Notes under the pieces: generated by a model
Told to the model about the DNA's origin: nothing
Databases searched by the model: none
The model's input: the letters and a program-made list of their open reading frames with translations, nothing else
In this document: piece by piece, positions 1-64,000 of the stretch
Layout of the letters: each line of letters begins with the position of its first letter
Numbering within the stretch: the first letter of the stretch is position 1
IMG/VR virus record: IMGVR_UViG_3300025161_000004
Span: 1 to 64,000 of that record
Direction: 5' to 3' (one strand)
From: a virus
DNA length: 64,000 nucleotides
Program-made: the position numbers and the translations under genes

Positions 1-44
1 GCAGGTATCTTCTTCAATAAAATAACAAGCACAAGGGTAAAAAT

Positions 45-269
45 ATGAAAAACCAAGAAATCTGCCCAAGCCCATCGCACAACAGCGGCTATACGCCATT
101 AAAAACGGCGCATAGCCGCAAAACGTTAGCAGTGAACATTCGTTTTACAGATATGGTATTAGATACGGGAAAAATTTATATAGATGCAGTCATTGTGGAA
201 AAGAAAAAAGCAATTACTGCTAACAGTGGTGTAAGGGAAGCACGCCCTTTATATTCTCGATGGGTTTAA
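45..269 (+). CDS. hypothetical protein in cassette-like segment
   Basis: The 74-residue product is not recognised. The DNA is clearly GC-richer than the surrounding phage sequence. Residues about 11-29 are encoded by a near-perfect inverted repeat (77-131) that resembles an integron attC site, so the true start may be the later ATG at 153, giving a 38-residue product starting MVLDTGKIYIDAV. A second copy of the core (TGCTAAC at 218-224) lies inside its 3' end, as expected when a cassette gene ends in the next recombination site. A good terminator follows at 287. Coding status is uncertain; foreign origin is the best-supported point. Confidence 0.4.
   Translation: MKNQEICPSPSHNSGYTPLKTAHSRKTLAVNIRFTDMVLDTGKIYIDAVIVEKKKAITANSGVREARPLYSRWV
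77..131 (+). repeat. attC-like inverted repeat
   Basis: Read on the plus strand the order is GCACAAC (77-83), a 13-base arm GCGGCTATACGCC (85-97), a 9-base loop, the matching arm GGCGCATAGCCGC (107-119, one mismatch), an unpaired spacer AAAAC and GTTAGCA (125-131). Outer boxes close to RYYYAAC and GTTRRRY, inner arms, and unequal spacers are the layout of integron attC recombination sites. The outer boxes deviate slightly from consensus and no integrase is in the window, so attC identity is inference. Confidence 0.4.
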
Positions 270-286
270 AATTTTTTGATTTACTT

Positions 287-320
287 TGGGAGGGTTTCAG
301 GTCGCCTCCCATTTTTTTTA
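287..320 (+). terminator. intrinsic terminator
   Basis: The stem GGGAGG (288-293) pairs with CCTCCC (305-310), extended by T287/A311, and is followed by a run of eight or more T. It ends transcription from the short gene at 45-269. Confidence 0.75.
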
Positions 321-332
321 ATGGTTTTGTAT

Positions 333-360
333 AATGTACATCTATTCATAGAATGTACGA
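333..360. promoter_or_regulatory. paired GTAC motifs
   Basis: AATGTACA (333-340) is followed by GAATGTACGA (351-360). The same ordered pair recurs at 2023/2095, 2178/2251 and 2569/2601, all in non-coding DNA. The pairing suggests a binding site for a phage protein, but its function is unknown. The rest of 321-673 shows no convincing gene; it contains the promoter-like motif at 489. Confidence 0.35.
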
Positions 361-488
361 TTTTAAAATCAACTTTTATAGCTAAGAATATTAAACTTGC
401 CACAAGTAATAATCATATCTATTGAATCTTAGGTAATAAACAAATTTGAATATATCATTATATACTCATAACTATCAGTATCATATAA

Positions 489-498
489 TCGTATAATA
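489..498 (+). promoter_or_regulatory. TCGTATAATA promoter-like motif
   Basis: TCGTATAATA on the plus strand, about 175 bases before the gene at 674. The same motif lies in sense orientation upstream of several accessory genes in this window (near 5040, 11281, 20227, 27193, 29143). It resembles a -10 box. No consistent -35 element could be seen. Confidence 0.45.
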
Positions 499-673
499 CA
501 ATATAAAGGATAAGAATTATTCACCACATCAGTTTCTGGATAAAGAATTAAACATGGTCACATTATAATTTAATTACTACAACACATTTCTGTTTTTTTG
601 ATATGAAAAGAAACCAATACATATCACACAAAATTAGCCAAGAATTCAATTAAACATAGAAACCATTTAAATC

Positions 674-1312
674 ATGACCCAAGAACAAATTATTGTAAAG
701 ATTAAGGATATCTATAACACAGAAAAGGGTAAAGGTTTCATTTCTCATCTCTTACGCAGTTTCTTCCCTGTTAATAAAGCCAAGTATGTATTAGATGATG
801 AGAATGATGGTATACCTAAAGTATTGAAATGCTGTATTACAGGAGTTCAGGTATACTCTAGAAATTCTATCCTACAGACGATGCTTCAAAATAGTCATGA
901 TCTTTTCAGGGAGATTATTGAATTTATTAGAGTTAATAATCAAGAAGGTGAAATTGTTCCGTTATCTGAGTCTGTATCAAATAACATAAGAGAAAAACTG
1001 AGTACCATGCCATTGGCAGTAGTTTCGGATGAGAGCGATAAAGTATTGTCCGAAAGCGCATTTCATGCACTTCAAGAATTCTATTTTACTGAACTCATCA
1101 ATGGTAATAAACATATTAACTGGATTGCCAATAATGAGATAGCGAAATGGATCACTAAATCAGCTAAACGGGATGGATTTAATTTAACGAATAAGGAAGA
1201 AAAAGTGATTCATAAGGCTATAGAACATTCTAAAATGTCACTTGGTGAACTGGATACCTTTAAAGATTTGATAAAAAAATTTAAATCAAATAAGGATACA
1301 GATGCTAATTAA
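674..1312 (+). CDS. hypothetical protein
   Basis: The 212-residue soluble protein is not recognised. It has no signal peptide or membrane segment. The N-terminal third contains a CCITG pair of cysteines (about residues 53-57). The C-terminal 60 residues are charged and helix-prone, with many Lys and Glu. It starts at ATG 674 without a Shine-Dalgarno site and stands as the first clear phage-composition gene on the plus strand, after a TCGTATAATA motif at 489. Confidence 0.75.
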   Translation: MTQEQIIVKIKDIYNTEKGKGFISHLLRSFFPVNKAKYVLDDENDGIPKVLKCCITGVQVYSRNSILQTMLQNSHDLFREIIEFIRVNNQEGEIVPLSESVSNNIREKLSTMPLAVVSDESDKVLSESAFHALQEFYFTELINGNKHINWIANNEIAKWITKSAKRDGFNLTNKEEKVIHKAIEHSKMSLGELDTFKDLIKKFKSNKDTDAN

Positions 1313-1507
1313 AAATTAAAATGGAAAGTTAATCATCACCAAATAAATTAGTCATATGAAAGAAAAACTGAGTTTCATAGAATTGGTAGTGGTTTCTCAT
1401 GACGGATGGTAATGAAGTAATATCTGAAAAGACGTTCTATGTGCTCAGAGGGTAACAAAAAAATGGTACGGAATAACAAAATGTTTAACTTCTAATTAAG
1501 AGATGTG

Positions 1508-1963
1508 ATGAAAAAACTAACTAAAAAACAGGTTATCATTCGGTTACAGAAAACCGTAAAGAAATTGAAGGCTTTGCCTAATTATAAATTTAACTATGGT
1601 AGTTACGTATACAAATCAAAGGAACTTAAGGATGGATCTACTTGTGGTACTGTCTGCTGCACTGCTGGTTGGTATCCTCTTTGGTTTCCTGATGCGGGTT
1701 TGATCTGGAATAATCATAATTTAGAATCCAATACGAAATATGATATCGATAAAACTTTAGCTAGGTATCATGGTATTAATATTAGATTAGTTAATGTACT
1801 TTTCTTGGGTATGGAAGATTTCTTTGATAGTAAGAGGTATAAATTCATAAAATGCTATATTGGTTTCGAGAAAAACGTTTCTAACGTAAAAAGGGATGAA
1901 GTCATCCAACTTTTTGAAATGGTGATTAATCTTATTAAGAAAGATGAAATAGACTATTGTTAA
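1508..1963 (+). CDS. hypothetical protein with CGTVCCxAGW motif
   Basis: A 151-residue soluble protein. Residues about 46-56 read CGTVCCTAGW, a motif that recurs in uncharacterised phage and bacterial proteins of similar size and may bind metal through its cysteines. A basic, helix-prone N terminus (KKLTKKQVIIRLQKTVKKLK) precedes it. The ATG at 1508 is preferred to the GTG three bases upstream. An extended non-coding, repeat-rich region follows. Confidence 0.75.
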   Translation: MKKLTKKQVIIRLQKTVKKLKALPNYKFNYGSYVYKSKELKDGSTCGTVCCTAGWYPLWFPDAGLIWNNHNLESNTKYDIDKTLARYHGINIRLVNVLFLGMEDFFDSKRYKFIKCYIGFEKNVSNVKRDEVIQLFEMVINLIKKDEIDYC

Positions 1964-2137
1964 AGTGATTATTAAGTATTAACACTAATAATATTAACTA
2001 CGTCAATATATTTACCACCAACAATGTACACATCTGAGACAGATATCAAATTACGATAATCAATAAGGTTGGTAACAAAATCGAAATTATCATAGAATGT
2101 ACGATTTCTGATAATTAATTATCATCCCATACTATGC

Positions 2138-2172
2138 AAAAGGCTATCTGGGAACGGATAGCCTTTTATTTT
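2138..2172 (+). terminator. intrinsic terminator, possibly bidirectional
   Basis: AAAAGGCTATC (2138-2148) pairs perfectly with GATAGCCTTTT (2157-2167) around an 8-base loop, followed by a T-rich tail. It lies 175 bases after the plus-strand gene ending at 1963. Confidence 0.7.
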
Positions 2173-2242
2173 CTTATAATGTACATGATTATCTAACGTT
2201 ACATTATACGGGTTCAGATAATGCATTTTTCCCTTAATACAT
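2153..2242. repeat. dispersed repeat A, copy 1
   Basis: An approximately 90-bp sequence with core ATGTACATGATTATCTAACG is repeated with few differences at 2979-3069. The left end overlaps the right arm of the terminator stem at 2157. It includes TTATACGGG, whose reverse strand carries CGTATAA as in the promoter-like motif. Confidence 0.8.
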
Positions 2243-2459
2243 TGACCCATGAATGTACGACTTAAAGCATAATAATTAGCACATCATAGATTGTAAATCT
2301 CTCGTCCCATTTTTATCCTAAATTTGGGACGAATAATTTTAGTTAAGAATTATTTTATAACTATAAATGTAATTTTAGATAATAATAACAGTCACTAATA
2401 ACAACCTTCTATTACATCATGCGATATGAGATTATATTAATCCATAATTTATAATTAAG

Positions 2460-2524
2460 AATGGGTTTCTGATTTGTAAATATCAGAAATTTATAGTTAA
2501 GAATGGGTTTCTGATTTAGAATTG
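2460..2524. repeat. dispersed repeat B, copy 1
   Basis: A 65-bp sequence beginning AATGGGTTTCTGATTTG is repeated identically at 3069-3133. Internally it contains AATGGGTTTCTGATTT twice. In the second location it directly abuts repeat A. Confidence 0.85.
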
Positions 2525-2895
2525 TTTGTATTCCAAATATTTGTCCTACCATAAAAGCATTTAACTACATTGTACACCTGATAATACCTTCATCTTATAT
2601 GAATGTACGATATTCTACAATGTACGAGTTCTGTATCATTCTGATTGATTTTGAAATCAATGGTTATTGGAATTTCTATTTAGAAATTTCTTTATTACAT
2701 ATTTATTTGGTTATTATATATTTCAAGGATGATTCAGATGGATTAACTATTAATCTTTCTGTGTTTTAAGCATAGGAAACATGTCTGCAATGGCTATTAT
2801 TAATGATTTCTGAGTTTGTGTTCTACTATCATACAGAGTTTCTAAATAAGAAAAAATAAGATGATTTATGGTTCGGTAATCCCTAATTACTCTTA

Positions 2896-2973
2896 TTAAG
2901 ATATGATTTTAAGATAATAATAGAACTTAATCGAGTTAAGATATGATTTTAAGATAATAATAGAACTTAATCG
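2896..2973. repeat. 40-bp tandem repeat, about two copies
   Basis: The unit starts TTAAGATATGATTTTAAGAT and repeats with a 40-base period, almost without change. Confidence 0.85.
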
Positions 2974-2978
2974 TGAGA

Positions 2979-3069
2979 AAACGGATAGCTCCTTATTTTC
3001 TTATGATGTACATGATTATCTAACGTTGTATTATACGGGTTCAGATAAAGTATTTTCTTTCTTAATACA
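2979..3069. repeat. dispersed repeat A, copy 2
   Basis: This is the second copy of the repeat at 2153-2242. The terminator's left arm is not duplicated, so only part of the hairpin was copied. Confidence 0.8.
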
Positions 3070-3133
3070 ATGGGTTTCTGATTTGTAAATATCAGAAATT
3101 TATAGTTAAGAATGGGTTTCTGATTTAGAATTG
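3069..3133. repeat. dispersed repeat B, copy 2
   Basis: Identical to 2460-2524 over 65 bases; sequence divergence begins immediately after it. Confidence 0.85.
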
Positions 3134-3230
3134 CTTACATTCTAATTAGGAAACGTGACAGAATCAGAATTCTTGGTCGGGAAAAAAATTTTAATTAAAA
3201 AAAAATTCTCGTGTGGGCACTCCAAAAAAT

Positions 3231-3360
3231 ATCTAATTCTAACTATATCCGATTTTAATGACAAATCTAATTCTAACTATATCCGATTTTAATGACAAAT
3301 CTAATTCTAACTATATCCGATTTTAATGACAAATCTAATTCTAACTATATATATCCGATA
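3231..3360. repeat. 34-bp tandem array (iteron-like)
   Basis: A unit starting ATCTAATTCTAACTATATCC repeats with a 34-base period at 3231, 3265, 3299 and, partially with an extra TATA, 3333. Exact tandem units in AT-rich non-coding DNA resemble replication iterons. No adjacent initiator gene is visible. Confidence 0.85.
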
Positions 3361-3596
3361 TCTCTTTAAGGCATTTTTTTATGAGAAAAACGAATATTTA
3401 GGCATCCCATTCACAACACACGTCAATTTTCTGGTTTTTTTCATGTAAAAACGCAATTTTTTACTACTCTATAAAACACTAAAGCACACCTCAAAAGTAC
3501 CATTATGGTACATAAAAGTACATATAAAATACCCGATAATTTGATGCCTTAGAACGTGTAAAAACGAATCAACTTCATGTACCTATAATCTCAATT

Positions 3597-3638
3597 AATT
3601 TCTTTGCATCCCTTTTCATTAAGAATATCTTTCAATCA
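3597..3638 (-). pseudogene. duplicated fragment of the 3726-3935 gene
   Basis: On the minus strand this stretch encodes LKDILNEKGCKEIN followed by a stop. This nearly matches LKDILNEKGWKEIN inside the intact gene to the right. The DNA match is about 40 bases with one or two changes and then ends abruptly, so it is a partial duplication rather than a gene. Confidence 0.7.
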
Positions 3639-3725
3639 AAGAAAATGATTGTAATTATTTCTTATATCTTCCAAATTCTATCTTAGAATTATACCCACAA
3701 ATCTTTCAATATCATCAGTAAAGGA

Positions 3726-3935
3726 TTAGTCTCTATAATCACAACCACAGTAATACCCTGTCACCTGATATTCATCACTATTAATTTCTTTCCATCCCTT
3801 TTCATTAAGAATATCTTTCAATTCATTTTTTGTTGATGCAGCAACTGTTTCTTGGTGCATACACATGCAACATTCAAGTTGAATAAAATAGCCTTGATTG
3901 TATTCCTTTTGGCTTATTGATTTTAATCTTTCCAT
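3726..3935 (-). CDS. hypothetical Cys-rich small protein
   Basis: A 69-residue protein with CCMCMH near residue 22 and CGCD near the C terminus, which could form a small metal site. The function is unknown. Part of its sequence is duplicated downstream at 3597-3638, which suggests local recombination. A long AT microsatellite lies directly upstream of its start. Confidence 0.65.
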   Translation of the reverse strand: MERLKSISQKEYNQGYFIQLECCMCMHQETVAASTKNELKDILNEKGWKEINSDEYQVTGYYCGCDYRD

Positions 3936-3944
3936 AATTATATG

Positions 3945-4052
3945 TGTTTTATTCTGTATTATTCTATATTATTTTATTCTGTATTATTCTGTGTTATTTT
4001 ATTCTATATTATTCTGTATTATATTATATTATTCTGTATTATTCTATTTTCT
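3945..4052. repeat. ATTCTGTATT microsatellite-like tract
   Basis: About 100 bases of imperfect ATTCTGTATT/ATTCTATATT units, low complexity, lying between two small minus-strand genes. No coding capacity is seen. Confidence 0.75.
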
Positions 4053-4058
4053 TTAGAT

Positions 4059-4372
4059 TTATCTTTCTTTATCCTTAGCATAATTAACATAAAAAATCTC
4101 ATATGAACTCAATTCATCTTTGATTTTCGATGCAATCAGGGAAGATAAGATATATCATTATTAGTTGATGATTTTTTCATTATATCGATAACTGCATTAC
4201 CAAACTTTATTAGTTTAGATTCCACTTCCGCCATCGCATGAATCCCTCTTTCCTTCCAGAAATTATATCGTTCAATCCTCCTGTTTTGTATTTCCTGATA
4301 CTTTTCTAATGTTATCCCATTCTCAATCAATTCAGTCGCTGCTTCTAAGGGTGTTTGATTCCAGTGCGTCAT
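4059..4372 (-). pseudogene. hypothetical protein, frameshifted
   Basis: The open frame from 4372 encodes 78 residues and stops after NDISYLP. Immediately beyond, another frame continues without a start codon as LIASKIKDELSSYEIFYVNYAKDKER and stops at 4059. The join near 4136-4150 would read through with a single-base change, giving a product of about 103 residues. The intact frame contains a helix-prone RRIERYNFWKERG segment. The function is unknown. The cause is either a real frameshift or an indel error in the assembly. Confidence 0.6.
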
Positions 4373-4571
4373 ATTCGAATTTTTATATGTAATTCAATAA
4401 ATTAAACCACCTCAATCCATAATATTCTGATGATTATTTAGATGATACATTATGGTAGTTAAATTTAGCTTTTTATTGGATTAATAATTTTACGACTTAC
4501 ATCTGCATTAGAATAATCGTAAATGAGATTCTTTATAAGAAACCAATGTAAATTTAGGTTTCTATTTTTTT

Positions 4572-4712
4572 CATTTGAGAGTATATTCTCTTAGCAGGAG
4601 TTATTCCGTTATTGCAATATTACCTCCATCCTTATCGGTGTTGTGTATATCATTTCAACAACACCGACCCTTTTCTGCCCCAGATTTACCAAGAGAAATA
4701 TACTCTCATATG
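4572..4712. other. nested inverted-repeat element (possible structured RNA)
   Basis: The outer arms CATTTGAGAGTATATTCTC.. (4572-4592) and AAGAGAAATATACTCTC.. (4691-4712) pair over about 20 bases with one bulge. Inside is a perfect hairpin, CGGTGTTGT (4636-4644) with ACAACACCG (4658-4666). The interior is GC-richer than its surroundings and has no open frame. It could be a structured RNA, read on either strand, or a very small mobile element with terminal inverted repeats. No known RNA family was recognised. Confidence 0.55.
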
Positions 4713-4795
4713 AACCGATTTAATGTTTACATAATTTTAATATGTTTATGGTAGTTTTAGCTTATTTTCTCCCTTTTATATCATCTAACCTCTAA

Positions 4796-4993
4796 TTAGG
4801 AATGATACTGAGAGAAATCATCCGCTAATCGCTCCATCTCTTTAGTGTATGTTTCTTGAATCTCTCTACCTATAATTGATTTGATATTTGTCATCAAATC
4901 ATACGTTTTAGTTAAACTTTCTTGTACCGATACCGACAATGATTTCCACCACTCAATAGCTTTTACTCTTTTATCTATATTCTGTCTAAGTAA
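4796..4993 (-). pseudogene. decayed phage gene lacking a start
   Basis: A minus-strand frame encodes about 65 residues (KRVKAIEWWKSLSVSVQESL, then TKTYDLMTNI and on to a clean stop), but it opens directly after TGA and has no ATG before the middle of the frame. EWWxSL followed by a Leu-Thr-Lys-Tyr segment resembles many short uncharacterised phage proteins, so the frame looks genuinely coding but 5'-truncated. A small duplication (ATTACTTA twice) sits at the break, and a TCGTATAATA motif lies upstream. Confidence 0.55.
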
Positions 4994-5037
4994 TCAGTAT
5001 AAGTAATCCTTTTAATAAATAAAAAAACGTTACACAA

Positions 5038-5050
5038 TATTATACGATAT
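5038..5050 (-). promoter_or_regulatory. TCGTATAATA promoter-like motif
   Basis: The reverse strand reads ATATCGTATAATA, pointing toward the decayed gene at 4796-4993, about 45 bases away. It matches the motif at 489, 11281, 20227, 27193 and 29143. Confidence 0.4.
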
Positions 5051-5142
5051 ATCGCTTAATTTGGTTATAAAAAAGTAGAATTTAATAATAAGACACAAAC
5101 TTTTAAAATAGAAAAATTTAAATTTTTTAACTAAGAAAGATT

Positions 5143-5790
5143 CTATAAACAAATATTCAGTTTCTTTAATTGATTCGCCAGTATTTCTAAATCGCTTTTT
5201 AGATAACATCCAGATGTAATTTCGTTTAGAAACTCCTCACCGTTTCTTTGTGGTATTACCGATAAATGTGGGATATTAAAAATATCGTTATAGTCATCAG
5301 TAAGTTCTCTTTCAATGTATACGCCACATACAATTATTTGATTGGGATATATATAATTATTTATTACGTAAAAAGTTTTACCACGATCATCAGGAATACC
5401 ATCAGTAATGATGATCAACACCTTCTTCGTATCGTAATCGCTTTCATCCGAAAAAATATTACTTGCTTCCATAAAAGCATATTCCATTTTAGTTGTTCCA
5501 TAACCCTTTTGTTTTGAAAGATAATTGATACCTATTTTTATTGTATTCCTATCATTGGTTAATTTAAATATGATTCGAGATGTACTATTAAACATGATAA
5601 TAGATACCCTAATATCATTAATACCGATATCAAGATGATTAATGAAATCATCGATAGCAGAAATCACTTTGGACTCATTACCAATCATTGATGCCGAGTA
5701 ATCAGCAAGAATTATTATATCCATCTTACCACATTGTGGCTTATAGATAAATGATACCAGAATCAAAAATATGGTTATAAGTATTTTCAT
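5143..5790 (-). CDS. von Willebrand factor A-domain protein, exported
   Basis: A 215-residue vWA-fold protein. The N terminus MKILITIFLILVSFIYK is a signal peptide or anchor. The MIDAS metal site appears as DYSAS just after it, the second MIDAS Thr lies in the GTTKMEYA region, and ITDG forms the third motif. The Met at 5790 is chosen because the upstream Met (5835) would overlap the preceding frame and add residues before the signal peptide. Such domains bind proteins in a metal-dependent way at the cell surface. A role in envelope interaction is inference. Confidence 0.8.
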   Translation of the reverse strand: MKILITIFLILVSFIYKPQCGKMDIIILADYSASMIGNESKVISAIDDFINHLDIGINDIRVSIIMFNSTSRIIFKLTNDRNTIKIGINYLSKQKGYGTTKMEYAFMEASNIFSDESDYDTKKVLIIITDGIPDDRGKTFYVINNYIYPNQIIVCGVYIERELTDDYNDIFNIPHLSVIPQRNGEEFLNEITSGCYLKSDLEILANQLKKLNICL

Positions 5791-5809
5791 TAAATCATCT
5801 TTAAATAAG

Positions 5810-6092
5810 TTATGGTTTTGAAACTGTTTTCTCATTTATTATTGAAAAATATTTCACATGAGATGCTACTTTATCACCACTTAAACAATTAATGGTTAAA
5901 TATGAACCAACACCATCATTACAGCACATACTTAATAATTTAGGTGGACATACAGAATATATAATTAATGTATCAGTTTTACAATCCATAAAAACCACCT
6001 TAACAACGTATTGCTCTATCACTATGATACTTCGATTTTCCACAACCCAATACAAGAGCTACAATAACAAAAACTAAGAATAGATTTTTCAT
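5810..6092 (-). pseudogene. small lipoprotein, frameshifted
   Basis: Starting at ATG 6092 a 30-residue frame reads MKNLFLVFVIVALVLGCGK.., a textbook lipoprotein signal peptide with lipobox LGC, then stops at 6000. A second frame, one base out of register, carries on through VVKVVFMDCKTDTL.. to a stop at 5810 and contains no start of its own except a TTG at 6055 or ATG at 5989. One base change would fuse both into a lipoprotein of about 90 residues. It lies just upstream of the exported vWA protein. It could alternatively be a very short lipoprotein plus a separate small gene. Confidence 0.55.
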
Positions 6093-6109
6093 TGTTTTTA
6101 AAATTTAGA

Positions 6110-6247
6110 TTAAGACATGTTACCAATACAGATTATATTAAATTTATCATCAGTATTCATTAATATATTTAATGCCACCCTACCAATATTTTTGGTTTTC
6201 ATCATTTTTAAATCATCACTACTAACTATCTTTCCAAAATAATTATC
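6110..6247 (-). pseudogene. coding remnant without start
   Basis: A 45-codon open stretch (SSDDLKMMKTKNIGRVALNI, then LMNTDDKFNIICIGNMS) has protein-like composition but opens after a stop and has only an internal ATG. Upstream another frame encodes a Cys-rich stretch KCDTYCAKYCGCNK. These look like remains of small genes between 6000 and 6304. Confidence 0.35.
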
Positions 6248-6304
6248 TTATTCATTTATTACATCCACAATATTTAGCACAATAAGTATCACATTTCGCT
6301 TATT

Positions 6305-6724
6305 TTATTTAATTACTGTCCACATTCTATTTTTTAATTTTTCATTTGCTTCCACACAAACTTTACATGCTGTTATTATCCATCCACTGGAACACATTAC
6401 ATTTTCAGTTGAACCACAAAACTCACATGTTTTACATGATAAATTTTCCGCATCTGAAACCATCTTATCTATTAGTTCATCTCCACCAAAATAATTAAAT
6501 CTAAGTTCACCGAATTTCTCCTTCACTTGTGTAATTTTAAACGAATTTATAAAATCCTTATCTTTTGTTTTAAGATATGTATCTATATCACTGAGAAGTT
6601 TATCCAGCAAATCATACCAACCAATCCCGCATTCAAAACCAAATATATATATGGGATATGTAGAATCGGTAATAAATAAATAAGAATATTTTTCTAATAG
6701 TTTATCATAATTTTTTTCTGACAT
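6305..6724 (-). CDS. conserved phage protein with zinc-binding C terminus
   Basis: A 139-residue protein with the pattern FGFECGIGWYDLLDKLLSDI near residue 28, QVKEKFGELRFNYFGG in the middle, and TCEFCG...CKVC at the C terminus, where four cysteines can hold zinc. This domain order is common in uncharacterised proteins of diverse phages. The function is not known. Confidence 0.8.
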   Translation of the reverse strand: MSEKNYDKLLEKYSYLFITDSTYPIYIFGFECGIGWYDLLDKLLSDIDTYLKTKDKDFINSFKITQVKEKFGELRFNYFGGDELIDKMVSDAENLSCKTCEFCGSTENVMCSSGWIITACKVCVEANEKLKNRMWTVIK

Positions 6725-6754
6725 TTCAATAAATTCTTATTGTGATAATTTAAT

Positions 6755-6967
6755 TTATTTATGTATTAATTTATGATATTCATAATTAATACATTCACCC
6801 TCTAAAACGAATTTGTCTATGTAATTATAATACACAATATCGTGACCATTCCAATTACTCACGTCATAGATGAAATATGTTCTACATAGCATATTATCAA
6901 TCTGATAATTCCTTATAAAAGTATTCAATACTGGATATTGAGTTATGTTGTTATTATAGGTAGCCAT
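6755..6967 (-). CDS. hypothetical protein
   Basis: A 70-residue, Tyr- and Asn-rich small protein without recognisable motifs. It is encoded 30 bases upstream of the zinc-finger gene on the same strand and is probably co-transcribed. Confidence 0.55.
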   Translation of the reverse strand: MATYNNNITQYPVLNTFIRNYQIDNMLCRTYFIYDVSNWNGHDIVYYNYIDKFVLEGECINYEYHKLIHK

Positions 6968-7058
6968 TTATGAACGTAAATATAAATATTAATTTTGAAT
7001 ATTAAAAAATACTTAAATTCATTTGGAATATTAATTTTTTTTATATATTTACTACTTT

Positions 7059-7594
7059 ATGAAAAAAATTTTATTACTAAAACCATCTGATTACGAAATT
7101 GAAATATGTAAACTTTTTTCGAATAATTGTGTAAAATCTAATAAAAATGAATATTATAGAAGAAATCAACAAAATCTTAGTAAATTAATCGATGATATTT
7201 ATTTGGGTAAAATTGCTGAAATATTAGTATATAATCATCTGAAGACTAATGGTGTCAATGTTACACCAGTTGATTTTATGATTTATGATAAAAAATATAA
7301 ATCATATGATGCTGATTTATTAATAATAAAAAAAATGTAGTGAACTTTCTACATGTTAAAGGCTGTGCTGAGAATGATAATTTTCCAAATAGTTGGGTTT
7401 TTCAGCCCAATGATCCATTACTAAAAAACCCAAACCCCAATGATTATCTGGCATTAGTTGTGTTCCCTAAAAACTATGAAAAAAATGCCTATTGTTATTT
7501 CATAAACCCCAAAAAAAAGAACTTGATTTATAGAGATCCAATAAATCCTAAAATTAAAAAAAAGGTTATTTACGAATCAGATTTAATCAATTAA
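7059..7594 (+). CDS. PD-(D/E)XK-like nuclease, split by a -1 frameshift
   Basis: Two plus-strand frames, 7059-7340 and about 7327-7594, form one protein of about 178 residues. The first ends KSYDADLLIIKKM and stops. The second, one base back, reads KKNVVNFLHVKGCAEND. Joined, they give the order GKIAE, then DAD, then LHVKG, which fits the E...D...xVK nuclease core. The junction is ATA AAA AAA ATG, i.e. A AAA AAA in the zero frame, a canonical -1 slippery heptamer, immediately followed by the inverted repeat ATGTAG/CTACAT. It may be a programmed frameshift, a homopolymer sequencing error or a broken gene. The nuclease assignment is from motif spacing only. Confidence 0.6.
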
Positions 7595-8053
7595 CTCAAA
7601 CTCTGTAATGAAGGAATAATGTTTATCATATGCATAACCACGTAAAACGTGTTTAATACCCCTATATTCCGTTTCTTGTCCTGAATTGAATGATAATCTA
7701 TTTTTAAACCAAAAATATTTAAAACCTTCTCTATTAATAAAATCTTGCCATCCTTTGGGGTTGAAAGCAATTAGTTTACAATTAATATTTGAACAGGAGC
7801 AGTCAATACAAACCTTAATTGGTCTTGTATCAAATTTAATTACTTGCACCCATGCAGGAGATAATTTTATACCTTTAGTTGTGTCAAGTTTAATTTCTCC
7901 CGTAAACAAATTTCTGGATACGCTTACATGATGTGTATCATTATAATGAATAAAAAACATCCAAAACAATAATAGTATAGCAAAACCAGTAGCTATTTTT
8001 TTAGTTGCCGGTCGCTGTACTGTCAGTTTTAATATCGTAAGCATGTGACTCAT
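7583..8053 (-). CDS. SPFH-like membrane protein, paralogue 2
   Basis: A 156-residue protein with one N-terminal membrane segment (about residues 18-36, KKIATGFAILLLFWMFFIHY) and an extracytoplasmic domain containing NLFTGEIKLDTTKGIKLSPA and IKFDTRPIKV. This matches the neighbouring upstream protein segment by segment (ALTGEI, KGYIWSAP, IDTRPFQV), so the two are paralogues. The pattern resembles the start of SPFH/band-7 (stomatin, prohibitin) domains. It adds a CIDCSC cysteine cluster. Its start overlaps the upstream gene by about 50 bases, which implies coupled translation. Confidence 0.65.
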   Translation of the reverse strand: MSHMLTILKLTVQRPATKKIATGFAILLLFWMFFIHYNDTHHVSVSRNLFTGEIKLDTTKGIKLSPAWVQVIKFDTRPIKVCIDCSCSNINCKLIAFNPKGWQDFINREGFKYFWFKNRLSFNSGQETEYRGIKHVLRGYAYDKHYSFITEFELID

Positions 8054-8477
8054 TTTTCAATTCTTTTAACACAATCAAAAACGGATAATCATTTTGTGAA
8101 GGATCGAACGCATAACTGGTAAGTATAGGATCAAGTTTAATTTGATCATAATCACCTCTACCATGCCATGAAATGAATAGCTTATAGCCTTTAGGATTGA
8201 ACTGTACGAGCTTTGCATTGAGTACTCTATTATTTGCACTAACCTTTACCTGAAAAGGTCTGGTGTCAATAGTATGAATCTTAACGATAAATGGTGCTGA
8301 CCATATATATCCTTTTTGATTCACTTCTGTGATTTCACCAGTAAGCGCATCGAATCGATATCCAAATTCATGGTTATCTACAAAATTAATAAATGTCACT
8401 CGTATAAAGAGTGCTACTATTAATGCAACCACAATTAATGAACCTACACCTATTCCGATTTTTTCTAAATTATTCAT
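8001..8477 (-). CDS. SPFH-like membrane protein, paralogue 1
   Basis: A 158-residue protein with an N-terminal membrane helix (IGIGVGSLIVVALIVALFI) and then FVDNHEFGYRFDALTGEI, GYIWSAPFIVKIHTIDTRPF, typical of the first half of band-7/SPFH proteins that pack at membranes. The usual C-terminal coiled coil is missing, so it is a short form. It forms a tandem pair with the overlapping gene downstream. A role in membrane organisation or in resisting host proteases such as FtsH is possible but inferred. Confidence 0.65.
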   Translation of the reverse strand: MNNLEKIGIGVGSLIVVALIVALFIRVTFINFVDNHEFGYRFDALTGEITEVNQKGYIWSAPFIVKIHTIDTRPFQVKVSANNRVLNAKLVQFNPKGYKLFISWHGRGDYDQIKLDPILTSYAFDPSQNDYPFLIVLKELKNESHAYDIKTDSTATGN

Positions 8478-8528
8478 AACTATTTTTTTTTTGATTAAGA
8501 TTTATAAAATGTTGATCATTCCTGTAGT

Positions 8529-8702
8529 TTATATGATTTCAGTTATCTTTAACCAGTATATTACTGGTAATAAAACCCCAAACATCGATAAACCTTTTAA
8601 AATAAAAAATACTATCCAAGACATTTTTTTCATTTCAGCTATTAGTATCAAGAATGATAAAATGAAACAAATTATGCTCATTGCCAGTATTAGTTTTTCC
8701 AT
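8529..8702 (-). CDS. small membrane protein, two helices
   Basis: A 57-residue protein: MEKLILAMSIICFILSF..IAEMKKMSWIVFFILKGLSM..LLPVIYWLK. Two hydrophobic helices are separated by a short charged turn (EMKK). It lies 50 bases upstream of the SPFH-like pair on the same strand. Size and topology would suit a small holin or a partner of the SPFH-like proteins. Neither is shown. Confidence 0.6.
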   Translation of the reverse strand: MEKLILAMSIICFILSFLILIAEMKKMSWIVFFILKGLSMFGVLLPVIYWLKITEII

Positions 8703-8805
8703 AAATTTATTAAATCAATTAGTAAAATAATTAAATTAAAATTTTTATTTTAAAACAGTAAAATTTTCCCCTTAAATTTTATTGTTCGTATTTTACTAAA
8801 GTAAA

Positions 8806-9309
8806 TCATCTATTCTTATCTAACCTAATTGGGTATGGTACTATCATTAGCCTAACTATCATTTTTGTGGTTAATTCAATACAGTCAGTATTTTCCCAAT
8901 CAAACCACATTTTCATAAAATCACTACGATATACTGAAATATTTTTATTTAGATATGGATCATACACGTGAACATATTTTTTATCAACACCTAAAACTAT
9001 TACTACATGTCCAGTTGGTGATGTTTCCAAAGTGCTCAAAAAAATGTCGGCAATCACAGGTACTTTATGCCGAGTCCAATACTCTAAATCATCAATAGTT
9101 GAATTCTTATAGATTCTTGCACCTATACCATAACTCTTAAGTGCTCTAACTATATCTTCATTGCTACATCCATATTCATATGAATGATTACAGCGTTTAG
9201 CTATCTCATCTTCAGTTTTATCAATACCATAATAGTAGAGTATAGTTTTAACAACAGCTACACCACATCTACTATCATCACTTTGTTTAAATCCAGTCAA
9301 TTCAATCAT
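8806..9309 (-). CDS. peptidase C39-like cysteine protease
   Basis: A 167-residue protein with the layout of the C39 peptidase domain: a catalytic Cys in DSRCGVAVVKTILYYYG (residue 15), a helical segment resembling the family (EDEIAKRC, SNEDIVRALKSYG), the catalytic His in PTGHVVIVLGVD and Asp in YVHVYDPY. C39 domains cleave double-Gly leaders in bacteriocin exporters. Here it is free-standing, without transporter parts or a visible Gly-Gly substrate, so the target is unknown. No signal peptide is seen. Confidence 0.75.
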   Translation of the reverse strand: MIELTGFKQSDDSRCGVAVVKTILYYYGIDKTEDEIAKRCNHSYEYGCSNEDIVRALKSYGIGARIYKNSTIDDLEYWTRHKVPVIADIFLSTLETSPTGHVVIVLGVDKKYVHVYDPYLNKNISVYRSDFMKMWFDWENTDCIELTTKMIVRLMIVPYPIRLDKNR

Positions 9310-9670
9310 AGATCAGATTCTCAATTTAAACATTCACCCTCTGAAAAAGACTAATTAACAAGAACCAAATTTCATTTTTTTATTTGCAATATATATTAAT
9401 TTACGCAAATTTGCAAGCTATACATCACCATATGCAAATATTGCATATTCGTTATTCTAATGTTAGAATTGTGCGTCAATAATAAAAAGAAATTATTTTA
9501 TGTCGGTATATAAGCACCAAAGCAATGATAATTATTAAAATCTATATGAAATTGTAATTCAGTGTAAAATAGTTTTCAAGACTTAATGAACATATAATAA
9601 AACAGGTTTCATTGAACCTTATCTATTGATAAGTTTAAAGATCCATATACCATGAATTGGTATTTCATAA
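9310..9670. other. non-coding spacer
   Basis: No credible gene. It contains short repeats of GCAAATATTGCA and TTTGCAAG type around 9385-9450 that could be operator-like. Nothing further is supported. Confidence 0.4.
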
Positions 9671-10627
9671 TTAATCTTCCCACTTAATTCCAGGGCAGTT
9701 GTTACGTTTCAATGTCACCAATAATTCCCACAAGAAAACTATACTATTTTTTATTTTAATAAAAGGATATGCAAATGCATCACCTAACACATTAAATATT
9801 TTATTAATTCTATAACGATTTTTTTCACATGGTACACAATATTTACCAAATACGCACCACAATTTAACTACTATTTTAATTAAAAATTTAAATGTGTGCC
9901 AAAATATAACACCTAAGATTCCAATAATCAATATTCCACCAATAATTATTCCAAATTTCTTAAGTATATTTAACCAATTCCAACCAGCCACAATTAAGAT
10001 AAGTTTATACAATAAAAATACTATAAGTAATAATGCTATAACTCCAAGAACCTTAACTATCACCTTAACTATGGGTAATACTTTAGCAATTTTTTGACGA
10101 TTATTTTTTTCTTTAGCAACCTTTAATTCACATAACTTATGTTCGATTTCACTTCTATTTTTACGTAACTCAGATCTTTTTTTATAATACAGATCTATCA
10201 AACATTCTTTCTTTTCCAAACTCAATTTATTATGGTAGAAATTATGAAATTTACTTTTCTTATCGTAATCAGCAACCATAATTTTATGAATTAACTCATA
10301 TTCTTCATCACTAATTTCACCTTTGAAAATAATATTGTTTAATTTGTCAAGATAACTATTATACCATCTTTCTCTTTTTTCATTACACATTTTCTCATAT
10401 GCTTTTGAAAGTGCATCAAGATGTGTTATTACAAAATCACTGATTTTTTTTACGATTAATACCACAACATCATATAATATGATGAATGGTGATATTAATA
10501 CATTAAACACCGTCAACCAGAAATAAGGACACATATTACTAAAATCGTAATAGTTCCAACCCCAAATTCTTTTCATTAACTTAGTATGCCAAGAATTCTT
10601 TTTTAGTACAAACACATCTTTAATCAT
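9671..10627 (-). CDS. multi-pass membrane protein
   Basis: A 318-residue protein. The N terminus is basic and aromatic (KKNSWHTKLMKRIWGWNYYDF), followed by a membrane segment (about 36-60), a charged helical region of about 110 residues and two further hydrophobic segments (VIALLLIVFLLYKLILIV and IIIGGILIIGILGVIF). The C terminus is NNCPGIKWED. Similar layouts occur in uncharacterised proteins of large phages. The function is unknown. Confidence 0.75.
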   Translation of the reverse strand: MIKDVFVLKKNSWHTKLMKRIWGWNYYDFSNMCPYFWLTVFNVLISPFIILYDVVVLIVKKISDFVITHLDALSKAYEKMCNEKRERWYNSYLDKLNNIIFKGEISDEEYELIHKIMVADYDKKSKFHNFYHNKLSLEKKECLIDLYYKKRSELRKNRSEIEHKLCELKVAKEKNNRQKIAKVLPIVKVIVKVLGVIALLLIVFLLYKLILIVAGWNWLNILKKFGIIIGGILIIGILGVIFWHTFKFLIKIVVKLWCVFGKYCVPCEKNRYRINKIFNVLGDAFAYPFIKIKNSIVFLWELLVTLKRNNCPGIKWED

Positions 10628-10809
10628 AAACGTATAATTATTATAATTATGGATGTTAACATTTGCGACCCAAATTTAAACTAAATCTTTTTTAAATGGA
10701 AATCATAAGTGCTAGGAAATAAATCATCTCGAATCCTCTCTGAATTTACCAACTTTATATTTAAGTAAAGATTTTTAAGAATAATATGTATTAATGTTTT
10801 AATCACATA

Positions 10810-10956
10810 CTATTTTAGTAACGACCAAATTATGATAATCACACACCCCCATCCAATTATACCATACAATATTTCAATTGTTCGTGGCAACTTTTTTAAT
10901 ATTTCTATAACGTCATTATTAAAGACCTTATTTCTAAATTGTTTGAGCGTTATCAT
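10810..10956 (-). CDS. small membrane protein
   Basis: A 48-residue protein with an amphipathic, basic N-terminal half (MITLKQFRNKVFNNDVIEILKK) and a C-terminal membrane helix (ILYGIIGWGCVIIIIWSLL). It lies between the larger membrane protein and the basic protein at 11028, all on the minus strand. The rest of 10628-11027 holds nothing clear. Confidence 0.5.
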   Translation of the reverse strand: MITLKQFRNKVFNNDVIEILKKLPRTIEILYGIIGWGCVIIIIWSLLK

Positions 10957-11027
10957 TTTTTTTTGCTACAAAGCATATTAGAATATAACCAACAATAAAC
11001 TAACTTTACAAATCCAACCAATAATGT

Positions 11028-11267
11028 CTAAGATTTTAATTTTTTATCTTTTTTAAAGATTCCATTTTTTAGATATTTAGTCTTAATTACAGATTGTTTT
11101 TTTAGTTTAAAAAACTCACCAGACCCATTATAATCTACATCATCAAGTTCTTCTTCAATCTGCCTTTTTACTCTATTCTTTATAGATTTTTTATTAATTT
11201 TCTTACGTTTCTTAGTGAATTTTTCAACTACAAATTTTCCTTTCACCTTTCTTAATGTTTTAGTCAT
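11028..11267 (-). CDS. hypothetical Lys-rich protein
   Basis: A 79-residue, very basic protein (many Lys-Lys pairs) with a short acidic patch, EEELDDVDYNGSGEF. Composition suggests nucleic-acid binding. No domain was recognised. A TCGTATAATA motif precedes it by 14 bases. Confidence 0.6.
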   Translation of the reverse strand: MTKTLRKVKGKFVVEKFTKKRKKINKKSIKNRVKRQIEEELDDVDYNGSGEFFKLKKQSVIKTKYLKNGIFKKDKKLKS

Positions 11268-11280
11268 AGTATAAATATGT

Positions 11281-11290
11281 TATTATACGA
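11281..11290 (-). promoter_or_regulatory. TCGTATAATA promoter-like motif
   Basis: The reverse strand reads TCGTATAATA, 14 bases before the start codon at 11267. Confidence 0.45.
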
Positions 11291-11377
11291 AATAATAATA
11301 AAAGTAGTTAATATTAACTATCAAATTATTTTTTTTTTAAATTCATTTACATAATAATTATTAATATAAAAAAATAG

Positions 11378-11665
11378 CTAAATGTCATGAAAATTATTAC
11401 CTGTTGGATCAATTCCATTAAGTTGTAATAAATTTAATAGTCTTCTATTTTCTTTTTTTAGATACTCTAATTTATTTTTAATCGTGTTATCAATCTCGAA
11501 TTGACATCCAGAATCATTCATGGCATTAATAATCTTTTGTAAAGATGTTTCGTCACCATCTTTTGTTATTAATGATATTTTATCATTTGTGATCTCATAA
11601 TAATTATCATAATCACCAGTACTATCAGCTTGATAAACATGCGGTATTAATTTCCAATTATTCAT
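11378..11665 (-). CDS. hypothetical protein
   Basis: A 95-residue protein. The first half is Tyr/Asp-rich (QADSTGDYDNYYEIT), and the second half is a helical, possibly coiled-coil segment ending RLLNLLQLNGIDPTGN. It is not recognised. It is the middle member of a loose minus-strand cluster of small genes. Confidence 0.55.
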   Translation of the reverse strand: MNNWKLIPHVYQADSTGDYDNYYEITNDKISLITKDGDETSLQKIINAMNDSGCQFEIDNTIKNKLEYLKKENRRLLNLLQLNGIDPTGNNFHDI

Positions 11666-11708
11666 ATTTTTTAGTGTATTACCTTAGATTTAATGGCACT
11701 CTTAATTA

Positions 11709-12023
11709 TCATTTATAATACATAAAAAGCCAATCTATAAAATCATCTAATTTTTCTACATTAAATGATTTACCATTTACATAAATAACTTTAGTCACAT
11801 CTTCATATATCCACCATGTTATATCATCATTAATTAATTGAATATTCTTATCGTTATTTGATATAATATATCCCAACGATTCGATTCTTAACGATGATGA
11901 TTCATCGTTAAATTCAATTAAATCAACACCTAATTTATGTAGGTCATGTATTATTTTATCGTATTTTTTAATTGTAAGTATTGATTTTTTTACAAATTCC
12001 TTTTTTAGCTTTATACTTATCAT
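11709..12023 (-). CDS. hypothetical protein
   Basis: A 104-residue protein with a basic helical N terminus and an acidic C-terminal part (DDITWWIYEDVTKVIYVNGK, then FNVEKLDDFIDWLFMYYK). No family was recognised. Confidence 0.6.
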   Translation of the reverse strand: MISIKLKKEFVKKSILTIKKYDKIIHDLHKLGVDLIEFNDESSSLRIESLGYIISNNDKNIQLINDDITWWIYEDVTKVIYVNGKSFNVEKLDDFIDWLFMYYK

Positions 12024-12052
12024 TTAAAAGGGTTCAGTTATATTAAGTTTAA

Positions 12053-12334
12053 CTATTTAGTTTCACGTTCTGGAGCTCCATTAATTTCAATGCATGCAAC
12101 GCCTAATGCTGTCACTTTTCGTATCATTTCCATAATTTCCCTGTTACCATTAGTACCTTGTCTTTCATCCATAGTTGATGCCAAACTTCTGGCTTTTGAA
12201 AGATACTCCTCCATCCATAGAATAAACGATGATGGATTGTGAATTTCTTTATTCATATCGCCCCAAAGTTTTTCTTGATAGTCTCTTTCGGTATCTATTA
12301 TTCGATACGCTTCTTGTCTTGTCAGTGTTTTCAT
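12053..12334 (-). CDS. conserved phage protein
   Basis: A 93-residue helical protein with the pattern ERDYQEKLWGDMNKEIHNPSSFILWMEEYLSKA and a later IRKVTALGVACIE. Proteins with this arrangement (ERDYQ..KW, a conserved His, then RKV.AL....E) are frequent in phages and have no agreed function. Recognition rests on motif order only. Confidence 0.7.
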   Translation of the reverse strand: MKTLTRQEAYRIIDTERDYQEKLWGDMNKEIHNPSSFILWMEEYLSKARSLASTMDERQGTNGNREIMEMIRKVTALGVACIEINGAPERETK

Positions 12335-12468
12335 AAAATTTATTTTTTTATTTATGGTAATTCAATAATTATAATATCAACACAATTCAAGAGAATTCAT
12401 TTATTCAAATTCAACATAATATGTCTAAAATTTTAACACTCACATTAGTGTGATATTATAATTAGTTA

Positions 12469-13313
12469 GTGAACTACCCACCCACGCCAAAGGCGATGGG
12501 TTAGGCTTCGGAAGTCATCACTCCAAGTAAATAATACCTACGTTTAATGTGAGATATTTTACCAGAACACAAACGAGAAATAGAACCAATGGAAACACTT
12601 AGTTTATCAGCAGCATCAACAACCCCGTCACAAACTAATTTCAAAGATTTTTCTTTGTCGAATATTTCTATTTGCTTTTTGTTCATTTTTCTCCCTTTCA
12701 TTATTCTTCTCATTTTTTCTGAATGTCCTTTTGGCATCTTTTTCCCTTTATTCCAAGATGGTTTCCCTCTATTAGCATCTCCTATTTTCTTTTTTGTTTC
12801 GTCAGATAACTTAAGCCCTTTATGTGACTCTATATTAGCAATTCTTTGCTTTTCTGTATATTTGCCTGTTCTTGATTTAGCAATCTTTTTCTTTGTAAGT
12901 TCTGACATTCTACCTTTGTTTGTGCCTCCTAAGTCTAAATTATACCCATTAGGTGATAAACAATCGTATTTTGATATAAAATCTCTTTCCAGTTCATTAA
13001 GTTTATCAAGACAACTAATGTTGTCAACTAAAATAGTTTTTACAAAGTTATCTTTGCCATATTTTTTCAATGCATTTTTAAAAGCAATTCCGCTTCCAAG
13101 ATATGTATTTCTATCTCTGTCATTTATACTTTGCCCAATATACTTTTTACCATTTACGAGGCAAGTTGTTAAATATATGTATCCTTTCATAGGTACAAAT
13201 ATACTAAAAATTAAGACGAGTTGCTAAATATTTGTTTAAATTTTCAAAATGTAAGCGTAAAGGGGTGTCGCTTACATCACACCCACACTTCGTGATGAGT
13301 GTGTTTTACGCTC
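12469..13313 (-). mobile_element. IS200/IS605-type element carrying only a GIY-YIG endonuclease
   Basis: Read on the minus strand, the left end is GAGCGTAAAAC (13313-13303), a hairpin with a bulged base (13302-13279: ACACTCA, T, CAC, GAA, GTG, TGGGTGT) and GATGTAAGCGACA (13278-13266). The right end is a hairpin directly after the endonuclease stop (12500-12481: CCCA, T, CGCC, TTT, GGCG, TGGG) followed by TGGGTAGTTCAC. The tnpA/tnpB element at 17241-20002 has the same GAGCGTAAAAC-hairpin-GATATAAGCGACA left end and hairpin-TAGTTCAC right end. Subterminal hairpins with a bulge are what TnpA recognises. The 845-bp element has neither tnpA nor tnpB, so it would move in trans. Confidence 0.75.
12501..13190 (-). 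CDS. GIY-YIG homing-type endonuclease
   Basis: A 229-residue GIY-YIG nuclease. The catalytic motif appears as GYIYLTT...KKYIGQS (residues 3-22). The R of the YLGSG region, the conserved E in ELERDFISKY (about 68) and N in NLDLGGT follow. The C-terminal half has repeated NUMOD3-type segments (SELTKKKIAKSRTGK, SDETKKKIGDANRGKPSWNKG) and a helix-turn-helix-like end (DAADKLSVSIGSISRLCSG) for DNA recognition. This is the usual free-standing phage homing-endonuclease design. Its stop codon abuts the element's right-end hairpin. Confidence 0.92.
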   Translation of the reverse strand: MKGYIYLTTCLVNGKKYIGQSINDRDRNTYLGSGIAFKNALKKYGKDNFVKTILVDNISCLDKLNELERDFISKYDCLSPNGYNLDLGGTNKGRMSELTKKKIAKSRTGKYTEKQRIANIESHKGLKLSDETKKKIGDANRGKPSWNKGKKMPKGHSEKMRRIMKGRKMNKKQIEIFDKEKSLKLVCDGVVDAADKLSVSIGSISRLCSGKISHIKRRYYLLGVMTSEA

Positions 13314-13321
13314 GTCCGTAT

Positions 13322-13343
13322 AAAAAAAGGGAGTTAGTAACTC
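13322..13343 (-). terminator. intrinsic terminator
   Basis: On the minus strand GAGTT-ACT-AACTC is followed by CCTTTTTTTA. It overlaps the stop codon of the gene at 13342-13713. The GIY-YIG element is inserted within ten bases beyond it. Confidence 0.65.
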
Positions 13344-13713
13344 ACCTTTTATTTAGTAACACTGATATTTTCTCAACCATCTTCCAACATCTTTCTTTTA
13401 GTATATCAAATCTTTCTGTGTGCTTAGTATAATTTTTCAAAAAGAGTTTATTTGCCTTTTTGGGGTTATTAGGATACTCTAATCTTGATGCCATTTCGTA
13501 CATCTCTCTAACATCCCTCATATCTTCACTTTCGGATAGTTCACCAAGATAAAAGAGGATACACATTACATCTTCGCATATATTTTCATATTCCGATCTA
13601 TTTTTTTGTTTATTATCTAATTTACTAAACCTTTTTTCGTTTTTTCGTATACATTCTTTTATTTTTTCTAATTCTTCACAAATAGTTTTTTCATCATAAG
13701 TCAGGTTTTGCAT
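13342..13713 (-). CDS. hypothetical helical protein
   Basis: A 123-residue, charged and almost entirely helix-prone protein (EKTICEELEKIKECIRKNEK, a central Cys pair, and a C-terminal KERCWKMVEKISVLL). No family was recognised. The gene ends at a terminator and beside the mobile element, which leaves its reading frame intact. Confidence 0.65.
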   Translation of the reverse strand: MQNLTYDEKTICEELEKIKECIRKNEKRFSKLDNKQKNRSEYENICEDVMCILFYLGELSESEDMRDVREMYEMASRLEYPNNPKKANKLFLKNYTKHTERFDILKERCWKMVEKISVLLNKR

Positions 13714-13860
13714 GATAATTTGGGTTTAAAAACAAGGTTAAAATCATTAATATAAGATAGCGAGTTATATCTTAATTATTTAAAAGAACTAATGTAATCA
13801 CATTGGTTCTAATATTTTTACTCAATTAAAGAGTGTTGATTTAACATGTTTTATGATGGT

Positions 13861-15939
13861 CTAAAATTCGAATAATGGGATGCCTATAGTATAAGATTTC
13901 ATTTGATATGTGAAATCTTTTAGTATCTCATCAATATATTCACCAATCATCATTTCATCATATACACAAAGAGAATTATCATCTACATCTTTCCATTTAC
14001 CATGTAAAGTATGATCTCTTTCAATTATAGATGCTAATTTTGTTACTGCTTGCTCTCTTACTACAAGCCTGTTCACAAACTTGTGTGCGTGTTCATCTAA
14101 TTTACTCCACTCATATAGGTCGCAATAATACTTAGGTCTTAACTTGATTCTTTCAAGTTCTTCATGTAATAGTTTTTTTGCTATGTCGTTGTACATATTT
14201 ATTATATTTTTTTCTTTATCGTTAAGGTTGTTTAACGTTGCAATATATTTACTGTTAAATAAACTCGCAAATATTTTTTTAGAAAAATTTAATTCGTGTG
14301 CATCATTTTTAAAACCATAAAAAATATTACCTTTGAAGGTAGTCAGTTCAGATATTTTGATTTTATGATGAAATCTATTACTAGTGAAGTTAGTTGTTAG
14401 AACTGAGATGGTACTATTACTTTTTTTTAGAATTTTTTTTGTTATGTTTTTATTACAAAAAAATTCATCAGGAACTACAATATCATCGTACGCCTTAACA
14501 TGTACTTTTATGATATTTGTTAATTCATTAAAAAGTGCAATTATTTCATTCTCTATTGCAGAGGTTAATGACTTAACATCACAATTAACATGTTTCAAAT
14601 ATGCTATTATAATGTTATCTTTATTACTATAATCATATTTTGGTTTCAAAATATAGAAACATTCATATTTATGTTTCAGGTATGTTTGCTTAATTAGTTT
14701 ACTATTAAAGTTCAGTCCAGTACGGAAAATATTTTCTTTTGTTAGAATATCAAAATATGAACCATTAAAAATTGTCGAATTATTACTGAATTTGTTTGGT
14801 TTTATACCATATAATTTATAGCTATAAAATATGAGAACTAATGATTCATTTTTTATTGTTGATTTTATGTTATTATATGGAAATTTAGTTAGTGAAATTT
14901 TATCTTGATTACTGAATATTTTACCAAGAAATATTGAATTTGTTGGGGTAATTTTTAATTCAAATTGTTTTTGTTTGAATTTCAAATAATCAGTAATGGT
15001 TTTAATATCACCACATTGAGCAACATAAAGATCTATTAATTCTTGTCTAACTTCATGTAGTTTATTCTTTAAAAATTCAATTGTTTCATCGGAATATTCG
15101 ACTGCCTCTCTATTCATCGTAACATTGATATCGCCAATATTTGCTTTAATAGCAACAGGAACTTGCCAGTCAGGTGCGTATAAACCTAACGCATTATAAT
15201 CAATTGGATACGCTACGTGACCCAAACAAATGTGAATATTATCGTAAAGATCACTTCCACGGTATAAAAAGGTATTGCCATGATGAATGGTATAATTGTT
15301 GATATTTGGCATGTGATGGTCAAAACCTTCAAAAATAATATTATCAAAATAGTATAGTTGTTTCTTAATTTCACTCAAAAATCTCCCTAAATCGCCAGAA
15401 GCAATGGTAACTTTAACTTCAGTACCATTTCTTTCGGTGGTTTCGGTTTGTTTAATTAATTCGATTTCTGGTGATGTTTCTCCTGCGTAAATGTTGTAAA
15501 AATACTCGATACCATCAACTCTTGTTTTTACAAAAAATGATTGAGTATCGTATGCCAAGGGAGTTTTAGAACCGATACCAAATGCTCCGAATTGTTCATT
15601 GGTTTGTCGTTTAGTCGATTCAAACAGTACTCCATAAACCTCTTCTATTGTTTGAGGAGACATACCAGTACCCTTATCAATAAATGAAATTGTATATCCA
15701 GTAGACTCTTTATTAAGACGTATTATAATTGGATATTTCACTCCTGCAGCCACATGTGAATCATAGCAATTTGAGGTTAATTCTCTAATAATACTACCAA
15801 TGATGTTCGAATATAGGTTTTTTGTGTATGACCTAAAAATCATCATCTGGGCATTATCACTTAATCGAACTTTGATTTTTCTTTGAGTGTTAATAGATTG
15901 AATATCAGCAGTATTAAGTAAATCAGTTTCTAATTTCAT
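13861..15939 (-). CDS. rIIA: rIIA-like GHKL ATPase
   Basis: A 692-residue protein, close to the 725 residues of T4 rIIA. The N-terminal GHKL ATPase motifs are clear: SIIRELTSNCYDSH (N box, about residues 49-62), FIDKGTGMS (G1, about 89) and FGAFGIGSKTPLAYD (G2, about 118). DINVTMNREAVEYSDET follows as in the family's transducer region. The C-terminal 350 residues are lineage-specific. rIIA proteins are membrane-associated in T4 and protect against abortive exclusion systems. No rIIB partner is present nearby. It is divergent from the ClpP-like gene. Confidence 0.85.
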   Translation of the reverse strand: MKLETDLLNTADIQSINTQRKIKVRLSDNAQMMIFRSYTKNLYSNIIGSIIRELTSNCYDSHVAAGVKYPIIIRLNKESTGYTISFIDKGTGMSPQTIEEVYGVLFESTKRQTNEQFGAFGIGSKTPLAYDTQSFFVKTRVDGIEYFYNIYAGETSPEIELIKQTETTERNGTEVKVTIASGDLGRFLSEIKKQLYYFDNIIFEGFDHHMPNINNYTIHHGNTFLYRGSDLYDNIHICLGHVAYPIDYNALGLYAPDWQVPVAIKANIGDINVTMNREAVEYSDETIEFLKNKLHEVRQELIDLYVAQCGDIKTITDYLKFKQKQFELKITPTNSIFLGKIFSNQDKISLTKFPYNNIKSTIKNESLVLIFYSYKLYGIKPNKFSNNSTIFNGSYFDILTKENIFRTGLNFNSKLIKQTYLKHKYECFYILKPKYDYSNKDNIIIAYLKHVNCDVKSLTSAIENEIIALFNELTNIIKVHVKAYDDIVVPDEFFCNKNITKKILKKSNSTISVLTTNFTSNRFHHKIKISELTTFKGNIFYGFKNDAHELNFSKKIFASLFNSKYIATLNNLNDKEKNIINMYNDIAKKLLHEELERIKLRPKYYCDLYEWSKLDEHAHKFVNRLVVREQAVTKLASIIERDHTLHGKWKDVDDNSLCVYDEMMIGEYIDEILKDFTYQMKSYTIGIPLFEF

Positions 15940-16066
15940 AATATTCTAAAATTATTTTATGTATATATTTTACGTTAAAAATATTGATTTTTTTATCAAA
16001 AATGTGCGTAATTAACATAAAAAACAAATATTTTTTTTATTTAATCGTTTTTAATTTTTAAAAAAA

Positions 16067-16075
16067 AGTATTTAT
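16067..16075 (+). promoter_or_regulatory. AGTATTTAT promoter-like motif
   Basis: AGTATTTAT, ending 19 bases before the ClpP-like start codon, in the divergent region between the rIIA-like and protease genes. Confidence 0.5.
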
Positions 16076-16094
16076 TTGTGGCAAATTTTGACCT

Positions 16095-16832
16095 ATGCCT
16101 AGAAATAAAAAAATTATTCCAGAACCTAATTACAATATTGACCATACATTAAAAGCAAAATCCGAAGATCCATTATATCATTTGCACGAATATGACGTTG
16201 ATTTGAAATCAAATCATATATATTTAATGGGTATTGAAACATACAATCAAGGAAATGGTCTGGAAGGTAGTGAACCTGGGATTGAATATATTATTGCTAA
16301 TAGATTTATACGTAATTTCAATATGCTAATGCGAGTTAATCCAAATGTACCCATAGTAATACATATGAAAACATGTGGTGGTTCTTGGGAAGAAGGGATG
16401 GCTATTTACGATACAATAAAATCATGTCCTTGGTTTGTTACCATTTTAAATTATACTCATGCCAGATCAATGTCATCTATAATATTTCAAGCAGCAAATA
16501 AGCGTGTCATGATGCCTAATAGTTCATTTATGTTTCATGATGGCATTTTCAGCATTCATGGGACTTTAAAACAAGTTAAATCTGCAATTGCTTTCAACAA
16601 ACATGCCGATAAAACCATGCTTGATATATATGCTAATATGATGAATATTACTGGTGAGTTTAAAGGTCAAGGTATTAGTAAAATAAAATCTTGGTTAAGA
16701 AACCAAATGGATAAAAAGGAAGATGTATATTTAACTGCACCAGAAGCAGTTAGACTTGGACTTGCTGATGAAGTGTTTAATTACGACTGGTCAAGTCTTA
16801 CCTCATATAATGAAGAACAAAAGAGTAGGTAG
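16095..16832 (+). CDS. ClpP-like serine protease
   Basis: A 245-residue ClpP/crotonase-fold protease. VIHMKTCGGSWEEGMAIYDTIK carries the oxyanion glycines (about residue 95-115), HARSMSSIIFQAA the catalytic Ser region (about 127), and MFHDG the catalytic His (about 150); an Asp in the following helix would complete the triad. The C terminus has YLTAPEAVRLGLADEV, typical of the family. In phages, ClpP-like enzymes often act as prohead proteases. Here no capsid gene is adjacent, so it could also act on host or phage proteins. An AGTATTTAT motif precedes it. Confidence 0.85.
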   Translation: MPRNKKIIPEPNYNIDHTLKAKSEDPLYHLHEYDVDLKSNHIYLMGIETYNQGNGLEGSEPGIEYIIANRFIRNFNMLMRVNPNVPIVIHMKTCGGSWEEGMAIYDTIKSCPWFVTILNYTHARSMSSIIFQAANKRVMMPNSSFMFHDGIFSIHGTLKQVKSAIAFNKHADKTMLDIYANMMNITGEFKGQGISKIKSWLRNQMDKKEDVYLTAPEAVRLGLADEVFNYDWSSLTSYNEEQKSR

Positions 16833-16833
16833 C

Positions 16834-17022
16834 TTATTCTGGAAGCTCAATTTCCTTCACAAATTTTGTCAATCTTTCAATCTTAAATTTGGATCTTACA
16901 ATAAGATCATGAGGTATATTTTTTTTCTTTGCGAATCGATAACACATTTCTCTCCATTTCATGGGTAGGTTAGTAAATGCGATAGTTTCGGTTAATTCTT
17001 CTTTCATTGATTTTGATTTCAT
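16834..17022 (-). CDS. hypothetical basic protein
   Basis: A 62-residue basic protein (MKSKSMKEELTETIAFTN, then a long helix with WREMCYRFAKKK). The Met at 17022 is chosen because it makes an exact ATGA overlap with the stop of the upstream gene. It converges with the ClpP-like gene, with one base between their ends. Confidence 0.55.
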   Translation of the reverse strand: MKSKSMKEELTETIAFTNLPMKWREMCYRFAKKKNIPHDLIVRSKFKIERLTKFVKEIELPE

Positions 17023-17228
17023 TTCCTTTTGTGGTTTGAATTTGAGCAACTCTCATCATGTGTCATTGTAAAATACGCACCTCTTTTTGCGATAACATAG
17101 AGATGATTATTCCAAATTTTGGATGTGAAAGTAATTTCGTCTGGAGTATTATTCATTGATGTGAATATTACAATTGATAATATCCCTAATAATAGTAGTG
17201 TTAGTTTGTTTTTAAAGATAGTTTTCAT
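17019..17228 (-). CDS. hypothetical protein with signal or membrane segment
   Basis: A 69-residue protein with a hydrophobic N terminus (MKTIFKNKLTLLLLGILSIVIF), then a short polar domain ending in a Cys/His segment (HDESCSNSNHKRK). The Met at 17228 is preferred, because codons upstream of it belong to the left end of the IS605-type element. That element therefore sits about a dozen bases from the start codon and has replaced this gene's own upstream region. Confidence 0.6.
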   Translation of the reverse strand: MKTIFKNKLTLLLLGILSIVIFTSMNNTPDEITFTSKIWNNHLYVIAKRGAYFTMTHDESCSNSNHKRK

Positions 17229-17240
17229 TTTTATATTTTG

Positions 17241-17285
17241 GAGCGTAAAACCCATCGGTCTTTAGCCGATGGGATATAAGCGACA
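17241..17285 (+). repeat. IS605-type left end
   Basis: Left end with subterminal hairpin (8-bp stem, 7-base loop) between GAGCGTAAAA and ATATAAGCGACA. The same flanks occur in the GIY-YIG element at 13266-13313 on the other strand. Confidence 0.75.
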
Positions 17286-17299
17286 AATGGAGTGATGAT

Positions 17300-17710
17300 T
17301 TAACCTTGATTTAATATATATTGACGTATGGTTTCTGGTGAAGCCTCACCAATTGAACAGGCAAAATAACCATCAGACCAAAATGTTTTCTCAACCCAAA
17401 ATTGATTTAGCAAGAACTGACGATGCATACGCCAGATGTGAAACGTTGACTCTTGTTTTAACTTACGAACAATGGAACTGATTGACAACCTTGGAATGTA
17501 TTTAATAAGGAAGTGAATATGATTTACATCAGACTCCATTATCTCAATCTCAAAATCTGACCCATCAGATATGTTTTGAAGAAGTTGCTTCATATCATCA
17601 TTTAATTGACCAACCAGAAGTGGTTTGCGATATTTAACAGCAAAGATGATATGTGCTTTTAAATAGTGTTTTGAGCGATTTGTTGATGTGTAATTTGATT
17701 TTTTTGGCAT
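17300..17710 (-). CDS. tnpA: Y1 transposase TnpA (IS200/IS605)
   Basis: A 136-residue HUH single-strand transposase of full length. YLKAHIIFAVKYRKPLL opens the fold. HIHFLIKY is the metal-binding HUH motif (His-hydrophobic-His, about residue 64-71), and the nucleophilic Tyr lies in IRQYILNQG at the C terminus. TnpA cuts and joins single-stranded DNA at ends with subterminal hairpins such as those found here, and could also mobilise the GIY-YIG element at 12469. The frame is intact. Confidence 0.93.
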   Translation of the reverse strand: MPKKSNYTSTNRSKHYLKAHIIFAVKYRKPLLVGQLNDDMKQLLQNISDGSDFEIEIMESDVNHIHFLIKYIPRLSISSIVRKLKQESTFHIWRMHRQFLLNQFWVEKTFWSDGYFACSIGEASPETIRQYILNQG

Positions 17711-17718
17711 AATTAAGA

Positions 17719-17761
17719 TTTTTTGTAAAAGTTTCCACCAAAAACAAACTTTTACAAAAAA
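17719..17761. promoter_or_regulatory. perfect 16-bp inverted repeat upstream of tnpA
   Basis: TTTTTTGTAAAAGTTT (17719-17734) is the exact reverse complement of AAACTTTTACAAAAAA (17746-17761), with an 11-base loop. It lies 9 bases before the tnpA start. IS200 tnpA messengers are known to carry repressive 5' hairpins, so it may limit transposase translation. That role is inference. Confidence 0.55.
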
Positions 17762-17797
17762 TTCGACTTGAAATGTGGAAAAATCATTTTTTTTCTA

Positions 17798-17807
17798 AGT
17801 ATTTATA
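17798..17807 (+). promoter_or_regulatory. AGTATTTATA promoter-like motif
   Basis: AGTATTTATA in sense orientation 31 bases before the first ART-like gene. The motif is the same as in front of phage structural and lysis genes, which suggests these cargo genes are phage-adapted. Confidence 0.5.
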
Positions 17808-17838
17808 GATATAACATTTCATCTATAATCGTAAAGGA

Positions 17839-18348
17839 GTGGATTTAAAAAAGTACATAAGAAAAATAATCAGAGAAGAGTTCTTGAAAGAAGATGTTGG
17901 TGGTTTGGTATTATACCATGCCTCAAATGAATTGTTTGATAAATTTGAACTTAAGAAAGGGTATAGAACACATCTTTTTTCGGTTGAATTGACCGATTCT
18001 TATGCAATATTTTTAACTCCAGATGTGGAGGCAGCAAAGCAGTTTGGTGAAAAATATCTATATAAATGTAAAATCCATCCAAAGAGAACATTGGATTGGA
18101 GAGAATATTTAGACGTGAGAAGTTATGAGTGGCTTAAAAAGCAATTTGGGAATATCATCCCTTGGAGTGCAAGTGAATATTGGATGCTCTTGGATGATAA
18201 ACGTGTAATTGATTATTTACATCATAGAGGAATAGATTGTGTTATAATTAGTGAGATAGGTGAACACGACCAATTTGATACATATGCAATGCTTAATCCA
18301 AATGATATTGAAATTATTGAGGTGATTGATTTGAAAAAAAAAATTTGA
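17839..18348 (+). CDS. ADP-ribosyltransferase-like protein 1
   Basis: A 169-residue protein with a GTG start. It begins DLKKYIRKIIREEFLKE, a helical leader also common in phage virion and accessory proteins. It then has LVLYHASNELFDKFEL, AIFLTPDVEAAKQFGEKYLY and a C-terminal GIDCVII..YAMLNPNDIEII. YHAS near the start, a Thr/Ser-containing strand and a distal acidic position are the pattern of small ART-fold proteins. It ends in a run of ten A with a stop, and the next gene starts inside that stop, so the two may form one product by frameshift. The target is unknown. Confidence 0.6.
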   Translation: MDLKKYIRKIIREEFLKEDVGGLVLYHASNELFDKFELKKGYRTHLFSVELTDSYAIFLTPDVEAAKQFGEKYLYKCKIHPKRTLDWREYLDVRSYEWLKKQFGNIIPWSASEYWMLLDDKRVIDYLHHRGIDCVIISEIGEHDQFDTYAMLNPNDIEIIEVIDLKKKI

Positions 18349-18830
18349 GTGAAAATCAATCTTCATCAAATCAAGAATATATTGCATATCACTCAAGTAA
18401 TTCAAAAATTGATGAGTTTGATTTTGATAAAATTGAATTAAAACCAAATTCTTCTACAAGAATTGATGGAATATTTTTTAGCAACATCCCACAAACATCT
18501 TGGGGTGATTATATCTATAAAGTAAAATTAATTTCGCAAAATCCAGCAATATTTGATTTAAGTAAAAGTAGATTTGATAGTTTAGGTGTTCAAGAAGCAT
18601 TTGATGCATTATTACGTGGCGATACATCATATATTATTGAAGACTTGGTTGAATATGGTGGTATAGAACAGGAAGATGCTGAAAATTTAGCTGAAAAATG
18701 GAGACGTTCTGATTTGATTGTTATTACAAACCAAGTGTATGGAAAACATGATACTGAATATATTGTGCCAGACCCATATTACAATGGAAAGTCTGCTCAA
18801 ATAATTAATTTGGGTTTAATTGAAAAATAA
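18345..18830 (+). CDS. ADP-ribosyltransferase-like protein 2
   Basis: A 161-residue protein with a TTG start overlapping the previous stop. It has YIAYHSSNSKIDEFDFDKIE, GIFFSNIPQTSWGDYIYKVKL and a C-terminal HDTEYIVPDPYYNGKSAQIINLG. The order YH-S, F-F-S, then Y-V matches the neighbouring gene and ART-fold proteins. With no good start codon of its own, it may be the second domain of one protein joined by -1 slippage on the A run at 18334-18343. The tnpB ATG follows its stop directly, implying co-translation. Confidence 0.55.
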   Translation: MSENQSSSNQEYIAYHSSNSKIDEFDFDKIELKPNSSTRIDGIFFSNIPQTSWGDYIYKVKLISQNPAIFDLSKSRFDSLGVQEAFDALLRGDTSYIIEDLVEYGGIEQEDAENLAEKWRRSDLIVITNQVYGKHDTEYIVPDPYYNGKSAQIINLGLIEK

Positions 18831-19979
18831 ATGTTAAAGGCATATAAATATCGCATATTTCCAACAGAAGAGCAACAAGGTCTTCTTGCCAACATATTTG
18901 GTCAAACCAGATTTGTTTACAATCTTGGGCTGGAAACCAAAATATCTGCTTATGCTGGAAACAAAACAAACATTGATTGCTTTGACCTAATTAAACAGGT
19001 GAAGGAGCTGAAAGATACCGAATGTCCTTGGCTCAAGGAAGCACCATCACAGGCTTTACAAATGGCACTCAGAAACCTTGATAATGCATACACCAACTTC
19101 TTTAAGGGAAAAGGATTTCCAAAGTTTAAGAACAAACATGGAAAACAATCATTTCAGTTGCCACAAGGTGTGTTCTTATCAGAAGATAACAAACAAATAT
19201 TCATTCCAAAGCTTAAATTCGTTGGAATTGATTTGCATAGAGAATTTAAAGGCGATATTAAAACAGTTACTGTAAGCAGAACAGTAACAAACAAATATTT
19301 CGTGTCAATTTTGGTTGACAACAAACAGGAATTACCAAAGAAGAAACCAATAACAGAACAATCTGCTGTTGGGATTGACCTTGGGATAAAAGATTTTGCA
19401 ATAACATCAGATGGAAAGAAATTCGAGAACAAAGATTTCTTTAAATCTACAATGCAAAAATTAAGAGTAGCACAACGCTCTCTCGCAAGAAAGCAAAAGG
19501 GAAGCAATTATTATAAACAACAAAAACTCGTTGTTGCCTTGCTTCATGAAAAGGTGAAGAATCAAAGACAAGATTATCTTCACAAGATAAGTAAATACCT
19601 TGTTGATAATTATGATACTATTTGTCTTGAGGACTTATCTGTGAAGAACATGGTTAAAAACCACTGCCTTGCAAGAGCAATAAGTGATATGGGTTGGAGA
19701 GAATTCAGAACAATGTTGGAATATAAAGCTGAGTGGCAAGGAAAAAATCTATCAGTAATTGGTAGATTCGAGCCATCAAGCAAGACTTGCAATTGTTGTG
19801 GATATATCAACAAAGAATTGACTCTTAATGATAGGGAGTGGACATGCAAAGGTTGTAATACCAAACATGACCGTGATGTTAATGCATCAATAAATATTAA
19901 AAATTTCGGGCTTAGGAACAAGTCCAGCGTTGCTCAAAGTGATGGGATACCATGTGCTTGCAACGTAGAAGCCCATTAG
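18831..19979 (+). CDS. tnpB: RNA-guided nuclease TnpB
   Basis: A 382-residue protein with the complete OrfB/TnpB set: an N-terminal helix-turn-helix region (YKYRIFPTEEQQGLL...QTRFVYNLGL), RuvC motif I GIDLGIKDFA (about residue 183), motif II ICLEDLSVKNM (about 264), a zinc finger CNCCG...CKGC (about 319-341) and motif III HDRDVNASINI. All three catalytic acids and four cysteines are present, so it should be active. It would use an RNA from the element's right end as guide carrier, with guide sequence beyond TAGTTCAC. The stop codon lies within the right-end hairpin. Confidence 0.95.
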   Translation: MLKAYKYRIFPTEEQQGLLANIFGQTRFVYNLGLETKISAYAGNKTNIDCFDLIKQVKELKDTECPWLKEAPSQALQMALRNLDNAYTNFFKGKGFPKFKNKHGKQSFQLPQGVFLSEDNKQIFIPKLKFVGIDLHREFKGDIKTVTVSRTVTNKYFVSILVDNKQELPKKKPITEQSAVGIDLGIKDFAITSDGKKFENKDFFKSTMQKLRVAQRSLARKQKGSNYYKQQKLVVALLHEKVKNQRQDYLHKISKYLVDNYDTICLEDLSVKNMVKNHCLARAISDMGWREFRTMLEYKAEWQGKNLSVIGRFEPSSKTCNCCGYINKELTLNDREWTCKGCNTKHDRDVNASINIKNFGLRNKSSVAQSDGIPCACNVEAH

Positions 19980-20002
19980 TCTTTAGCTAATGGGTAGTTC
20001 AC
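19972..20002 (+). repeat. IS605-type right end
   Basis: A perfect 8-bp hairpin with loop TCTTTAG, followed by TAGTTCAC, the probable cleavage tetranucleotide being TCAC. This segment should also form the 3' scaffold of the TnpB guide RNA. The GIY-YIG element has the same end at 12469-12500. Confidence 0.75.
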
Positions 20003-20043
20003 TGAGTTCATATTATGGTTTTAAGACAACATTAGATACTATC

Positions 20044-20220
20044 TTATTCGCTAGTTTTATCTTTTTTTTGTTTAAATTTTCTACTTTCTAGTTTGTTTTT
20101 TTGTTTCTTTTTATCAAGAACAATCATTGGTTTAACTTTATGGGTAGTTTCTCTCATGACCTTTCTCATCATCTTGAGTCTATCCATATTAGTTATTTTA
20201 TTTTTCTTTGATTTTGTCAT
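20044..20220 (-). CDS. hypothetical Lys-rich small protein
   Basis: A 58-residue, very basic protein (MTKSKKNKITNMDRLKMMRK...QKKDKTSE). Composition resembles the basic protein at 11028, and both are preceded by a TCGTATAATA motif. Nucleic-acid binding is plausible; no domain was recognised. Confidence 0.5.
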   Translation of the reverse strand: MTKSKKNKITNMDRLKMMRKVMRETTHKVKPMIVLDKKKQKNKLESRKFKQKKDKTSE

Positions 20221-20226
20221 ACAGTA

Positions 20227-20236
20227 GATTATACGA
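20227..20236 (-). promoter_or_regulatory. TCGTATAATC promoter-like motif
   Basis: The reverse strand reads TCGTATAATC, 7 bases from the start at 20220. It matches the other accessory-gene motifs except for the last base. Confidence 0.4.
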
Positions 20237-20240
20237 ATTA

Positions 20241-20450
20241 CTAATGTATTTGGTTAGATCTTATGTATTTTTCTCTCAGATTATATATTTCAATAGTTAA
20301 TTTTCTAATTTCTTCATAAAGGTGCTCTAATCCAGAATCGTTATTTTTAATTAATATTGGCACTCTACGCTGAAGCGTCACTTTTAATTCCTCCTTTTCT
20401 TTTATTTGGTTTAATAGTGTGGTTATTTCTTTTTCACTCCTTTTCATCAT
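20241..20450 (-). CDS. hypothetical coiled-coil protein
   Basis: About 70 residues, almost wholly helical with heptad-like spacing (KEITTLLNQIKEKEELKV, then HLYEEIRKLTIEIYNLREKY). The Met at 20450 (or 20447) is preferred to 20477 to shorten the overlap with the upstream gene. The function is unknown. Confidence 0.5.
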   Translation of the reverse strand: MMKRSEKEITTLLNQIKEKEELKVTLQRRVPILIKNNDSGLEHLYEEIRKLTIEIYNLREKYIRSNQIH

Positions 20451-20664
20451 TAACAAATTTAGTTTTTTTATTGACATCCATATTGATGTAATCTAATTTA
20501 GATATTTTTTCACCTTCTCTTGTATCTCTTAAACTACCAACTCCAAAATGAAATTCATCACAAATTATTTTATTTGTAAATGTGTTCATATAAATTATTC
20601 TTCTACCATTATTTTGCCTAATAATGATTCGTTTATAATCATGATAATGATTTACTACAATCAT
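20434..20664 (-). CDS. hypothetical protein
   Basis: A 76-residue protein with a His-rich start (MIVVNHYHDYKRIIIRQ) and a polar C terminus. Its ATG overlaps the stop of the upstream gene, so the two are translationally coupled. It is not recognised. Confidence 0.55.
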   Translation of the reverse strand: MIVVNHYHDYKRIIIRQNNGRRIIYMNTFTNKIICDEFHFGVGSLRDTREGEKISKLDYINMDVNKKTKFVNDEKE

Positions 20665-20927
20665 TTTTTTATTAATATATTATCTTTTGTCCATTCACAT
20701 TCATAAATGGGAACTAACTCCCATTCATTTGGATTTTCGATTAATCCCAATCGATATAATTTAAGCATTTTGTTTATGATTAAAAATCTATCATATACTT
20801 CATGATAATTGCACTGAGGTAAAATCCTACCAGTATGACGGTGGAATATCTGATAACCAATAATAGGATTTAATTGATTTTTATCCAAATCAAGAATTGT
20901 TTTACAGTCTGAAAGTGTTATCTTCAT
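20661..20927 (-). CDS. hypothetical protein
   Basis: An 88-residue protein with the segment GYQIFHRHTGRILPQCNYHE and a C-terminal WELVPIYE. The last pattern (EW.L.PI) is frequent in small phage proteins that describe no known enzyme. It is the first gene of a three-gene overlapping set read leftward. Confidence 0.6.
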   Translation of the reverse strand: MKITLSDCKTILDLDKNQLNPIIGYQIFHRHTGRILPQCNYHEVYDRFLIINKMLKLYRLGLIENPNEWELVPIYECEWTKDNILIKK

Positions 20928-20966
20928 ATTTATTTTTGTTTAATATTATTTTATAATTTCTATGAT

Positions 20967-21617
20967 TTATCTATATTTTTCTAAGGCTTTTTTGATTAGT
21001 TCAGCATCCTCAAAACGTTCTTCAGCAATTGCATTTATTAACTCAACTTGTAGTTGAGTTTCATTCATTGTATCGTATTTATTAATCTTTTCAGCTATTT
21101 TTAATTCAATATTAGATTTCTTCTTTTTATTATAAAATTCATCTGCTATTTCTTTAGTTAAATTTTGGCTATAGTAAATTGTTTCTGTGTCAAATAATAA
21201 ATGGTTAAGTAATTTAAATGGTAAAGCTAATGCAATTGGAATGATACATCCCATTATTGACATTAGGATAAAAAATAGTAACTCATAAAGTATAACTGTA
21301 TATTTTAGAATCTCATTTAATTTTATAATTGTGATTGAAAACAAAACTAATGATGATATAAAGTATATAACGTAAAACCAGTTATACTTAAAAAGAAATT
21401 GATAAACACCCATATAAAAACAAAAACAATATATTGGCGATAAAAAAATTATCGACCAGAAAGATAATTGATTGATATTTTCTTTGGCACTTAAAGACCA
21501 CACCGTAATAAAAGTTAGAAGTGTGATGACTAAAAATGACTTAGTGAATACTTCTCTTTTCTTAAAAAACTCAATATAATTAGAGTTTAATAATGGTGTA
21601 AAAAAATACTCTTTCAT
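20967..21617 (-). CDS. multi-pass membrane protein with UVR-like C terminus
   Basis: A 216-residue protein with four or five hydrophobic segments between about residues 25 and 140 (SFLVITLLTFITVWSL, LSFWSIIFLSPIYCFCF, VIYFISSLVLFSITII, ILMSIMGCIIPIALAL). The soluble C terminus ends LINAIAEERFEDAELIKKAL, which resembles a UVR motif (a helical pair that mediates protein contacts in UvrB and some regulators). The function is unknown. Confidence 0.65.
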   Translation of the reverse strand: MKEYFFTPLLNSNYIEFFKKREVFTKSFLVITLLTFITVWSLSAKENINQLSFWSIIFLSPIYCFCFYMGVYQFLFKYNWFYVIYFISSLVLFSITIIKLNEILKYTVILYELLFFILMSIMGCIIPIALALPFKLLNHLLFDTETIYYSQNLTKEIADEFYNKKKKSNIELKIAEKINKYDTMNETQLQVELINAIAEERFEDAELIKKALEKYR

Positions 21618-21620
21618 ACA

Positions 21621-21759
21621 TTATTGAAGTTTACCTGTTAAATCACTTATTTGTCTTCTAATATCTTCTATAGCCATATTCAGACCTTCCATCTTACCAC
21701 CATCTTTGTTTAACTTTACTTTCTTTCGGTAGTTCATTTATGATATCACTAATCTTCAT
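21621..21759 (-). pseudogene. short coiled-coil protein, frameshifted
   Basis: From ATG 21759 the frame reads MKISDIINELPKESKVKQRWW and stops. One base removed from the AAA after AGT would continue as KLNKDGGKMEGLNMAIEDIR followed by RQISDLTGKLQ and a stop at 21621, a coherent 45-residue helical protein. A real single-base insertion or an assembly error explains it. Confidence 0.5.
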
Positions 21760-21992
21760 AATCTTTGTTTTTTGGGTAAAAATAGTATTTTTTGTTAAAT
21801 TTAAAAAAAATATTCTTATTATTAAACCATAATATATAATTTTTCACTAATTTTGGTTAAAATTTTTTTATGAGATTTTATATTCATATTCATAATATAT
21901 AACTTAACTCAGAAAAAAAATATGGAATAGACATTTATTATTTCAGAAGACTTGTGGGTGAAATGGTAGGTGGATCGTTCCACAATACACCA

Positions 21993-22295
21993 CTACCGTA
22001 TAATATACCTTTCATCTCTGATTTGTTTTTGTATCTTATTAAGAATATCTAAGTGATATCGACTATGATATTTACAACCATCTATTGCTCTAAAGTATTC
22101 GATATACTTAGCAAGTAGACTCCAAGTATATCCTATAAACTTCTCTCTATTTATTAACAAGCTAACGTCATATTGTATGATTTCACCTTCCCATATAGGA
22201 AAAAATCTGTTTCTCTCATTTGTATTATAATAAAAAACATATGCATAAATAGTATATGCACTTTTGGTGGATCCGAATATTTGACAACCAATCAT
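21993..22295 (-). CDS. hypothetical protein
   Basis: A 100-residue, aromatic-rich protein (YTIYAYVFYYNTNERNRFF) with a charged helical C terminus. No family was recognised. The preceding 21760-21992 has no credible gene. Confidence 0.55.
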   Translation of the reverse strand: MIGCQIFGSTKSAYTIYAYVFYYNTNERNRFFPIWEGEIIQYDVSLLINREKFIGYTWSLLAKYIEYFRAIDGCKYHSRYHLDILNKIQKQIRDERYIIR

Positions 22296-22322
22296 TGTCG
22301 AAATTTACATAAAAATTTTAAA

Positions 22323-22349
22323 TAAAAAAAGGGATTTTAAAAAATCCCT
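22323..22349 (-). terminator. intrinsic terminator
   Basis: On the minus strand AGGGATTTT pairs with AAAATCCCT and a T run follows. It overlaps the last codons of the zinc-ribbon gene at 22337. Confidence 0.7.
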
Positions 22350-22519
22350 TCATCATAATCACAATTGAAACTACTATCACCCTTCAATTCTAGTTCTTCC
22401 TTTTTGCAAAACTTACATTTACCTTCCTGAAGCTCAATGTTAGTTTTTAATGGAATCCCACATTCAGAGCAATAATACATTTCATCATCAACTTCTTCTA
22501 ATTGTTTTTTTCTTGCCAT
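22337..22519 (-). CDS. small zinc-ribbon protein
   Basis: A 60-residue protein with CSECG near residue 17 and CKFCK near residue 34, a two-knuckle zinc ribbon, flanked by acidic segments. It could bind nucleic acid or protein. An AGTATTTAT motif lies 20 bases before the start and a terminator at its end, so it is a one-gene transcription unit. Confidence 0.7.
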   Translation of the reverse strand: MARKKQLEEVDDEMYYCSECGIPLKTNIELQEGKCKFCKKEELELKGDSSFNCDYDEGIF

Positions 22520-22539
22520 GTCAGTAAAATTTTACTCAA

Positions 22540-22548
22540 ATAAATACT
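22540..22548 (-). promoter_or_regulatory. AGTATTTAT promoter-like motif
   Basis: Sense AGTATTTAT, 20 bases upstream of the zinc-ribbon start. Confidence 0.5.
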
Positions 22549-22758
22549 GAAAATGACGTAAAAAACTTTTTTAATTAAAAAAATTAATTTCTTTTTTTAT
22601 GGATATTTGGAATCCTATTCTATCAATTATAGTGGTTGTATTTGTGGATACAATCTTAAACTAACTCTATTTACCTCATCATCCATTATGTGTGTAAATC
22701 TATGTTAGATAGATACTGTTTTTTTTTACCTCATTTACAATTGTTACACTTACATTTC

Positions 22759-22998
22759 TTACTCATATGTAATTATTTCACCGTCTAAAATATGTGTATT
22801 AGGAACATAAGAGTAATGATAACGCAATATTCCACCATAGTATATCTTCTCTATACATCTAAATACTCCATCGGAATAATGAACCCTGTTACTAAAATTA
22901 GTACCTTGAAAATAGGTATGCGTTATCCAATTATTATTCACAGTTGTTTCTTTAATCTTTATTTTTTTATTCAACATACTAGCAGTAAATATATACAA
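22759..22998 (-). CDS. hypothetical protein
   Basis: A 79-residue protein, Tyr-rich, beta-prone (NNNWITHTYFQGTNFSNRVH) and ending ILDGEIITYE. It is not recognised. The stretch 22520-22758 to its left has only tiny frames, including a Cys-rich ten-codon one. Confidence 0.5.
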   Translation of the reverse strand: MYIFTASMLNKKIKIKETTVNNNWITHTYFQGTNFSNRVHYSDGVFRCIEKIYYGGILRYHYSYVPNTHILDGEIITYE

Positions 22999-23280
22999 TT
23001 ATTCATATAGTGTCAAATATCAATAAATCATATAAGAAAAATCATAATTAAAAGAATAACATAAATCTAAATATTTTTTATACATTATTCTATATGTTTA
23101 GTGATAGTTTTATTTCACAATTTTAAAATTTTTAAGTTAATAATCATTTCTATTAAGTCACACCAGAAATTTGCTTTGTGTTAACAATAAACTATAGTTA
23201 ATTGAGTTTACCATTTACATAACACTACAATATTTATAGACCTCAACAAGTATATTTTATGTTTCCATTCCTTTCTAAAT

Positions 23281-23307
23281 AAAAAAAGGTCTATAATAAA
23301 TAGACCT
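23281..23307 (-). terminator. intrinsic terminator
   Basis: On the minus strand AGGTCTA-TTTATTA-TAGACCT is followed by seven T. It terminates the gene at 23341. The remainder of 22999-23340 shows nothing. Confidence 0.8.
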
Positions 23308-23340
23308 TCAATAAGAAAAAAATAATCTTATTATATCCTA

Positions 23341-23691
23341 TTAGTCACGAACTTTATCTAGTTCATTCTTGAATGGGTCATAATTAACTTGCACAATACG
23401 AACCCATACTCCTTCATCGAGAGTTACTGGTGCGTGTTCTTCATGAAGAACTACTGCCTCACCTTTAACCTCAAAGAAAAGTTGGTCTCTTGTTACATCA
23501 CCGAAATCCTTCTCGTTATCCGCAAATTCAATTATGGATGAATCGTTAATTGGAAAAATTTCGTGTGAATGACCACTCACTTCTCCGAGACCTACAACTA
23601 AACGTTCCGTGTTTTTTTTCATTAGAATCTCTGATTTTTCTACCTTGTAGAAAATCATGTCGCCTTGGCGTACCTTTCTTAAAATGTTCAT
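23341..23691 (-). CDS. conserved phage protein
   Basis: A 116-residue, beta-rich protein with the segments RQGDMIFYKVE, GLGEVSGHSHEI, LHEEHAPVTLDEGVWVRIVQ and VNYDPF. The GHSHE motif and the HEEHAPV...QxxYDPF ending are shared by many uncharacterised phage proteins and may form a small cupin-like barrel with metal-binding His residues. It follows the gene at 23724 in the same direction, 32 bases apart. Confidence 0.75.
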   Translation of the reverse strand: MNILRKVRQGDMIFYKVEKSEILMKKNTERLVVGLGEVSGHSHEIFPINDSSIIEFADNEKDFGDVTRDQLFFEVKGEAVVLHEEHAPVTLDEGVWVRIVQVNYDPFKNELDKVRD

Positions 23692-23723
23692 AGCTATGAT
23701 ATTAGAATTATTATTTATATGAA

Positions 23724-24395
23724 TTAAGATTCTTGCTCTATTGTGATATATTCTTCCCTTGTCAGAGGTGTTCCGTCAGGTTTCCTCATAGTCCAAGCAA
23801 TTGCATCTATCGCTTTTTGACATCTATGGTCTTTTGAATCAACGAACAAGAAAAATTTACGATCTGTAGATGGACAGTTACATTCTACAATGTAAATATC
23901 GTTTTGAGTGTTTAACTCACTCTTATCAATTTTATGCAATCTATAGGTATCTTTATATTCCACAAATTTCTCATCAAACATACTCTTAATAAACTTCTTA
24001 TTATTAATCGACTTCAAATCAGGCTTTAGAGTATGTTTTGGCTTTTCACCTATTAAAAAAATACGCTTTTGTTTTTTTATAATTGTTTCTTCATCTATAA
24101 GAGTAGATTTGAGATTTGTTAAGGCTGCTTCTGCACCTGCAATAGAAAAACAAGTCATCAGTATTTCAGAATTACCATGAAATTTCCGAATAAATTCTTT
24201 TGGTGTATATGCGACATTATTAGGGTCGTTCCAGAGTCTTTTTAACTCTTCAGGTTGAGTTGCGTCAGGATTATCAGGTTTATGGAAAATCCTTAATAGA
24301 TCATTCAATGTAAATTCAGGATCCATTCTGCGAATCCTAATGTAATCAATAATTGTTGGTACTTGTACACCATTCACAAAGTATGATTTTCTCAT
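23724..24395 (-). CDS. conserved hypothetical phage protein
   Basis: A 223-residue soluble protein with an aspartate/proline-rich middle (HKPDNPDATQPEELKRLWND) and a C-terminal domain IYIVECNCPSTDRKFFLFVD..CQKAIDAIAWTMRKPDG, where Cys residues and a conserved DAIAW-type helix stand out. It is paired with the GHSHE protein downstream, probably as one operon. The function is unknown. Confidence 0.7.
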   Translation of the reverse strand: MRKSYFVNGVQVPTIIDYIRIRRMDPEFTLNDLLRIFHKPDNPDATQPEELKRLWNDPNNVAYTPKEFIRKFHGNSEILMTCFSIAGAEAALTNLKSTLIDEETIIKKQKRIFLIGEKPKHTLKPDLKSINNKKFIKSMFDEKFVEYKDTYRLHKIDKSELNTQNDIYIVECNCPSTDRKFFLFVDSKDHRCQKAIDAIAWTMRKPDGTPLTREEYITIEQES

Positions 24396-24405
24396 AAAAC
24401 TATTA

Positions 24406-24414
24406 TTTTATACG
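24406..24414 (-). promoter_or_regulatory. ACGTATAAA promoter-like motif
   Basis: The reverse strand reads ACGTATAAA, about 11 bases before the start at 24395. It is a weaker match to TCGTATAATA. Confidence 0.35.
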
Positions 24415-24668
24415 TCCAAATTTCCAATTTTCTTTTGAAAGAAACAAGTTTTTTTCAAAAAAATTATTTCCGAAAATTTAATATCTTAATAGATAAATCA
24501 ACATGTTCAGAAGTAAGTCCTTTACTGAATGATGTATTGACGAAATTATTTCTTTGTTCGTATAAGATATCATCTTCGTCATCAAGAATCAGATTGAGCC
24601 ATCGGGCGGACGTATTCCAAATTCCCCGCCTTCGGCAATACTTAGCGTTAGCCGTAATTGCTACGACA

Positions 24669-24878
24669 CTACTCATCATCATCTTCGACCTCATCTTCAT
24701 CTCCAAAATCAGCGACAATATCTCTACACAATTTAACCAGTTTGCGAATGTATTTTTTCTCATACTGATTTGCATTTTCTTCAACTTCTTTAATGCTTCC
24801 TGCTTCGGTTAAAGCATCGTAGCAATCTTGTAAATCTCTGTAGGTATTCTCAAACCTACAATAACTCATATTTCCCAT
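24669..24878 (-). CDS. small acidic protein in the island
   Basis: A 69-residue protein (MGNMSYCRFENTYRDLQDCY, then DALTEAGSIKEVEENANQYE and a C-terminal acidic DEDEVEDDDE). MSYCRFENT..DL.DC is a pattern seen in many short phage and plasmid proteins without a known function. It probably travelled with the island. Confidence 0.7.
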   Translation of the reverse strand: MGNMSYCRFENTYRDLQDCYDALTEAGSIKEVEENANQYEKKYIRKLVKLCRDIVADFGDEDEVEDDDE

Positions 24879-24889
24879 TTTGTTTGAAT

Positions 24890-24958
24890 TTATCCTTGAA
24901 CAACCGCAACTACGGCTAATAAACGGTAATACATGCCTTTGACTTCAAGGTATTTCAT
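24890..24958 (-). CDS. possible 22-residue peptide in the island
   Basis: The frame MKYLEVKGMYYRLLAVVAVVQG is complete and overlaps the attC-like fold at 24914-24991. It may be an accident of the repeat rather than a gene. Confidence 0.2.
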   Translation of the reverse strand: MKYLEVKGMYYRLLAVVAVVQG

Positions 24959-24991
24959 AATCAACTTTGTATATATACCATATTGTTAGCG
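24914..24991 (+). repeat. attC-like fold in the island
   Basis: GGCTAAT (24914-24920) and GTTAGCG (24985-24991) form the outer boxes. The following GGTA/TACC and AT-rich segments pair imperfectly, and an inner hairpin CCTTTGA-C-TTCAAGG stands in the middle. The right box contains the stop codon of the gene at 24986. Confidence 0.35.
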
Positions 24992-25216
24992 GCTATGCCT
25001 ATCAGCACACTTCTGACAGACACCATATAATGTGCTGTGCAAACTGCCACTACTTACTACTATTGATTTTTGACTACTATAACGCAATTCACTTTCCCAA
25101 TGAAGTTCACCGCAGTTAGGGCAGTTTATAGCCCGTTCCTTTGGACGGCACAAGCCGCTAACAAGCGTTTTGCCGTCATGCTGCGGTTCGGTGGTATTAT
25201 CAAGTTTCGTTTCCAT
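24986..25216 (-). CDS. small zinc-finger protein in the island
   Basis: A 76-residue protein with CPNCGELHWESELRY and a C-terminal CQKCADRH, a four-Cys/His zinc site. The first 25 residues are encoded inside the attC-like repeat at the island's right edge, and the stop codon lies in the GCTAAC core. GC content is clearly above that of the phage. The function is unknown; host or cassette origin is likely. Confidence 0.6.
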   Translation of the reverse strand: METKLDNTTEPQHDGKTLVSGLCRPKERAINCPNCGELHWESELRYSSQKSIVVSSGSLHSTLYGVCQKCADRHSR

Positions 25217-25284
25217 ATCAAAAAATGTTTTTAAGTGAAGCGTTCGGTTTCAAAATGCAGCACGAACGCAAAGCTGCTTATACG
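25156..25284 (+). repeat. attC-like fold at island border
   Basis: CGCTAAC (25156-25162) with the arm AAGCGTTTTGCCGTCATGCT faces GCAGCACGAACGCAAAGC (25257-25274) and the border G at 25284. The arms share most of their positions as inverted repeats with unpaired bases. Joined to the other border the outer box becomes GTTGAGC. Confidence 0.35.
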
Positions 25285-25657
25285 TTATAATCAATACCTA
25301 TTTTTTTATAATCATTACCATTATTGACAAAATTATTCATTAACCATTCTCTAATTTCACAACCTCTTGGGATAGAGGCATATCTATCTTTTCCAGAAAT
25401 GTATAATCTTGGGGTTACATCGATTATTCTTTCTGGATATAAAAATCCCCTAACCTTAAATATTTTCTTAAACTCATCTAAAGAAACGCCAATCCTCCAC
25501 GATGAACTTATAATTATGTCACAACCAGTAAGCCCCACAATTTTATTCAATGCATTTATTGATTCCTCATTAAATTTTTGATATCCATCATAAAGATAAT
25601 CTTTAAGGATATCAGCAGTTACCAATACACCATCAATATCTAAAAATAAGAACTTTC

Positions 25658-26083
25658 TCATGTGAATATAATATCATCAGACCTATCAATACGCTGTAAC
25701 AAAGTTACATGATATTTCATAATATCCTCACCATTCAATATTTTTTGGTAATCAATTTCATCAAGAATATTTTCAGACCAAGTTAACTCAAGACCAGCCC
25801 TTTGGCAATCAGTAATGAACTGATCGAGCGTCCTTGGATGAAATGGTATTGTATACGATTTATCTCTATTATAGATAGAATATCCCACAGGATAAGATTC
25901 GATAAAAATTCTACTGTCAATTTTATTGACATATGTTTGATATGAACCCTTATCTTTAAATTGCCAATTGGCAAATAATACCGTAATCATCTTAAAATCG
26001 AATTGTCTAAGCAAAAATTTTTTTGCTTCGTCCGAACAAGATGTTTCTATAAAAGATACGGTTCTGAGTTTTAATAAGCCCAT
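25658..26083 (-). CDS. hypothetical protein
   Basis: A 141-residue protein (FIETSCSDEAKKFLLRQFDF, YNRDKSYTIPFHPRTLDQFI, and a C terminus RIDRSDDIIFT). It is not recognised. It overlaps the HAD gene start by four bases (ATGA), so the two were co-translated and may act together in RNA repair or nucleotide metabolism. That link is inferred only from position. Confidence 0.6.
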   Translation of the reverse strand: MGLLKLRTVSFIETSCSDEAKKFLLRQFDFKMITVLFANWQFKDKGSYQTYVNKIDSRIFIESYPVGYSIYNRDKSYTIPFHPRTLDQFITDCQRAGLELTWSENILDEIDYQKILNGEDIMKYHVTLLQRIDRSDDIIFT

Positions 26084-26127
26084 CTAATATATTAATGAAT
26101 GCCAATAATAAAAAAAATATCAATAAA

Positions 26128-26382
26128 TCAATTTAAAAATGTAATTACCATCAAATACATATCAATGTATTCGATTTTGAATTCAGAATACTTATTTAAA
26201 AGTATCATGAAAGTCTTTTTTCTCATGAATTCATTTGACTGCAGAATTAAATCTATTTCTTTGTTTGATAAAATATCAAACCCATAACGTAATTTTTCCA
26301 ATGTCTTTTCGAATGCAATTTTATTGTAAACAACAGGTAATGCGTAGCTATGTTTATAGGTATTAAAATTCTTAGATTCCAT
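26128..26382 (-). CDS. hypothetical protein
   Basis: An 84-residue helical protein (FEKTLEKLRYGFDILSNKEI) with a hydrophobic C terminus (YIDMYLMVITFL). It is not recognised. It lies four bases after the secreted-type protein upstream. Confidence 0.5.
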   Translation of the reverse strand: MESKNFNTYKHSYALPVVYNKIAFEKTLEKLRYGFDILSNKEIDLILQSNEFMRKKTFMILLNKYSEFKIEYIDMYLMVITFLN

Positions 26383-26386
26383 AAAA

Positions 26387-26875
26387 TTACTTCAATGATT
26401 TTGTAAATAAACCACCCACAGGTTCATTATTAATATTGAATTTTTGAAATACAATACTATTACCATCAAATGATTTGATTCTATAAAATGCTTCCAATTC
26501 GTTGAAATCATTAAATTCACTTCTATGGAAAATTTTCATTGTGTTATTATCAACATTAACAATATAAACACCATGCAGGGCTTCAACTAAAATCATATAG
26601 TTTTTATCTAAAAAACGAACAGATAATATTTTATTAGGGCTTTTACTGTTAAGATCGGAAACAATATGCTCAAGATTCAACTTATATTCATACATATGAA
26701 TCAAATCATATTCACCAATACTTTTATAGACATTAATAATAGGATTTTCAAATAGAATACATTGAACTTCATATTCAACACCACTAAAATCCTTTCTATC
26801 ACGTTTTATATTCTCTTGAGCATATGTGGTGATTAAGGAAATAATTAACGCTGATATTAAGCCATTAATTTTCAT
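26387..26875 (-). CDS. hypothetical exported protein
   Basis: A 162-residue protein with a signal peptide (MKINGLISALIISLITTYAQ) and a beta-rich mature part. The AYAQ-like cleavage site (TTYAQ-E) is good. The function is unknown; an envelope location is likely. Confidence 0.65.
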   Translation of the reverse strand: MKINGLISALIISLITTYAQENIKRDRKDFSGVEYEVQCILFENPIINVYKSIGEYDLIHMYEYKLNLEHIVSDLNSKSPNKILSVRFLDKNYMILVEALHGVYIVNVDNNTMKIFHRSEFNDFNELEAFYRIKSFDGNSIVFQKFNINNEPVGGLFTKSLK

Positions 26876-26883
26876 TGTCTTTA

Positions 26884-27156
26884 TTATTTTATATTTCTAA
26901 AATACTCCCTAACCATTTTGTCTATCTCATCCATTTCACTCATTTCAATAAAGTAACCGTTTTCTTCTAATGCCTCTTCCACTTTCTTTATTTGTTTTGC
27001 ATATTTTTTATAATCTTTGCCTGATAAAATAATATCATTTCTCCATTTAGCTAACCTATGTAGTTCGTCATATTCGGCAATAATTTCTTTGATTGAACTA
27101 ATAGGATCGGTTGTTTTTAGAGCCTTTTTTAGCTTATTTATAATTAAGATTGTCAT
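26884..27156 (-). CDS. hypothetical helical protein
   Basis: A 90-residue charged helical protein (DPISSIKEIIAEYDELHRLA, KEIKKVEEALEENGY-like centre, acidic C terminus). It is first in a leftward set with the exported protein. Both motif classes, AGTATTTATA and TCGTATAATA, lie within 50 bases upstream. Confidence 0.6.
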   Translation of the reverse strand: MTILIINKLKKALKTTDPISSIKEIIAEYDELHRLAKWRNDIILSGKDYKKYAKQIKKVEEALEENGYFIEMSEMDEIDKMVREYFRNIK

Positions 27157-27159
27157 AAT

Positions 27160-27169
27160 TATAAATACT
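27160..27169 (-). promoter_or_regulatory. AGTATTTATA promoter-like motif
   Basis: Sense AGTATTTATA ends only three bases before the ATG at 27156. If it is a -10 box, the message would be nearly leaderless. Confidence 0.4.
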
Positions 27170-27192
27170 AAAAAAGGGTAGTCAAAACCACT

Positions 27193-27203
27193 ATATTATA
27201 CGA
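27193..27203 (-). promoter_or_regulatory. TCGTATAATAT promoter-like motif
   Basis: Sense TCGTATAATAT, about 36 bases before the ATG at 27156, so this gene appears to carry both motif types in tandem. Confidence 0.45.
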
Positions 27204-27241
27204 AAATGGATGTTTTTTGGTTATTCACAAACGTTAATGTA

Positions 27242-27481
27242 TTAAGTTATTACCTGCTGATAATCAGCCGCCACTACAACAATGATTTTACCTATTTTGG
27301 ATAGATACTCAGCATCATATGTTTGACGCATGAGTTCCGTCACATAGTGATCAGTAAATAACTCACCAACATTCATCCAATCTCTATCTTTTATTTCAAA
27401 TAAAACTTTACCACTGGATGCTTGAACGAATTTAACGTTGAGTCTAGGTGTTTCTTTTACAAATTTAATTTTTCTACTCAT
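27242..27481 (-). CDS. hypothetical protein
   Basis: A 79-residue alpha/beta protein (NVKFVQASSGKVLFEIKDRD, then a hydrophobic strand GKIIVVVAADY). It is not recognised. Its ATG overlaps the upstream stop (ATGA), coupling it to the membrane protein at 27478. Confidence 0.6.
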   Translation of the reverse strand: MSRKIKFVKETPRLNVKFVQASSGKVLFEIKDRDWMNVGELFTDHYVTELMRQTYDAEYLSKIGKIIVVVAADYQQVIT

Positions 27482-27711
27482 TTTTTTGGTTCGGATTTTA
27501 TATTGATACTATTATTAATTAGTATTCTTGATATAAATACCATAGCTATTCCCTGCCAATATGTTAATATTGGTAAATCAAATACTTCAGGAATTACATA
27601 ATTCCATGTAATAGTGAATACACATCCAAATACCACTGATACTATCATATTCAGATATATCGTAATTAGTGCTGTGTATATTAATGTAAATATCACCCTA
27701 AAAATATCCAT
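27478..27711 (-). CDS. small membrane protein
   Basis: A 77-residue protein with two or three hydrophobic segments (VIFTLIYTALITIYLNMIV, VFGCVFTITWNYVI, IAMVFISRILI). The gene overlaps its neighbours on both sides, so all three form one translationally linked unit. The function is unknown. Confidence 0.6.
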   Translation of the reverse strand: MDIFRVIFTLIYTALITIYLNMIVSVVFGCVFTITWNYVIPEVFDLPILTYWQGIAMVFISRILINNSINIKSEPKK

Positions 27712-28079
27712 TTTAATAGGTTTGTTAGTTTTGATATTATATAATTATGTATACTATATCTCTTTCTATAAAAGAGTTTAAAAATAATCTTGTTTTTTTT
27801 ATCAACATTAAATCTCAAAAAACCATCTTTTAATTTTATGTCGCTTAATTTAAGTATTTGCTTACCGTATATGTGTCTAATGATAATTTCTTTATTTTCT
27901 ATTTTAGAAATTATAACCCACTTACTAATTCTTTTCTCTTTAGAAGAATTTGGTGAATTAGTCTCATTGATGAAAAATAAATCACCAACATTCAAATCGT
28001 CAATTGATTTAACTTCCTTATAGTCATCATAGAAACACATTAAATATTTTTTTGAGTTAATAAACTTTTTATTAATCAA
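27693..28079 (-). CDS. hypothetical protein
   Basis: A 128-residue basic protein. The segment VKSIDDLNVGDLFFINE followed by KWVIISKIENKEIIIRHIYG resembles small SH3-like barrel proteins of phages; this is tentative. The C terminus is hydrophobic and basic. Confidence 0.55.
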   Translation of the reverse strand: MINKKFINSKKYLMCFYDDYKEVKSIDDLNVGDLFFINETNSPNSSKEKRISKWVIISKIENKEIIIRHIYGKQILKLSDIKLKDGFLRFNVDKKNKIIFKLFYRKRYSIHNYIISKLTNLLKWIFLG

Positions 28080-28321
28080 AATATAACCACTTTTAAATAC
28101 CGCTATTTAAAGAAAATAAATTATTTACTTATCTTAATTTAAATTACAAATATAATAATTTTTTTGAAAAAATATTATCTCGTATAAATAATTTCTATAA
28201 CATCTCATGTATGGCATATCAATATCAATAATTTTGTGACAATCTTTTAACCATACCATCAAATCAACTACTTTAAGGTGAAAAACAAAGAACTAAAATC
28301 GAGATATTCACATATTTAAAT

Positions 28322-28359
28322 AAAATTGTGATGAATTGAATTTAATTCATCACAATTTT
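28322..28359. terminator. bidirectional hairpin terminator
   Basis: AAAATTGTGATGAATT (28322-28337) pairs perfectly with its complement at 28344-28359. T- and A-rich flanks on both sides allow termination of the minus-strand lysin gene. Otherwise 28080-28395 holds nothing clear. Confidence 0.7.
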
Positions 28360-28395
28360 AATTGTAAAAAATACAACATGACTAATCAAACAGAA

Positions 28396-29082
28396 TTAAA
28401 CATGTTCAAACAACTTCATGTAAACAATTAAGGATACACCATTACCATCATATTTTCTACATAACTTTCCGTATATGTAGAAATCATCCATAGAGCCATT
28501 GTTTTCAAGAAAATGAGAGACAGCATGTACACCAACCAAATGAGAACCTGCTAACATACCTTCAACAGTAATTCTTGTACCGTTAATTTTTTTTCCAACA
28601 TACCTATATAAATTTTTTTTCTTAATATAATTTAAATTATATAAAATGAGTGCATTTAATGTTTGTTCTTGTAGTAATGAATCATTTAAAAATACTTTTT
28701 CTCCATCCCTATCGATATCAAAATCAATCAATTTATTATCACGCAATGTTCTTAGTGCAGACTTACCAAATTGATATTTACCTGCATATCCATATCTATT
28801 AACCACCTGATACGGATTGGGGATGTTACCAGTTTCTTTTTTTGCAATAGACTCTTTGTATTGCAAAATATTAATCTTATCAATTAATGTTTCATCATCA
28901 ATTATATTGATAATCTCAATCATAGATAAATCTTCTAGTAGACTCTTAATGGATTTTCTTTCGAGGACAAATTCATCCAGTTGAACTGTTGAATGTGAAA
29001 ATTCAGCATGTGTACCTTGAATTAATCCATTAATATTAAGAGTCATAAGAATAATTATTAAAATCACCCTTTTCATATACAT
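28396..29082 (-). CDS. exported transglycosylase-like lysin
   Basis: A 228-residue protein with a signal peptide (MKRVILIIILMTLNINGLIQ) and a lysozyme-fold segment: ESIAKKETGNIPNPYQVVN supplies the catalytic Glu (E of KKETGN) and RYGYAGKYQFGKSAL is the typical GYxGxYQF strand of phage peptidoglycan hydrolases and transglycosylases. The Met at 29076 is an equally good start. With its own signal peptide it could be exported by Sec and lyse from outside the membrane. A TCGTATAATA motif lies upstream. Confidence 0.75.
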   Translation of the reverse strand: MYMKRVILIIILMTLNINGLIQGTHAEFSHSTVQLDEFVLERKSIKSLLEDLSMIEIINIIDDETLIDKINILQYKESIAKKETGNIPNPYQVVNRYGYAGKYQFGKSALRTLRDNKLIDFDIDRDGEKVFLNDSLLQEQTLNALILYNLNYIKKKNLYRYVGKKINGTRITVEGMLAGSHLVGVHAVSHFLENNGSMDDFYIYGKLCRKYDGNGVSLIVYMKLFEHV

Positions 29083-29142
29083 TTGTTTTTTATTAATGTT
29101 ATTTTTTAGGTGTTTTATTTTGTATTTTTTCTACATTTTTAT

Positions 29143-29152
29143 ATTATACGTA
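29143..29152 (-). promoter_or_regulatory. CGTATAATAT promoter-like motif
   Basis: Sense ACGTATAATA, about 60 bases before the lysin start. Confidence 0.4.
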
Positions 29153-29255
29153 TTTTCAAAATTAATAGTTATTTATGGAAAAAACAAAATAATACAACCC
29201 ATCCCTCTTCATTCATGTTTATAAAGAAGGTAATGTGTGCAATTTCTTTTATATT

Positions 29256-30239
29256 TTAGGCTTTATTTCTCTTATTCCTTGCATTAAATTTTATCACCCT
29301 ATTTTCATCAAATGCAGTCGAAAATCCTTCTTCCCACCATTGAGTCATGATTTTCTTATCAAAAACTAAACTATTGTTAGCTAATTTACGACCCAACCAA
29401 TATACATTTAAACTAACTCCTTTTGATTGTAGATTTTGAATGTTTTTCAATAATTCGCTTAACTCTATATCATATCTCATCGCATCGATGCTTCTTTCTA
29501 AGTTATGGATAATATCTTTCGTTCTTGATCTTTGTGGGATATATTTTGGTATTTCTCTATGAATAATAACATCTATTACATCACATTCCAATAAAACATC
29601 TAAATCATACGGACTTAAACTTAATAATTCAGTAAGTCCGCCATCTGTCCATTCACCTATAAATTTATTTCCATCCTTATCTATCCATTCCTTTTCAATT
29701 AAGGATGTAACTAATGGAGCATTTGCACTTGCCCATATCCAATCTTTAAAATCTTCAAACTCACAATTAAGAATATTGAAATGATGTACTTTAGATGGCT
29801 TCTCATTTATATTTTGGCATCCAACAATAACCGATATATTTCTTTCTCTAATTCTATCATAATGTTCTTTGGTTAAGAACTTGTCAATCAATTTTCTCAA
29901 CGAATTACTTGTTGCTAATGTGTTAGAACCAGTAATTAAAGCATATAACACAGACAACTTATTCAATGTACCATCCTTTTTAAATGGTAATGGTTTATAC
30001 CATTTCTTATCAAATATGTCACTATCAGTTACAGAAGTATATGCTTCCTTTAATAAATCCCATTCCTTTAATGCAACAAAGGATGACATTAGTGCTCCTG
30101 TGGAAATACCTATTACTAAATCATAATCTTGATTTAATGCCGCTAATGTTCCTGCACCATACGCACCATATGCACCACCACCACTAATAATAGCACCTCT
30201 TTTTATTTGTTTTTTTGATTTTTTCGTAGTTTTTGCCAT
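29256..30239 (-). CDS. patatin-like phospholipase
   Basis: A 327-residue patatin-family enzyme. GAIISGGGAYGAYGAGTLAA is the oxyanion-hole loop (residues 14-33), GISTGALMSS the nucleophile elbow with Ser (GxSxG, about 46), and WTDGGLTELL the catalytic Asp (DGG, about 197). The Ser-Asp dyad is complete. Such enzymes hydrolyse membrane lipids. It lies between the lysin and a conserved protein and has an AGTATTTAT-type motif, so a role in envelope breakdown late in infection is reasonable. No signal peptide is seen. Confidence 0.9.
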   Translation of the reverse strand: MAKTTKKSKKQIKRGAIISGGGAYGAYGAGTLAALNQDYDLVIGISTGALMSSFVALKEWDLLKEAYTSVTDSDIFDKKWYKPLPFKKDGTLNKLSVLYALITGSNTLATSNSLRKLIDKFLTKEHYDRIRERNISVIVGCQNINEKPSKVHHFNILNCEFEDFKDWIWASANAPLVTSLIEKEWIDKDGNKFIGEWTDGGLTELLSLSPYDLDVLLECDVIDVIIHREIPKYIPQRSRTKDIIHNLERSIDAMRYDIELSELLKNIQNLQSKGVSLNVYWLGRKLANNSLVFDKKIMTQWWEEGFSTAFDENRVIKFNARNKRNKA

Positions 30240-30260
30240 GAAAACTCAAAATTTTATATA

Positions 30261-30270
30261 CATAAATACC
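30261..30270 (-). promoter_or_regulatory. GGTATTTATG promoter-like motif
   Basis: Sense GGTATTTATG, 21 bases upstream of the patatin-like gene, a variant of AGTATTTATA. Confidence 0.45.
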
Positions 30271-30280
30271 TTTTAGATGT

Positions 30281-30796
30281 TTAAAATACATTCACAAGAA
30301 TTTTCATGGTATGTGGTGCTGTTTTGTTACCACCAAAATATGGATATAAATAATAGTTAAAAAAGAACCAATCCTTACTCTTCTTTATAATTGCATTATA
30401 TTCTTTATCGATTATCTCATTATCTTTTATTTCTGAAACTTTAACATTGAATAAATATGCATCTTCGTTATCAATAATAACACATTCAAAATCAGTATTA
30501 ATATCTACTACACCTAAATAACTAACGTGTCGCTTACCTTTAACATATGCATATGCAAATAATTCGATTTCCCTTTTAGAATTACATCTCCATCCAATTC
30601 TAGCTGAATTTCTATGATGAAAAATCGATGTTGAAAATCCGAATAATTTATTAATATCATAATCGTCATTATCTTTAATATCATAAAGACAGCTTTCGAA
30701 AAACATCGCACTAAATCTTAGTGTTCGTTTGAAGGTAATTCCAAAGTGGAGTCCTGAACTATGTTTACCCTTTTTTATTGTATAAATTACATTCAT
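30281..30796 (-). CDS. conserved hypothetical protein
   Basis: A 171-residue beta-rich protein with FHHRNSARIGWRCN, EIELFAYAYVKGKRH and a C terminus WFFFNYYLYPYFGGNKTAPH. This set of motifs is shared with uncharacterised Bacteroidota and phage proteins and suggests a jelly-roll-like fold. The function is unknown. Confidence 0.7.
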   Translation of the reverse strand: MNVIYTIKKGKHSSGLHFGITFKRTLRFSAMFFESCLYDIKDNDDYDINKLFGFSTSIFHHRNSARIGWRCNSKREIELFAYAYVKGKRHVSYLGVVDINTDFECVIIDNEDAYLFNVKVSEIKDNEIIDKEYNAIIKKSKDWFFFNYYLYPYFGGNKTAPHTMKILVNVF

Positions 30797-30946
30797 TTGT
30801 TTTTTTATTTCTTTGTAATCGATATTACTATTCCACTTAATTTAAAAACCAAATAAAAAATATGAATATAAAACTAATTAATAATCAATTTAATAGGTTC
30901 TCATCTGTCATGTGTTTATAACTTAATAATAAATACTTAAACTAAA

Positions 30947-31729
30947 CTATAATACATTTCTTAAATGAGAGTACACTTTAATTACTGCTTTAGTATGTGT
31001 TGAACAAATATTTGACATATGCTCATCTAATTCGATATCCATATTTCTCCCCTCTTTATATAAACTCCAATAATATTCCGACAAATTTTCTTTGTCAATA
31101 AAATCAATTTCTTTAATATCAAAATGATATAATAATTGTTTTAATGACGTATTGTAGTATGAACCAAATTTCATCACTTGCATTAAATCAAGTATTTTCA
31201 TCTCCCAAGGTTTTGAAATTAATTGTTCTGTAATCAATAAAGGAAAACTAGCATAAGAATCTTCACCATTATTGTTTTTAACTATAATTTTATTAAAATT
31301 AGAGCCTGCAAAAAATCTTTTTGTGTAGTATGGTATATGAAAATTTATTAAATTATAACCCGATAAAATTTTATCGGACTCATACATTTTATAAAATGAT
31401 GTCGTTATTTGTGATAATAACTCTTGTTCTGTTTTTGCAAAAAATTTTTTAATTACTGGTTTTTCATGATTATCTTTAGAGAACATGCCAGCAGAATATG
31501 CTACTAATTTAGAAAAGATCGGATTAAATGCTGATTTTTTATGATAGAATTCTTCTGGACTCATATTAGAGCTATCATCATTATCTTTATACGATTTAAC
31601 CCATAAATTAAATCCAACAGGATCATTTTTTTTAAATGTCTCAATATCAGGATGTTGAGTCACTGTTATAAATTCAATAAAAACGAGGCTATTTATAGCG
31701 GATTTGTTGAATAGGATATTTAAGCTCAT
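30947..31729 (-). CDS. PolB-type 3'-5' exonuclease homologue, catalytically dead
   Basis: About 260 residues aligning along their length with the predicted PolB-like exonuclease family (DNA_pol_B_exo2). Family landmarks remain: FNPIFSKLVAYSAG, a GYN segment, PYYTKR, KPWEMKILDLMQVMKFG and YNTSLKQLL. The acidic residues are gone. Exo I, normally FxDIET, is FIEFIT; exo II, NxxFDxPY, is NLINFHIPY; exo III, CxxDV, is CSTHT. All catalytic acids of the DEDD set are replaced, while the fold motifs are kept, so the gene is likely maintained as a DNA- or protein-binding pseudoenzyme. The Met at 31729 is the preferred start. Confidence 0.8.
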   Translation of the reverse strand: MSLNILFNKSAINSLVFIEFITVTQHPDIETFKKNDPVGFNLWVKSYKDNDDSSNMSPEEFYHKKSAFNPIFSKLVAYSAGMFSKDNHEKPVIKKFFAKTEQELLSQITTSFYKMYESDKILSGYNLINFHIPYYTKRFFAGSNFNKIIVKNNNGEDSYASFPLLITEQLISKPWEMKILDLMQVMKFGSYYNTSLKQLLYHFDIKEIDFIDKENLSEYYWSLYKEGRNMDIELDEHMSNICSTHTKAVIKVYSHLRNVL

Positions 31730-31759
31730 AACAATTTTAATTATAATAGTCAAAATTAT

Positions 31760-31769
31760 AGTATTTATA
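31760..31769 (+). promoter_or_regulatory. AGTATTTATA promoter-like motif
   Basis: AGTATTTATA on the plus strand, 36 bases before the holin-like gene. Confidence 0.5.
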
Positions 31770-31805
31770 TAAAATAATCAATAAAAAAAATAAAAAAATA
31801 AATTC

Positions 31806-32132
31806 ATGTATTTAATAATACGTAAGTTCCTTTATGATATTTTAAGAGAAAAGCATTCTCGTAAATTCAGTACAACTAAAACAATTGCACTAGCAGCAGC
31901 ATTTCATTTATTTATTGGATTCATTGTTGGACTTTTGGTAATGTATAAAAATAAAGAGATTGACCATATATTGATAGGTGAGATGAGTGCATTTATTTTA
32001 GTACTATTGGGATTTAAAAATTTTGGTACTAAAAATCAATTAGTTAGTGATGATACCGAATTAAATGATCAAAATAAAAGTACTATTATTATTGATAAAT
32101 CATCAGATTCAGATCAGGAAGGGGTTTTTTAG
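31806..32132 (+). CDS. holin-like membrane protein
   Basis: A 108-residue protein with a basic N terminus (YDILREKHSRKFSTTKT), two membrane helices (IALAAAFHLFIGFIVGLLVM and LIGEMSAFILVLLGF) and a charged Ser/Asp-rich C terminus. That topology is usual for class II holins and similar phage membrane proteins. It is a lone plus-strand gene with its own AGTATTTATA motif, and its stop overlaps the convergent gene by four bases. The holin function is inferred from topology and nearby lysis genes. Confidence 0.6.
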   Translation: MYLIIRKFLYDILREKHSRKFSTTKTIALAAAFHLFIGFIVGLLVMYKNKEIDHILIGEMSAFILVLLGFKNFGTKNQLVSDDTELNDQNKSTIIIDKSSDSDQEGVF

Positions 32133-32515
32133 CATATTCCAGATATCAGATATGATTTATATAAATTATCATTCGTTCTACCAACCATAATGAACTGATA
32201 TTTTTGATCTATTAGTGCAGTAATATCTGTTAAACCATATTTTGTTATCCAATAAATTGTTGGATTACCAATTACTAAATTGTGTTCATCGATATTAATT
32301 TTTAAATCATTTAGTTTAAACAAGTAATTATAATTTATAAGATAATATTCGCCATCAACATTGATTTTGGCAGAAAATTTTGAATTAATGTTATTAGGGG
32401 AATATATAATCTCTTCTACACGACCAATCTTATTATTGATTGATAAGTTTTCTTTACCATATAGTCCTGCAATCAATACCAAATCATTTAACTGTATGTA
32501 ACCTATATTTTTCAA
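32129..32515 (-). CDS. hypothetical protein
   Basis: A 128-residue beta-rich protein (YIQLNDLVLIAGLYGKENLS, KINVDGEYYLINYNYLFKL). It is not recognised. It starts within the stop of the gene upstream (ATGA at 32512-32515). Confidence 0.6.
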   Translation of the reverse strand: MKNIGYIQLNDLVLIAGLYGKENLSINNKIGRVEEIIYSPNNINSKFSAKINVDGEYYLINYNYLFKLNDLKINIDEHNLVIGNPTIYWITKYGLTDITALIDQKYQFIMVGRTNDNLYKSYLISGIC

Positions 32516-32952
32516 AGCCCAAATAAAAAGTCTATCAATTTTCTAAAAATCGATTTTTCTTTTTTTGTTAATTCATTTTTTCTTTTTTCTTCAATCTCAG
32601 CAACTAATAATTCTCCATTTTCAAAAATGTCATCAACATATTCTCTTTTTTTCTTTTCTTGTAAAACAATTTCTTCCTTGATTTGTTTTTCTAATTCTTT
32701 TAAATCTTTAATTTTTAGTTCGATTTCATTAGGGTCAGTGACATCTTGTTCATTAATCATTTTTAATTTAGCTGCGTAAGAATCAACAATATTTTCTTTT
32801 ATTTTTGTGGTTTTATTTATTACTCGTTTGTTATTTTTTTTTGCTTCATTTCTCAAATATTCATCATATTCCCTATATAATTCAGTTGTGGTTTTTAAAT
32901 CACTTGTTTCAGGAATAGGACTTATATTTGGTTTCTTTGTTCTTGAGGTCAT
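32512..32952 (-). CDS. hypothetical coiled-coil protein
   Basis: A 146-residue protein: a proline-rich N terminus (KKPNISPIPETSDL), then a long coiled coil rich in Lys and Glu (EIELKIKDLKELEKQIKEEI) and a hydrophobic C terminus (FRKLIDFLFGL). It could be an assembly or scaffold-type protein; that is not shown. Confidence 0.6.
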   Translation of the reverse strand: MTSRTKKPNISPIPETSDLKTTTELYREYDEYLRNEAKKNNKRVINKTTKIKENIVDSYAAKLKMINEQDVTDPNEIELKIKDLKELEKQIKEEIVLQEKKKREYVDDIFENGELLVAEIEEKRKNELTKKEKSIFRKLIDFLFGL

Positions 32953-32977
32953 GCTATTTATCTTTATCTTAAAATTA

Positions 32978-33448
32978 TTAAAGGCTTTTTAATTTTTCTT
33001 CAAGTTCTGTATGTGCATCATTTTCTTGTTGAATTAACTCATTGTTTAATTCACTAACCTTTTTTTCTATTTCATGGAATGATTTATCTTTCATCTCATC
33101 AAGCTCATCTAAGAAAGATCTTTGTTCTTGAATCAACTTTTCTTTCATTTCAATCATTTTTTTATCAAATTCCTCTTGCATTTTTTGAATTTTTTCATTT
33201 GTGTTAATGATAATTTTACAATATTCTATTAAATCATCAATAACGATTTTATCGTTTTTACCATATATCTTTAGGAGTGTACCCTTTTCAGTTGTAGCAA
33301 CAACTTCACATTCAATGACATTTGTTGCTTTATATGTCCAACTGGCAGGTATTCCTATATTAATGATATATGTTGAATTTTCTACATCACGTTCAACAGA
33401 AAGTAAATATCCGTCCAGTGGTGTTAATATTTCATTAATTGGTTTCAT
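32978..33448 (-). CDS. hypothetical coiled-coil protein
   Basis: A 156-residue protein with a beta-rich domain (LDGYLLSVERDVENSTYIIN...CEVVATTEKGTLLKIYG) followed by about 80 residues of coiled coil. The domain-plus-stalk layout suggests a structural or adaptor protein. It forms a tight leftward cluster with the four genes around it. Confidence 0.6.
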   Translation of the reverse strand: MKPINEILTPLDGYLLSVERDVENSTYIINIGIPASWTYKATNVIECEVVATTEKGTLLKIYGKNDKIVIDDLIEYCKIIINTNEKIQKMQEEFDKKMIEMKEKLIQEQRSFLDELDEMKDKSFHEIEKKVSELNNELIQQENDAHTELEEKLKSL

Positions 33449-33451
33449 AAA

Positions 33452-33649
33452 CTATAATAAATAACTAAATATTAATGCTATCGATAGGAAAAATATAGTT
33501 TTTTCAATCTTAGATAAATTAAAAACCACATCTTTATTTTCTACTGTTCTTGCATAGTATTTCGCAAAAAATATTATAATAATTTGAATAACGTTAAATA
33601 AAGATGCAAAAAATATAAATTGATAAAAATCATTTATAAAATCTATCAT
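33452..33649 (-). CDS. small membrane protein
   Basis: A 65-residue protein with two hydrophobic segments (FIFFASLFNVIQIIIIFFAK and IFFLSIALIFSYLL). It is not recognised. Confidence 0.6.
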   Translation of the reverse strand: MIDFINDFYQFIFFASLFNVIQIIIIFFAKYYARTVENKDVVFNLSKIEKTIFFLSIALIFSYLL

Positions 33650-33652
33650 AGA

Positions 33653-33889
33653 CTATTCATTTGGATTTTCTGCTGCTTCAGCTTCTTGTTTTTCTGGCAA
33701 CATCACATCAAGAATTTTTGCACATTGCACGATTTCATTTATTTTTATTAATTGCTTTTTCATTAAAGAAACTCTTATAGAATGAGGAATCGAATTATCA
33801 TCCAATAAACGATAAAATTCTGAATCTGCAAAATATTTTTCCGTTTGCAATATTGCTAAAATGTCATTTTTTACTTGTTTTGGCTGCAT
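33653..33889 (-). CDS. hypothetical helical protein
   Basis: A 78-residue soluble protein (NDILAILQTEKYFADSEFYR...IVQCAKILDVMLPEKQEAEA). It is first of the 33889-32129 gene set, which is preceded by an AGTATTTATA motif. The function is unknown. Confidence 0.6.
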   Translation of the reverse strand: MQPKQVKNDILAILQTEKYFADSEFYRLLDDNSIPHSIRVSLMKKQLIKINEIVQCAKILDVMLPEKQEAEAAENPNE

Positions 33890-33921
33890 TTTAATAGTTT
33901 TTATATTTAATTATAATTTTC

Positions 33922-33931
33922 TATAAATACT
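33922..33931 (-). promoter_or_regulatory. AGTATTTATA promoter-like motif
   Basis: Sense AGTATTTATA, 32 bases upstream of the five-gene set read from 33889 to 32129. Confidence 0.5.
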
Positions 33932-33970
33932 CTCAAATATATGAAAATTATAAAAAAAAATCAAACAATT

Positions 33971-34456
33971 CTACATAAAAGTCTCATGACACTTATTTTT
34001 CATCATAAGACTCTTATCAAATATCTCATATAATTCAACCAATACCTCAAATGTTCTCTTATTTTTAGCTTTAATACCTGATTTTAAATCAAAAATCTGA
34101 TCCCAAAATTTTATATAATTACTAATATCAGGAATTTTTTCTAATTTATAAAATTGATTATAAAAATATAACAGAAAATACCCATAGAGTTCTTTATTAT
34201 CTCTAAATGAAATCTCTTCTTCTTCAAATTCTGATACTACTTTATAGAAACACCATTTATAATGTCCCTCGATATCCTCATCTGAGGATATATACTCATT
34301 ACCCAAATACGTGTCAAATATGTTATTAATCAAATTAATAACAAAATCTCTATATAGTTCAACTCGTTCAGGTAAAATATTATTATTTTTTAATTTTTTC
34401 ATCATTTCTAATTCACTTAGTAAATCGTTGATGTTTTCTATTGTAACTATTTTCAT
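33971..34456 (-). CDS. hypothetical protein
   Basis: A 161-residue helical, acidic protein (ENINDLLSELEMMKKLKNNN...FEEEEISFRDNKELYGYFLL). It is not recognised. The gene stands between the amidase and the coiled-coil cluster. Confidence 0.6.
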   Translation of the reverse strand: MKIVTIENINDLLSELEMMKKLKNNNILPERVELYRDFVINLINNIFDTYLGNEYISSDEDIEGHYKWCFYKVVSEFEEEEISFRDNKELYGYFLLYFYNQFYKLEKIPDISNYIKFWDQIFDLKSGIKAKNKRTFEVLVELYEIFDKSLMMKNKCHETFM

Positions 34457-34503
34457 AAATAATTTATTTGGGAAATATAATCATTATGTAATCATATGTC
34501 AAA

Positions 34504-35409
34504 TTAGTCCATTAATCTTGCAGCAACATCCTTGAATGGGAATGCTGGAGATAAATCTTCTTTATCTAATCTAACATTTGCATGGTTATATATCCCTTCA
34601 TATTTATTTGAAAAAATTTCTTCAGGATTATATTCACAATTATCAATAAAATTACTTTTAATATTATATTCCCTACATAGATATTTTAATAACCATACAG
34701 TAGCATCTATTTGTTGTTTACTATACGGTGCAAAATAATAATAACCTCTCCATCCCTTTTCATAATAGAATGGCGTATCATTGATTCTGTTGTATGGTAT
34801 AGCGACTTTACCTGAATACCAAAAAAATTTATTACCAATTTTTTTCATTGAACCCTCATTACATAGTTCAATACCGATTGATTGTTTATCTAAAAAATTT
34901 TTTGATCTTCCCAATCCAAGATGGTATGCCCAATACTTAGGATCGAAATGCTGATATATATTCCCTGCATAATCGATACTAAATGCTGTTGACACTCTAC
35001 CATTCTTTGCGGTAAATTCCTCTGTATTTCTACTATTCCACCATCCAACATGATTCATGGACGGTTTATCTTTTGTTCCCTTAACTACAGTCCAGCCATT
35101 AGTATGATGTAATACTATATTCTTTTTCAAAAAGATTTCTTTATAATAAGAAAACTCATTAACTAAGTATGATGTAGTATTTATTGCGCTAACAAAATCT
35201 TCAACCTCATTATTTAATAATGCAGTCCAAGTCATCTTACCTACAATACCATCAGCTTTTAGTTTTGCTTTATTCTGAAAGTCAATTACTGCATCTTCAG
35301 TTTTATCGTCAAAAACACCATTAACATCAATCTTATATCCTCTTTGATTTAGAATTATTTGAAGTGTCCTAACTGAATCATTCTTAGCACCTATCCTTAA
35401 TACATCCAT
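34504..35409 (-). CDS. N-acetylmuramoyl-L-alanine amidase with peptidoglycan-binding domain
   Basis: A 301-residue endolysin-type enzyme. Residues 1-65 are a PG_binding_1 domain (VRTLQIILNQRGYKIDVNGV, AVIDFQNKAKLKADGIVG). Residues about 85-295 are an Amidase_2 domain with zinc ligands visible as NIVLHHTNGW, then WAYHLGLG, SIGIELCNEG and IYNHANV, followed by DLSPAFPF. All key His residues are present, so it should be active on host peptidoglycan. It is preceded by AGTATTTATA, and a degenerate paralogue lies at 40469. Confidence 0.9.
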   Translation of the reverse strand: MDVLRIGAKNDSVRTLQIILNQRGYKIDVNGVFDDKTEDAVIDFQNKAKLKADGIVGKMTWTALLNNEVEDFVSAINTTSYLVNEFSYYKEIFLKKNIVLHHTNGWTVVKGTKDKPSMNHVGWWNSRNTEEFTAKNGRVSTAFSIDYAGNIYQHFDPKYWAYHLGLGRSKNFLDKQSIGIELCNEGSMKKIGNKFFWYSGKVAIPYNRINDTPFYYEKGWRGYYYFAPYSKQQIDATVWLLKYLCREYNIKSNFIDNCEYNPEEIFSNKYEGIYNHANVRLDKEDLSPAFPFKDVAARLMD

Positions 35410-35425
35410 AAACCCGCTATTTATC

Positions 35426-35435
35426 TATAAATACT
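35426..35435 (-). promoter_or_regulatory. AGTATTTATA promoter-like motif
   Basis: Sense AGTATTTATA, 16 bases before the amidase start and directly after the terminator of the upstream gene. Confidence 0.55.
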
Positions 35436-35446
35436 ATTTTTTTAAA

Positions 35447-35478
35447 ATAAAAAGGGAAAGCAATTACTTTCCCTTTTC
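35447..35478 (-). terminator. intrinsic terminator
   Basis: On the minus strand AAAGGGAAAG pairs with CTTTCCCTTT around a six-base loop, followed by a T-rich tail. It ends the 1071-residue protein gene. Confidence 0.75.
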
Positions 35479-35513
35479 TCAGTCATTTATGATATGAATA
35501 TATCAAATAATAA

Positions 35514-38500
35514 TTATTTTATTTTCTTGTTTTGAATATATTTTCTTGGGTCATATTTAATCAAATGCATCATTTTATCCATATTTTGTAACTTAGTTTC
35601 ATCATTTCTAACACTTTCGCTAATTACCTGAGTATTTTTAACTCTATAAAATTTACCATTTTTATGATATAAATTATAAGCACTTATAAAGTCTTTATAT
35701 GAGTGGTTTTCTTCAACCATAGAAGTATAACTATTACCCATACCATCTGTTAAAACTTTTTGGTATGATGAATCGATTTTATCTAGTTCAATACATTCAT
35801 TTAGCTTTATATCAACAAATTTATACTTCCCTAATTCATCGATATATTTACCAGATATAATCGATTCATTATTATACCCTTTCTTATATTTATTATTATC
35901 AAGTTTTTCTTTCCCTATTGAAGCAGGTTGTACATCTTTATTGTACATTGGTGCTTTAGATTTATACTCCATCTTTTTTTGACGCAATTCATAAATCGCA
36001 TCACCTAAATCCGCTTTCATTCTTTTTTCGAATTTTTCTGATGGTTTATTATCATAGACAATATCTTGCATACCATCACCTCTATTCATTGCTAATTCAA
36101 GCATTTCTTCTTTAGATAAATTCCTTTTAGGAATTTCATCACCTCCTTCATTGGCTGAATTACCAACATTCTTAAATGCTTCTCCCTTGGTTTTCTTTAG
36201 GGTCTCTTTTTCAATATCCTGTGCTAACTTATAAGGATTGTCTCCAACTTCTTGAGTTAACTCACTTGACTTTGGATATGATTCCAAATCAATTACATCA
36301 TTAAAGCTTGAATTTTTAATATCTGATTTAAAATTCTTTTCGTTTGCATCCTTTAATCTATCAAGATTAACTAATGCAGAGTGTCTTCTTTCTTCGTTAA
36401 CCATTTGATTTAATTTATTTAAGTGTTTTTTGTAAAATTCTAACTCTTTATTTATACTTTCTTCTAATGATTCACCAAAAGATGAAAATTGAGATGTTGA
36501 TGTTTGCTTAACCATTGAAGTATTATTACCACTAACCATAGATGGGTTTTGTGGTTCAATTATAGATTCTTTAACTGATTGTTTCCATTGTTTAGTATTA
36601 TCACCAGTCTTAACAGGTTTCGATTCTACTTTACCTTTTACTGGTTTATTAAAACCTGTCGATTCACCAACATACTTCTTTTTGTAATCTACTTTAGGAT
36701 TATATTCAATATTGTCAATTACTTTAACCATAGATATCGCATCACCATCACTTATTTCTCCATTAATCCATCTCCAATAAACATCCTCATTATTAAATGA
36801 TAGAAAATATTCCAAATTAGTTCTATCATATTTTTCTGATTCATTAACTTTTTCGGGTAAACCTTTATGTTCAGTCGATGCAAAATCCTCTACATCTGAA
36901 GGTTTCATAGATGCTGCAGCTTTAGCTACAGCAGGACTTGGATTTTTTAACAGACCTTTTTGGGCTGCTCTAACCATGCCCATAAATCTTTGTTGTTTTC
37001 GTGATACTGCTCTCTCATTTATATTTGACTTATCTACTATATCTTTCCATGACGTATCATCAGTCAAATAATGTATAATTTTATTTAGTAGCGAAATGTT
37101 TTCACGTGCTTCTGAATTAGAAGATGCCATCGCATGATTGTTCGCTCTAATCAGTTTCACAGTATCCAATAAATCTTCTTCGGATATATTATTTAATACA
37201 GTAAATTGATGGATAGCATCTTTAATTTCATGATAATTTTTAGCATGTTTCAGTTTATCACCTAAATTATATAATTGACTCAACTTAAGACCTTTAAATG
37301 ATTCATCGATATGTTTTGATTCAGAAATTCCCATTTCTGATTCGGCTGAATTATATAATGCATCAATTTCCGTATCTGTCATCGCTTCAAGATCTTTCTC
37401 AACTGTTGGAGATACATTATCTTGAAATACTTTGTCTTTATTTTGAAGTATAAATGCTATCTTATCTTCTTTAGTGTGTGCGTGATGTTCATTCATTGAC
37501 TTTAAAAATTGTGGATCTACTAAAGCACCCAATGTTTTCATTTGCTTAGTAATTCTTGGATCAACAATACTTCTATCCACAAGTAAAGAATATTGTGCTA
37601 ACAATGATACTAAATATTCAGCATTACCCTCTAAATCAGATAATATAGATTTTAATGGCACTCTACTGGAATTATCGATAAATTGAGTTATGAGACTTTC
37701 ATCATCCATGCTGCTGTGGAATTCTTTTTGTTTTCTAAATAGAGATTTTTTCGCATCTAAAATTTTAGATGTTTTATTTTTTAAATTTACTATACTATTT
37801 TTTGTTTGAAATAAATCATCAATCCAAGTTTCATGAATAATTTCTTCCTTAGTGGATTTACCGTTATCATCATTATGAGATGTCATACCTTCTGGTACAC
37901 AATTAGGAACTTTTTTACCATCTTTCTCCTTAAAACCAATCATTTCATACCCATCCCAACAAGGATCAGCATCCTCATTTAATGTATTTATGTATTCTTT
38001 AAATACACTAGAGTCAGTTAAATATGAACCGTCCTTTAAAGCATTTTCTAAAACTATACCACCCATCCACGCAGGTTTATTATTTGCTGGTTTACCATTT
38101 TTAGACCATACTACTGGCGTACTATATTGACCAGATGATGCAGATGTTGTCGTTTCATCTATTTTTTTATGTAATGATGGTGTATACGAACCTGCACTAG
38201 CAGAACCAGTAGTTTCTTCAACTTTATTCACATTATTTTGATTTTCTTCTTTATTTTCCTTTTCTATTGGTAGTTTTTTATTTTTTTTTATTTTTTCTTT
38301 TAATTGATTAATACCACTTTGATCCCTTCTTTTCTTTTTGACTGGTACTGTCATTTTATATTTTTGAAGATATTTCGGACTATTCAATACATAATCATTG
38401 AATATGATATTCATTAAGGTTTCGTTCCAGTGATACCCATATCTATCTTTACCTTCAATGGCTAATTTTTCATATACTGCGGAAAGTTTAGGGTCGCCAT

Positions 38501-38729
38501 GAACAAGAGCCTCCATTTTTGGAAGTTTAAATATTTTCCTTTTTAAACCTAACTCATTTTCATTTAAGGATAGATCAATTTCCTTTAAGACATCTGGGTT
38601 AACACCTCTACTATTAATCTGCTGTTTAAAATCAGTATCGATTTTTTTACCGATTTCGGTAGGCTTTTTAAGTGTATTTTTTAGTTTTAAATCCTCAAGT
38701 CCCATTTTTTTTATATTTCTTTTTTCCAA
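35514..38729 (-). CDS. large virion-type protein, function unknown
   Basis: A 1071-residue, mostly hydrophilic protein. The N-terminal part includes HGDPKLSAVYEKLAIEGKDR and YGYHWNETLMNIIFNDYVLN, then repeats GSASAGSYTP/TSASSGQYSTPVVW and the segment DPCWDGYEMIGFKEKDGKK..PNCVP. This last motif is typical of large structural-region proteins in giant phages. The rest is helical and charged with low-complexity linkers. It sits near amidases and a spanin-like gene. It is a likely virion or head-associated protein; identity is unproven. Confidence 0.7.
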   Translation of the reverse strand: MEKRNIKKMGLEDLKLKNTLKKPTEIGKKIDTDFKQQINSRGVNPDVLKEIDLSLNENELGLKRKIFKLPKMEALVHGDPKLSAVYEKLAIEGKDRYGYHWNETLMNIIFNDYVLNSPKYLQKYKMTVPVKKKRRDQSGINQLKEKIKKNKKLPIEKENKEENQNNVNKVEETTGSASAGSYTPSLHKKIDETTTSASSGQYSTPVVWSKNGKPANNKPAWMGGIVLENALKDGSYLTDSSVFKEYINTLNEDADPCWDGYEMIGFKEKDGKKVPNCVPEGMTSHNDDNGKSTKEEIIHETWIDDLFQTKNSIVNLKNKTSKILDAKKSLFRKQKEFHSSMDDESLITQFIDNSSRVPLKSILSDLEGNAEYLVSLLAQYSLLVDRSIVDPRITKQMKTLGALVDPQFLKSMNEHHAHTKEDKIAFILQNKDKVFQDNVSPTVEKDLEAMTDTEIDALYNSAESEMGISESKHIDESFKGLKLSQLYNLGDKLKHAKNYHEIKDAIHQFTVLNNISEEDLLDTVKLIRANNHAMASSNSEARENISLLNKIIHYLTDDTSWKDIVDKSNINERAVSRKQQRFMGMVRAAQKGLLKNPSPAVAKAAASMKPSDVEDFASTEHKGLPEKVNESEKYDRTNLEYFLSFNNEDVYWRWINGEISDGDAISMVKVIDNIEYNPKVDYKKKYVGESTGFNKPVKGKVESKPVKTGDNTKQWKQSVKESIIEPQNPSMVSGNNTSMVKQTSTSQFSSFGESLEESINKELEFYKKHLNKLNQMVNEERRHSALVNLDRLKDANEKNFKSDIKNSSFNDVIDLESYPKSSELTQEVGDNPYKLAQDIEKETLKKTKGEAFKNVGNSANEGGDEIPKRNLSKEEMLELAMNRGDGMQDIVYDNKPSEKFEKRMKADLGDAIYELRQKKMEYKSKAPMYNKDVQPASIGKEKLDNNKYKKGYNNESIISGKYIDELGKYKFVDIKLNECIELDKIDSSYQKVLTDGMGNSYTSMVEENHSYKDFISAYNLYHKNGKFYRVKNTQVISESVRNDETKLQNMDKMMHLIKYDPRKYIQNKKIK

Positions 38730-38920
38730 ATCATTCTTTTTAGATATAATGTTTTAAATAAGGCTTCTAACGCATCCTTAGCTATATTCAAAGTTTCTTT
38801 ATTTGAACTCGAACTGTCTTTTTTTAAAAGACTACCTATTCTTTTATCGAGTTCAGAATCTAGAACTTCGTCAATTTGATCTCTAATTAGAGATTTTAGT
38901 TCAGTTTTAGTTAGATCCAT
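38711..38920 (-). CDS. hypothetical helical protein
   Basis: A 69-residue protein (MDLTKTELKSLIRDQIDEVL...KDALEALFKTLYLKRMIWKK). The Met at 38920 is preferred, since it leaves 17 bases to the AGTATTTAT motif, while the Met at 38935 would leave two. Short proteins ending in LF.TLY.KR..W often precede virion genes in large phages. It overlaps the 1071-residue protein gene by 19 bases. Confidence 0.6.
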   Translation of the reverse strand: MDLTKTELKSLIRDQIDEVLDSELDKRIGSLLKKDSSSSNKETLNIAKDALEALFKTLYLKRMIWKKEI

Positions 38921-38937
38921 AGAAACACTTATCATAA

Positions 38938-38946
38938 ATAAATACT
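38938..38946 (-). promoter_or_regulatory. AGTATTTAT promoter-like motif
   Basis: Sense AGTATTTAT for the minus-strand operon 38920-35514. A second copy in the opposite direction at 38988 makes this a divergent promoter pair. Confidence 0.55.
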
Positions 38947-38987
38947 TATTAGGTGTTCAAAAACTATTAATTTTAAAATAGATAGAA

Positions 38988-38997
38988 AGTATTTATA
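38988..38997 (+). promoter_or_regulatory. AGTATTTATA promoter-like motif
   Basis: AGTATTTATA, 12 bases before the plus-strand gene at 39010. Confidence 0.55.
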
Positions 38998-39009
38998 AAA
39001 AAATGTAAA

Positions 39010-39555
39010 ATGGCACAAAATAAAGATTATATCGAAATGAGAGAACTCCTTAATAGAATTCGTCATGCCAATAAAGGTATCGAATACACTTCTAAAAAGT
39101 CAATGGAACATAATGAGAATAATGGGAATTTGACTATTCGTGAAATGAAAAGGAGAATCCAGAAATCAGAATACTTTAAAAATAATATTAGCGAAGCCGA
39201 CGAGAATGAATTAATGGGTGACAGGGAAGAAATTAGTTTTGAGGATGAAATAAAGGAACAAGAAAAACTAAAAAATTATTTAAGAAATAATAATGTCACA
39301 ATTAAATTCGAACCACTTGAAATATATCAAAATGGAGTATTTTGGGGTGGCACTATTGATGGTCAAATTATGTTTGCATATAGAGTGACACCCGAAGAGT
39401 CGACAAGTGGTATTGACATTGAATATCTTGAGGGTTTTGATCCTAATGATCCAGAAAACAATGAAATAATTGAGAAATTAAAACGTTACTACAATGACTT
39501 CTACAAATATTGGCGTGATTCAGAAATTTATTCAAAAGATCAAGATAGATTATAA
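39010..39555 (+). CDS. conserved phage protein
   Basis: A 181-residue protein with a charged helical N-terminal half and a beta-rich C-terminal half (IYQNGVFWGGTIDGQIMFAY, then a terminal helix KRYYNDFYKYWRDSEIYSK). Proteins of this layout occur beside structural genes of large Bacteroidota phages. The function is unknown. It overlaps the next gene by 62 bases. Confidence 0.65.
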   Translation: MAQNKDYIEMRELLNRIRHANKGIEYTSKKSMEHNENNGNLTIREMKRRIQKSEYFKNNISEADENELMGDREEISFEDEIKEQEKLKNYLRNNNVTIKFEPLEIYQNGVFWGGTIDGQIMFAYRVTPEESTSGIDIEYLEGFDPNDPENNEIIEKLKRYYNDFYKYWRDSEIYSKDQDRL

Positions 39556-40300
39556 ATCCATACTAATAATAATTCTTATTTTATTAATAATTAGTGGTTA
39601 TAATTATCATATTTCTAAAATAAATAAATTAAAAGCTGATAAGGGTATTAGTGATAAACTCAACGCAGCATTAACAGACACATTAAGAGTTTATGTTAGT
39701 AAAAACAACACGCTTAAATATGAAAAACTCGCAATGCAAGCTGATATTAATCAACTAAAAAATAGTAATATTACTTTATCGAAGGAAAAACAAATTTTAC
39801 TAAATAAAGTAGAAAAAATAAATAAAGACAAAATCGTTTTAACTGCTACAATAATAAAACAAAAATTTGTTATTGATTCATTAACAAATATAATTAAAAG
39901 TGATGGTGGTTGGTTCGATTCTACCACAGTTCTTTTTAAGAAAGAAAATAATGATACCATCAATTATACAATTAGAATTGTTAATGTAGCACCAGTCGAT
40001 AATGAAACACCTCGAATGTTAATTGATTGGTTAGAAATACCTAATGATATTACAGTTGCATTTCATTGGGATAAAGATAAGAGAAGAAATTATCCTGTTA
40101 GTGTTAGTGTGGAAAACTCAAATCCGTTAATGAAAGTTAACAACATCGAAGCCTATGCTATTCCAGAACTTCAAAAGGAAGATGTTAAACCTACACTTTG
40201 GCAAAAAGTAAAAAGTGGAATAAAGAAATTTAAGGATGATATTATTGTTTTTGGTTTAGGATTTTTAGCAGGTGCTGGTTTTGCAACGGCTGGAAACTAA
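39494..40300 (+). CDS. spanin-like membrane-anchored coiled-coil protein
   Basis: A 268-residue protein: a short basic N terminus, one membrane helix (SILIIILILLIISGYNYHI, about residues 22-40), a coiled coil of about 90 residues (KLADKGISDKL to QKFVIDSLTNIIK), a beta-rich periplasmic domain and a Gly-rich hydrophobic C terminus (DDIIVFGLGFLAGAGFA). Inner-membrane anchor plus coiled coil is the design of Rz-type i-spanins. No separate outer-membrane lipoprotein was found next to it. The assignment is by architecture. Confidence 0.55.
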   Translation: MTSTNIGVIQKFIQKIKIDYKSILIIILILLIISGYNYHISKINKLKADKGISDKLNAALTDTLRVYVSKNNTLKYEKLAMQADINQLKNSNITLSKEKQILLNKVEKINKDKIVLTATIIKQKFVIDSLTNIIKSDGGWFDSTTVLFKKENNDTINYTIRIVNVAPVDNETPRMLIDWLEIPNDITVAFHWDKDKRRNYPVSVSVENSNPLMKVNNIEAYAIPELQKEDVKPTLWQKVKSGIKKFKDDIIVFGLGFLAGAGFATAGN

Positions 40301-40468
40301 ATACAGAATCTAAGATATTTTATATCTAATAAAATAGTGTGAGTATTAAATATTTCTACTAATTATTTTTTTATAAAAAATGTGTCTACACTAATTTATT
40401 GTATAGATTAAGTGGATTGAATTACTATAATCTAATACAAATAACAATGATTTAATTATTTTATTTTC

Positions 40469-41101
40469 TTATGATTTTTCTTGTAATGGAATATCTAATT
40501 CCTTTAGAAACTTTTTAAAATCGAAAGAAGGATTCAAATCAAAATAATCAATATCAAAATTACTTCTAGTAACAATACCTTTAAAATCTGCTGTATTTTC
40601 ATAGTGTGAATTATATCCAAGACAGTCCACTTTTATATTGAATTTATCACATAAATAACCACAAAGCATTACTGTCGAATTAAATTGTTCTTTAGTATAT
40701 GCTTCCCAATATCTATACCCTTTCCAATTTTTTTCAAATACATTATTTTCTGGACAAATATCATTACTCCAACTTAAAAAGTTATTTGATTCATAATCAA
40801 AATACACCATACCCATATTCTCAAGTACAATCGAAATTGATTTTTTATCAATTTCCTTCACACCCATAAAGTCACTATAATATTTTGGGTTATAATGCTC
40901 GTATATTTTACCATCTCTTGAAATAGTGTATGTGTTCCAACTCTTAGTAAGACCATAATCTTTTCTTTTAAGATGTACTATATGGTAGTTACTTTTTCTT
41001 AAACTACCTGCAAGTATGATTTGTGATTTTTCATACTCAATTTTATAGTAATTATTATCGGATATTTTATATTCTTCGGTATTAATTAACATCTGTATCA
41101 T
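40469..41101 (-). CDS. Amidase_2 homologue lacking zinc ligands
   Basis: A 210-residue protein parallel to the amidase at 34504: DGKIYEHYNPKYY matches AGNIYQHFDPKYW, KSISIVLENMG matches QSIGIELCNEG, WKGYRYWEAYTKEQFNSTVM matches WRGYYYFAPYSKQQIDATVW. The zinc positions are changed: LHHT becomes LAGS, YHLG becomes DFMG, and YNHANV becomes VTRSNF. It cannot bind the catalytic zinc as its paralogue does, so it is probably a structural or peptidoglycan-binding protein. It lacks the PG-binding domain. Confidence 0.75.
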   Translation of the reverse strand: MIQMLINTEEYKISDNNYYKIEYEKSQIILAGSLRKSNYHIVHLKRKDYGLTKSWNTYTISRDGKIYEHYNPKYYSDFMGVKEIDKKSISIVLENMGMVYFDYESNNFLSWSNDICPENNVFEKNWKGYRYWEAYTKEQFNSTVMLCGYLCDKFNIKVDCLGYNSHYENTADFKGIVTRSNFDIDYFDLNPSFDFKKFLKELDIPLQEKS

Positions 41102-42221
41102 GCAGTTTATCTAATAATCTGAGTGATTCATCGTATGACATGGCAGCATATCTTTTTTTCTGAACAATTTTAAAAACCCCTAAATGTGTCATTTCAGAAT
41201 AGAAATCTTCAATATTTTTGGGAGTAAAGAAACCAGAACCATATGCTACTTTAACTAAATCATATAAACGTGATGCACTAATAACCCTTTGGTCTTGATG
41301 TATCTCGCCTTTTTTGAATGCGTATTTAAGGAGTATTGAATATCTTTCTTTCTTTTTATATATCATTTCAAATTTAGGTTCATTTTCTTGAAATATCTTA
41401 TAGTTAAAAACCTCTCTATAGAAAATACCTACTACAATTAGTAACTCGATAACGGTAGTTATTGAGAAAAATATTAGGTATGATGATTTATCAGTTTCAA
41501 TATTTCTTTTTGATTCTTCCTCTTGTACTTTTTTTAATTCTAATATCTTAGAATTAAGTTCTTTATCTAATTTATTAATTTCATTATTATTAAATTCAAT
41601 TGTAGCTAAATTATCTTTAATTATCAAATTATAGTTATTAATTGTAGATCTATATGATGGTGGTAGTTGAGTTATTTTCTCCCTCAATTCAGTATTTGTA
41701 TTTCTTAGTCTCTCATTATCTGCCTGATATTGTTTTTTAAAATCAAAATATAACATATTTAGACTATCAATTTGTTTTTTAATATCAATCTTTACAATTT
41801 CATTTTTACTTTCACTTGATGTTGCTAATTTTAAAGCACCATTAATTGAAAAATAATAACTACAGGCAATTATAATCAACGAACCGATTGCAAATCCAAG
41901 CCCAGCACCAGTGATCTTGTTTCTATTGCTGACATAATCAGCTGAAAAGATTGCAAATACCTTCCTTTTTAGGATCTCAAATATACACAATACCCCAATA
42001 GTAACAATCAAAGATAACCATTCTACTATGGTTGAATTATCTATATATATTTCCAATTTACCTTTAAGTAATGGATGTATTAAAAAATATGCAAAAAATA
42101 TTGATGCTGCGTTTCCGAAAAATGAAAATCTGTATAACCATGAATCGACATCCTTATGCTTCTTTTCATAGTTCTTCACTTTAAATTTTTCTCTTAATTC
42201 TGTATACTTATTTAAATTCAT
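41082..42221 (-). CDS. membrane protein with coiled coil
   Basis: A 379-residue protein with about four hydrophobic segments (residues ~32-50, 66-85, 108-126, 252-272) and a coiled-coil region of about 110 residues between the third and fourth. The C-terminal 100 residues are soluble (SRLYDLVKVAYGSGFFTPKN). The gene overlaps the degenerate amidase by 20 bases. The function is unknown. Confidence 0.7.
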   Translation of the reverse strand: MNLNKYTELREKFKVKNYEKKHKDVDSWLYRFSFFGNAASIFFAYFLIHPLLKGKLEIYIDNSTIVEWLSLIVTIGVLCIFEILKRKVFAIFSADYVSNRNKITGAGLGFAIGSLIIIACSYYFSINGALKLATSSESKNEIVKIDIKKQIDSLNMLYFDFKKQYQADNERLRNTNTELREKITQLPPSYRSTINNYNLIIKDNLATIEFNNNEINKLDKELNSKILELKKVQEEESKRNIETDKSSYLIFFSITTVIELLIVVGIFYREVFNYKIFQENEPKFEMIYKKKERYSILLKYAFKKGEIHQDQRVISASRLYDLVKVAYGSGFFTPKNIEDFYSEMTHLGVFKIVQKKRYAAMSYDESLRLLDKLHDTDVN

Positions 42222-42233
42222 CTTTTTAGTGGT

Positions 42234-45200
42234 TTAATTAATCTCTAATTTAGAAATACCTCTATCATCTTTTGTTACTTCAATAATATGATCTGGAGAT
42301 ATCTCATATTTATGTTCAACTACAAGTACTTTTTTTGTTTTTTCCTTTATTTTATGTAGAATATCAACAAATTCTGTTACACTATCATCAGTTAATTTTC
42401 CCATTATTTCATCTAATAAAAATATTGATGGTTTTGACTTAGCATTAATTTGATTAAGAGCAAATTTTAAACAAATACTCGCAAAAGTTCTTTCCTTTCC
42501 ACTACCAGAAATAGCATTAATAATTGAATTCGGTGATGTATTATAAGCCATTTTTATCTTTAAATCGGATAGGTCGAACCAAACTTTGAAGTTGAGTTCC
42601 TCAAACAGTTTAGCTAATTCTCTATTAATTTTAGGGATAGCCATATTCTTTAATAAATAGGTAGGTATACCATCTCTGTGAATACATTCCTCATATACCT
42701 TAAATATATAGTCCCTTTTTTCCTGCTCATCAAATTTAGCTAATAAGTCATTGTTTGATACAATTAACTGCTTTTTATTGGCAATTCTCGATTTATAGTT
42801 TTCTATATCAGTTATATATGTGTGATACTCATTTTTAAGAGTAGTGAGTTTTTCTTTGGCTTTTTCAATTTTTACATCTATTTTTTTGTTCTCAAGTATC
42901 TTATCCTGAAGATCGTAATAGTCCCTCAATAATCTCTTTTTATTTTCATATGTTAATTTAATATTATCAATTTTAGTAGGAATGGTACTTAATTCTAATG
43001 ATAATTTATCTCTTCGTTCTACTTCATTCTTATCATTAGTAATCATACCGATTTCCTTTAATTCCTTCTCCATTTGAAGATTATTTTCATCGATTTTAAT
43101 CTTCAACTCATTAATTTCATGTAATAAATTTGATATTTCAGTCTCTATAGGAATCTTGCTTGATTCTTTATCAGCAATATCTCCATTTAATTCACTAATT
43201 TCCTTATAAATAGATTCAATTTTTTGTTGAATATGTGATTGTTTATCTTTTTGTACTGGTTGTCCACACGTAGGACATATTTTACTATTCTTTAATTGAA
43301 TTATTTCATTTTCGTATTTAGTGATAGTCTTCTTAATTAAAAGAATTTCGCCGTTAATTCTTTCGATATTATTTCTTTTCAAGTTGATACTATTATTCAA
43401 ATCCTTTATTTTAGTATTCAACATATAGTGAATATTCTTATTTTCATCCTTTTTTTTCATTAAAAATTCTAGTCTTTCAGAATCATAACTATTTTTTAAA
43501 TGTGATATTAACGATTTTATTTTTACCATCTCATTCTCATACTCTTTTATCTTCTCTGGATAGATTAATAATTCTTGTTCAAGTGCCTTAAAATCCAAAG
43601 ATTGTAATTCAGGGTCAATTTTATGAATCATTCTATTTAATTGACTAATATAATCTTCACCCTTTTCTATCCTTTCTTTCACCTGAGGAATTAATATAGT
43701 ATTAGTCTCAACAATTAACTTATTAAGTTCATTAATTTCATTATCGAGTGTTTCATTTTGTTTCTTTATTGCTTCACGATCACATGATATTCTATTAGTT
43801 GAATACATTTCTTTTTTATAATTCTTAAACGCTTTTAGTTTAATATCAAATATATCTAAACCGCTATCAAATAAAATTGAATCAATAAAAACAGATTCAT
43901 CACTTGACAATATATTATTCAGAGTATCTGATGTGGTCATCACAACTCTATTGAAATTTTCAAAAGTGCCAATAACCTTCTGAATAATTTTTTCTGTTTT
44001 GGCTTTTCTATCACTATCTAATGTCTCAATTGAATAGGTATCTTCAAATAATGAGTCAATATCTGGTAATAGATAATATGATACTTCTGTAGTGCAATCT
44101 TTTATCTCACCATCTTTGGTTTTTTTTACTGTCGTTCTTCTTTTAATACCGTAGTATTGACCGTTAACAGATAACACTAAACCACCTTCACAAAAGTTAG
44201 CACCATTCTTATTATTCAAAAATCTTGAATCACCAAATTTTTGTCTCTTTTCTGTCTCAAGTGTCTTGTTATAAAGAATGTATGTAATTAATTTCATTAT
44301 TGTGGTTTTGCCTGCTGTATTAAGACCTGTTATCTGAAATAATCCATCTTTATCTCTCCAATCAATATTAATGTCTTCATATGACATAAAGTTAGTCCCC
44401 CAAAATCTTTCAATCGACCATTGAATATTAGTAAATTCTTCTATCGATATTCTTGAGGTTATTTCATTATCTAATCTTATAATCTCTTCGATGTCTTCTG
44501 GTTTAGTGCCAATCTTAGTAAGATGTTCTCTAAATATTGCTTGTTGTACTGGCTTATCTAAAATATTTTCAACACTTAATTCAGAATCAATTTCCATTTT
44601 CTCATCCACAATATAATTTGCCTTGTGTGATATCGATAATGGTCTATACTTTTTAAGTAAGTAATCCCTTACCTTACGTTCATTTTCAATAGTATGTTTT
44701 TCAGGCTCGGTTTTCCATAGCACTCTAAGACGCATATAGTCTGTAGGATTTTCAATTTCGATATCAAGATTATCGAAATCAGTAAACATATTAACACCAA
44801 TAGTCTTAAATGAATAATTATTTTTAATTGGTATTTCTTTTGCTTTTTTATTTTCAATATCCCAAAGAAGATAACCATGAAATTCATCATCACCCTCACC
44901 AAAGTCTTGTGCAATCAGTGAGCCACAATATGCTTTTGTTTTTTTTCTGTCAAGATATTGCATTTTATGTATGTCACCAAACATGCCAATATCGCCCTTA
45001 AATTGTTTAATATCCCTGTAAATCCTCTCATGAAATTCTTTACCTGTTGAACTTATAGCACCATTTATAGGATCATGAAATAAATCAATTGAAATGTTTT
45101 CAAGTTTATAATCTAAATCAAGTTCCCAAGGATTATTTTTCTTTTCACCATGCTTCCATACAACCCAATTAACGTTTTCATCTTCGTATATGCCAGTTTC

Positions 45201-45536
45201 ATTATAATAAACAATATTAGGATTGTTTATTGTTTTTATTATCGCTTCAATACTATCTGTTCTTTTAAGTGCTTTCTTTAGGATATCATGATTACCTCTA
45301 ACTATAATAGTTTTAGCAATAGATGCCAGCATATTCAAAAATTCACCTGCAAGTATTATTTGCTCACCCTGCATATCAATATAGTCATGCTGTAAATCAC
45401 CAACTATAACAATTCTATCTGGTTTATTTTCTCTTAATGATTTTTCTAATCTGGAAAACACTTCTCTATATTCTTTATGTCTTGTAGGTGATTTACGAAT
45501 ATGAATATCACTAATATGTGCTACTAATTTTATCAT
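42234..45536 (-). CDS. fused SbcD-SbcC (gp47-gp46) nuclease-ATPase
   Basis: A 1100-residue single chain. Residues 1-340 are a calcineurin-type nuclease with all motifs (ISDIHI, VIVGDLQHDY, VRGNHDI, GDIHK). Residues about 380-1100 are a Rad50/SbcC ATPase: Walker A GLNTAGKTTIMK, a long coiled coil with zinc hook CPTCGQPV near residue 763, signature ISGSGKERTF and Walker B SIFLLDEIMG. In T4 and bacteria these are two proteins that form a complex for double-strand end resection and recombination. Here they are one polypeptide with no visible linker domain. Confidence 0.92.
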   Translation of the reverse strand: MIKLVAHISDIHIRKSPTRHKEYREVFSRLEKSLRENKPDRIVIVGDLQHDYIDMQGEQIILAGEFLNMLASIAKTIIVRGNHDILKKALKRTDSIEAIIKTINNPNIVYYNETGIYEDENVNWVVWKHGEKKNNPWELDLDYKLENISIDLFHDPINGAISSTGKEFHERIYRDIKQFKGDIGMFGDIHKMQYLDRKKTKAYCGSLIAQDFGEGDDEFHGYLLWDIENKKAKEIPIKNNYSFKTIGVNMFTDFDNLDIEIENPTDYMRLRVLWKTEPEKHTIENERKVRDYLLKKYRPLSISHKANYIVDEKMEIDSELSVENILDKPVQQAIFREHLTKIGTKPEDIEEIIRLDNEITSRISIEEFTNIQWSIERFWGTNFMSYEDINIDWRDKDGLFQITGLNTAGKTTIMKLITYILYNKTLETEKRQKFGDSRFLNNKNGANFCEGGLVLSVNGQYYGIKRRTTVKKTKDGEIKDCTTEVSYYLLPDIDSLFEDTYSIETLDSDRKAKTEKIIQKVIGTFENFNRVVMTTSDTLNNILSSDESVFIDSILFDSGLDIFDIKLKAFKNYKKEMYSTNRISCDREAIKKQNETLDNEINELNKLIVETNTILIPQVKERIEKGEDYISQLNRMIHKIDPELQSLDFKALEQELLIYPEKIKEYENEMVKIKSLISHLKNSYDSERLEFLMKKKDENKNIHYMLNTKIKDLNNSINLKRNNIERINGEILLIKKTITKYENEIIQLKNSKICPTCGQPVQKDKQSHIQQKIESIYKEISELNGDIADKESSKIPIETEISNLLHEINELKIKIDENNLQMEKELKEIGMITNDKNEVERRDKLSLELSTIPTKIDNIKLTYENKKRLLRDYYDLQDKILENKKIDVKIEKAKEKLTTLKNEYHTYITDIENYKSRIANKKQLIVSNNDLLAKFDEQEKRDYIFKVYEECIHRDGIPTYLLKNMAIPKINRELAKLFEELNFKVWFDLSDLKIKMAYNTSPNSIINAISGSGKERTFASICLKFALNQINAKSKPSIFLLDEIMGKLTDDSVTEFVDILHKIKEKTKKVLVVEHKYEISPDHIIEVTKDDRGISKLEIN

Positions 45537-45869
45537 ATATATTAATTTAATTTTAATGGATTCTTCTAATTCTCATTTATTTGAAATAATGTTTACAAGC
45601 CACTCTTTATTATTAAACTATACTATAAAAGTAGATTTTTTATTATATAAAATTATCGATTCTTCATGTACTTCATGATTCAATAAAATTTATCAAATAT
45701 CCTTATGTATGAACATTTTTATATTCATTATGTCAATTTGACTTCTTTTAGCATTAAATATATTATTTCCACTGTCAATATTTCCTAATTATTTTTTGGT
45801 ATAAAATTTATTATGGGTGAATTTAAACTATTAATAACATTAATAATAATCAAACTAAAAAATAGAACT

Positions 45870-46262
45870 ATGTTGACCATGTACAAACCTTTCAGCGACT
45901 TTTTGTTTGAATTAGAAAATGACTTTATGAATGGGAGTTCGATTGATTTTTTCACCCCAAAGAATGATATTATAGAATCTGATAAGGAATATAGAGTCGA
46001 TTTATACGTACCAGCATTCAAAAAAGAAAATTTCAAAATTTCTGTTGACGGTAGATTATTAACTGTTGAAGGTGAGAGAACTCTTGACAGGGAACTAAAA
46101 TATAATGTGAAAGAAAGTTTCTTTGGTAAATTTAAAAAGACATATACATTACCTAAAAATAGTAACAGCGATGAAATCACATCTACATATGTAGATGGTG
46201 TCTTACAAATTATTATTCCAAAAAAAGAAACCATGAGTACAAAATTAATAGAAATTAAATAA
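45870..46262 (+). CDS. small heat-shock protein (Hsp20)
   Basis: About 130 residues with the alpha-crystallin domain: ESDKEYRVDLYVPAFKKENF, the beta-strand SVDGRLLTVEGERT, and YVDGVLQIIIPKKE with the V-x-I/L-x-I edge. The first codons upstream of 45870 do not resemble the family, so MLTMYKPFSDFLFELENDF is taken as the start. It is a lone plus-strand gene facing minus-strand replication genes and ends in a strong terminator. Phage Hsp20 proteins assist folding of phage structures; this role is general knowledge. Confidence 0.85.
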   Translation: MLTMYKPFSDFLFELENDFMNGSSIDFFTPKNDIIESDKEYRVDLYVPAFKKENFKISVDGRLLTVEGERTLDRELKYNVKESFFGKFKKTYTLPKNSNSDEITSTYVDGVLQIIIPKKETMSTKLIEIK

Positions 46263-46290
46263 TGGAGTTAACCTCCATTATTTTTTTTTA
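46258..46290 (+). terminator. intrinsic terminator, bidirectional
   Basis: AATAATGGAG (46258-46267) pairs with CTCCATTATT (46273-46282), followed by nine T. It serves Hsp20 and lies at the end of the convergent sigma-factor gene. Confidence 0.85.
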
Positions 46291-46938
46291 GTATATTTTA
46301 TCTTTATTTTTTTGAATTTTACTTTTTAAGTAGTTAACCCTATTACATATTTTATCTTTATTTTCAGAGTATATATTACTCAAATCATCATAACTATATC
46401 CATCAACGTATTTTAGTTTCAACATCTCAAAATCTTTATCGTTAATCATAGATGATATTAACATTAATGTTGATGCATTATCTATGCTATTAATCGTTGT
46501 CGAATCACTAATGGAATATGCTAAACTACCTTCGATTGTAGTGCTTATTTTATTGTAGTTTGAATTTATACTATTATAGTAAGTATTATCTGAATTTGAG
46601 TAATTATATTTAATCGATTCTGAAGTAGTATATGAAACAGTACGTATATTATTTGCGTGAATTTTAGACTTATTTATAATATGATTATTAATTATTGTTA
46701 TAACCCAAGTACTAAATGCTGACTTGCTTGAGTCATACTTATCTATTTGAGTAAATATTTTTATCAGGATTTCAGATACACAATCATCTAAATCAAAGTT
46801 ATTATAGCGTTTATATCTAAGGTATCTTGTAATGATTTGCTTATACTTATTATAAAGTATTTCCTCAGCTTTTTTACTACCATTTCTAATTTGATTAATT
46901 AATTCAATATCGTTATTTTTAAATATTTTTATGTTCAT
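46288..46938 (-). CDS. ECF-type sigma factor
   Basis: A 216-residue sigma-70-family protein. Region 2 is clear: DLDDCVSEILIKIFTQIDKY and SAFSTWVITIINNHIINKSK (about residues 50-92). Region 4 is FEMLKLKYVDGYSYDDLSNI (about 173-192) with a helix-turn-helix. Between them is a 65-residue Ser/Asn/Tyr/Thr-rich stretch longer than the usual ECF linker. In T4 the late sigma gp55 recruits polymerase to late promoters. A similar role, possibly at the AGTATTTATA motif, is inferred. Confidence 0.85.
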   Translation of the reverse strand: MNIKIFKNNDIELINQIRNGSKKAEEILYNKYKQIITRYLRYKRYNNFDLDDCVSEILIKIFTQIDKYDSSKSAFSTWVITIINNHIINKSKIHANNIRTVSYTTSESIKYNYSNSDNTYYNSINSNYNKISTTIEGSLAYSISDSTTINSIDNASTLMLISSMINDKDFEMLKLKYVDGYSYDDLSNIYSENKDKICNRVNYLKSKIQKNKDKIY

Positions 46939-46973
46939 TTACTTTTTTAAAAATAAAATAAAGTTATTCCTTA

Positions 46974-48008
46974 TTAAAGAATATTAATCCAATCCCATTT
47001 CTTTTTATTATTACCAATAATAGTGCTAGCTCTAATTAAATCAATATCCGTTGGCTCTTTCGCTTTTCTTATTTGATTAATAACTTCACGTTTACCTTTT
47101 AATCTTCTAATTTCATCTAAATCATTGTCACCATCTAAAGTTACATATCTAACTTTTTCGGGACAATCAGAATATAAAAGTTTTATTTCATGATATAATT
47201 TTAAATTTTCTTTAAATGCATCAGGATCGAGTACAATAATAACATTAGGTTTTTTTTCTTTAAGAACCCTAGATAAGGTTTTATTCAATGATTTACCAAG
47301 CAATGGTATTGTGTTAATAGGAAAACTTAGAGCATCAAATGCACCTTCTACAAGGTAGACCGTACTATCCCAATTAATAATTCCCTCATTAAAAATGATA
47401 AGATTTTTATTTACAACTGGATTTAAATATGTTGGTTTAACCCCTTTTAGATACGTTCTACCAACAAAATAATTCACGTCACCAAATTTATTATATGATG
47501 GTATTATAATTCTGTTAGCATACTTACCTTCGACACAAAAACCAATTCTAAATTTGAATATTATATCTCTACTAATTTTTCTTGTATTAATGAGATATTG
47601 ATACGCTTCTATGTGTCTTTTATTGTTTATATCCATGTTAGAAAACAATATCATCTCATTAGGAAGTCTTACAGGTGCAATGTATTTCTCAATATCCTCA
47701 TCATTATTCTTTGAATTAAAGAAATCTACCCCAGAATATGATATATATTCATCATAATCATATTTACTACCATATAATCTTATTAAACGAGATACATTAC
47801 CATAAAATCTAGGTTCATCACATTTCCAACAATGAAATTTCTTTATTGCAGTATTAATTTCAAGATTAAATTTACCATCAGGTTCTGGTAAACCATCCCT
47901 CTCTTGACATTTTGGACAGTTGACTTGTATCTGTTCTCTACCGTAATTTTTTACCTCTCCAAAAATACGTCTAATGATGTGCTGATATTCAATACCTCTT
48001 ACATTCAT
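46974..48008 (-). CDS. DnaG/gp61-type primase
   Basis: A 344-residue primase. The zinc-binding domain is CPKCQERDGL...FHCWKCDE (residues 21-50). The TOPRIM domain has VEGAFDALSF (Glu, about 221) and IIVLDPDAFKE (DxD, about 254). It lacks the C-terminal helicase-binding domain of bacterial DnaG, like many phage primases. It lies next to the sigma factor and reads in the same direction. Confidence 0.88.
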   Translation of the reverse strand: MNVRGIEYQHIIRRIFGEVKNYGREQIQVNCPKCQERDGLPEPDGKFNLEINTAIKKFHCWKCDEPRFYGNVSRLIRLYGSKYDYDEYISYSGVDFFNSKNNDEDIEKYIAPVRLPNEMILFSNMDINNKRHIEAYQYLINTRKISRDIIFKFRIGFCVEGKYANRIIIPSYNKFGDVNYFVGRTYLKGVKPTYLNPVVNKNLIIFNEGIINWDSTVYLVEGAFDALSFPINTIPLLGKSLNKTLSRVLKEKKPNVIIVLDPDAFKENLKLYHEIKLLYSDCPEKVRYVTLDGDNDLDEIRRLKGKREVINQIRKAKEPTDIDLIRASTIIGNNKKKWDWINIL

Positions 48009-48036
48009 TTTATATATAAAAATATCCCAAATTTAA

Positions 48037-48072
48037 ACAAAAAAAGGGATAAAAGCAATCACTTTTACCCCC
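48037..48072 (-). terminator. intrinsic terminator
   Basis: On the minus strand GGGTAAAAG pairs with CTTTTATCCC, followed by seven T. It ends the transcript of the gene at 48268 just before the primase gene. The remainder of 48073-48267 shows nothing. Confidence 0.7.
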
Positions 48073-48267
48073 AAAAAATATAACAGCAACTCAACAACTA
48101 CTTTTTATATTGATATTTATATGTTAAATCATAGGAATTATATCGTCTATCATTTAATTAAAGATATCGATTATTCTGTACTGATTTATTTTTTTTATTT
48201 AACATATCAAATATTTCAAATATATATATCTCAAAACATTTTCATATTAAAATCTTTTGAAATTTTT

Positions 48268-48768
48268 CTATTTTTTATTTTTTAAAATATCACCAAATGC
48301 TTTTATAAATTCATCTAATACACCAGTATTATATGGAGGATTGACTAGTTTAACATGTGTATATCTTTCGCCTGTGGGGTTCTTACCTAAATATGCGTTT
48401 TCGAATTTAGTAAACAATTCTATAATTTTTTGCTTCAACTCACTATCGGATGGAGAAACTGACACTTTCCTTTTATATTCCATAAAATCTGCAGATAATT
48501 TTTTGAAGCTATCTTTAGCATCTTGTAGTTCTTTTTCTAATTGTTCATTTCTTTCTGATAATTTGTGTATTTGTTCTTCTAACCAATTTTTACTTCTCTT
48601 AGCTTCATTGGTAATTATCCCATCATCCTCTTCTTCTTTATCTGTGGTTGTAGAATCAGCCTTAGATATAATATCTACGTCAGCAAGTAGCTGTTCAACT
48701 CTCTGTCTCGCAATAATATCTTTATCTTTTATTTCGGTACTTTGTTCTTTTTTTGTTCTTTTAGCCAT
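48268..48768 (-). CDS. hypothetical coiled-coil protein
   Basis: A 166-residue protein with a Lys-rich start (AKRTKKEQSTEIKDKDIIAR), an acidic stretch, a coiled coil (LEEQIHKLSERNEQLEKELQ) and a C-terminal domain with a conserved-looking YTHVKLVNPPYNTG. It could be an adaptor or accessory replication protein. It has its own AGTATTTATA-type motif and terminator. Confidence 0.6.
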   Translation of the reverse strand: MAKRTKKEQSTEIKDKDIIARQRVEQLLADVDIISKADSTTTDKEEEDDGIITNEAKRSKNWLEEQIHKLSERNEQLEKELQDAKDSFKKLSADFMEYKRKVSVSPSDSELKQKIIELFTKFENAYLGKNPTGERYTHVKLVNPPYNTGVLDEFIKAFGDILKNKK

Positions 48769-48783
48769 AATCTATATTTTCTA

Positions 48784-48793
48784 TATAAATACT
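48784..48793 (-). promoter_or_regulatory. AGTATTTATA promoter-like motif
   Basis: Sense AGTATTTATA, 15 bases before the start at 48768. Confidence 0.5.
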
Positions 48794-48828
48794 CTACTTT
48801 ATAAAAAAGTATAGAATTATATATTTTT

Positions 48829-49059
48829 TTACAGACGTTGAGATAATTTTGATATCAATTCATTTAGTTCTGTTTGTTTTTTAGCTAAAAAAATTAAAGA
48901 TTCTTTTTTAGTATGAATATTGCCACCATATACTTCATCTATATCTTGATAATGCCAATACATCTTTATAAATCTTTTTAATTTACCAAGACGTTTTTTG
49001 ATTTGCCTACGTTCAGTACCGCTTATAACAAAAATAGGAGAATTATTCATTTTAATCAT
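48829..49059 (-). CDS. hypothetical basic protein
   Basis: A 76-residue protein with ERRQIKKRLGKLKRFIKMYW and a leucine-containing C-terminal helix. It is not recognised. The stretch 49060-49275 next to it has no credible gene. Confidence 0.55.
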   Translation of the reverse strand: MIKMNNSPIFVISGTERRQIKKRLGKLKRFIKMYWHYQDIDEVYGGNIHTKKESLIFLAKKQTELNELISKLSQRL

Positions 49060-49275
49060 ACCAATTATATTTATTTTAAAATTTAGTCATTAATTCAGCA
49101 ATAATATAAAAATCATTAAATGACTCTTGATAGTAAATTTTATTTCAAAAAAGAATAAATGTATTATGTGAATATTCTAAATCATCGCACCGATTAATTT
49201 TATTAAAAGAAAAAATGTTTCATCGTATATGGTGTAATCATTACATTGTTTATTTTTATGTAATAAATTAAAACC

Positions 49276-49398
49276 TTAATTAAGTAATTTATTCACTTTA
49301 ATGACATCCTCCCTTTTTATGGAAAGATTTATTAATTCAATTCTATAAAAATCTATATCCTCATCAGATAAAAATATGTGTATTTTATTATTTTTCAT
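49276..49398 (-). CDS. small protein coupled to the phosphoesterase
   Basis: A 40-residue protein (MKNNKIHIFLSDEDIDFYRI followed by ELINLSIKREDVIKVNKLLN). Its ATG overlaps the TGA of the phosphoesterase gene (ATGA), which argues for real translation by coupling. The function is unknown. Confidence 0.55.
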   Translation of the reverse strand: MKNNKIHIFLSDEDIDFYRIELINLSIKREDVIKVNKLLN

Positions 49399-50822
49399 AA
49401 CACATTATGGTTGAATTCAGCAACTAAACCATTATTCTTATCATATAAGAATGCAACAGCAGATTTCATTGAACGATAACCTTTTGAATGATGCCAAGCA
49501 TCTGTGCCGGACAATGAAGGTAATATTCTTACCTTAACACCTCTATTCTCATCTAAATCAACAAAAGATATTGTTTTTTTCTTATGAAAATGTCCCAAAT
49601 GAAATTCTCTATATGATGTTTCTGCCCAATCAGACTTTCTTTCTTCTGACATCAAATACGGTAAATCTAAATGCTTCTCCTGATCACCATGAGTAAATCC
49701 AATTAGATTTGTACCATAACGATGATATTTTCTTAATGATGCAGAATTATCAACACTAACACGACTATTTTTATTATACCACGCCTGAAGAACTTCACCT
49801 AAATAAAATACTGTTTGATAATCATGATTCCCTGAAACCATCACTATCTTAACTGGTGCTATTGTAGCTAATTTATCTATAGTCACTAACATCAAATCTT
49901 TAGTTTTTCTGAACATCTGTTGCCATCGTGAATCTACGTGTTGTGGTGTACCTGCAGTTGTCATATTGTTCTTATTATCAATATTAAACAAATCATTACC
50001 AACAGGTAGAAGAATTTCATTAATTTGATCTTTATAGTGAGATATATGATTTAATAAGGATGCGACGGCATCATTATATCTCTTGATCGCAATTTTTGTA
50101 TCGTAATTTTCGCCAGATTCCTCATCCCACGATAATTTACCAACATGTAAATCAGGAAGTGATAGTTCCAGTAAATATTTCTCTTTACCAGTTTTTTTAA
50201 ATTCATTCAATCCAGAATAATCGGGCGCATATGTCCTAATTGTTTTTAAAAATTCATTCCACAGTTTCTTTTCATATTCTGTTTTATTTCTTTCAAGTGT
50301 TGCCTTAACTTGAAAATTTTCTTTTGTAACTAACTTATTTTCAATTAAAGCAGTGACATCCCATTTGTTTAAAACAAAATGTTTTACATTCCATTCATTT
50401 TTATCCACACCACATTTTTCCAGTAATTGATCTAAGGTTTTGATATGACTTGGATTTTCAACAAAATATTTGTTAAAAATATCGGCTGGAGCTTCATAAT
50501 TTATGCTCATCTCGGTTGCATCTTCATTAATTGTTTTATCAATTTTTTCACTTTTTATAATATCGGTTCTCTTTTCTTCAATTACATTTGTTGTTTTATT
50601 ACCTCTCACTTTTCTAAAAAGATCATATTTTTTGATAAAAAGATCATACTCTTCTTTAGATTTATTATTATGTTTAATTTTTGTGACTAGATCGGCTTTT
50701 ACATTTTTCACATAAGTATCGCTTACACCAAATATTTTACATGATTCTCTTAGAGATACGTCATTATTAATAGAATAATTTAAAATATCGATTGCTTTTT
50801 TTACACGGTCTCTCACTTTCAT
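49395..50822 (-). CDS. metallophosphoesterase with N-terminal helix-turn-helix
   Basis: A 475-residue protein. Residues 8-40 form a helix-turn-helix (AIDILNYSINNDVSLRESCK, IFGVSDTYVKNV). The calcineurin-like domain has LPDLHVGKLSWD, PVGNDLFNIDN, MVSGNHDYQTV, FTHGDQEKH and HLGHFHKKK, i.e. all metal-binding motifs. Related phage proteins are putative DNA exonucleases or phosphatases. The HTH suggests targeting to DNA. Its neighbours are a RuvC-like nuclease and the SbcD-SbcC protein, so a DNA-processing role is likely. Confidence 0.85.
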   Translation of the reverse strand: MKVRDRVKKAIDILNYSINNDVSLRESCKIFGVSDTYVKNVKADLVTKIKHNNKSKEEYDLFIKKYDLFRKVRGNKTTNVIEEKRTDIIKSEKIDKTINEDATEMSINYEAPADIFNKYFVENPSHIKTLDQLLEKCGVDKNEWNVKHFVLNKWDVTALIENKLVTKENFQVKATLERNKTEYEKKLWNEFLKTIRTYAPDYSGLNEFKKTGKEKYLLELSLPDLHVGKLSWDEESGENYDTKIAIKRYNDAVASLLNHISHYKDQINEILLPVGNDLFNIDNKNNMTTAGTPQHVDSRWQQMFRKTKDLMLVTIDKLATIAPVKIVMVSGNHDYQTVFYLGEVLQAWYNKNSRVSVDNSASLRKYHRYGTNLIGFTHGDQEKHLDLPYLMSEERKSDWAETSYREFHLGHFHKKKTISFVDLDENRGVKVRILPSLSGTDAWHHSKGYRSMKSAVAFLYDKNNGLVAEFNHNVL

Positions 50823-51158
50823 TTTTTTTGGTTTAAAATTAGCTCACAATTTATATGTTATAAATTAACCTGTCAAGTAATTAAATTAATTATTTTTTAT
50901 TTTTCATCATCCATGTCACAATTAGTTTAATTTATATAGTTTATTCAATGTATTCAAATGAAACATACACCTCCCACATTAACATGATAGTGTTATGAAT
51001 ATGATATTTAGATTTTACTATATATTGAAGTTTTTGGAATGGTGGTATTAAAACTATTCAATCTTTTAGATATAAACTAACCAACATAAATCATGATATT
51101 TATATTATTCTTAGTTTAAACCATAAATAAAAAAAATTGATTATATTTCATCTAACAT
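50823..51158. other. non-coding spacer
   Basis: No credible gene or repeat. It is AT-rich throughout and may carry regulatory sites, but none was recognised. Confidence 0.4.
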
Positions 51159-51791
51159 TTATTTTATAATTCCCATAACCTTTAAACCAGCGTAGCCGAC
51201 AGTATATGCATCACTTAAATCAAAGGATAAATCCTTTAGCTCTTTTTCACCAGTGACTTTATTTTTTTTATAAAACCATTCAACATTTGGTTCTAACTTA
51301 GCTACTTTACTCCAAATATATAATTTCTTATCTATATCTTTAGGAAATGATAGTATTTCTTTCACTGTACCACTAACTACTTTTTTATGTACTAATTCAG
51401 GACAAAATAATTTTCTAGATTGATATACAGTAATTAAGTATGGCTCAACACCAAAAACTTCGTTTAATATATAACAAGCAATACCATTAAAAGCAAGTAA
51501 TTTTGCAGTAGTATTAATATTAACTGGTGTATTTGATAGCGGTGCTTCAACAAAAATATTTTTTATTTCGCACTCATATGTTGTAGCAATAATCTCTTTA
51601 TATTTTTTTATGTGCTCCTTAAAAAGTTTAGCTTTATATAGATATCTATTTTCTTCAGGTACACTGTTATCTACCTTTAATTGGAGATGCTTCAATTCTA
51701 CAAGTTTACCTTTTTCATCCCATAATGCCATGCCAACATTAGTTGTTGAGATGTCCAACGACCAAGAAAATTCTTTCAGCATAGATCCCAT
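51159..51791 (-). CDS. RuvC-like Holliday junction resolvase
   Basis: A 210-residue protein with an RNase H/RuvC-type core: SLDISTTNVGMALWD (first Asp, about residue 13), IKNIFVEAPL (Glu, about 77) and DLSFDLSDAYTVGYAG (Asp pair, about 190-194). The order Asp, Glu, Asp/Asp and the length fit phage RuvC-like resolvases that cut branched DNA. It is encoded directly after a ribbon-helix-helix gene, with the stop and start overlapping. Confidence 0.75.
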   Translation of the reverse strand: MGSMLKEFSWSLDISTTNVGMALWDEKGKLVELKHLQLKVDNSVPEENRYLYKAKLFKEHIKKYKEIIATTYECEIKNIFVEAPLSNTPVNINTTAKLLAFNGIACYILNEVFGVEPYLITVYQSRKLFCPELVHKKVVSGTVKEILSFPKDIDKKLYIWSKVAKLEPNVEWFYKKNKVTGEKELKDLSFDLSDAYTVGYAGLKVMGIIK

Positions 51792-51991
51792 TACTTTTCA
51801 CCATGACCTTTATGTTCATCAATTAATTTTTGAAATCCTTTTGGATTATTTAAGTAAACCAAGATAAGGTCTTCAATAACCCCACCGATTTTCAAACTTT
51901 TTTCTTTACAAAACTCTTTGAATTTGTTATGGATATCACCATCGATTATTACCGACTTTGATTTTGTTTTTGTCATAACTTCATTTCCCAT
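51791..51991 (-). CDS. ribbon-helix-helix-like protein
   Basis: A 66-residue protein: basic N terminus, a strand KSVIIDGDIHNKFKEFCKEK and two helices (KIGGVIEDLILVYLNN), consistent with a small RHH-type DNA-binding fold. It probably controls or accompanies the adjacent resolvase. It has an AGTATTTATA motif upstream. Confidence 0.65.
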   Translation of the reverse strand: MGNEVMTKTKSKSVIIDGDIHNKFKEFCKEKSLKIGGVIEDLILVYLNNPKGFQKLIDEHKGHGEK

Positions 51992-52011
51992 TGTAATCCT
52001 TATTTATTATC

Positions 52012-52021
52012 TATAAATACT
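52012..52021 (-). promoter_or_regulatory. AGTATTTATA promoter-like motif
   Basis: Sense AGTATTTATA, 20 bases before the RHH-like gene start. Confidence 0.5.
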
Positions 52022-52070
52022 TTGGATTTTATAAAAAAATAGAGAAAATTGTATTTTTTTATAAAGCAAA

Positions 52071-52799
52071 TTAGAAGTCTAAACTAAACAAAATCGTTCT
52101 AAACTTGGTGGAATCCTTCTGTACAGGATAATTGAATTTACCTACAGCTAAAAGCTCATTATTATCGTTAAATAAACCAACTTCGCTAATGTATACACTT
52201 GAGACACCATCCCATGTAGGATTGGTTGTGGAATTATATTCCCCCAATGGTAATTGGATTGCAATGTCTGTAGTATAAACTGTAGCTCCAATATCAGTTT
52301 TAACATTACCAAAAAAGAATACTTCTTCACCAAAACCCAATTTATTGGTATCACCAGATAGTGATGAGGGAATATTTAAATAATCCAAATTATAAATTGG
52401 TGATGTATTAATTTGTGCAGATGTTATTTTAAAAACAGTTCTTTCTAATGAATTTTTTGTGATAGCAGCACCTACTGTATGATCAACTAATTGATTAGTA
52501 ACATCGATTTTTTTCCAGAATTGAGATGGTGCTGTTACAGTACTACCAGTACCATCAACAACTTGCACTATGGCATTTATCTTTGTAGCAGTCCACCCAG
52601 TTCCACTAGTACTATCCATATCATTTAAAAATGGAAATGAGTTCACTGGAAAGAAAAAATTCAAATCTTTACCATTTAAAGTATCAGTTTCTAGTTTCTG
52701 AATATAATTACAATGTAAAGATTCGTTTAGTCCTAAACTAGTTCCACCAGAAAATGGTGCTCCCTCAAAATTATACGTTAAAAATACTGTTTTAGCCAT
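52071..52799 (-). CDS. tail or fibre protein
   Basis: A 242-residue, beta-rich, Thr/Ser/Asn-rich protein without Cys clusters or membrane segments. It ends VYISEVGLFNDNNELLAVGK..KFRTILFSLDF. Phrases such as EVGLFN..N.LLAVGKF are typical of phage tail-fibre and baseplate-associated proteins. Position at the end of the tail block supports this. The exact role is unknown. Confidence 0.7.
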   Translation of the reverse strand: MAKTVFLTYNFEGAPFSGGTSLGLNESLHCNYIQKLETDTLNGKDLNFFFPVNSFPFLNDMDSTSGTGWTATKINAIVQVVDGTGSTVTAPSQFWKKIDVTNQLVDHTVGAAITKNSLERTVFKITSAQINTSPIYNLDYLNIPSSLSGDTNKLGFGEEVFFFGNVKTDIGATVYTTDIAIQLPLGEYNSTTNPTWDGVSSVYISEVGLFNDNNELLAVGKFNYPVQKDSTKFRTILFSLDF

Positions 52800-52803
52800 A
52801 TTT

Positions 52804-52812
52804 TATAAATAC
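52804..52812 (-). promoter_or_regulatory. GTATTTATA promoter-like motif
   Basis: Sense GTATTTATA ends four bases before the ATG at 52799, in the 21-base gap after the propeller gene. Confidence 0.4.
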
Positions 52813-52820
52813 ATCATCAA

Positions 52821-54059
52821 TTAAATTAGTGGTGTCCTTTGTGCCTTAATATCCCAAAAATGATTAGGATACACTAATGAAGTATTACCAGCAAAATTCC
52901 AAGTATCACCTGCATCAGTAGTAACCAATGTTTTTGTTAAACCATCAAAACTAAATAATGGTATTATACCATGTTGATTATCAAAAAAATCCATCACCTT
53001 ACCTTTGTAGATTGAAACCGATATAAAACCATTACCTGATGTATTAATATTGGTAGTTGTCCATGAAATACCACCATTTATAGATTTAGCTATCTTATTA
53101 ATAGTATTAGCACCGTTTGTACCTGCAATAATAACAATATTCTCAGATAACGCTTTAACTGCTGAAACTATCATATCTGAAGGAATTGTTACAATGCTCC
53201 ATGATGTTCCACCATTAATTGTTTTATATAGAAAAGTATCACCCACAACATAACCAATATTATTAAAGAATGATATATCAAGATACGATCTATATATAGG
53301 CATTACTGTTGGTGCTGTTATATTTGACCAAGTTAAACCACCATTAATGGTTTTAGCAATAACAGCACCACCACCAATAGCTGGGAACGTATTTATTGTA
53401 TAACCAGTATTAGCATTAACAAATTCAAATTTAGACATTGTCATATAAACACCTTTAGGAATTGGGCTATATAACAAGCCACCATTAATACTTCTATAAA
53501 GATATGTATCTGTTATTGGTGAACCTATTATTGATGTTGTTTCATTTATAGCAAAAATGGTGTTGTTATTTGCTTCTGCTATGAATGATATTGATGACGA
53601 TATGTTCGTCCATGTACTACCTCCATCTATCGTTTTATATAGTGTTCCGTTATTTCCAAGAACATATCCAACATTATTAACAAATGAGCTAGAAATTAAT
53701 GTGCGTGATGGTAATGTGGGTGCGGATAATACATTATTCCATGTACTACCGCCATTATTTGTCTTGTCTATCTTAGATGAAGCACCAACAATATAGTATG
53801 TTTTAGGTGCTATTGTTGTTGTCATGGCAGTTGTGGTTGTTGGTAACGCTGCCACATTTACTGGATACGTTACAGTTCTATTAGTATTATCACTAACAAC
53901 AATAAAATAATTACCAGAATTAACATTAGTGAATTCTGTTAATCCAGATGCGCTTAAATTAACAGTCTGTACAATATCACCATCGACAGTTGATTCTCTT
54001 AAATCTGCAATAAATGGTGGTTTGTTCCCTCTTATTTTAAATCGTATTATCGATGACAT
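52821..54059 (-). CDS. receptor-binding-type protein with BNR/Ycf48-like propeller
   Basis: A 412-residue protein. Residues 1-75 are an Ig/SprB-like small domain (FKIRGNKPPFIADLRESTVD...NYFIVVSDNT), then a T-rich linker (LPTTTTAMTTTIAP), then about 320 residues with repeated GGSTWNN/GGSTWTN/GGLTWSN/GGTSWSIV/GGISWTT blades. The Gly-Gly-x-x-Trp pattern repeats at 40-60-residue intervals, as in photosystem-stability Ycf48 and BNR beta-propellers. The end-of-tail position suggests carbohydrate or receptor binding. Confidence 0.8.
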   Translation of the reverse strand: MSSIIRFKIRGNKPPFIADLRESTVDGDIVQTVNLSASGLTEFTNVNSGNYFIVVSDNTNRTVTYPVNVAALPTTTTAMTTTIAPKTYYIVGASSKIDKTNNGGSTWNNVLSAPTLPSRTLISSSFVNNVGYVLGNNGTLYKTIDGGSTWTNISSSISFIAEANNNTIFAINETTSIIGSPITDTYLYRSINGGLLYSPIPKGVYMTMSKFEFVNANTGYTINTFPAIGGGAVIAKTINGGLTWSNITAPTVMPIYRSYLDISFFNNIGYVVGDTFLYKTINGGTSWSIVTIPSDMIVSAVKALSENIVIIAGTNGANTINKIAKSINGGISWTTTNINTSGNGFISVSIYKGKVMDFFDNQHGIIPLFSFDGLTKTLVTTDAGDTWNFAGNTSLVYPNHFWDIKAQRTPLI

Positions 54060-54063
54060 TATA

Positions 54064-55614
54064 TCACGAAATTACTTTTATCACTGGTTCTGTCTGACAT
54101 TCAGGTGTACCAGTATCTATAACTGTTATTTGATATGTATCGGCAGATAATCCAGTAAATACATTACTTTCTTGTATGATATTTACTGAACCACTTGTTA
54201 ATTTATAGAACAGCGAGCCAATATTACCTGTAACACCATTTACTATTATAGTGTTACCACTAACAATAACTTGATCATCATCAATTTCAATACTACATGT
54301 TGGACATAACGTAAAGTTAAATCCTGCGATAGGCTCTGGTAAAGTCCAATTTCTATTGGATTTATATGTCATTGCGAATAACAATTCCTGATCTTCTATA
54401 ACAAAAATTTTTAAATCATTAAAAACTTTGCCTACAACATTACCATCCTGATCAACCAAATTATGATAGACAGTATTTAAATTTGGTAAAATATCTCTCG
54501 ATGATGCATCCGATGTTAATGTTAGACCAATATTACCATCGGTTCTTTTATGCCACATTATTGTTGGTAATTCTAAAACTGGTGTTGATTCATATAATAA
54601 CTCACCATATTGATTTGATGGTGAATTATTAGTATAATGTATAATACCAATCTTCTTTATTTCTGGATTTAATTGCTGAATATACTGTATAAACCCACCA
54701 AAAGCACTGCTATAGTACTGTGAAATATTCCTATTCCCAACTTGTACACCAGCAATTTCTTCTGTAAACACTATACTCATATTCCATACAGGAACATCAA
54801 CAGTAGAACAATTACAGTTCTCAAGAAAAGTCAATACACTTTCATCTACAAAATCAGTAATATATGGCTTACCATAATAATTCTGAATCGAATCTCCAGA
54901 TACTAATCTGTTATTGCTATTTGGGTAAATAAATACACTTGAATATATTGGTGATCCTACATAATTATTAAAGTTCGGTAGATTTCTATCTACCTTTATT
55001 AATAGATTATTGTTGGCAAGTGTCCCACTTATAATATCTTCAATTTTATACCATAATGTTGCAACATTTTCAACTTTAAAATTAACAGTACCAGCACTTA
55101 TATTGGGATTAGCCCATTTAACTAAAATATAATCACCAATTTGTGGCTCATTAATATTTGCCACATAATTTGGTGATTTAATTAATGTCATATAATACCC
55201 ACCATTAATAGTACTAATATCAACCATAGCATCAGGTTGCTTAACGATAGTAAAATCATTCTTAAATGTAAAAGTGCTACCTGAACTATTAAAGAAACCT
55301 CTCTCAGTTGCAGTGTTTACAATAACACTTGTTACTGATGGTACACTATTTAATGGTGTATATATTGTATCTCCAGATTCACTGAATTCATTTCTTTTAA
55401 TAAAATGAATAAAATTTGGGTTAGCATCTTTGGGTCTTAAAATATTGGCAAAAAATGGATTAAAATTAATACTATTGTAAAAGCTATAATCTATCTCACT
55501 ATCCCCAATAGCCCATTTTGTAAAATTAAGTCTACCTTCAGCCAATGCTTTTCTACCTGCATTGGTTAGTTTTATATTAATGATTGTTGGATTGTTTTTT
55601 AATATAAACGACAT
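54064..55614 (-). CDS. baseplate- or tail-tip protein
   Basis: A 516-residue beta-rich protein. The N terminus LTNAGRKALAEGRLNFTKWA with IGDSEIDYSFY resembles the start of phage tail-collar-type proteins. The C-terminal 80 residues look like a SprB-like repeat (FTGLSADTYQITVIDTGTPE). It is probably a baseplate-attached fibre component. It is preceded by a GTATTTATA motif. Confidence 0.7.
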   Translation of the reverse strand: MSFILKNNPTIINIKLTNAGRKALAEGRLNFTKWAIGDSEIDYSFYNSINFNPFFANILRPKDANPNFIHFIKRNEFSESGDTIYTPLNSVPSVTSVIVNTATERGFFNSSGSTFTFKNDFTIVKQPDAMVDISTINGGYYMTLIKSPNYVANINEPQIGDYILVKWANPNISAGTVNFKVENVATLWYKIEDIISGTLANNNLLIKVDRNLPNFNNYVGSPIYSSVFIYPNSNNRLVSGDSIQNYYGKPYITDFVDESVLTFLENCNCSTVDVPVWNMSIVFTEEIAGVQVGNRNISQYYSSAFGGFIQYIQQLNPEIKKIGIIHYTNNSPSNQYGELLYESTPVLELPTIMWHKRTDGNIGLTLTSDASSRDILPNLNTVYHNLVDQDGNVVGKVFNDLKIFVIEDQELLFAMTYKSNRNWTLPEPIAGFNFTLCPTCSIEIDDDQVIVSGNTIIVNGVTGNIGSLFYKLTSGSVNIIQESNVFTGLSADTYQITVIDTGTPECQTEPVIKVIS

Positions 55615-55630
55615 CGTACAATATTTTAAC

Positions 55631-55639
55631 TATAAATAC
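55631..55639 (-). promoter_or_regulatory. GTATTTATA promoter-like motif
   Basis: Sense GTATTTATA, 16 bases before the start at 55614. Confidence 0.5.
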
Positions 55640-55649
55640 AATCTAAAAT

Positions 55650-56579
55650 TTATTTATAAAAATCTTTTAGGTGTGATAATTCATTAATTATTTGAACATA
55701 ATTATAATTGCATGTACCCCCTTTTATTTTAGAAAAATCCTCACCAAATGGCATCTTGTTGGTGTATTTTCCTTTGTAGAATTCACCTTTGCTATCGGAA
55801 ACTACTCCAGCGTTATGATAGATTTTCACTCTTTTCCAGTCATCAATACCCCAATTACACCATGCAAATTCCATATCTCTATGTACTACAGTTTCAATGC
55901 CATATAACCATAAATTCCATAGTAATGCCCACATATCTGCAGTCCATGCCTGTATGGGATGATTTGGACTATAAATATTTGATGTTTTTTTCATTAATTT
56001 ATATAAGGTAATCGAATCCTTTTCGCACTTTTCGAATAGTTCATAGTTTAATGAATTTTTTGGTAAAATATATTGTGCACCACCACTATTCATCTCATTA
56101 TTTTTAACCATATCAATATCGATACCAACAACATCACACATTAATTGTAATAATTCTGGTGATTTACTTTCAATATACTTTGCACCAATATAAGATATAG
56201 TATCTGAAACATATGCAGTATTTGGTTTTTCAATTATTGATTCCCAATCAAATTTTTTAGTGAAAACAATGTCGGAATCATGATAAAATATATCATGTCC
56301 ATCAATTAAATGATAGTGGTTCTTATATAAATCATATAAACCATAAAATCTCAGTGATGGTATATATGTTGTTTTATCATTTCTTTTATCTTTAATTAAT
56401 ATAACTCTATTACTATTTTTTATAATATATTTTTTCACATTTTTACTGACTTTACCAGTAATTAAAAACATAACATATGAATCACTTATATTATATCCAC
56501 ACTTTATAAATTGGTGGTCAAACACTTCGTGTTGCCATATAAAATATTCTGTTGCTGGTTGTATTGATAAAAATTTCAT
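55650..56579 (-). CDS. glycosyltransferase (GT-A-like)
   Basis: A 309-residue protein with DGHDIFYHDSDIVF, a DxD metal- and sugar-nucleotide site (about residues 94-107). It then has KNNEMNSGGAQYIL, a conserved acceptor loop, PIQAWTADMWALLWNLWLYG and a C-terminal His (KIYHNAGV). The pattern resembles GT-A enzymes that act on glycans. It sits between adhesin genes, so it could glycosylate the phage's own fibres, for example the Thr-rich proteins next to it. The acceptor is inferred. Confidence 0.75.
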   Translation of the reverse strand: MKFLSIQPATEYFIWQHEVFDHQFIKCGYNISDSYVMFLITGKVSKNVKKYIIKNSNRVILIKDKRNDKTTYIPSLRFYGLYDLYKNHYHLIDGHDIFYHDSDIVFTKKFDWESIIEKPNTAYVSDTISYIGAKYIESKSPELLQLMCDVVGIDIDMVKNNEMNSGGAQYILPKNSLNYELFEKCEKDSITLYKLMKKTSNIYSPNHPIQAWTADMWALLWNLWLYGIETVVHRDMEFAWCNWGIDDWKRVKIYHNAGVVSDSKGEFYKGKYTNKMPFGEDFSKIKGGTCNYNYVQIINELSHLKDFYK

Positions 56580-56666
56580 TTACTTAAAAAATTTAAATAC
56601 ATGTAAGCAATACACTAGTATCATATGGTGTATAATTTATTGTTGTATAGTTCAAGATTCTATATC

Positions 56667-56927
56667 TCATATGTCTGGTGGTTCTGTTGTTGTAGGCTCT
56701 TCAGTTGTTGTAGGTTCAACACAGTTAACTATAACTGGCTGATTGTATACATTACCAAAACCATCAGTTACTTTAATGTAATAGCTCCCGTTTTCAACAC
56801 CATAAAAAAAATATGAACCAATTGTTGAAGTAGTTCCACTCTGAACTATTTCATTTAGAACATTAAATAATTCATATGTATAATTAGGTATTCCTTTAAT
56901 GATTGTAAATGATATTGTAGCTGCCAT
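56667..56927 (-). CDS. small Ig/SprB-like protein with Thr-rich tail
   Basis: An 86-residue protein: a beta-sandwich-like domain (TISFTIIKGIPNYTYELFNV to NGSYYIKVTDGFGNVY) followed by CVEPTTTEEPTTTEPPDI. The domain is the SprB-repeat type also seen at the ends of neighbouring tail proteins. The tail repeats the linker of the next gene. Confidence 0.7.
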   Translation of the reverse strand: MAATISFTIIKGIPNYTYELFNVLNEIVQSGTTSTIGSYFFYGVENGSYYIKVTDGFGNVYNQPVIVNCVEPTTTEEPTTTEPPDI

Positions 56928-56944
56928 AATTTAACTATTTTTTA

Positions 56945-57571
56945 TTAAATACAAGGTACATCCTCACAATTAGAGTAACTAGTAACTCCAATAATAGAAT
57001 GTGTGGGTGACGAATATGTATCTTTTGCTATTATTAGACAAACCTCACCACTATACAGTGGATAGTACCCGCCTATAACTCTCGGTACACTTCCATCAAC
57101 AATACCAAATCCGTATGGTATACAAGATCCACAAAAATACAATTCAACACTATAATTCAATAATGGTGGTTCTGTTGTTGTAGGTGCTTCTGTAGTTGTT
57201 GTTGGTGCTTCAGTTGTTGTAGGTGGTTCTGTTGTTGTTGGTGCTTCAGTTGTTGTAGGTTCAACAATAGGATCACAAGTCACATTCACATTTATAATTT
57301 GAACAGGTTCGATACAAGTAGGATCAAAAAATGTTGAATCAAAAATTAATTGATTTTTTATGTCTAAATCAATAGTACCAATAAAATCTATAAAATCATT
57401 AAGTCTTTGAAGATATTCACTATCACTTAACTCAGATAATTGTATCGGAGTTAATGCCGAATAAGTATCAAATGAATCTAATAAGTTATACTCAGTAGTA
57501 GCTGTTACTGTAGTAATACCACTTGGTCTTATCTCAACACATTGTATAATATATCTTCTTTTATTATTCAT
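56945..57571 (-). CDS. adhesin-like protein with TTTEAP repeats
   Basis: A 208-residue protein. The N-terminal 105 residues are a polar domain, then about 35 residues of tandem TTTEAP/TTTEPP (residues ~107-141), then a Cys-containing domain (YFCGSCIPYGFGIV...CEDVPCI). Mucin-like T-rich stretches in phage fibres are flexible linkers and possible glycosylation sites. The DNA there is a tandem repeat, which can vary in length. Confidence 0.7.
   Translation of the reverse strand: MNNKRRYIIQCVEIRPSGITTVTATTEYNLLDSFDTYSALTPIQLSELSDSEYLQRLNDFIDFIGTIDLDIKNQLIFDSTFFDPTCIEPVQIINVNVTCDPIVEPTTTEAPTTTEPPTTTEAPTTTTEAPTTTEPPLLNYSVELYFCGSCIPYGFGIVDGSVPRVIGGYYPLYSGEVCLIIAKDTYSSPTHSIIGVTSYSNCEDVPCI
57170..57266 (-). 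repeat. coding tandem repeat (TTTEAP/TTTEPP)
   Basis: GGTTCTGTTGTTGTAGG/GGTGCTTCAGTTGTTG units repeat about every 18-24 bases. Related but shorter copies lie in the neighbouring gene at 56683-56720 and, in a looser form, at 53808-53850. Confidence 0.8.
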
Positions 57572-57582
57572 TTCTTATAAAA

Positions 57583-60500
57583 TTAGCTTGAAGTTATAAC
57601 TTCAACATCCTCAATAAATAGTATTGGTTGACTCACACAAACACTCGCATCTGCCCAGCTATAAATTGTTTTTGCTTGTTTAGTTTTAAATTCGCTACCA
57701 TCATCACCTAACCATTCTAATGATGGATCAAAATTTACACCTCTCTTGTACGTAAATTTTTGTCTAGTAAATGATGTATTTCTAATTAAAGTACCACCCT
57801 TTCTTAAAATTACAGTTGCAGGTAAAAGATCTGTAATGAATCTTTCAAAGAAAGTACTGAATTTTGCTATAAATGGAAATACATTGCTAAATGTATAACC
57901 ATTACTATGATAAAAATTATTTTCGGGTAAAAAACTAACTTTTAAATATTCTTCATATATTTTTAATACCGTAGGATAAAATCCACCATTATTATCTGTT
58001 ATAATTTTTCTTGTTTTAGCATTTATTAATTTTCTTGTAACCAATTCAAGATATTCCAAGAAACTTAATTCGCTTACATTTGGGAATATTAAATTTGATG
58101 GTAAAAATGAAGATTGTGTTCCTTCACCAACAACATAATATACGCCAATAACATCACCATAGTTTAGTGAAGCTGGTAAAAATATTTGGTATTTATTACC
58201 CGAATTAAGTGTAAAATCAGTCCCATTTTGAAGTGTTATACCATTAATTGTGACTTTTATTGATGCAATATCAATTGCTTCATAATTCATATTATATATG
58301 AACTTATTTATACCTGCGTTAAATGATAACTTATTAGATGAAAATGAATCAACTCTATGTACTTCAAACTTTTTATTTAAACCTTCATTATTAAGTTGTT
58401 CTATATATGATATCATTACAGTTGGATTTGACTGTAAATAAGTAACTAACGATGCGTTTTGAACTACAATTTTATCTTTTGTCGGTGCAATTATATAATC
58501 ACCAGTAAACAATGAAGTGCTTTTTGTTAGAGAAATACCATTTATAGTCAATTGGATATCACCACTATCACTGAGTGTGTAATTAGGTGGTAATGGTATC
58601 TCAACACCACTAGGTAATGCTGTGATAGTTGTAACGATATATTGAATTGAAGAATAATCACCACTCAAACCATTATATCTATCATGTAGATATGTTAATG
58701 TAATAACATCTTTTGAGCCATTACTATGCTTTCTCGCATATTCATTAATCAATTGTACAGTTGTGTTACTTAATTGTACATAATCAACACCCTTTTCTAA
58801 TGTTATACCATTAAAATTAACCTGAATATCTCCCAACGCTGTTTCGCCATTAATAACTGTAAACGTATTAGCTGACTCGCCATAAGTGAATGGGATATTA
58901 ATATATAAGTATGGTTTAGTAACTCCAGTAGTACTAATTGGATAATTAGTTAACTTATTATAAGTATATACATCGTATTCAATACCTCTTGCAGTATCAA
59001 GAGTGGCATCAATTTCTTTTGTATTAATAATTAATTTACTATCACGCTGAAAGTATGCAGGTGATGAATAATGTTTTCTCTCAACAAAACCTGCTTCTTC
59101 CCATGATTTTTTATTATCTACTATTCTATTAACTGAAAATCCAACTCTTCTGAATAAATTAATATATTCCTGACCACCATCAGTATCACCACTGATTTGG
59201 AAAAAAAAATCATTATTTTCTTTCGGAGCTATAGGATAACCCTGACTATTATATGGTAATGATGGTGCACCGATATCTTCTAGTGTTAAATTAACCCTAT
59301 TAGGATTTATTCTACCATCAACAGTATAAACATATTCTGTTATGTCAACAAATGGTTCAGGAATACCAATAAGTCTAAGCATTGATTTTAATGCTGCTCT
59401 AGTACCTTTTGATTTCCAATAATAATTTGTATTAATTATTATTCTTCTCCATAATTCAATATCAATTTCATATGGTAATCTAATTTGATTCTCTTCGGTT
59501 TCAAATTCTGAAAAAAATGCATTTTCTAAGTCTTCATCCGAAACTAAATTAACTGTATTCCACCCTAATGTTTTAGCTAGATTTTTAACTAATGTATCTG
59601 ATAAATTATTTTTCTTATTATAGGTTACAGTATTTGCATATGCAATTGCATCGATATATTGTCTGATATTATCAAATTCTCTACCATATATTCTAAGTAA
59701 TTTAGACATTTTCATCTCATCAGTCTGATCATATACTTTCAGAGATGTTGTTGTTAACAATCTATAAACTAAATCTGTTTTGAAACTATCATATAACTCA
59801 CCTAAATTCATTAAACTAACCAAATATTGTGAATATTGTGAGCTATCAATATCTATATTATACTGATCAAATGTTGTCCATATAAACGATCTCTCAGTAA
59901 AGATTGTATTACCATCATCAAGCAATACTGGTTCTTTAAATTCAGTAATAAAACCACTATTATCATCAGTTCTTCTTGATAATAAATGTTTCTGTAGTGG
60001 CTCTAATTTGGAATAGAATAAATTATATTGTCTCGGATTAGGTTTTATGTGATAATTAATGCTTGCAGTACTTGCAGTATTACCACTAATTTCAGGGAAG
60101 GGATTACCATTAACTTTGAATCTTAAAATTGGATCTTGTATAGTGTCACCAGTATATCCTAAAATATAATGTTTGTTATTATCAGGGTCACTACCTTTCC
60201 ATATAACATAATTCTGATATGATAAATTTAAATTACGTATCTCAGAATTATCTGGTGTTGCAAAATTATTTCTTGCAGTTACTATACCGAATTTATTATC
60301 AATATATTGTTTCGGTACTTCAAATGTGCTTATATTCGTTACTGGATCATAAATAAAATTAGCTATAGTGAAATTACCGTTTACAGTAATATTTTTATAG
60401 GCAAATAAACTCGCAGGGAATTTTTTTATAATTTCTTGAACAGCTACTCTTAGTATTTCTTTAGTTGATCCAAATTTAGCATAGGATTTTAAATCCGATT

Positions 60501-60759
60501 TGTCAAGATTTAAAACTACATTCGATGTTAATGATACAATTTGATTAGATTCATTTTCAGTTAACTTAAGATTTTCAAGAGTTATTGGTGTAACAAAAGA
60601 AGTGATTTTATTTTCATATTTGGTTATTTTTCTACCAGTAAAATTTGACTGAACAGAAAAAGCACCAAGACTAAAAATAGTTTGTGACGCATCATTAGTG
60701 AAATTACCACCAATTAAATCTGCATTTTGTCTTTTATTAATAACCTTTATCTTTGCCAT
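57583..60759 (-). CDS. large baseplate or tail protein
   Basis: A 1058-residue protein. A central segment (YDSFKTDLVYRLLTTTSLKV...IRQYIDAIAYANTVTY...LAKTLGWN) followed by ELWRRIIINTNYYWKSKGTR..LKSMLRLIGIPE matches the P2 gpI/TIGR02242 type of phage tail proteins that join baseplate wedge parts. The C-terminal half has several repeated beta modules (IQLTINGISL, VTINGITLQNG, VNFNGITLEKGVDYV). It is most likely the gp7-like wedge protein. The assignment is by motif and position. Confidence 0.75.
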   Translation of the reverse strand: MAKIKVINKRQNADLIGGNFTNDASQTIFSLGAFSVQSNFTGRKITKYENKITSFVTPITLENLKLTENESNQIVSLTSNVVLNLDKSDLKSYAKFGSTKEILRVAVQEIIKKFPASLFAYKNITVNGNFTIANFIYDPVTNISTFEVPKQYIDNKFGIVTARNNFATPDNSEIRNLNLSYQNYVIWKGSDPDNNKHYILGYTGDTIQDPILRFKVNGNPFPEISGNTASTASINYHIKPNPRQYNLFYSKLEPLQKHLLSRRTDDNSGFITEFKEPVLLDDGNTIFTERSFIWTTFDQYNIDIDSSQYSQYLVSLMNLGELYDSFKTDLVYRLLTTTSLKVYDQTDEMKMSKLLRIYGREFDNIRQYIDAIAYANTVTYNKKNNLSDTLVKNLAKTLGWNTVNLVSDEDLENAFFSEFETEENQIRLPYEIDIELWRRIIINTNYYWKSKGTRAALKSMLRLIGIPEPFVDITEYVYTVDGRINPNRVNLTLEDIGAPSLPYNSQGYPIAPKENNDFFFQISGDTDGGQEYINLFRRVGFSVNRIVDNKKSWEEAGFVERKHYSSPAYFQRDSKLIINTKEIDATLDTARGIEYDVYTYNKLTNYPISTTGVTKPYLYINIPFTYGESANTFTVINGETALGDIQVNFNGITLEKGVDYVQLSNTTVQLINEYARKHSNGSKDVITLTYLHDRYNGLSGDYSSIQYIVTTITALPSGVEIPLPPNYTLSDSGDIQLTINGISLTKSTSLFTGDYIIAPTKDKIVVQNASLVTYLQSNPTVMISYIEQLNNEGLNKKFEVHRVDSFSSNKLSFNAGINKFIYNMNYEAIDIASIKVTINGITLQNGTDFTLNSGNKYQIFLPASLNYGDVIGVYYVVGEGTQSSFLPSNLIFPNVSELSFLEYLELVTRKLINAKTRKIITDNNGGFYPTVLKIYEEYLKVSFLPENNFYHSNGYTFSNVFPFIAKFSTFFERFITDLLPATVILRKGGTLIRNTSFTRQKFTYKRGVNFDPSLEWLGDDGSEFKTKQAKTIYSWADASVCVSQPILFIEDVEVITSS

Positions 60760-60770
60760 CTATAAAAATT

Positions 60771-61682
60771 TTAAGATACTTCTGATGTTATAGCATCAAA
60801 GTCTTGTGTCAAATCTAAATTGGTTCTTCTTTGCTTAACTTCATATAGTGAGGTTGAATCTATATCTTCTTTGATTTCATATAAATCAAATTGTCTTAAG
60901 ATATTTCTGTTTTCATCATACAATGTTAATATACCATTATCTACATCTTTAATTTGTTCACCTGCAACCATACTTACTAATGTATCCAAAGTATTTTCAA
61001 CAAATTCAACTTCAATAGCTAAAGGATTAACATTTGTATTTGACATTAAAATTGTCTGATTAGGATTACCAATAAATGGCGTAACATTCGGTTTTACACT
61101 CGATGCTGAACTTGGTGTGACCTGTAAAAATAATAATGTACCGTTATCATCGAATCTATATCTAATTGCTGTTTGATTAGTATTACCAATATTTTCAGTT
61201 ACAGGTACTACCTTATTTGAGGATACAACATATCTAACGGTATTTCTTAATTTAGTACCATCTGAATTAATATATTCAATTCTATAACCCTGTAACGCAT
61301 TATTTGCTAATAACGAAGCATCAAAATCATCAAGCTCATTACCATCAATAATAATACCCTTTACTGTAGGTAATGCCGATAAAACCCCACAATCGACTAT
61401 CCTTAATCTCAATACCTTAGGTCTAATATAGATTGTATAAATACCAATACTATTAAAAATATTGGCAGGTAATTTGAGATTATACAAACCCTCTAATAAA
61501 TTCTCTTCTAAATCAACCTGTTCATCTTGGGGTAAACGTAGTTCGGTTAATACATCTGTAGGATTTAGTCTAAAGACCTGAGTTGGTTCTTGTTCTCTTG
61601 TTGATACAAATGTGTAGAATACATCCAAATCAGTGACTCTGATATCCGATGCTCTTATTCCTGAGTAAGTTCCTGTTGCCAT
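60771..61682 (-). CDS. baseplate-associated protein
   Basis: A 303-residue beta-rich protein (RASDIRVTDLDVFYTFVSTR, DVDNGILTLYDENRNILRQF, QRRTNLDLTQDFDAITSEVS). It has no membrane segment. Its place between the gp6-like and the large tail protein genes fits a wedge component such as a gp8 or gp53 analogue. No specific family was recognised. Confidence 0.65.
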   Translation of the reverse strand: MATGTYSGIRASDIRVTDLDVFYTFVSTREQEPTQVFRLNPTDVLTELRLPQDEQVDLEENLLEGLYNLKLPANIFNSIGIYTIYIRPKVLRLRIVDCGVLSALPTVKGIIIDGNELDDFDASLLANNALQGYRIEYINSDGTKLRNTVRYVVSSNKVVPVTENIGNTNQTAIRYRFDDNGTLLFLQVTPSSASSVKPNVTPFIGNPNQTILMSNTNVNPLAIEVEFVENTLDTLVSMVAGEQIKDVDNGILTLYDENRNILRQFDLYEIKEDIDSTSLYEVKQRRTNLDLTQDFDAITSEVS

Positions 61683-61691
61683 ATATATCTA

Positions 61692-62321
61692 TTATACATT
61701 ATCAATTATCTTAAAATAGCTACCACCAGCATAGCTAAGTAAATCAAAAAGTTTATTTATTTCTTTTAATCTATAATTATTTTCAAAAACAGACAAACTT
61801 TGTCTTTCAATAAATACGTCTGGATCAATTCTTGGTTGTTCATTAATATTTAGTAATGTTTCATCTTTATAAATCGCATAATTATCAAAATTAGGTGAGT
61901 TATATCCAACACCAGTGAATTTAAAAGTAGTAAAAGCTGTGATTCCAGTATCTGACGGTATTATATCATTGTATGTTATACCACCAATATAATATACTAG
62001 TGTAGTACCAGTTGTTGATGCTGTGACTGATCGAGTTATGTCAAGACCATCTATTGATGGATTATTTGATTGTCTATACTTAACTGAGTACGAATTATTT
62101 AATGTATATTTTTTTAACTCGAATAATCTACTTGTACATAAACCAGTTACTTCATACGTTATATTATCAATAGTAACTCCCGATAAACCAGTATATGTAT
62201 TAAAAAATCCCCAATCTATGTTATTTGAAGTTAGAAGTATATTCATCGTATACGCAGAGTACGCAGGTGTACCTGTAGTGCCAGATGTTACTAATTTGAA
62301 TGTTTTTTTTATTAACTCCAT
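61692..62321 (-). CDS. baseplate-region protein
   Basis: A 209-residue, Thr/Ser/Tyr-rich beta protein ending INKLFDLLSYAGGSYFKIID. It is not recognised. It is encoded between the gp6-like and neighbouring tail genes, with a gap of only six bases to the former, so it probably belongs to the baseplate. Confidence 0.65.
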   Translation of the reverse strand: MELIKKTFKLVTSGTTGTPAYSAYTMNILLTSNNIDWGFFNTYTGLSGVTIDNITYEVTGLCTSRLFELKKYTLNNSYSVKYRQSNNPSIDGLDITRSVTASTTGTTLVYYIGGITYNDIIPSDTGITAFTTFKFTGVGYNSPNFDNYAIYKDETLLNINEQPRIDPDVFIERQSLSVFENNYRLKEINKLFDLLSYAGGSYFKIIDNV

Positions 62322-62327
62322 TATCCA

Positions 62328-64000
62328 TTAAACTCTTAAATCAGTTCTTTTTCTTAAGTATACTTTTATGTCTCTTTCAGGATATTTAATTTCAAACATT
62401 GAATCTGGTGTACTATAAATTGTATTATTAATCAATTTAATTTCTCCAGTAGTTTCATTTGCAAACTCCTGTTCAATAGGATTTAATGAATATCCATTTC
62501 CAACTTTATTATAAATTTTCATTGAAATTATATTTATAACACCATCTATATCATTAATTGAATTTTGTAATGGTGCTAAAAAAATGTCCTCATTCATTTT
62601 TTTATTTTTAATATTGAAATAATTAGTGATGGTACTAATAATATTATTTGCTATTTGACTATCATTTCTTTCTTCAACATAAACATCAATATCGATAGCT
62701 ATATTGAATATTCTACCATCCCTTACCTCAATATAATCATTGACCATTCTATATTCACTTAACCACTCAGTAATATTATTTTTTAAAAGTGTATTGCTAG
62801 TATTTGTTAATTTACCATTAGAGTCTATACCTAATATAACAATTACTACTTTATTATTTTCTTTAAATGCATTTGATCTAAATGGTGAACCATAACGCCC
62901 TGGCATTCTGTTCACCATAGTTAGGTAATCATTTATTGTTACGGCTCTATATTGGCTTGAGTAGTTATATGATATAAGATTTCTTATTTCTTCTATGGAT
63001 AATCCATCATTACCTCCAATAGCTGGAATTGGGTTTGTCACCCTTAAACTTCTTTGTACACTATTATTTAAATCTTGACGAGCACCATTAACGCTCATTC
63101 TGAACTGACCCATTTGTGTAAGAACGTTACTACCTAAATTAGAATCACTCCCACCACCAACACGATATCTAACATATAACGTCCCTCTTTTTAGTTTCTC
63201 GCCTAATGAAGTGTTTTCTAAAAAATTCTGTAAGAATATATCATTACTAATACCAACTTTTGCAAAACCCTCTTTTAAAAGATCGAAATCAGAATTACCA
63301 CTACCAAATGTTAGTACACACAACCCATTTGCAGTATATTCCTTAATAAATTTTCTAGTCACATCAACCCATTTGCCGGCTTTAATTCCTGTACTTCCTG
63401 TAGTTGCATTTGTATTACCAGCATCCACATCCTCTAAAAATATTCTTTGTTGTGCTAAATAATCTACTTCATAATAACGAATATCTCGATTATAGAATAA
63501 TTCATCAGGTGGATTTGAACCAGCATTTTGATTTTGAACCAAAATAACACTATCTATGGATATGACATTATTATCTGGTAATGTTAATTCATAAAATGGC
63601 ACAATTTCTTGATCTGTAATAACCTTACGATAAATCTTAGTACTACCATTAATTACTATTTCTCTTTTAGTTATAAGATACGATGTGATAATACCATTCG
63701 AATCGAGAACAGGTATCTGACTTCTATTTGGATACCCTAAATTACTTACTGGTGAGGCAAAATCAATCACATCTTCTGTCTCAAAAACTTTTCCTCCACC
63801 AACTACTTGTGATTGTGGAAATAATACTGGATAATATGACGCATCTGGTTTATCACCCTTAACTGGTATCTGTACCGTAAAGTCAACTACTGTCACTGAT
63901 GGTCTTTTATTGGGTATATTAAATCCTAAGTTTTTAGCGATATTTAGGATTGATGCTCTTTGCTGTGCGTATTGTAATTGAGTTTCCTGAAACGCTCTAT
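62328..64000 (-). CDS. baseplate wedge protein gp6/BaseplateJ-like, 5'-partial
   Basis: At least 557 residues; the frame stays open to the window edge and the GTG at 63896 is not its start. The edge encodes QETQLQYAQQRASILNIAKN followed by LGFNIPNKRPSVTVVDFTVQ, a typical gp6 N-terminal region. Further on come CVLTFGSGNSDFD, VRYRVGGGSDSNLGSN, TNPIPAIGGNDGLSIEEIRN and AVTINDYLTMVNRMPGRYGS, all landmarks of the T4 gp6 and phage Mu/P2 J family. gp6 dimers form the baseplate ring. Confidence 0.88.
   Translation of the reverse strand, partial: RAFQETQLQYAQQRASILNIAKNLGFNIPNKRPSVTVVDFTVQIPVKGDKPDASYYPVLFPQSQVVGGGKVFETEDVIDFASPVSNLGYPNRSQIPVLDSNGIITSYLITKREIVINGSTKIYRKVITDQEIVPFYELTLPDNNVISIDSVILVQNQNAGSNPPDELFYNRDIRYYEVDYLAQQRIFLEDVDAGNTNATTGSTGIKAGKWVDVTRKFIKEYTANGLCVLTFGSGNSDFDLLKEGFAKVGISNDIFLQNFLENTSLGEKLKRGTLYVRYRVGGGSDSNLGSNVLTQMGQFRMSVNGARQDLNNSVQRSLRVTNPIPAIGGNDGLSIEEIRNLISYNYSSQYRAVTINDYLTMVNRMPGRYGSPFRSNAFKENNKVVIVILGIDSNGKLTNTSNTLLKNNITEWLSEYRMVNDYIEVRDGRIFNIAIDIDVYVEERNDSQIANNIISTITNYFNIKNKKMNEDIFLAPLQNSINDIDGVINIISMKIYNKVGNGYSLNPIEQEFANETTGEIKLINNTIYSTPDSMFEIKYPERDIKVYLRKRTDLRV

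Follow-up and report, generated by a model that had tools for sequence, protein, structure and literature searches.

One view of TnpB is that it maintains IS200/IS605 elements in genomes, much like homing endonucleases do for introns and inteins. The guide of TnpB is rewritten by each new flank of the element, and the specificity of a protein nuclease is fixed. A comparison of TnpB with homing endonucleases has been drawn (PMC11870625), and in Campylobacter phages both TnpB-only elements and homing endonucleases are known, described separately (PMC2853527). In the open full-text literature, outside which most subscription papers and preprints lie, we found no report of a homing endonuclease in the place of TnpB. 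Here, we describe an element of a large phage in which, very probably, a GIY-YIG endonuclease gene has been swapped for tnpB within a non-autonomous IS200/IS605-type element that presumably uses TnpA as its vehicle in trans. An earlier, sequence-only reading of this DNA had proposed the pairing and knew of no established description of it; within the literature covered the latter statement stands, and the novelty is provisional.

Comparison of this element with the described systems revealed several shared and several distinctive features: (i) with TnpB-only IS200/IS605 elements (IS1341 type) it shares the ends, the TTTAT target, the leader, the position and orientation of a single ORF, and the expected dependence on TnpA in trans, whereas its ORF encodes a GIY-YIG endonuclease fused to a TnpB tail, the RuvC nuclease is absent, and the guide-RNA region is present in truncated form at most; (ii) like IStrons, which combine IS605 or IS607 elements with a group I intron, it is a chimera of an insertion sequence and a second selfish element, but here the nuclease replaces TnpB, whereas in IStrons the intron is added; (iii) its protein has the order of GIY-YIG, NUMOD3 and C-terminal domains known from freestanding phage GIY-YIG homing endonucleases of the T4 Seg type (TIGR01453), but the gene is enclosed by transposon ends, occurs in two phages at loci that are unrelated, and has a TnpB-derived C-terminus; (iv) as in the case of TnpB acting as a retention nuclease or gene drive (PMC11870625), a nuclease occupies the same slot and break-driven persistence is possible, but the GIY-YIG specificity is protein-only, has no rewritable guide, and cannot follow the element to new sites likewise; and (v) like miniature or ORF-less IS200/IS605 derivatives, it is non-autonomous, has the same ends, and would be mobilised in trans, differing in that it carries a selected nuclease gene. 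Group A IStrons insert after TTTAT and end in TCAx (TCAG) (PMC4227781), a target and terminus that resemble those of the present family. An Rfam scan of positions 12000-20500 detected no group I intron, and an IStron identity was rejected.

The analyzed stretch (the window) comprises 64,000 nucleotides, positions 1 to 64,000 of the IMG/VR virus record IMGVR_UViG_3300025161_000004, which holds 246,768 bases. Counted from its TTTAT target, the element spans 851 bp on the minus strand (13319-12469; Table 1). The sequence-only reading had placed it at 12469-13313; the end at 12469 held, and the left boundary is shifted to 13319, making the element 6 bases longer. Every sequence feature that this reading had named, namely the ends and the GIY-YIG ORF on the minus strand, is present. 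Along that strand, TTTAT is followed by ACGGACGAGCGTAAAAC, a hairpin, GATGTAAGCGAC, the leader, the ORF, a second hairpin, and TAGTTCAC; within the left end, GAGCGTAAAAC occupies 13313-13303 (minus strand) and precedes the hairpin, after which GATGTAAGCGACA follows. The left-end hairpin has one unpaired T and a predicted stability of -7.4 kcal/mol as DNA, which was equalled in 1 of 200 shuffles. At the right end, the hairpin and TAGTTCAC lie directly 3' of the endonuclease stop codon. Thus, both ends have the subterminal hairpins with conserved foot motifs that characterize the IS200/IS605 group. The composite motifs TTTAT..AGCGTAAAAC..TAAGCGAC and GAAGCC..TAGTTCAC each occur once per element within the window and were absent from 300 windows simulated with a first-order Markov model. 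The octamer TATATTTG at 13196..13203 (minus strand) resembles TAnnTTTG, the -7 promoter element of Bacteroidota, and is a putative promoter element. The GIY-YIG element sits in the T-tract of a putative intrinsic terminator (GGTGAGTTACTAACTCCCTTTTTTTAT; window 13320-13360) of the upstream gene, which encodes a 123-aa protein.

Table 1. Coordinates of the features of the GIY-YIG element and of the neighbouring full IS605-type element in the window
Feature	Position	Strand	Evidence
TTTAT target pentanucleotide, left flank of GIY-YIG element	13320..13324	-	Equivalent position in 43 of 46 complete family elements
Left end of GIY-YIG element: spacer, GCGTAAAAC, hairpin, TAAGCGAC	13267..13319	-	Stem covariation across 46 distinct left ends
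Left end and leader, common to TnpB-only elements	13228..13319	-	Alignment
GIY-YIG homing endonuclease ORF with NUMOD3, 229 aa	12501..13190	-	Profile matches, fold, dN/dS
Right-end block of tnpB 3' origin: C-terminal tail of GIY-YIG ORF, hairpin, TAGTTCAC	12469..12530	-	Alignment
TTTAT target of full IS605-type element	17230..17234	+	
Left end of full IS605-type element	17235..17284	+	
tnpA, Y1 transposase, candidate for trans action on GIY-YIG element	17300..17710	-	PF01797, E=2e-32; NF033573
tnpB, RNA-guided nuclease of full element	18831..19979	+	NF038281, above cut-off
Right end of full IS605-type element	19968..20002	+	

A scan for the left end yielded 75 loci, whose alignment shows GCGTAAAAC, preceded at a distance of a few bases by TTTAT, and then a hairpin and TAAGCGAC; catalogued phage genomes gave no real match to it. 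The 46 complete elements comprise 12 with TnpA and TnpB, 9 with TnpB only, 3 with TnpA only, 19 without a recognised gene, 2 with a GIY-YIG gene (both among the elements preceded by TTTAT), and 1 with an HNH gene. Positions 5-7 of the left-end stem are paired in 93-98% of the distinct left ends, compared with 46-65% after shuffling. An exact empty site was found for one TnpA/TnpB element (L069): in L033, the flanks CTGATTTAT and ACGACGAGTAATT are directly joined, with an 8-base ambiguity of the junction because the L069 left end repeats the right flank. These first 8 left-end bases (ACGACGAG), identical to the first 8 of the right flank, may reflect either coincidence or a trace of recombination. 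Two mini-elements (L055, 2-267; L056, 6349-6639) are internal deletions of TnpB elements that keep the start and the tail, and illustrate how small a presumably still mobile derivative may become; their right ends had suggested an origin from the GIY-YIG element, which was rejected in favor of tnpB deletion remnants. ORFs near the ends at L020, L007, L013 and L004-type loci were discarded as neighbouring phage genes beside lone or decayed ends.

Both parts of the GIY-YIG element that surround the nuclease gene can be traced to TnpB elements. On the left, ~90 bp that comprise the end and the leader can be aligned with those of TnpB-only elements (L064, L279, L285, L289, L290, L202, and a TnpB element of L077), with similarly spaced start codons. 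On the right, the terminal ~60 bp correspond to the tnpB 3' ends of L202, L208, L245 and L025, reading frame included; upstream of this block, no tnpB sequence is left in the element. In a second copy of the element, found in another phage (L077), the GIY-YIG protein is fused in frame to the last ~17 residues of TnpB, and its terminus KHRYYLVKVLTPEAHPIAFGVGG (followed by the stop) can be compared with the TnpB terminus LLTLVKVLTPEAHPIASGVGG of L245. In the window copy, which terminates in RRYYLLGVMTSEA, a stop replaces a TnpB codon and shortens the tail, and PIAFGVGG continues in frame. The kept tnpB frame of the tail and the lack of tnpB upstream of it suggest that, within a TnpB-only element, the gene of a homing endonuclease became joined to the tail of tnpB. 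In contrast to TnpB/OMEGA systems, which pair a RuvC-type TnpB with a right-end guide RNA, the element has no tnpB and only ~60 bp of the 3' region. The earlier proposal that a GIY-YIG nuclease occupies the place of TnpB between IS200/IS605 ends is thus borne out by the shared leader and right end, the L077 copy, and the in-frame TnpB tail.

The nuclease assignment is based on several profile searches, in which the ORF scored above cut-off against GIY-YIG (PF01541, 26 bits), NUMOD3 (35.6 bits), and the NCBIfam model TIGR01453 (71 bits), and matched a PHROG of homing endonucleases (E=6e-39). The best match of the predicted fold (mean pLDDT 69.6) is the I-TevI catalytic domain; no solved structure was found for this protein by sequence. 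The catalytic domain and its key residues are present, with Tyr6, Tyr17, Glu68 and Asn84 (Y6, Y17, E68 and N84) invariant among ten relatives. The dN/dS ratio between the window and L077 genes is 0.145, and 0.08 for the catalytic domain, which indicates that both genes evolved under selection as proteins; by this measure, the pair is under purifying selection. A 212-aa ORF lies antisense to the gene (window 12589-13227, plus strand) and is open in L077 too (220 aa); long antisense ORFs also occur in TnpB elements, so that codon usage probably accounts for it.

Among the viral contigs searched, the closest relative of the nuclease is that of L077, a phage from another metagenome, with 77% protein identity, followed by a runner-up at ~45%; a second viral scan with other peptides found no further close relative. 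GIY-YIG genes flanked by both ends, for which the sequence-only reading had suggested a search, recur: the L077 gene lies between the same ends, and the two copies share 78% DNA identity over window positions 13326 to 12468, i.e. from the target to one base beyond the element. Beyond it, the two records share scattered short translated matches, as well as a TnpB element of L077 that matches the IS605 ends and tnpB of the window. The neighbours differ: the window has a 93-aa gene and the 123-aa gene that adjoins rIIA, and L077 has two other phage genes. Since homology does not extend past the element boundary into the flanks, which are unrelated, the element moved as a unit. TTTAT adjoins both copies, and the two insertion sites have only TTTTTAT in common.

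Precise empty sites, by which the earlier reading had hoped to be supported, were thus recovered for a TnpA/TnpB sister element but not for either GIY-YIG copy. In L307, whose rIIA protein is 65% identical, the upstream gene and terminator occur without the GIY-YIG element, and the ClpP-side region lacks the IS605 element; exact junctions were not obtained because the flanks have diverged too far. In L313, genes 96-98% identical to the neighbours in L077 are present without the element, again giving no exact empty site. A different TnpB element (L313, 1470-3010, reverse complement) lies ~80 bp from the position of the L077 GIY-YIG element, and this intergenic region seems to attract IS200/IS605 insertions.

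The pairing of the gene with these ends is specific and rare. Related phages carrying the gene without the ends had been named as an observation that would speak against it; genes without ends were found only among viral relatives of about 45% identity or less (~50 others checked). The 48 records with or related to the IS family contain 27 GIY-YIG and 24 HNH_3 matches, and only that of L077 lies between ends, so a general habit of nuclease genes sitting in such ends was rejected. The GIY-YIG gene of L025 is near an element but unrelated and outside it, and that of L200 is situated upstream of a right end that lacks a left counterpart. The matches listed from a scan of bacterial genomes contained only distant relatives, so that bacterial copies may exist; plasmids yielded only distant GIY-YIG relatives.

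One more exchange concerns the HNH gene counted above. At L040 (7438-8368, minus strand), a 189-aa HNH/endonuclease VII-like ORF occupies the place of TnpB between the same ends and next to TTTAT; the HNH assignment rests on a PHROG match to endonuclease VII (E=1e-19) and a weak match to Pfam HNH_4. The first ~200 bp match IS605 elements over their left end and the region preceding tnpB, the last ~96-115 bp match the tnpB 3' end, and the nearest relatives of the ORF on viral contigs (32-36% identity) lack the ends. To judge from these alignments, L040 is a separate replacement of TnpB by an unrelated nuclease, and the reading that a nuclease was swapped for TnpB, extended by this case, is well supported at the level of sequence.

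A candidate source of TnpA is at hand for the window copy. The full IS605-type element at 17235-20002, ~4 kb away, contains both tnpA and tnpB, and in the whole virus record no Y1 transposase was found other than that encoded by its tnpA, which lies between end motifs like those of the GIY-YIG element. This full element had been said to have the same ends, which is correct for the end motifs; the stem sequences differ. Its length of 2.76 kb exceeds that of its sisters (~1.78 kb) by ~1 kb, and it contains two extra ORFs of 169 and 161 aa between tnpA and tnpB (window 17839-18830), possibly cargo; these look alike by eye (YHASNELFDKFEL and YHSSNSKIDEFDF) and gave no convincing family match.

We propose that a phage GIY-YIG homing endonuclease gene replaced tnpB in an IS200/IS605-type element. 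Retained would be ~90 bp on the left, comprising end and leader, and ~60 bp on the right, which include the final ~17 codons of tnpB; the remaining tnpB, and with it most of the presumptive guide-RNA region, would have been lost. Since the sole Y1 transposase of the virus is encoded 4 kb away and the end motifs are shared, we infer that the TnpA of the full element would peel the GIY-YIG element out as single-stranded DNA and paste it 3' of TTTAT. Less firmly, the nuclease may give the element a break-driven inheritance advantage in co-infections. In the preferred version, its target would be DNA that lacks the cassette (probably TnpB-type or empty copies related to the element), the ends in common would act as homology arms, and the nuclease would not track every donor site anew in the manner of the TnpB guide. 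Against the swap and its vehicle count the low number of GIY-YIG copies (only two, neither with an exact empty site), the premature stop in the TnpB-derived tail of the window copy, and the lack of tnpA on the records of L077 and L040, both probably fragmentary. Chance resemblance or an assembly artefact is nevertheless extremely improbable, given the null result in the simulated windows, the in-frame TnpB tail, and the recurrence with sharp boundaries in another metagenome, which contradicts an artefact.

That the nuclease serves the element, by cutting either donor sites or TnpB copies, has roughly even chances. The nuclease might be a guide-free substitute for TnpB that cuts the sealed donor site after TnpA excision, so that repair from a sister copy restores the element. 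Its position in the slot and leader of TnpB, the purifying selection, and the report that TnpB cuts the insertion site and prevents loss of the element (PMC11870625) agree with such a role; a fixed specificity, however, serves only sites that share sequence, unless very loose targets are tolerated, and because the two GIY-YIG sites share only TTTTTAT, a function in donor-site retention is hard to square with it and seems unlikely. Somewhat less doubtful is homing into the transposon family, whereby the nuclease would cut TnpB elements and repair across the common left end with leader and the common right end would copy the cassette in, converting them in place. The exchange of the cassette is confined precisely to the stretch from leader to tail, both GIY-bearing records (2/2) also contain TnpB elements with the same ends, and the ends of the L077 copy resemble those of certain TnpB or mini-elements (right 98%, left 94%) more closely than those of the window copy (85% and 82%), although this comparison takes the nearest of many elements over short stretches, so that its p values (0.017 and 0.035) are optimistic. 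The resemblance of the ends to different TnpB elements is a hint of recombination with, or homing into, TnpB copies; on the other side, no allelic pair of TnpB and GIY-YIG elements was found at one site, and independent captures would look alike. A further possibility, plausible but short of probable, is a hitch-hiker: a freestanding phage homing endonuclease that landed in a TnpB element, spreads by TnpA, and serves its own targets elsewhere instead of the transposon. Its relatives are freestanding phage homing endonucleases and the swap is rare (2 of the 46 complete elements), yet leader and tail have been retained precisely and an HNH gene has made a parallel replacement, both of which suggest a slot well suited to nucleases.

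Swaps to a protein-only homing endonuclease (GIY-YIG or HNH) may have occurred more than once in the IS200/IS605 elements of these phages, with the nuclease driving persistence or converting TnpB elements; this joint reading, which includes a hybrid of transposase and homing endonuclease of this kind, is tentative. The exchange of TnpB for GIY-YIG or HNH-like proteins in one slot constitutes a natural experiment on whether such elements need any nuclease or a guided one, and raises the question of how a nuclease with fixed specificity serves an element that changes its site. In addition, it illustrates how a homing gene can acquire a vehicle in the form of a single-strand transposase. Thus, two kinds of selfish DNA-cutting gene appear to be interchangeable within one transposon family.
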